A stretch of DNA of 20,740 bases from a virus, in IMG/VR virus record IMGVR_UViG_3300042397_002826, positions 1-20,740 of that record, one strand, 5' to 3'. Both the position numbers and the translations under genes were made by a program. How positions within the stretch are numbered: position 1 is the stretch's first letter; the number at the start of each line of letters is the position of its first letter. Positions 1-20,740 of the stretch are shown one piece after another. The notes below the pieces were generated by a model that worked only from the letters and a program-made list of their open reading frames with translations, had not been told where the DNA came from and did not search any database.

Positions 1-50
1 ACAGATTCCTCACTCAATATTAATGGTGTGTATTGTAATGAAAATGGCAT
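1..50 (-). CDS. Start of an unidentified gene, cut by the window edge
   Basis: An ATG overlaps the stop codon of the upstream glycosyltransferase gene in the TAATG arrangement used at several other junctions here. The frame then stays open for 16 codons to the window edge, beginning M-P-F-S-L-Q-Y-T-P-L. This is too little to identify a family. The translational-coupling geometry is the main reason to believe it is real. It would continue the glycosyltransferase operon to the left. Confidence 0.5.
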   Translation of the reverse strand, partial: MPFSLQYTPLILSEES

Positions 51-1342
51 TAGTTAATTTTATTTAATTTAGGTATTTGCATTTTAGAGCTATTAACCTT
101 TGGTAAATTAAACGGAACTAATTTTGGCTGTGCCTTTACATAATTTTCCATTATTTCAATAAACTTATCATTCATTTTATCTAATGTGAAATTATTTAAT
201 GTATTGGTTCTCAAACCTTCTGATTTCTTTAAATAAGTATCATAGTTTTTATAAACATCATACATTTTATTTGCAGCCGTAGAATAATTTACACTAAACC
301 ATTGTGCTTCTTTCATAAGGAATTGGTCTGCTGCTGATTCATCAACTGCTGTCAAACTACCTTCTAATAAAACAGAATGTTCTGGTGGTAGGAAATCTAA
401 TTGTCCACTCCAACCACTAGCTATAATTGGTTTACCCGTCAAAGTAAATTCAGCCATTGGTCTACCATATCCTTCACCTTTAGCAAACGATACCATTGCT
501 TTAACTTTTGGATGGTGATATAAGTTACTCATATCAGTTTCTTCCATATCACCATGTACTAAATAAATGGATGGACATTTATCGCCAAATGCTTTAACTA
601 CATTTTCTATTTTTTCACGAGTTGCTTCTCTATCAATTACAGAGAATCCTGCCGATGATGTTTTAACAATAAGACCGGGTCTTTTATCTTTTGGCGTATG
701 TTGGAATACCGTAGCAAACGTTTTAATTGCCATACCAATATCTTTTCTATCTTGTCCCAAATTTCCTTTTAACCAATGTCCTACAATTAAAAAATTAAAA
801 TCTTCTTTTACATCAGCTAATACATCTTTACCACTTCCTTTAGAAAATATTTCAGTATCAACTCCTTCAAAAAGAACTTCAATTGGAGTGGTTGTTTTAA
901 TCTCTCCTACAATTTCTCCAGTTGCAGTATCCTTTTGTTGATATACAGTTCCTCCTAAATTTTGTTTAGTAAAATTAGATGGTACTATAATTAAATTCAT
1001 TTTGTTAGAACCATCAATAAAATCTTTTGGTGCTATTGTAGTTTCAACGCCGGCAGTTATACCAATGTTATAATGTCCTTTTGGTTCGAATTCGTTTGCT
1101 ACTGAAACTTGCATAAACACATCCGGCTTTTCTCCTACTTCTGTAATAACTCTTTCTAACATCCATCTTCCAAATTCACTCTCGCCATCAACTTGGTTTT
1201 GTGGGGTATTACCCCATCTTAAAGGTATAATTTTAATATCATACTTATCCATTTTGCGTAGGGATTTCATTAAATCTCTACAATGGTCACCGTAACCACT
1301 ACGAGTGAATATAGGTCCTTGAAATACTAATGTTGGTTTCAT
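50..1342 (-). CDS. GT4-type glycosyltransferase
   Basis: A 430-residue GT-B-fold glycosyltransferase, predicted to move a sugar from a nucleotide-sugar donor to an unknown acceptor. The N-terminal acceptor domain contains a G-Y-G-D-H stretch near residue 18. The C-terminal donor domain has the E-x7-E signature of retaining GT4 enzymes: E290 and E298 in EGYGRPMAE, followed by TGKPIIAS and a GQLDF segment. No signal peptide or membrane helix is visible, so it should act in the cytoplasm. It follows a second GT4 gene after 9 nt and overlaps the next start by one base, so the three are probably co-transcribed. Possible acceptors are modified phage DNA, virion proteins or host surface glycans; the sequence does not decide. 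The family is secure, the substrate unknown. Confidence 0.88.
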   Translation of the reverse strand: MKPTLVFQGPIFTRSGYGDHCRDLMKSLRKMDKYDIKIIPLRWGNTPQNQVDGESEFGRWMLERVITEVGEKPDVFMQVSVANEFEPKGHYNIGITAGVETTIAPKDFIDGSNKMNLIIVPSNFTKQNLGGTVYQQKDTATGEIVGEIKTTTPIEVLFEGVDTEIFSKGSGKDVLADVKEDFNFLIVGHWLKGNLGQDRKDIGMAIKTFATVFQHTPKDKRPGLIVKTSSAGFSVIDREATREKIENVVKAFGDKCPSIYLVHGDMEETDMSNLYHHPKVKAMVSFAKGEGYGRPMAEFTLTGKPIIASGWSGQLDFLPPEHSVLLEGSLTAVDESAADQFLMKEAQWFSVNYSTAANKMYDVYKNYDTYLKKSEGLRTNTLNNFTLDKMNDKFIEIMENYVKAQPKLVPFNLPKVNSSKMQIPKLNKIN

Positions 1343-1351
1343 TTATATAAC

Positions 1352-2734
1352 TTATTTAATTTTAAATACTTCGAATCTTTCTCTTGGTTTCCAATTTTCA
1401 AAAACTGATTCGATTCCGTTTTCTAATTGCTGACACATATTCTTATGTGTTAAACCCATATCACCCATAAATGCTTCTCTACCCTTTAATCCGTTTGCTT
1501 TACGAGTTTCTTTTGGTGTGTTGTACATTTCCTCAATTGCTTCCGCAACTTCCTCTACATCAACTCTATCATCCCAAATATAAGGTGTTGGTACTGAGCC
1601 TGCTAATGCCAATGCTCTACTCCATACCGGTCTAACCCAAGGACCCGGTTTAGCTTTACCTTCCCATTTTCTCCACTCATGCAACGAACCAATCTTAATA
1701 TAATCTTCTGCAGTTAATAACTTACCATCAACTTCAAATCCACATTGGTCTTGCAATCCACCAGTTACGTTTACAATAATTGGAGTACCAGTCATTACTG
1801 ATTCTGCAGTTGCTAATCCAAATCCTTCATTATTAGCGATATTGATTGTTACATCTGCTAAGTTATAGATAAGATTTAATTCTTCTTGAGGTCTTCTTTT
1901 TTCAGAAAATATGATATTACAATTTGGTGCTACTGCATCAATTACTGCAGGTAAATCAGTTCCATTTTCATCAACAGGTTGTGTGTGCATTACTAATACA
2001 CATTTATCTGCTTTTTCCTTACCAATCTTATCACAAAACTTTTGGAATGCTACAATAACGTCTGCCGGTTGCTTTCTACGAATATTTCGGTTACTCCAAT
2101 ATAATACAAAATCATATTCTTTATCACCTAAAATTTCTTTACGGAATTCAGCCGATACTTCAGTTGGTTTGTATAAATTGAAATCAATACCATGTGGCAC
2201 ATAATCAACTTGCCAATCTTTTTTAGGTTTCCAAGTTGGTTTAGTATCTAATGCTGATAATCTTTTAATGATACCATATGTTTGGCGAGAGATACATCCA
2301 ATCCAATCACAACTTTCATAGAAGTTACGATTATATAATGGGTCTGGTAAGTCATCCCAAATTGCGTAGAATAGTAAAGGAACATTTTGTCTGATTTCAT
2401 GTTCTATATCATACAACCATGTCCAATAACGAGGGTCAGTAAAGTGTACAATTGCATCGGGCTTTTCTGCATTGATTAATTGTCTAATCAAATCAGCATT
2501 ACCATAACCATTCCAAGGAAGGATTTTAACACTAGCATCAGCGATACCATATCTTTCTTGGATATCTTGGCTAACATCTAAAACTTTACCAGCTTCGGGG
2601 TGATTAATTGCGGCTCCTACTTGAAACCAATCATATTTGTGTGCAGTTCCCAAAACTAATTCTTTGGAAACGGTGGCAATACCACTTGCCATTCTTAAGT
2701 CATCTGATAATAACAGAATTTTCTTTTTTGCCAT
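1352..2734 (-). CDS. GT4-type glycosyltransferase
   Basis: A 460-residue cytoplasmic glycosyltransferase of the GT-B/GT4 type. Visible signatures are a glycine-containing N-terminal loop (about residues 12-20, RMASGIATV), the inter-domain segment VPHGIDFNLYKP at 179-190, and the donor-site E-x7-E motif (E303 and E311 in EGFGLATAE) followed by TGTPIIV and TGGLQD. These are standard for retaining enzymes using nucleotide-sugar donors. It lies 9 nt upstream of the other GT4 gene and 15 nt downstream of a small ribbon-helix-helix-like gene. The two GT4 proteins are similar only at fold level, so they probably use different donors or acceptors. The acceptor cannot be inferred. Confidence 0.88.
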   Translation of the reverse strand: MAKKKILLLSDDLRMASGIATVSKELVLGTAHKYDWFQVGAAINHPEAGKVLDVSQDIQERYGIADASVKILPWNGYGNADLIRQLINAEKPDAIVHFTDPRYWTWLYDIEHEIRQNVPLLFYAIWDDLPDPLYNRNFYESCDWIGCISRQTYGIIKRLSALDTKPTWKPKKDWQVDYVPHGIDFNLYKPTEVSAEFRKEILGDKEYDFVLYWSNRNIRRKQPADVIVAFQKFCDKIGKEKADKCVLVMHTQPVDENGTDLPAVIDAVAPNCNIIFSEKRRPQEELNLIYNLADVTINIANNEGFGLATAESVMTGTPIIVNVTGGLQDQCGFEVDGKLLTAEDYIKIGSLHEWRKWEGKAKPGPWVRPVWSRALALAGSVPTPYIWDDRVDVEEVAEAIEEMYNTPKETRKANGLKGREAFMGDMGLTHKNMCQQLENGIESVFENWKPRERFEVFKIK

Positions 2735-2749
2735 AACTTATTTGTGTTG

Positions 2750-2953
2750 TTAAAATTGTGAACCTGAAATTTGTAATTTTAAGTATTCATTCATCTCCTC
2801 TCTGAATTCGATATCAGTTACATATCTCTCCACAGTTCTATTAACTAGCTTTTGAAGTGTAACATCCGAAGTAAAGGAAACTTTTTTGAAACTTGAATAT
2901 ACATCTTTCAGTATTTTCACCGTTGTCAGTTTTGTGTTTTCTTGATTCATCAT
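2750..2953 (-). CDS. Small protein, possible ribbon-helix-helix regulator
   Basis: A 67-residue protein. After a short polar N-terminus comes a stretch that could form a beta strand (K-L-T-T-V-K-I, residues 8-14), then two amphipathic helices separated by a turn (about 15-27 and 32-47). This is the size and order of a ribbon-helix-helix DNA-binding domain. There is no catalytic motif and I do not recognise the family from sequence. Two Met codons begin the frame; the first is used here, but the second is equally possible. It sits 49 nt after the PD-(D/E)XK nuclease gene and 15 nt before two glycosyltransferase genes, so it is probably in their transcript. An autoregulatory role is a guess. 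Confidence 0.6.
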   Translation of the reverse strand: MMNQENTKLTTVKILKDVYSSFKKVSFTSDVTLQKLVNRTVERYVTDIEFREEMNEYLKLQISGSQF

Positions 2954-3002
2954 TAATATATTTATATATATAAGTATAATGATTTAAAAAAAACATAAAT
3001 TT

Positions 3003-3875
3003 TTATTTTGTAGCCTTTTTATCACATATTCCCCTATTACCAAACTCACAGAACTTACAATTCTTTTTAGCTGCACCCGGTACTTTAGGAAATTCGATAT
3101 CCTTAAACCCACCACCATCATCAAACACAGTATTAATGAATTCCATAAACTCATCATATACCTTCTTAACAGATGGAGAACCATGTGCCGGAATATGTTT
3201 TGATACGTGTGGTACTGGAAATGCGGAATCTTCTGGTAATTTCCTACGAAGGATTTGATATTCCACTTTAATCTTTTGTAATGGAATATTAAATAATTCT
3301 GAATAGTATTTCTTATATAAAAGGATTTGGGAATTTTTCATCTTATCAGCTTTTTGATACTGATTCCATCCCATAGTAGATGTTTTAAGGTCAATGATAA
3401 TAATTTCATTAGATGCCAAATCCCTTAATACGATATCTATGAATCCAATAAAGTGTACACCCTCTTTAATAGTTGCATTTAAAGGAATCTCAATACCTAC
3501 CAATTCAAATCCACTCTTTGAATAGAATTTATGCATGTGCTTATTTAACCATTGTAGAATACGCCTACCATCACCATAAAATTCTTCCAATTGTTCTTGA
3601 GTACAAGGAGTTCCCTCACTCATTTTTTCAACTTCACCTTTGTAGTTTTCTCTCATTCGTTCCAATAAGAGTTTATCCATATTAATTTCATCAGCCTGCT
3701 TTTTAGAAACACCATACATAACTGATAAGTAATGTTGAATTGTTTCATGCATAGCAGAACCAAAGATTGTATGTACATTAGATGAGCTTTCACCCAATTT
3801 ATCTATGTAGTTTAACTTATATTGATGAGGGCAGCTACTCCACATTGAGTACTGCGAAAATGATACTTTTGCCAT
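3003..3875 (-). CDS. PD-(D/E)XK nuclease, RecB/Cas4-like, with Fe-S-type cysteines
   Basis: A 290-residue nuclease of the RecB/AddB/Cas4 branch of the PD-(D/E)XK superfamily, expected to cut or resect DNA with a metal ion. Active-site candidates appear in the usual order: H43 (SAMHE), E129 (GIEIPL), D147 (GFIDIV), then D162 and K164 (IDLKTS). One cysteine near the N-terminus (C15, SSCPHQY) and three near the C-terminus (C273, C276, C284) match the 1+3 layout that holds a 4Fe-4S cluster in Cas4 and AddB. No helicase is fused to it. It has its own promoter immediately upstream and follows the clamp-loader genes, so DNA processing during replication or recombination is likely. There is no cas1 or cas2 here, so a CRISPR role is not supported. 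Confidence 0.85.
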   Translation of the reverse strand: MAKVSFSQYSMWSSCPHQYKLNYIDKLGESSSNVHTIFGSAMHETIQHYLSVMYGVSKKQADEINMDKLLLERMRENYKGEVEKMSEGTPCTQEQLEEFYGDGRRILQWLNKHMHKFYSKSGFELVGIEIPLNATIKEGVHFIGFIDIVLRDLASNEIIIIDLKTSTMGWNQYQKADKMKNSQILLYKKYYSELFNIPLQKIKVEYQILRRKLPEDSAFPVPHVSKHIPAHGSPSVKKVYDEFMEFINTVFDDGGGFKDIEFPKVPGAAKKNCKFCEFGNRGICDKKATK

Positions 3876-3887
3876 TATGTTTATTTA

Positions 3888-3923
3888 TGTAAAGATACGA
3901 AAAATACTCCAATAAACCAAATT
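3888..3923 (-). promoter_or_regulatory. Bacteroidota-type promoter (copy 1)
   Basis: Read on the minus strand: a TTTG -33 box, 20 bp, then TATCTTTA (one mismatch to TAnnTTTG). The -33 side abuts the stop codon of the upstream gene. The -7 box ends about 15 nt before the nuclease ATG. The spacer half nearest the -7 box (ATTTTTCGTAT) is identical to the other three copies. The -33 half is the most diverged of the four. Confidence 0.75.
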
Positions 3924-4371
3924 AAACTTTGAGTTTTAGAGCTGTAATTGTTTTTGTTTCCGTACCATAAGCCTCAGCTATTTCCTTAATATGCATCTTA
4001 CCAGTTGTAGTTTGATATAGGATATGAGTGTAATCTTCAGCTTCCGTTTCGGAAACTTCATAATACCGAGCCACCAATTTGATAACCCATAATTCATACT
4101 TTTCGGATGAAGCTGGTTTCATATATTTTAGAAATGCTCTTGTCTTTGGAATTAATCCAATTAGACAAAGATACATTGCTTTTGGAGGAGCCTCTTGTAT
4201 GTACGGTTGTATATCTGCAATAAGTTCTATCCATTCGGGTTTCATAGAAAGAAAACGGAGTATCATATAGTTACTCCAAGTTTTCTTATCACTTTCCCCC
4301 AATGAATCCCAATACTTTGGGTCTTTCTTATCACATATTGCGTTTAGATGGTCGAATAGTGTTTGTGCCAT
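3922..4371 (-). CDS. 62: Probable clamp-loader small subunit (gp62-like)
   Basis: A 149-residue, largely helical protein with no catalytic motif. It begins with a segment (LFDHLNAI) followed by a run resembling the phage clamp-loader A subunit (Phage_clamp_A/T4 gp62), including NYMILRFLSMKPEWIELIAD. T4 gp62 is somewhat longer (187 residues), but shorter versions occur in marine T4-like phages. In T4, one gp62 joins four gp44 subunits to load the sliding clamp. Context supports the call: it lies just downstream of the gp44-like gene, with only a small zinc-ribbon gene between. The call rests on context and weak similarity; the alternative is an unrelated phage protein of similar size. Confidence 0.68.
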   Translation of the reverse strand: MAQTLFDHLNAICDKKDPKYWDSLGESDKKTWSNYMILRFLSMKPEWIELIADIQPYIQEAPPKAMYLCLIGLIPKTRAFLKYMKPASSEKYELWVIKLVARYYEVSETEAEDYTHILYQTTTGKMHIKEIAEAYGTETKTITALKLKV

Positions 4372-4372
4372 A

Positions 4373-4639
4373 TTATGCTTCTTCTTCTACTTTTAAACCC
4401 GGAGGTAATAAATCATTAAGAACTTCACCACAATCTCCACAAAGGAATAACTCTACCGGCAGTACTTCATCTTTTGGTTTACCAGTTAATAATTTTGAAA
4501 TCTTACGAAATCCAAAACCTTGTACGAAAATTTCACCACCGCATTTTTTACATCCGATTGCTTCGGTTTTCTCTAATGGAATTGGTTTTTCTTCTTGTCC
4601 TCCGATTGGTTGTCCACCTGCTCCTAAAATGTTAGCCAT
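4373..4639 (-). CDS. Small zinc-ribbon-like protein
   Basis: An 88-residue protein with two CxxC knuckles, C30/C33 and C67/C70, spaced like a zinc ribbon that would bind one Zn ion through four cysteines. The N-terminus is glycine- and glutamate-rich and probably flexible; the C-terminus is acidic. No enzyme signature is visible and I do not recognise a named family. Its ATG overlaps the stop codon of the gp44-like gene (TAATG), and its stop lies 1 nt before the gp62-like start. It is therefore translated together with both clamp-loader subunits. An accessory role in replication or transcription is plausible but inferred only from position. Confidence 0.72.
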   Translation of the reverse strand: MANILGAGGQPIGGQEEKPIPLEKTEAIGCKKCGGEIFVQGFGFRKISKLLTGKPKDEVLPVELFLCGDCGEVLNDLLPPGLKVEEEA

Positions 4640-5577
4640 TATAATATATTTAAAATTTGAATTAATGTAGCTGCTGCGATAATTTCTTTATCAATTGCAG
4701 TTGCTGATTTATTTACACCATCACCTAAAAGTAAAATTACATTAGATGTATTTTCTCCCCCGTACTCATCTACTTTATTATAGAGAGTAGTATATAAGTC
4801 CGTAAAGTCAGTTACCTTAGAATCTATAAGAGCCTGCCTTAACTTCATATATTTATTTCTTTTATCATCTTTGGATTTAAGGATATCCACAATTTTGTTT
4901 TTGTAATCATTATCTAAAAGGTTCTGTACATCTAATTGTAGTTTACCTTTATTAGAGTTTAATTGGCAAGTATTTAATATCTTACGAATATCAGGATAAG
5001 CTGCGTCAATGATTGGAACTAAATCCTTCACATCAAATTCAATTTCCTCATTCTTTAAGATTTTGCTAATTTGTACAGCTACATCTTTTTTAGTTGGAGG
5101 AATGATTTGAAATGTTTGACAACGAGATTGTACCGGTTCTATAATCTTCTCAACATAGTTACAAGTTAATATGAAACGGCAATGTCCACTAAAAGTTTCC
5201 ATTAAGTTTCTTAAGATAGCTTGGCCAGGTCCAGTTAAATAATCGGCCTCATCTAATAAGATAATCTTATATGGTTTGAATCCCATTGAAGATGCAAAGT
5301 TTTTAATTTTATCTCTCAATGTATCAACGCCATTTTCATCAGATGCGTTGATAATCATATAATCACAATCAATTGATTTTACGATTAACTTTGCTAATGT
5401 TGTTTTACCAGTACCAGCTTTTCCGTATAATAGCAAATGCGGAACATCTCCAGTTTGTATATATCCTGCAACTTTAGTTTTAAGATGCTCATTACCTACA
5501 TAATCATCCAATTTATTTGGGCGATATTTCTCTACCCAAAGACTATGATTCTTTTGTTCTTCTTTAAATTCAAACAT
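4639..5577 (-). CDS. 44: Clamp-loader large subunit, AAA+ ATPase (gp44-like)
   Basis: A 312-residue AAA+ ATPase of the RFC small-subunit/T4 gp44 type. It uses ATP to open the sliding clamp and load it on primer-template DNA. Signatures in order: LWVEKYRP near residue 13 (typical RFC start), Walker A GKAGTGKTT at 52-60, Walker B IILLDEAD at 105-112, sensor 1 at N140, and the SRC arginine-finger motif at 151-153. Length matches T4 gp44 (319 residues). It lies 11 nt after dut and overlaps the following zinc-ribbon gene by one base. The T4 order 45-44-62 is kept, but dut and three other genes have been inserted between clamp and loader. Very secure. Confidence 0.95.
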   Translation of the reverse strand: MFEFKEEQKNHSLWVEKYRPNKLDDYVGNEHLKTKVAGYIQTGDVPHLLLYGKAGTGKTTLAKLIVKSIDCDYMIINASDENGVDTLRDKIKNFASSMGFKPYKIILLDEADYLTGPGQAILRNLMETFSGHCRFILTCNYVEKIIEPVQSRCQTFQIIPPTKKDVAVQISKILKNEEIEFDVKDLVPIIDAAYPDIRKILNTCQLNSNKGKLQLDVQNLLDNDYKNKIVDILKSKDDKRNKYMKLRQALIDSKVTDFTDLYTTLYNKVDEYGGENTSNVILLLGDGVNKSATAIDKEIIAAATLIQILNIL

Positions 5578-5588
5578 ATTTTATTTTT

Positions 5589-6053
5589 TTATTTTCCAGT
5601 ACTTCCAAACCCACCTTCACCTCTTTCAGTATCAGATAATTCATCTACTGCATCAAACTCAATTGGAGGATGTGGGATAATCATAATTTGTGCTACTCTA
5701 TCACCTACTTTGTAGAAATCATTTGGTTGTATTTCTTTAACTTTCATCTCATCATACATCCCTTCACCACCAAATAACTTATTGAATGTAGCTTGTAGTT
5801 CACCTCTATATCCACTATCAATTACACCTACTGAATTACTTAATTGTAAACCAGTCTTTCTAATTGATGAACGAGGAAATACTAACCCCACAAATCCTTT
5901 AGGAATTTCTAATGCAATCCCCAATCCATATGTTATTTGAGTTGGAGTATCTGATATAATTGATGTTGCGATTAAATCCATACCAGCATCACCATCTTTA
6001 GCGTAAGATGGAATTTGTGCTAATGGATTAATCTTCTTTATTCGTACTTTCAT
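5589..6053 (-). CDS. dut: Deoxyuridine 5'-triphosphate nucleotidohydrolase (dUTPase)
   Basis: A 154-residue trimeric-type dUTPase that converts dUTP to dUMP and pyrophosphate. It keeps uracil out of phage DNA and feeds dTMP synthesis. All five family motifs are present: motif 1 DAGMDLI (22-28), motif 2 PRSSI (60-64), motif 3 GVIDSGYRGEL (76-86, with catalytic D79 and the uracil-stacking Y82), motif 4 GDRVAQIMI (117-125), and the glycine-rich, phosphate-binding motif 5 near the C-terminus (144-153). Length is normal for the family. Its start lies 26 nt inside the upstream gene, implying translational coupling. It sits with replication genes, and nrdJ lies further upstream. Confidence 0.97.
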   Translation of the reverse strand: MKVRIKKINPLAQIPSYAKDGDAGMDLIATSIISDTPTQITYGLGIALEIPKGFVGLVFPRSSIRKTGLQLSNSVGVIDSGYRGELQATFNKLFGGEGMYDEMKVKEIQPNDFYKVGDRVAQIMIIPHPPIEFDAVDELSDTERGEGGFGSTGK

Positions 6054-6384
6054 TTTCTATATCTTTTTTTAATGATTCTGCTTGCTTAGTTTGAAATTCT
6101 CTCATTGCTTTACCATCAGCTGAAAGCTCTCTAGCAAATAATTTAAACTTCTTACCAGTTTCTTTATTTGTAAAAGAAATATAAGCATCTTTTGTGTTAC
6201 TGACTGTAAATGTAACAGTTGGGTCTTCATCAGTCATATCTTCACTAGTCCAAGCAAATATTTGTGGTTCATCTTCATCAAATTGGAATACCCATTCGCA
6301 TTGTTCTAATTTTTCAGGTGGTGTCATTTTTAATTCACCAATTGGTTCTAAATTTTCTTCTTGTGTTTTTTTAGTTTTTGCCAT
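6028..6384 (-). CDS. Unknown acidic protein
   Basis: A 118-residue protein rich in Glu, Asp and Lys, with no signal peptide, membrane segment or catalytic motif. The middle (about residues 29-85) alternates hydrophobic and polar residues as in a small beta-rich domain (for example TVTFTV, DAYISF, KKFKLFA). The C-terminal 30 residues are probably helical and charged. I do not recognise it. The frame is supported by tight packing: 11 nt after the DruA-like gene and a 26-nt overlap with dut. It could be a small accessory or binding protein of the replication module, but nothing in its sequence shows this. Confidence 0.7.
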   Translation of the reverse strand: MAKTKKTQEENLEPIGELKMTPPEKLEQCEWVFQFDEDEPQIFAWTSEDMTDEDPTVTFTVSNTKDAYISFTNKETGKKFKLFARELSADGKAMREFQTKQAESLKKDIENESTNKED

Positions 6385-6395
6385 AATTTTATTTT

Positions 6396-7607
6396 TTATC
6401 TTCCTACTTCTGCTAAGTATTTTGCTTTCATTTCTTCCCAGCTAATTCCAATAGCATCTATGTAGAATAAGTGTTCAGGTTTAATTCTTCCTTCATCATG
6501 TAGTTTTGTATATCTACTGATTGCATGTTTCTTCCACCATTTGTTAATGTATTCAGTACCTTGCTTAAACTTATCTTTAAGGATTAGTTTATCTTCGGTA
6601 ATTTCGTTTCTAAGATATTCACATCCGTTCTCATACATCATAGCCATATAAACACCTCTCTTAAATCCGTGATGATATTGAGTTGCCTTAATACCACACT
6701 CTTTAAAGATTTGCCCTAATATCTTTTGCTTGATACCACTAACAGGTCCGTTAGCTTCGTATCCCATATTAGCACCATTACGAGCTCTTTCATCTGATAT
6801 ATTATCTTTATACCATTGTGCTCTATTTTCTTTAATCCATTGATGCCACGGGTCATAGAATTTATCATCGGGCTTCAAACTAATCTTACCAGCTGATTCA
6901 CCTAATGTTTTAAATAAAGGGATACCATTGTATTGTGAATGGATACCATACAAAGATGTTGTACCTACTGCAATCAAAACATTATCATACTTTGATTTCC
7001 AATAGTTTCTAACTTCAGGAACAGTTGTCATCATAGCGATTAACTTACCACCTAAGAAATTATAACCTAATGGCTGAGTACATACAATAGTAGAAGCGAT
7101 AGTAGTGTTGTTTAATTTACCATCAACAAATTTATTATCCTTACTCCAACCAATGAAGTTATCTCTAACTCCCATAGCAGTAACATCGGATGCTAATGAA
7201 ATTTGTCCTAATAGTTTTCCACTCACTCTATCCTTTACATTAATCTTTACATTACGACCAGGGTTTGCTGTAAAATCCATTGTGTGAATCATACGTCTTA
7301 CCGCTGCCCACTTAGTAGATTCCTTCGGGTCATCAACAATCTCAACGTAAGGGTCTAACGATTCAATTTCTTTTATCGTTAGCTCCTTATTGTTGATATC
7401 AGTTGGTTTCCATTGTAAATCATAATAAGATGCGATTTGGGATTTTGCTTGAATCATATTAGGTTCTTGCAATTCTACCCACTTCTTATACAACGTTTGT
7501 TCTTGCACAGACATTGTCATAAGGTAGTCCATATTTTCTTTTAACTTTGCTTTTTCAGATTCAAAGTCAAAGACAGGTTTTTGTGGTTCAGTATCCCAAA
7601 AGCTCAT
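6396..7607 (-). CDS. DruA-like (DUF4338) protein
   Basis: A 403-residue protein whose middle resembles the DUF4338 domain found in DruA of the Druantia anti-phage system. The resembling parts, as I recall the family, are: GKLLGQISLAS near residue 130, then RDNFIGWS, a segment of the type NNTTIASTIVCTQPLGYNFLGG, a YWKSKY element, and GIHSQYNGIPLFKTLGESAGK. The N-terminal 110 residues (helical) and the C-terminal 150 residues are additional. The biochemical activity of DUF4338 is not something I can state. The gene is embedded between the sliding-clamp and dut genes with gaps of 6 and 11 nt, so it looks like part of the phage replication transcript rather than a mobile defence island. The similarity is from memory and needs a profile search. 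Confidence 0.6.
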   Translation of the reverse strand: MSFWDTEPQKPVFDFESEKAKLKENMDYLMTMSVQEQTLYKKWVELQEPNMIQAKSQIASYYDLQWKPTDINNKELTIKEIESLDPYVEIVDDPKESTKWAAVRRMIHTMDFTANPGRNVKINVKDRVSGKLLGQISLASDVTAMGVRDNFIGWSKDNKFVDGKLNNTTIASTIVCTQPLGYNFLGGKLIAMMTTVPEVRNYWKSKYDNVLIAVGTTSLYGIHSQYNGIPLFKTLGESAGKISLKPDDKFYDPWHQWIKENRAQWYKDNISDERARNGANMGYEANGPVSGIKQKILGQIFKECGIKATQYHHGFKRGVYMAMMYENGCEYLRNEITEDKLILKDKFKQGTEYINKWWKKHAISRYTKLHDEGRIKPEHLFYIDAIGISWEEMKAKYLAEVGR

Positions 7608-7613
7608 ATTATA

Positions 7614-7793
7614 TTATTTTACGATTGCTTGAATATTATCGGTTGTTATTGATGGTATGTAGATATATAATTCTTTACCAGCATTTTCTACAAGGAATTT
7701 TTCTAAATTCAAATTGTAGAATTCTGCTTGATACATAATACCATCGATTTCCCAATTTAGGTTATCTATCATTTTATAATGCTGATTAGCCAT
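7614..7793 (-). CDS. 59-residue unknown protein between clamp and DruA-like genes
   Basis: A short ORF beginning M-A-N-Q-H-Y-K-M-I-D-N-L-N-W-E-I and ending Q-A-I-V-K before TAA. It starts 1 nt after the sliding-clamp stop and ends 6 nt before the next ATG, filling an otherwise empty 187-nt gap exactly as a gene would. It has hydrophobic/polar alternation (EIDGIMYQAEFYNL and ELYIYIPSIT) suggesting a small beta-rich fold. No known motif is visible. In T4 a small gene (rpbA) also follows gene 45, but I see no sequence basis for equating them. Confidence 0.65.
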   Translation of the reverse strand: MANQHYKMIDNLNWEIDGIMYQAEFYNLNLEKFLVENAGKELYIYIPSITTDNIQAIVK

Positions 7794-7794
7794 A

Positions 7795-8490
7795 CTATTT
7801 AATTTCTACTAAATAGTAATTTGAAGTGTAATCACCATCAACAAATGCTACGTGCGATAATCCTTTAGATGAGATTTTCAACGAAGATGATTTAGAACCT
7901 TTGTTAGCCATTAAGATAGCTTTCAAATACTTTGCAGAAAATGCAATTGGTTCGATATCAGTTTGTGCTTCACAATCTACTGCTAATGAAATTCGGTTAG
8001 AGTTGATAGAAGAATATCCTAAGATAACTTCACCCTTACCACCTTTAAATGTAAAGGTAAATGTGTCTGAATCAGATAACACACCCTTTGATTTAATGAA
8101 TTTGTTTACAAACTCATCATCTAATTTTACCTCAGCGTCAAATGGAGGTAATGCCTTCAAATCAGGTACTGCAGGAATCACCGATGGTGCTGCTAACATA
8201 TATTGTACCTTTGTTTTCTTATCTGAAAACTTCAATGCTCCAGTAACTTCTTCTACTGTTATTGCTTCATCCAATACACTCAATAATCCTTTCAATTGAG
8301 ATGTAGTGTAAATACCAAACTCTCCGCTTGGAAATTCACCACCTAATACTGTAACATCACCTAATAGGGTTTTGTCATCTGAAATCATTCTTACCGATAA
8401 GTTCTTGTCATCGGATTTTACCATAACGGATTCAATCTCACCACCTAAGTTGTAACGATTAACGAAACCATCAAATTTTGCTTTGTTCAT
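7795..8490 (-). CDS. 45: DNA polymerase sliding clamp (gp45-like)
   Basis: A 231-residue protein of the size and pattern of the T4 gp45 processivity clamp (228 residues), which trimerises into a ring around DNA and tethers the polymerase. Two similar halves rich in beta strands are visible. Features include the N-terminal segment MNKAKFDGFVNRYN, basic/polar strands, ending in a strand reading NYYLVEIK. In T4 the clamp also activates late transcription. It has its own promoter, is preceded by the polymerase gene and lies upstream of both loader subunits, as expected for a T4-type replisome. The frame is unambiguous, with ATG at the right distance from the promoter. Confidence 0.88.
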   Translation of the reverse strand: MNKAKFDGFVNRYNLGGEIESVMVKSDDKNLSVRMISDDKTLLGDVTVLGGEFPSGEFGIYTTSQLKGLLSVLDEAITVEEVTGALKFSDKKTKVQYMLAAPSVIPAVPDLKALPPFDAEVKLDDEFVNKFIKSKGVLSDSDTFTFTFKGGKGEVILGYSSINSNRISLAVDCEAQTDIEPIAFSAKYLKAILMANKGSKSSSLKISSKGLSHVAFVDGDYTSNYYLVEIK

Positions 8491-8527
8491 AACGAATCTA
8501 ATTTTAATTTATTTAAAGTTTATAATA

Positions 8528-8563
8528 CACAAATATACGAAAAATAACTGAAACTACCAAATC
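8528..8563 (-). promoter_or_regulatory. Bacteroidota-type promoter (copy 2)
   Basis: Read on the minus strand: TTTGGTAG at the -33 position, with TTTG 20 bp from a perfect TATATTTG -7 box. It starts within a few bases of the polymerase stop codon, and the -7 box ends about 40 nt before the sliding-clamp ATG. The inner spacer ATTTTTCGTAT is identical to the other copies. It should give the clamp, loader and dut genes their own transcript. Confidence 0.8.
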
Positions 8564-8565
8564 TT

Positions 8566-11088
8566 TTAGAAAGAAAAGAATTGTTCAGCGGTTTTTTGTG
8601 AAGAAAGTACTGCACCCCACCCTAAAGCCCCATAAAAGTCCTCTAATTTCTTCAATAATTCCCTTTCGAAGATTTTATCATAATCGATATACGTCCTCAC
8701 CAAGTCCATTATTTCATCAGGGTCATCATGTCCTTTGAACCCAACTGCATCCAATCCATATGGATTTTGTTTAAGATATACCCACTTAATTTTATCACCA
8801 TCTCTCATTGGAGCGTGCTTAGCTGCACATTTAAAATGAACTAATAATTGATTATGTGCAATTGCTGCTTTAACGTGCGCCGGAGTTCCACTATTGAATT
8901 GGAACATTGCTCTATTATCTTTCTTCTTTGGAATATATTTTGATAATTCTTTTACTGCTGAGTTCTTAGCAATAGAAGTTACATCCATATTAACCAAGTC
9001 CTTTTTGAAATCATATATCCTATCAGTTAGAACCATTTCAGTTTCACCTTGTAGGATTGAAATAAGAATGCCACTCATAAACTTACGGAATTGTGCGGGG
9101 TACGATGAACGAACCACATCCAATCCTTTAACTTGCAACGTATCACAAGGAATACCATTCTCTGCAATAATCCATTGAGCGTATCGTTTCTTAGCAATCC
9201 AAATACCACTTCTACTTACGAATTCTTTTTTGATTTGGAATCTATGTTTTGTTTTATCAACATTGAATACTTTCTCAGCCAATACATCGTAGAACTTATT
9301 TAAGAAGTCCTGCGTTTCACCAGCAATAGCATCCACCTTTAAGGCAATCTCTGCATCAGGCAAACTTCTCCAATCTTTATAACGATGGTCTAAGATAGGT
9401 ACTGCTGAAAAGAATACCGAATCAGTATCAATGTATATGTTGAAATCTTGTCCAGTTGTTCCTAACTCTTTATTGTATTTTATGTTAGCCATATCAGCCG
9501 TAGATTTAATCACAGTCTGACCTGTTGTTGTTACAGCCTCAGCGTTATCCACATCATAGAAACGGAACGCGGGTAATCCCAATACTCCGTACAATGAGTT
9601 CAATAAAATCTTTTGTACCAATTGTCTTTTCTTATAGAATGCGTACTTCTCTTTGTCACCACTCTCACCATATTTTTTCTCCAATGCTCTAAACTCAACC
9701 CTTTGTTTGAACCAAAGGTCTAAGATATCAGGAATACAACCTACCTTATCAGTAGTGTAAAGAACTCCATTAGATGATATAGCGTATTTACTCTCATCCA
9801 ATAACTTCTTAAGGTTTTCTTTTGTAATTGTTTTCTCACCGATGTTGAAAGTATCAATTTCACCTTTCATAAACTTTTGTGCATCCCAATTATCAATCTT
9901 ACCAACTTTAGTTTCTGGTGAAATGTTAGTTGTCATAATGATTGATGGGTATAGTGAAGTTAAATCCAAGTCATATATCCATTCGTACTTACCAACGATA
10001 GGTGCTTTAACATATGCACCAATGAATTTCTCTTGGTCATTATCTCTAAGTGCTTGCATCCTTTCTTGTCTATCCGCAGGTTTGTTAGGAGCTACAATGT
10101 TTCTTCTCTTAAGATAACATAACAATGCACCCTCTAAGTATTTTGATGAGTAAACAAAATCTTCATATGGTACGTGTCCAGCGTGACAGATACCTCTTGC
10201 CGTATCAATAAATTGTAACTTCTTATCCATATCAGCTACTAACTGAACATCGACTAAGTTATACTCAATAAACTTTTCAATATCATCTTTAAACAAATCA
10301 TCTAAGTTACCAGCGTATTCAATCTTACCTCTGCCCAATTCCTTCATAGCGATACTATCTAAACGATAGTTATCTAATTCCGAATAGGTGAAGTTTTTAT
10401 ATAGAGCTAGGTAATCTAAATAAGATACGCCGGCCATATAGAATCTCTTACGATATGGAGACCAAAAACATTCACCTATTGGGCTTAACCTATTAGCGTG
10501 CTTAACACCTAATAGTCTTTTAATACGATTATATAAATAAGGAGTATCAAAGTTATCAATGTTCCAACCCGTTACGATTGTTGGATTGATGTACTCATAT
10601 AATTCCAAATACTTCATACACATATCCCTTTCATCTCTAAAAGGAATTACAGTACGATTACCGGTCTTCTTCTCACTCATCTTACCAGCTTTGTCCATAA
10701 TCAAAACCCAATAATGGTCAGTAGCAGAATCGTGCAAACCAATAGCGGTTAATTCGTTTTCTGATTTTTCTACATCGGGCAAACCACTATCCATTTCACA
10801 CTCAATATCATAAGTAAGTGTAACGTGACCTTCTGATGGAATATCTGAATCAGTATATGTATCAACTAAAACTCTAGTGGTTTCAGCTACATCCGATTCA
10901 AATAAATTCGGGTCATCTTTTGTGAACTTAAAAATCTTATCTAACTTATCCCCGTACAAAGATGTATATTGTCCTCTTTGTGCCTTTTCATAAGCATAAC
11001 GAGTATATGGAAAGGTTCTATAACCCAACTTATCATCCCACAAATGTACTAAATTCCTCTCTCTCTGATAATAAATATTTTGATACAT
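8566..11088 (-). CDS. 43: Family B DNA polymerase with 3'-5' exonuclease (gp43-like)
   Basis: An 840-residue replicative polymerase of the T4/RB69 type (T4 gp43 is 898). Proofreading domain: Exo I YDIECE (D94, E96), Exo II GWNIDNFDTP (D178) and Exo III YNLVDVQLV (Y276, D280). Polymerase domain: motif A DLDLTSLYPS (metal ligand D375), motif B K493 with NSLYG at 497-501, and motif C YIDTDS (D554, D556). All catalytic residues are present. The extreme C-terminus contains Q-K-T-A-E-Q-F-F (831-838), which fits a PIP-box-like clamp-binding peptide. The ATG directly abuts the stop of a glycosyltransferase gene, and the sliding clamp follows. No intein or split is visible. Confidence 0.97.
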   Translation of the reverse strand: MYQNIYYQRERNLVHLWDDKLGYRTFPYTRYAYEKAQRGQYTSLYGDKLDKIFKFTKDDPNLFESDVAETTRVLVDTYTDSDIPSEGHVTLTYDIECEMDSGLPDVEKSENELTAIGLHDSATDHYWVLIMDKAGKMSEKKTGNRTVIPFRDERDMCMKYLELYEYINPTIVTGWNIDNFDTPYLYNRIKRLLGVKHANRLSPIGECFWSPYRKRFYMAGVSYLDYLALYKNFTYSELDNYRLDSIAMKELGRGKIEYAGNLDDLFKDDIEKFIEYNLVDVQLVADMDKKLQFIDTARGICHAGHVPYEDFVYSSKYLEGALLCYLKRRNIVAPNKPADRQERMQALRDNDQEKFIGAYVKAPIVGKYEWIYDLDLTSLYPSIIMTTNISPETKVGKIDNWDAQKFMKGEIDTFNIGEKTITKENLKKLLDESKYAISSNGVLYTTDKVGCIPDILDLWFKQRVEFRALEKKYGESGDKEKYAFYKKRQLVQKILLNSLYGVLGLPAFRFYDVDNAEAVTTTGQTVIKSTADMANIKYNKELGTTGQDFNIYIDTDSVFFSAVPILDHRYKDWRSLPDAEIALKVDAIAGETQDFLNKFYDVLAEKVFNVDKTKHRFQIKKEFVSRSGIWIAKKRYAQWIIAENGIPCDTLQVKGLDVVRSSYPAQFRKFMSGILISILQGETEMVLTDRIYDFKKDLVNMDVTSIAKNSAVKELSKYIPKKKDNRAMFQFNSGTPAHVKAAIAHNQLLVHFKCAAKHAPMRDGDKIKWVYLKQNPYGLDAVGFKGHDDPDEIMDLVRTYIDYDKIFERELLKKLEDFYGALGWGAVLSSQKTAEQFFSF

Positions 11089-12204
11089 CTATGCTTTTAA
11101 TTTTATGTTTAATTGTTGTAACATCTTACCTTCGTTTTCTGAAAGTTCTAATGCTCTTTCTATACTTTTAATCTCTCTATCCTTTCTATAATTATCGTCA
11201 TCCAATATTTTATCTAACATTTCAAACAGGTCTTTTTTAAATTTAAAAAACAATCCATTTGGTTCTATTTCCTGATAACATAATGATTCTTGATATATCA
11301 TTGGTGTACCATTCATCAAACAATCCGTTGCCGATACACTCCAACCATAATTTGTTTGCCTCATCTGAATACCAACTTTACATTGTTGTAATCTACCATA
11401 GTACTCATGCTTTGGAAGTTTAGTAGCATCAATCCAATTATGTTCCGGCGTACCTTTTAATTGAGGCACCCATACACTAAAATCTTGTCTGCGTTCTCTA
11501 TATTCCTCCATCAATTTAATGAAAGCAGGATAACCTTTGTAAGCTGCTGCTCTATGATTGAATACTATAATATTTCGTTTTTCTTCTGAAGCTGATTCTA
11601 TTACATTTTGTTTTGGTAATCCCAAATTCCATACCACTAAAATATCATCTAGCTTTTTAACAAACTCGTCATTGAACCAAATCTTAGCTTCTTCTAATAC
11701 TCTATTCTTTTGGTCTTGTGTATTAAGATAACAAGTTTCCATTTGAGATATACCTAATAATTCAATTGGCATCCATCTCCATTTATTCTTTCTATCTTCT
11801 GCATTGCAAGATTTCATTTCCCACCAATGACAATATCCGATTATCTTAGTATCAAATGAATTTTTATATCTACCAACTTGAGGCCAATCCGGTAAATGCG
11901 AATAGATAACATCATATTCTAATGTTTCCAATAACCTATTAAAATCGGGAGGATATGTACGCATTTTAATCATATCGCCCGAGAAGGGTAAGATATGCTG
12001 CTTTACATTTAGTAAATTCAGTTTCTTAACCGGCTCGGGTAATATAATATTCCAAAAGTATTCACCATATTGCTCTAAACCTTTTATATGATTGTAGATA
12101 ACATCTACGAATGAATCCTTTTCTATGTTAGCGGAATTGGTGATATTAGGTATCACCAAAACACGCCTTGCTTCTTTACTCAATTGTCCTTCCCAAAATG
12201 TCAT
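11089..12204 (-). CDS. Divergent GT-B glycosyltransferase
   Basis: A 371-residue protein with the architecture of GT-B glycosyltransferases. The donor-domain opening FNHRAAAYKGYPAF lies at about 215-228, and a terminal donor-site region NYGWSVSATDCLMNGTPMIY at 285-304. The usual E-x7-E pair of GT4 enzymes is not intact: N285 is at the first position and D294 is slightly offset at the second. Catalysis may therefore differ, or the motif is degenerate. No signal peptide or membrane helix is seen. Its start overlaps the stop of the DUF262-HNH gene by one base, and its stop abuts the polymerase ATG. That places a sugar transferase directly within the restriction-like/replication transcript. DNA glycosylation is an attractive but unproven role. 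Confidence 0.75.
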   Translation of the reverse strand: MTFWEGQLSKEARRVLVIPNITNSANIEKDSFVDVIYNHIKGLEQYGEYFWNIILPEPVKKLNLLNVKQHILPFSGDMIKMRTYPPDFNRLLETLEYDVIYSHLPDWPQVGRYKNSFDTKIIGYCHWWEMKSCNAEDRKNKWRWMPIELLGISQMETCYLNTQDQKNRVLEEAKIWFNDEFVKKLDDILVVWNLGLPKQNVIESASEEKRNIIVFNHRAAAYKGYPAFIKLMEEYRERRQDFSVWVPQLKGTPEHNWIDATKLPKHEYYGRLQQCKVGIQMRQTNYGWSVSATDCLMNGTPMIYQESLCYQEIEPNGLFFKFKKDLFEMLDKILDDDNYRKDREIKSIERALELSENEGKMLQQLNIKLKA

Positions 12205-13898
12205 TAATCTATTTTTTTATTATTTCCAAACAACATAGCTGAAACCATACGAATTTCGTCAGGAGTTAAAGCAGTTGTTCTATTATCTGCGTTTAATATA
12301 TCAAGTAAACTTTGTGCCTTAACATACCCAGTAAGTTTACAAACATACTTAACATCATCGATATCACATCCAGCGGATTTATTTCGGTTTACTTCATCAA
12401 TAATCAACTGACCATTATAAACTTCCGTTGGTCCTCCATATGTATATGCTATAATGTGGTCTGCTCTCCAATCTGATTGAGGAACGCTTTTTAAATCTTG
12501 TCCAGTCTTTCTACACTTTCCGTTTTGCTGAGAGTATAATTCATCTCTTTGTTGTTGAGAAAATTCTCTTGGATTTGTATTTTTTTGTTTACCAAATCCC
12601 CAAGATTTAAAATCAAACTCATGTAATAGAGGTAATAGTGTAAACTCCAAATCATCAACACGAGCACCACCATTAAATACAGAACGATACCCATATTCCT
12701 CACCTTTGTTTACAGTCTTCGTAGATTGTCTTTTTACCATAACACCATCCGAACTAATACTTTCATATCTTTGATGCGGATTGTGTTTAAATTTGGTCTT
12801 ACCATTAAGATACGTTATCTTTTCTTTTAACATTTCTAAGAATACATTCTCATCTAATTTGAGAGATTGCCAGTTTTGTAATGGTAACCCAATCTCATAT
12901 ATAAGACAAAATAACTTTTTAATATTACCTTTCTTCCAACTTGTCTTTGTACTTATCTTACCTACCTTTACAATCTTATCAACTAATATTAAAATTGCAT
13001 CCATATCAGCAATAAACTTAACACCTTCAGATGTTGTTAAGAATTCATTGAATGGTTCACTACGATACATTTCTTCCAAAGTAACTGCAGTTGCATCTAA
13101 ACCAGTACATTCTTTTGATGTGAAACCACCCTGTCTCATATATAACATTAATAATGAAACAATTTCATCAGTTTCTCTCTTTGTTGTTTTTAGTGCACAA
13201 TACTTAAGTTTTTGTCCTTCTTTCTCACGAAGAAAAGTTATTGCCTTTGAACTATCCACAGCTCCTCTAACTCTACATATATCTGATACATCTGAATTAA
13301 TGGCGTTTCGTTTATCTGCAGGACTCATATCATGCAAATCATTTAATGTTAAGAATATTTCCTCAGCCTCATCATCGGAAATGTTAGAGTGTATTGTTAA
13401 ATCGAAGTATATACTATCAAGATAGATATCTTCTAATTCTGCGTGGCGCTCAGTTATTGCCGGCCAGCTCATATTACCAATATTATATTCCGTTTCAATA
13501 CCAGTGTTAGTATTTACTAAAGTTATAATCAAATTGTTTGGAGTTTGAATCTTTCCAGTGAAGAATGCCATAATAGTTCTGGTACGATGTCCTCCATCAA
13601 GGATTTCATAGATTCCATCATTATCTCTTAGATGGATTTTTTGGAACGGTCTTAGTTTTAAGATATCCCCAATAAGATGTTGTTGCCAAGCTTCTCCTTC
13701 GTTTCCAACCAAGTCAACATAATGATATGGTCTTTGATACTTTGCGTTAGGATTAATCTTTAAAGTAATCCACTTTTGCTGATACTTTCTGAGTGTCCAG
13801 AATTCGTTGTGAATGTTTGAGTGTTTTTCTGCATACACTCTTTGGAATTGTTGGATTGCGGATTGCCTAAGGGCACCGTCTAGTACTAATGTACTCAT
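12204..13898 (-). CDS. DUF262 + HNH protein, SspE/GmrSD-like restriction enzyme
   Basis: A 564-residue two-domain protein. The N-terminal half has the DUF262 hallmarks: an NAKYQRPYH element at about 51-59 and DGGHR at 101-105, the counterpart of the DGQQR nucleotide-binding motif, followed by TRTIMAFF. The C-terminal part has an HNH nuclease: C462, ADHI with D480 and H481, a GGP turn, N496 and N504 with NRNKSA. DUF262 joined to an HNH-type domain occurs in GmrSD (cuts glucosylated hydroxymethylcytosine DNA) and SspE (senses phosphorothioate DNA), where NTP use and a DNA mark govern cleavage. Here the gene has its own promoter and a long leader. It precedes a glycosyltransferase and the polymerase, and lies next to two Mom-like genes. 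The domain call is strong, the target inferred. Confidence 0.85.
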   Translation of the reverse strand: MSTLVLDGALRQSAIQQFQRVYAEKHSNIHNEFWTLRKYQQKWITLKINPNAKYQRPYHYVDLVGNEGEAWQQHLIGDILKLRPFQKIHLRDNDGIYEILDGGHRTRTIMAFFTGKIQTPNNLIITLVNTNTGIETEYNIGNMSWPAITERHAELEDIYLDSIYFDLTIHSNISDDEAEEIFLTLNDLHDMSPADKRNAINSDVSDICRVRGAVDSSKAITFLREKEGQKLKYCALKTTKRETDEIVSLLMLYMRQGGFTSKECTGLDATAVTLEEMYRSEPFNEFLTTSEGVKFIADMDAILILVDKIVKVGKISTKTSWKKGNIKKLFCLIYEIGLPLQNWQSLKLDENVFLEMLKEKITYLNGKTKFKHNPHQRYESISSDGVMVKRQSTKTVNKGEEYGYRSVFNGGARVDDLEFTLLPLLHEFDFKSWGFGKQKNTNPREFSQQQRDELYSQQNGKCRKTGQDLKSVPQSDWRADHIIAYTYGGPTEVYNGQLIIDEVNRNKSAGCDIDDVKYVCKLTGYVKAQSLLDILNADNRTTALTPDEIRMVSAMLFGNNKKID

Positions 13899-14005
13899 AA
13901 TGATTGTATGGTTACCTATACACCAGCAGGTTTTTTTGGTTTGCCGTTACCTATGTTTTTTTTGAAGTATTTGCATCGACATATACAAATACCTTTTTGT
14001 TTATA
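13899..14005 (-). promoter_or_regulatory. Long structured leader of the DUF262-HNH gene
   Basis: About 105 nt lie between the -7 box and the ATG at 13898, far longer than the leaders at the other three promoters. It holds a 7-bp inverted repeat (gtatttg/caaatac, 13967-13992, 12-nt loop) and a 9-bp direct repeat (gttacctat at 13911-13919 and 13946-13954). On the minus strand an 11-codon reading frame (M-S-M-Q-I-L-Q-K-K-H-R) begins in the loop. It could control translation or bind a regulator; no known riboswitch is recognised. Confidence 0.4.
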
Positions 14006-14041
14006 CTCAAAGATACGAAAAATATCTGAATCTACCAAAGA
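14006..14041 (-). promoter_or_regulatory. Bacteroidota-type promoter (copy 3)
   Basis: Read on the minus strand: TTTGGTAG at -33, with TTTG exactly 20 bp from a TATCTTTG -7 box, the best match of the four to the Bacteroidota consensus. It lies between the mom-like copy 1 stop and the DUF262-HNH gene, the first promoter of that transcript. The spacer ATTTTTCGTAT is identical to the other copies. Confidence 0.82.
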
Positions 14042-14057
14042 ATTTAGGTACTTTTTT

Positions 14058-14084
14058 ATAACTGATTGATTATCAATGAGTTAT
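14058..14084. repeat. 27-bp near-perfect palindrome
   Basis: Arms ATAACT/AGTTAT and ATTGAT/ATCAAT are nested symmetrically around one central base, with a single mismatched pair between the arm segments. It begins 4 nt past the mom-like copy 1 stop codon. On the minus strand it is followed by AAAAAAG, not a T-run, so it is not a classic intrinsic terminator. It could be a processing hairpin, a weak terminator or an operator for the promoter just beyond it. Confidence 0.6.
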
Positions 14085-14087
14085 GTA

Positions 14088-14888
14088 TTACCAAAAATTT
14101 GCAGTACCTTCCGGCACTTCGTATGTAGTTAAGTGATGTACTACTTCTGTGTTGTATGAAGCAGTATCTTTTGGATAAGGCCTGATTTCATGCTTTAATC
14201 GTTTCATCAAATCCTTCTTTTCTTTTTTATCTTGCGCAAGTATCTGAACATATCTATGTTTTGGTGGTTCTTCCCTTCTCCAAAACTCTTTATATCCTTG
14301 CTTACCGATTTCCATTTGTAAATGTGCTAAGTTACCACTACCCCACATTGAAAATACAGTCCTACTATGAATCCATTGATATGGGTCTTTGTGTAATGAT
14401 ATACCCCAATTTGGCATCAATGCAATATCCGTAGATAATCCCTGATAAATCCAATTGGTAGCCTGATAGATACCTCCTAAGTGAGCTTGTCCGTTATCGG
14501 CGTATGATAGTAATACTTTAATTGCTTTATCATGTTCCTTTAACCATTTGAAAGATTGTCCTAATGCAAATGATTCAATGTTAGAACCATAACCATCATC
14601 ACAATACAAACGTGTCAATTCTAAAATGTTATCTTTGGTTAATCCTTCACAAATAGAAGTGGATGCTTTTGCTCCAACAGGAAACCCATAGATTAAACAA
14701 CCTATAAGTTTATCACCATCAAAGGTATTAGCATCTTCTGATTTGTAATATATTCCAATTGCATATCTACAAGCTGTCCAAGCATGAGTATAGTGCTTCT
14801 TAACAATAATATCTTTAGCGATACTCTTTGCTATTGGTGCTACATATACTTTGGATGTATCACAATAATTTTTACCTTCTACCTTCAT
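14088..14888 (-). CDS. mom: Mom-like DNA modification protein (copy 1)
   Basis: A 266-residue protein resembling the phage Mu Mom family, GNAT-fold enzymes that convert adenine in DNA to N6-(carbamoylmethyl)adenine and block restriction. Family-type elements: H32-Y33 (KKHYTH), a strand with LIGCLIYG (61-68), ELTRL (90-94), N103-x-E105-S106, SYAD (128-131), H136-x-G138 and YQATNWIYQG (141-150). A basic C-terminal region (KHRYVQIL, then KKEKKDLMKRLKHEIRPYPK) could contact DNA. It is a clear paralogue of the gene at 17343-18113: both begin MKVE-K-YCDTSK and share the C-terminal block. Its start overlaps the upstream small gene by 17 nt. The family call is from memory of its motifs; the exact chemistry of these copies is unknown. 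Confidence 0.8.
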   Translation of the reverse strand: MKVEGKNYCDTSKVYVAPIAKSIAKDIIVKKHYTHAWTACRYAIGIYYKSEDANTFDGDKLIGCLIYGFPVGAKASTSICEGLTKDNILELTRLYCDDGYGSNIESFALGQSFKWLKEHDKAIKVLLSYADNGQAHLGGIYQATNWIYQGLSTDIALMPNWGISLHKDPYQWIHSRTVFSMWGSGNLAHLQMEIGKQGYKEFWRREEPPKHRYVQILAQDKKEKKDLMKRLKHEIRPYPKDTASYNTEVVHHLTTYEVPEGTANFW

Positions 14889-15126
14889 TCTTTTTTGCTT
14901 GTTTTGCTTTTTCTAAAATAGATAAACTTCGTTCAGCCTTTGCTAATTTTTGTCTTTGTTTCAAATCTTTCACATAACCAGCAGGATATTTGTTTTCTAC
15001 TGATATAGGTCCATTTGCGAATTTATCTAAATCATATTTCCAAATTGATTCGCATCCATCATCATCTTTATAAATGTGTTCAAATTTACGTGGTTTATCC
15101 TTAACGTTGGGTTCTACTCTTGCCAT
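14872..15126 (-). CDS. Small charged protein upstream of mom-like copy 1
   Basis: An 84-residue basic protein. The first half has aromatic/acidic content (KFEHIYKDDDGCESIWKYDL) ending in GPISVENKYP, suggestive of a small beta structure. The second half (about residues 52-84) is a long, highly charged helix rich in Lys, Ala and Glu. No catalytic motif is present and I do not recognise a named family. It overlaps the mom-like gene by 17 nt and follows the methyltransferase by 11 nt, so coupled expression is likely. A helper for modification, analogous to Mu com, is possible, but it lacks Com's zinc-binding cysteines. Confidence 0.7.
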   Translation of the reverse strand: MARVEPNVKDKPRKFEHIYKDDDGCESIWKYDLDKFANGPISVENKYPAGYVKDLKQRQKLAKAERSLSILEKAKQAKKNEGRR

Positions 15127-15137
15127 AAAATCAATTT

Positions 15138-16052
15138 TTATCCAAAAAATTCATTTAACTTATTAATAGATTCTATTACATTTTCAGTACAATAATCAGG
15201 TATTACATATTCACCTGGTTTTCTAAATACTAAAACATACTCATGTGTTTTAGGTGCATATCGTTTACATGCTGATTGATATGTTGTAAAATTTGCATAT
15301 GGTGATATATTTTCCATTATTATAATGTCGTGATAATTGAATCCTGCTTTTTTAAATGATTGTATTGTATCACCATGAAAATCAATTAACTTACCACCTT
15401 GTCTAAAATCAGCAACAACCCAAACACAAAATGAACCGTCTTTAGCAACTCTAAAACAATTTTCTGCACATTTACCTACAAACTCCATAAAAGAATCATA
15501 TGTTTCACAATCACTTAATTGCCCCTCAACACTTTCATATTTTTCAATATCGTAGTAAGGAGGACATGTAAAAATTAAATCAGAAAAATTATCAGGAGTT
15601 TCTTTTAATGCCGTACCATCTGATAGATATAAATTTGGATTAATACCTAGTTTTTCAAAATGTTCTAATACTCGTTTATGAGTGTTTGGTGTAATTTCAT
15701 ATCCATAATAATCCCTACCTAATTTATTAGAAACAACTGCTCTTGTTGCTCTCCCAGCAAATGGGTCTACAATACGAGCTCCAGGTAAAGACCAATATCT
15801 AATTATATTTTCAGCCATACCAGCGTGAAACTCTGACATTTTTTGATTTCCAATTTCACCAGTATTTGTGTACCCTGCGCTTGCTTTTCTTATTTCAATT
15901 TCACCATCATCTAAATAAGCATCTTTCCATTTTGCTTTACTTTCTTTTGTAGGTTTGATTATAGATAGAGGTAAAAATCCAAATTGGTCTTTTATTGATA
16001 TATCTTCTCTAACCGGTAGAAATTTATTTTGTTTTCTATTATTTTTAGCCAT
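15138..16052 (-). CDS. DNA methyltransferase (N6-adenine or N4-cytosine)
   Basis: A 304-residue S-adenosylmethionine-dependent DNA methyltransferase. Visible motifs: motif X-like SEFHAGMAENIIRYWS (73-88), motif I DPFAGRATRA (96-105) for SAM binding, motif II region YYGYEI with E119, and catalytic motif IV TCPPYYD (162-168). The order X-I-IV fits a gamma-type amino-methyltransferase with a C-terminal target-recognition region. TCPPY does not by itself separate adenine from cytosine methylation. It starts 4 nt after the HNH endonuclease gene, the arrangement of a type II restriction-modification pair. Like that gene, it is more A/T-rich than the mom-like genes on either side (sample 60-base rows about 27-30% G+C). 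The recognition site is unknown. Confidence 0.9.
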   Translation of the reverse strand: MAKNNRKQNKFLPVREDISIKDQFGFLPLSIIKPTKESKAKWKDAYLDDGEIEIRKASAGYTNTGEIGNQKMSEFHAGMAENIIRYWSLPGARIVDPFAGRATRAVVSNKLGRDYYGYEITPNTHKRVLEHFEKLGINPNLYLSDGTALKETPDNFSDLIFTCPPYYDIEKYESVEGQLSDCETYDSFMEFVGKCAENCFRVAKDGSFCVWVVADFRQGGKLIDFHGDTIQSFKKAGFNYHDIIIMENISPYANFTTYQSACKRYAPKTHEYVLVFRKPGEYVIPDYCTENVIESINKLNEFFG

Positions 16053-16056
16053 ATTA

Positions 16057-17304
16057 TTATTTTATTTTTTTAAGTAATTGTTTATTGTATGGAATAACTT
16101 TTGATTTAACCATTTCTTTATTAATGTGAGAATCATCCTCTAATATAATAACATCACTTGGATTATGTGTATTTATGAAACAAATTCTATCATTAACAAC
16201 ATCAATAATTCTATATTGATTTTTTATTAATTGAGTTGGAAATTTACTATGGTCTCTTTCAGATATTGATAATTTATTCCATTTATTATTAATAACATCA
16301 TTTAATCCATTCATTTGAGTTGCTAATGCATGAGGTAATATATGATGATTCTCCGTAGTCAATTTATCAAGTTCTGATTGATAATATAAAGATTTATCGG
16401 TTGTATTATTTCTAACTGTCTTTGGTGGATTTGTATTATCGGCAAATGTTAAAATAAATTTATATCCGCTATTTTCTTTTTTATACAAGCCAGTGTAAGT
16501 AAGATATTCCGCAAATATGTTATATTTTTCAATTATACCATTGATATTTATTTTATCTTTTTTTCCTAACCATTTTTGTAATCCAGATGGTGAGTATATT
16601 TTTTCTAAAATATTTTTAAATTCAGATAATTTCTCCGCCATTAAAACTCCACTTATACCAATAGCTTTTCTAATTTCTATTGAAAAGTTATGTATTTGCT
16701 CATACTCAAATATTGCATCATCTCCGATACAAAATGCTATTAACCAAAGGTCAAACCAATACAAATATTTAAATGTATTTGTGTGCTGATATACTGCTTC
16801 GTAAAACTCTTTCCAATCATTATCTTTATGAAATCGTTTTCTAACATATTCTTTTCTACAATCTAATAATTTTTCATAATAAATCGTATTTACAGAATCT
16901 GATAATTTTTCTATCTTTTTAGATACAGCTGTTAAATTGAAATAGGTTGGTCCACCTTTTGTATATTTTTTTCTTGTTATCAAACCAAACCTTTCGAATT
17001 CAGGCAAAGTTTGTTTTTTAAATCGTCTTGCCGATGCAGAGTCTCCGACAATTTGTTCTACAAAAGAATTGAATTTAGCATTATCAAATACTTTATCATC
17101 ACTACCAGATGGTTCTTCTGCTTTAGTAGTACCATATACACTCAAATATGCTTTTGTAAACTTTCTAACAGTTTCAATACTCCTAGCATCATTATCCTTT
17201 ATTGGTAGTCTTATGTATTTAGACCCTATATATCCTTTTTCACCATTTGAGTTTGGTAATTCAAATATTGGGTTTATAACTTTTACTATTTTATCCTCTT
17301 TCAA
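16057..17304 (-). CDS. Probable type II restriction endonuclease, HNH type
   Basis: A 415-residue protein with no family I can name. The N-terminal region (about residues 60-135) has a winged-helix look (RRFKKQTLPEFERFGLITRK, then a GGPTYF turn). The C-terminus carries an HNH-like motif: N319-H320-H321-I-L-P324 followed by Asn-rich NGLNDVINNKW and H352. It lies 4 nt upstream of a DNA methyltransferase and under its own promoter, which together suggest a restriction enzyme. The start is TTG: the preceding in-frame codon but one is a stop and no ATG is usable nearby. A TTG start could keep nuclease levels low. Sample rows give only about 17-27% G+C, well below neighbours, pointing to recent acquisition. 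A homing nuclease is the main alternative. Confidence 0.72.
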   Translation of the reverse strand: MKEDKIVKVINPIFELPNSNGEKGYIGSKYIRLPIKDNDARSIETVRKFTKAYLSVYGTTKAEEPSGSDDKVFDNAKFNSFVEQIVGDSASARRFKKQTLPEFERFGLITRKKYTKGGPTYFNLTAVSKKIEKLSDSVNTIYYEKLLDCRKEYVRKRFHKDNDWKEFYEAVYQHTNTFKYLYWFDLWLIAFCIGDDAIFEYEQIHNFSIEIRKAIGISGVLMAEKLSEFKNILEKIYSPSGLQKWLGKKDKININGIIEKYNIFAEYLTYTGLYKKENSGYKFILTFADNTNPPKTVRNNTTDKSLYYQSELDKLTTENHHILPHALATQMNGLNDVINNKWNKLSISERDHSKFPTQLIKNQYRIIDVVNDRICFINTHNPSDVIILEDDSHINKEMVKSKVIPYNKQLLKKIK

Positions 17305-17324
17305 AACTTATTATACTTTATTTA

Positions 17325-17360
17325 TACAAATATACGAAAAATTTATGAGACTACCAAATT
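17325..17360 (-). promoter_or_regulatory. Bacteroidota-type promoter (copy 4)
   Basis: Read on the minus strand: TTTGGTAG at -33, with TTTG 20 bp from TATATTTG. The -33 box lies inside the last codons of the upstream mom-like gene, and the -7 box ends 23 nt before the TTG start of the HNH endonuclease. It is the only promoter seen for the restriction-modification/mom-like copy 1 unit. The spacer ATTTTTCGTAT is again identical. Confidence 0.8.
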
Positions 17361-18113
17361 TATCGGGTCCATTTTATGAACTTCATCGATAATATCTAAC
17401 TCCACCTTTGGGTAGGGAAATACCTCATGTTTAAGCGATTTTAAGAAGGCTTTACGTTCCCTTTTATCTTTGGTTAGAATATACACATATCGGTGCTTAC
17501 GGGGTTCTCTTTTAATCCAGAAAGGGCTTGTAACCATTGTCTGAATTATCTTAGGGTCATTCGTTCCGTACTTCACATAGGATGTACGAGAGTGATGCCA
17601 TTCATCATCTTCACTCCACTTAAAAGACCAACTATCACTCCATCTGATTTTGTTTCCTTGATATATCCAATTGGTAGCTTGGTATATAGTTCCTAAGTGT
17701 CCAGCGTTTGGGTCTGAATATGATATTAGTGCTTTGATACGAGGTACATTAGTTCGTAACCACTCAAAGGATTGTCCAACGAACCAACTCTCAATGTTAG
17801 TACCATATCCATCAAATACAAATAATCTGGTCAATTCCAATACACCATCTCTAGGAAGTAATTCGGAAATTGATGCGCCAGCATTTCTACCAACCGGGTC
17901 ACCATAACAGGCAACACCAACCAATTGTTCGTTTACACCACTAAAAAAATTATGCTCATCTTCGGAAATATAGAACAAGCCAATAGCATAAGATACCTTC
18001 GTCCATATTCCACTGTAGTGATTATTGACAATGATATCTTTTGCTATGTTCTTATTAATTTCTCTAATAGAAAACTTAGAGGTATCGCAATATTGTTTAT
18101 TTTCTACTTTCAT
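17343..18113 (-). CDS. mom: Mom-like DNA modification protein (copy 2)
   Basis: A 256-residue paralogue of copy 1, with the same Mom-type elements at nearly the same places: H32-Y33, a strand with LVGVACYG (64-71), ELTRL (93-97), N106-x-E108-S109, SYSD (131-134, where copy 1 has SYAD), H139 and YQATNWIYQG (144-153). The shared C-terminal block KHRYVYIL plus RERKAFLKSLKHEVFPYPK is present. The two copies differ throughout, more than recent duplicates would. They may modify different sites or use different small groups. Its ATG overlaps the stop of the upstream helix-turn-helix gene (ATGA). Composition is near that of the phage core (sample rows about 37-38% G+C), unlike the adjacent endonuclease gene. 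Confidence 0.8.
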   Translation of the reverse strand: MKVENKQYCDTSKFSIREINKNIAKDIIVNNHYSGIWTKVSYAIGLFYISEDEHNFFSGVNEQLVGVACYGDPVGRNAGASISELLPRDGVLELTRLFVFDGYGTNIESWFVGQSFEWLRTNVPRIKALISYSDPNAGHLGTIYQATNWIYQGNKIRWSDSWSFKWSEDDEWHHSRTSYVKYGTNDPKIIQTMVTSPFWIKREPRKHRYVYILTKDKRERKAFLKSLKHEVFPYPKVELDIIDEVHKMDPINLVVS

Positions 18114-18313
18114 AAGCTACCAGACCAAAATTGATTTAAATGATTCCAAGTTTTACGTTGGATTATCTTTAATACATTTGATGGTGATACCTTATTGTTT
18201 TGGGCAATCACTTTAATATTACGATGACCCATTCTCCATAGGTCTCTAATGATTAAAACTTGCTCATCTGTCAGTTTTGCTGACGGGTGTTGCTGCCCTC
18301 TTAAAATTGCCAT
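18110..18313 (-). CDS. Orphan helix-turn-helix protein
   Basis: A 67-residue protein beginning MAILRGQQHPSAKLTDEQV, then a helix-turn-helix (about residues 15-58: LTDEQVLIIRDL, then GHRNIKVIAQNNKVSPSNVLKII, then RKTWNHL). This is the same module that often forms the C-terminal DNA-reading tail of phage HNH homing nucleases, here without the nuclease part. It may be a stand-alone DNA-binding protein or the remnant of a homing endonuclease. It overlaps mom-like copy 2 by 4 nt (ATGA), so it could regulate that gene or the pair. No frameshift or neighbouring HNH fragment is visible in the 21-nt gap upstream. Confidence 0.72.
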   Translation of the reverse strand: MAILRGQQHPSAKLTDEQVLIIRDLWRMGHRNIKVIAQNNKVSPSNVLKIIQRKTWNHLNQFWSGSL

Positions 18314-18334
18314 AAATGTAACCTTTATTTTTTA

Positions 18335-18601
18335 TTATCCTATTGCTTCGTTGATAGCATTTGTGTATGCCATCTTAGATGATAACCCTTGAAATCTTTG
18401 AACAACTACACCATCTCTTTCAATTATTACTAATGGAATAGATGTCACATTATATTGTTGTGCCTCTTCGGGTGAATTATCAACATCATATTCTATGAAT
18501 GTTGCTTTACCTTCAAAATCATTTTTCAATCCTTCTAATACCGGTCCTAATGCTCTACAAGGGCCACACCATACTGCTCCAAATTTTTTAACTGTTATCA
18601 T
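18335..18601 (-). CDS. Thioredoxin-like protein
   Basis: An 88-residue thioredoxin-fold protein, shorter than bacterial thioredoxin (about 105-110). It has the WCGPCRA active site near the N-terminus (CGPC at 12-15) and the cis-proline region SIPLVII near residue 55. It lacks the first strand and helix of the long form, as many phage thioredoxins do. It should reduce disulfides; the nearby ribonucleotide reductase, which needs an external reductant for its C-terminal cysteine pair, is the obvious partner. It overlaps the DUF5522-like gene by 14 nt. Confidence 0.92.
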   Translation of the reverse strand: MITVKKFGAVWCGPCRALGPVLEGLKNDFEGKATFIEYDVDNSPEEAQQYNVTSIPLVIIERDGVVVQRFQGLSSKMAYTNAINEAIG

Positions 18602-18773
18602 CTTTTTTATTTTTATATTGTTCTTTTAATTCTATATTTCCTTTTATGTGGTTTGGTTCATATGGACAATGGCGGCAGCCACTCCCACAGCAATCACCTC
18701 GTTCAATGTGATACTCAGGAGTGAAAACCACTTTACCATTTTCCAAATAATATAATTCTTTATCATTTTTCAT
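18588..18773 (-). CDS. DUF5522-like cysteine-rich small protein
   Basis: A 61-residue protein with the pattern RGDCCGSGCRHCPY: C28, C29, C33 and C36. It follows an N-terminal strand pair (YYLENGKVVFTPEYH), matching what I recall of the DUF5522 family found in Bacteroidota. The four cysteines could bind zinc or an iron-sulfur cluster; no function is established that I can cite. It sits between nrdJ (one-base overlap, TAATG) and thioredoxin (14-nt overlap), so it is made with redox partners of ribonucleotide reduction. Whether it acts with them is inference. Presence of this host-type gene supports a Bacteroidota host. Confidence 0.78.
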   Translation of the reverse strand: MKNDKELYYLENGKVVFTPEYHIERGDCCGSGCRHCPYEPNHIKGNIELKEQYKNKKDDNS

Positions 18774-20629
18774 TATTTTATTTCACATGCACCACCAGCA
18801 CAAGCTAGCTCACCACTTAAATCAGTCATATCTTCTATTTCAACTATCTTACTTAAATCAACATCATTTAATGTTTTCATAAGTTCTTCGTACTTCTCTT
18901 TTGTACAATCTTCAAATGGTGCCTGAATATAAGTACCGCCATCATAAGGTAATACTGATAATCCATTGTAGAATTCTTTATTCTCCCACATCCACTCTCC
19001 AACTGCTTTCCACTCATGTTCTCTAATAGAAATAGTTGCGGATACATTATGTGAATTATTACCGCTTCTATGACCCGGCTTAACCCACTCACTATGTACT
19101 TTCTTAACTCTCTCTAATAATTGAATTGGAGATTCCGTTCTAAAGATTGCAGTATCAGGTGCCTTTTGAGGAATACCAATTACTGCTGTATCATGTGGTC
19201 TGAAATATTCATCTTCTACTAATTCAGGATGATTAATTGCTAAGTGAGAATACATTGATTCGTTTTTACCAACTCTTACTCTACGAATATAATAATCATT
19301 GTGCCAAGCGTGAATACCAGATGAAGTTCCTAATGCCAATGAAGTAGTTCCAGCAGGCTTAACCGTTGTACATCTTGCCGATGCGTTAATACCTAATAGT
19401 TCTGCTACTCTTTTGTTTTCTATTTTCACAACTTTTGCTGCTTCTTTCATATCCAATTTCAAAACTGCACCACTTCCGATTCCTGTCATTGAGATTCCTA
19501 TTAAGGCATCCTTTTCAGTTGTTCTTTGCCAAATTGGTCTTAAGTAATGGAAATCAGTATATCCAGCCTGTAATGTTCCAACAAATGCTGCTGCTTTAAC
19601 TCTTTCGTTTAAATCGTTTTGGTCAACTACATCACTTACATTCACTTCACATAAGTTACAGAATTGAAAAGGTCTTAATGCAATCTCACAACATGGATTA
19701 GTTCCCCAATCTTTATCGTTTGATAGGTAGATACCAGGCTCACCTGCTCCACTTGCTTCAATTCTTTTCCATAAGTCCATAAAGTACTCTTTAGTAATTT
19801 TATGTCTCATTAATACTGCTGAGTTATTTGCTCTACCTCTTTGTGGATTTGTTTCCCACCATGCACCGCTCTTACAACTAATCATTTGCTCATCAGTTGC
19901 GGAGAATAGTGCAATCAATGCTGCTCTACGGATACCACCTGCTAATACTGCATCGGCAATGTGACAAACCATATCATGCACTTCAATTGGTTTTAATTTC
20001 TCACCATCTTTTTTTGCATCTAATATACCTTCCAATTTGATAAGGCATTCTTTTAGAGGTTGAGGACCAGGTGCTTTACCACCTGATGTTACCAATCGTG
20101 CTCCTTTCTCTCTAATATCTCTAAAATCAAATACCGGCTTACTACCACCAAAGAAATATGCTTTTACAATTACTGAAACTGCATCAGCCCATCCTTCAAT
20201 ACTATCACCGATTAAAAATCTTCTTGTCTTATCAGTTGATGGCTTTCTGATTTCAGGTAAAGCATCAACATGATGTTGTTGTACTGAATAACCTACACCA
20301 GTTCCTCCTAATAAAAGGAACATGATTTCTGAAAATACTCTCCAATCATCTACCGGTGCAAATGCACAATTGTAAATTCTATTTGGTGATAATTCAATTG
20401 GTTTACCTGCGAACTGCATTGAACGCATTGATGGTAATATTTTTTTATTCGATACGAATTTATATACTTCTTTTATTTCCTCTTTTAAATTTGGATATGT
20501 CTTTATATGCATATCCATATTTCTTTTTACTAACTCTTTCCAAGTTTCTCTTCTTTTTAATTCCGGTCTGTACTTTGCGTACTTCATATAAACCGTAATA
20601 TCCGATAAAATTCGTGTTGAAATGTCCAT
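18773..20629 (-). CDS. nrdJ: Class II (B12-dependent) ribonucleotide reductase
   Basis: A 618-residue adenosylcobalamin-dependent reductase that makes deoxyribonucleotides from ribonucleotides, with no small subunit required. Key residues: C88 (IYNCAF) and C324, the redox pair corresponding by spacing to C119/C419 of the Lactobacillus leichmannii enzyme; the radical-site motif N311-P-C313-x-E315; and a glycine-rich GGTGVGYSVQ at 108-117. The C-terminal C610-A-G-G-A-C615 pair would be reduced by thioredoxin, whose gene lies two genes downstream. No ATP cone is seen and the protein is shorter than the 739-residue Lactobacillus enzyme. It overlaps the DUF5522-like gene by one base. It depends on host cobalamin and works under any oxygen level. 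Confidence 0.93.
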   Translation of the reverse strand: MDISTRILSDITVYMKYAKYRPELKRRETWKELVKRNMDMHIKTYPNLKEEIKEVYKFVSNKKILPSMRSMQFAGKPIELSPNRIYNCAFAPVDDWRVFSEIMFLLLGGTGVGYSVQQHHVDALPEIRKPSTDKTRRFLIGDSIEGWADAVSVIVKAYFFGGSKPVFDFRDIREKGARLVTSGGKAPGPQPLKECLIKLEGILDAKKDGEKLKPIEVHDMVCHIADAVLAGGIRRAALIALFSATDEQMISCKSGAWWETNPQRGRANNSAVLMRHKITKEYFMDLWKRIEASGAGEPGIYLSNDKDWGTNPCCEIALRPFQFCNLCEVNVSDVVDQNDLNERVKAAAFVGTLQAGYTDFHYLRPIWQRTTEKDALIGISMTGIGSGAVLKLDMKEAAKVVKIENKRVAELLGINASARCTTVKPAGTTSLALGTSSGIHAWHNDYYIRRVRVGKNESMYSHLAINHPELVEDEYFRPHDTAVIGIPQKAPDTAIFRTESPIQLLERVKKVHSEWVKPGHRSGNNSHNVSATISIREHEWKAVGEWMWENKEFYNGLSVLPYDGGTYIQAPFEDCTKEKYEELMKTLNDVDLSKIVEIEDMTDLSGELACAGGACEIK

Positions 20630-20740
20630 TTTTTGTAAATTTGTGTTTAGTGTGTTAAAATATTTCAGGAAATCCCTAAAATGTAAGAATAAATATACTG
20701 TCCTCCACTAAACAATACAGGTTTGTGGATAAAAAACCCA
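20630..20740. other. Gene-free edge with a hairpin and possible terminator tail
   Basis: No supported gene is seen in these 111 bases. On the minus strand a hairpin can form from CCACAAAC and GTTTAGTGG (20705-20728, one bulge, 7-nt loop). Just upstream, TGGGTTTTTTAT at the window edge looks like the end of a terminator whose other arm lies outside. No promoter with the TTTG-N20-TAnnTTTG pattern is found, so the nrdJ promoter is not identified. No B12-riboswitch signature is recognised. Confidence 0.35.

Follow-up and report, generated by a model that had tools for sequence, protein, structure and literature searches.

The window analysed here is the whole virus record IMGVR_UViG_3300042397_002826 (20,740 bases). 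The genes of interest all lie on the minus strand and are transcribed in the order HTH67, mom2, HNH-motif protein, methyltransferase, small84, mom1 and GmrSD-like HNH protein. The features of the locus are as follows.

18110-18313, minus strand: HTH67, a 67-aa helix-turn-helix protein with weak MarR/HTH_28 and homing-endonuclease matches
17343-18113, minus strand: mom2, Mom paralogue 2, 256 aa (PF25680, 8bv8, Mom2 clade)
17327-17358, minus strand: promoter-like element TTTG-N20-TATATTTG, overlapping the 3' end of mom2
16057-17304, minus strand: HNH-motif protein, 415 aa, with an uncertain TTG start; motif seen by eye; contig-specific insertion
15138-16052, minus strand: N6/N4 DNA methyltransferase, 304 aa (PF01555, 1.1e-23; PADLOC MTase_II, 1.6e-33)
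14872-15126, minus strand: small84, 84 aa, overlapping the start of mom1; taken from the ORF list and omitted from the initial annotation
14088-14888, minus strand: mom1, Mom paralogue 1, 266 aa (PF25680, 8bv8, Mom1 clade)
14008-14039, minus strand: second promoter-like element, upstream of the GmrSD-like gene
12204-13898, minus strand: GmrSD_N (DUF262)-like and HNH protein, 564 aa (PF03235 at 5.5e-07, just under the curated cut-off; HNH PHROGs)
8530-8561, minus strand: promoter-like element, a near-identical 32-base copy

The two outer genes had been called Mom-like in the initial annotation on the basis of shared sequence elements (HY, ELTRL, NxES, SYAD/SYSD and YQATNWIYQG), all of which are present, and the profile search proposed there confirms that Mom1 and Mom2 are true Mom-family proteins. 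They match the Pfam Mom family PF25680 at 2.6e-44 (151.8 bits) and 2.3e-43 (148.7 bits), respectively, against a cut-off of 27.1, and both match PHROG 1384, 'Mom-like DNA modification protein' (E about 1e-46), as well as, at the sequence level, the Mu Mom structure PDB 8bv8, with 22-27% identity to Mu Mom. When AlphaFold models from relatives (pLDDT 84.8 for Mom1 and 86.7 for Mom2) were used in a structure search, 8bv8 was the top hit for both (E 5e-14 and 4e-13) and the next one came at about 1e-4, so that the models have the GNAT fold as in Mu Mom, with other GNATs many orders of magnitude behind. Since the title of 8bv8 reads 'Mu protein Mom inactive mutant S124A', S124 (in the 241-aa numbering followed here for Mu Mom) is the essential serine; its equivalents in the alignment are S106 in Mom1 and S109 in Mom2. 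The HY pair is found at 32-33 in both proteins, and the tyrosine corresponding to Mu Y159 is Y141 in Mom1 and Y144 in Mom2. Mu residues S124, H58, Y59 and Y159 are invariant across 107 distinct Mom1 and 91 distinct Mom2 sequences, and D149 is invariant in Mom2 and kept in 98 of the 107 Mom1; the residues other than S124 we take to be catalytic, their conservation itself being measured. Median dN/dS values of 0.051 (Mom1) and 0.068 (Mom2) indicate strong purifying selection on both. The two paralogues thus apparently encode functional, catalytically competent adenine-modifying enzymes, and the idea that one copy is dead is ruled out, since in both the catalytic set is complete and dN/dS is low.

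The pair is also conserved. A mom2 query of viral contigs yielded 80 loci, in all of which mom1 follows mom2 where the contig reaches far enough. Because sampling by mom2 favours mom2, a second search was started from mom1; of the 79 distinct loci that extend 1.5 kb or more upstream of mom1, 75 carry mom2 beside it. Sampling based on the DNA polymerase, which is blind to Mom, gave the pair in 20 of 32 loci, mom1 only in 5 and neither in 7, the last class covering only the fetched stretch (one such contig, L302, has two Mom genes elsewhere). Long contigs nearly always carry exactly two Mom genes. A large lineage of uncultured T4-like phages has kept the Mom pair as a stable feature throughout, which makes the two-Mom core of the initial annotation firmer than it was there. 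An obligate pair is nevertheless ruled out by phages carrying mom1 without mom2 (L085, L136, L165 and the L341 group); no locus with mom2 only was seen among the related loci. Additional Mom-family genes were also encountered: a third, distinct one (PF25680 at about 1e-35) lies near a ribonucleotide reductase gene in L388 (3927-4526), which has mom1 and mom2 as well, and in L159 (2018-2647), which has mom1 without mom2, and a very diverged one directly follows a DNA methyltransferase fragment in L323 (2-1034).

Maximum-likelihood analysis separates Mom1 and Mom2 into two supported, reciprocally monophyletic clades (99/97 and 99/98), which points to an ancient duplication and rules out a recent one. 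The two proteins of the window are 50% identical across 243 aa, so the earlier description of them as clearly diverged is correct. Phages with mom1 only are scattered at separate places within the Mom1 clade, implying that mom2 has been lost at least three times.

Two Mom genes were not found in any cultured phage: of 50,697 records, the 254 and 313 that matched all have Mom at a single place, so that at the sensitivity used isolates show no such pair, and no publication on paired Mom genes was found in the literature collection searched. The cultured PHROG 1384 phages (of Listeria, Enterococcus, Proteus, Microbacterium and Staphylococcus) have proteins of the same family with the same invariant residues, but one Mom place each where the window phage has two. 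Mom of Mu (NP_050657.1), by which that phage hides its DNA from the defences of bacteria, shares with Mom1 and Mom2 the profile, the GNAT fold and the catalytic Ser/His/Tyr set, whereas Mu has a single Mom and is a different type of phage. The closest named relative, 42-44% identical to both copies, is Mom of Polaribacter phage P12002L (YP_009209713.1), where mom, as in the window, has a methyltransferase gene next to it; P12002L, however, has a single Mom and is a 49-kb phage of another kind, and its methyltransferase is not matched by that of the window at E 1e-3.

The initial annotation also placed the locus in a T4-like phage, which holds for the replication module: the class B DNA polymerase falls in PHROG 262 and has matches in 2,617 phage records, T4-like ones being numerous among them; the nearest named polymerase is from a Microcystis phage (52%). 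Genes read from the sequence as sliding clamp, clamp loader, dUTPase, ribonucleotide reductase-like and thioredoxin are found nearby. Homologues of the GmrSD-like protein (23-73% identity) follow mom1 in a minority of relatives, making it a variable neighbour; the protein resembles modification-dependent nucleases and would fit a phage with modified DNA of its own. Three glycosyltransferase-like genes (50-1342, 1352-2734 and 11089-12204) were noted as well, the third, with weak matches in the search, lying between the GmrSD-like gene and the DNA polymerase gene.

What separates the two mom genes in the window is of another nature. The DNA methyltransferase reported there is upheld by PF01555, but the HNH endonuclease stands only as a motif (NHHILP...NKWNKL...ERDH, read by eye near the C-terminus of the 415-aa protein). 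The protein is not recognised as an HNH protein by Pfam, PHROG, NCBIfam or PADLOC, even at E values up to 10; a Pfam search with its separate halves gave no family, hits in the PDB were only marginal and off-topic, and no relative was found in viral contigs or in 85,000 genomes. In relatives, TTTCGTATATTTGTA comes after mom2, with small84 immediately behind it; only the nearer relatives have small84 between the two mom genes. In the window, the HNH protein and the methyltransferase are interposed between the TTTCGTATATTTGTA element and small84. The slot after mom2 is thus empty in relatives or filled by other cargo, such as a 175-aa ORF and HNH-like, ATP-grasp (RimK-like) and GIY-YIG-like ORFs (names read from the sequences); in L111 a fragment of a related methyltransferase occupies it, at the contig edge. 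The 175-aa protein (L003:6791-7318, also in L021 and L029) belongs to no Pfam family and has a sequence slightly suggestive of a nuclease. By sequence comparison the HNH-methyltransferase block is a recent cargo insertion, seen in this contig alone.

That the two genes would constitute a working restriction-modification system, as had been annotated, is improbable. They lie 4 nt apart, appear to have been inserted as one block and include a visible HNH-like motif, and fusions of Mom with restriction endonuclease domains have been described in jumbo phages (PMC7824862), where Mom is linked with nuclease genes as in the window. Here, however, Mom is unfused, and it is the nucleases that vary and the Mom pair that is constant. 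None of the related loci fetched contains the block, so a conserved restriction-modification unit flanked by the mom genes is ruled out. The methyltransferase has relatives in other phages at 49-86% identity, including sister phages that lack the HNH protein (74-86%), and none of the relatives found has this HNH protein beside it, so that of the hallmarks of a type II system the methyltransferase is present, but co-inheritance with the candidate endonuclease was not seen. The HNH protein, for its part, is without profile support or relatives, and since GIY-YIG-like and HNH-like ORFs are found as slot cargo, a homing or free-standing nuclease is an equally likely identity for it. The methyltransferase is probably an orphan phage enzyme inserted together with the HNH protein. 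In L085, where a methyltransferase directly follows mom1, it is 86% identical to that of the window, as compared with 74% for mom1 and 61% for HTH67, which suggests lateral movement of the methyltransferase gene.

The association of Mom with a methyltransferase, from which the initial annotation had drawn the idea of layered DNA marks, is unusual for the lineage, since a Mom pair and a PF01555 methyltransferase are seldom found together. In contigs of at least 30 kb (matches above the cut-off, a near-identical trio counted once), PF01555 was found in 2 of 29 contigs with two or more Mom genes as against 7 of 13 without the pair (Fisher p 0.0016), and as against 6 of 8 Mom-less relatives (p 0.0003). 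Because these statistics ignore shared ancestry, and with some of the methyltransferase matches being weak, the exclusion should be taken as a lead and not as proof. PF02086 was found in none of the 42 long contigs, and PF00145 in a single one, the Microcystis phage Mel-JY01, which has no Mom. Individual loci show what replacement may look like: in L136 a methyltransferase stands in place of the missing mom2, in L165 mom2 is missing and a methyltransferase fragment lies upstream, and in L159 the missing mom2 is accompanied by the third Mom gene elsewhere. On the contrary, four related contigs with mom1 only (G032-G035) have no PF01555 match, so loss of Mom2 is not always offset by such a methyltransferase. 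In L356 (8418-9989) and similar relatives without Mom, the gene directly upstream of that for DNA polymerase encodes a protein of 523 aa whose C-terminal domain resembles N6/N4 methyltransferases.

In the window, the end of the HTH67 gene covers the first 4 nt of mom2, and an overlap of 1-19 nt with mom2 or mom1 is found in most loci, shifting to mom1 where mom2 has been lost. From this arrangement HTH67 is a candidate regulator of mom. In Mu, the Com gene likewise overlaps the start of mom, but Com is a zinc finger where a helix-turn-helix protein is found here. An HTH67 profile matched neither Com nor the small ORFs preceding mom in other phages. The parallel is thus one of arrangement and not of homology, and HTH67 would at most work like Com, which PMC6483171 describes as activating translation of mom in Mu.

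Three near-identical 32-base elements, TTTGGTAG..TTCAG..TATTTTTCGTATATTTG, precede the insertion, the GmrSD-like gene and the clamp gene, and similar ones were found in relatives, where the counterpart of the element at 17327-17358 precedes small84-mom1 rather than an insertion. Occurrence of the simple pattern is modestly above chance and that of the extended repeat clearly so. Their TAnnTTTG core is the -7 type of Bacteroidota promoters, and the elements suggest, short of proof, Bacteroidota as the probable host phylum, although the nearest named polymerase comes from a Microcystis phage.

The question then is why a phage would keep two Mom enzymes. Across the family 23 positions are invariant or nearly so and common to Mom1 and Mom2, whereas 25 are fixed differently between the clades, among them T34/S, C40/V and R41/S just past the invariant HY, with others at Mom1 positions 69, 73, 95, 97, 108, 130 and 139 (ranges 69-108 and 130-139). 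Such a pattern would be expected of two specificities or of an asymmetric dimer. We lean, by a modest degree, toward two Mom paralogues that are both active and divide specificity between them, and that would together form an anti-restriction coat exchangeable with methyltransferases. The more elaborate version, in which each genome would bear two chemically or contextually distinct adenine hypermodifications, each covering the gaps of the other, with methyltransferases as interchangeable third players, is more tentative, and we would give it somewhat less than even chances.

It could also be that two equivalent copies merely raise the amount of enzyme, both being intact and conserved at the same core residues, but this is very unlikely given that the clades stay about 50% apart, with 25 fixed differences over about 100 variants each and no sign of homogenisation. 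Another explanation would be a difference in donor between Mom1 and Mom2, with chemically different groups added to adenine. Fixed differences do adjoin the catalytic HY and occur in the core of the fold, GNAT chemistry varies widely (PMC8072286), and the Mom donor is unsettled, as Mom has been described as transferring an acyl group, e.g. glycyl, from CoA (PMC7824862). However, all known active-site invariants are identical in the two proteins and no sequence feature predicts a new donor, which makes a difference in chemistry unlikely. An obligate or preferred heterodimer, in which Mom1 and Mom2 would be different subunits of one enzyme, deserves serious weight because Mom is dimeric in 8bv8 (PMC13232217). 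The Mu Mom crystal has two chains, PHROG 1384 is among the experimentally validated dimers, its dimer being reproduced by AlphaFold-Multimer (PMC13232217), the genes are co-inherited and are adjacent and overlapping in 38 of 98 distinct loci, and the 25 fixed differences could mark an interface instead of a specificity. Nonetheless we consider the heterodimer unlikely, since Mom1 persists in the phages that lack Mom2, and is therefore independent of it, and since the catalytic set is complete in both proteins, whereas many heterodimers have one subunit that is dead.

Under divided specificity, the ancient duplication in the T4-like lineage would have produced Mom1 and Mom2, inherited together since, and each would act on adenines within sequence contexts of its own as the phage genome replicates, so that the restriction sites protected by both together might outnumber those that a single enzyme could cover. 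HTH67 may control the timing of the modification, the part that Com plays for Mu mom. The same protective need would be answered by methyltransferases, which could substitute for Mom2, and the methyltransferase-HNH block would be recent cargo 3' of mom2 using the promoter of small84-mom1. Work on the chemistry and targeting of Mom has dealt mainly with one enzyme, that of Mu, and about 100 variants of each of two co-inherited, long-diverged paralogues, which differ by 25 fixed changes close to an active site that is otherwise invariant, are material from which the determinants of Mom target and donor may be learned. The inverse relation between Mom and methyltransferases, for its part, offers a testable picture of phages swapping DNA disguises.
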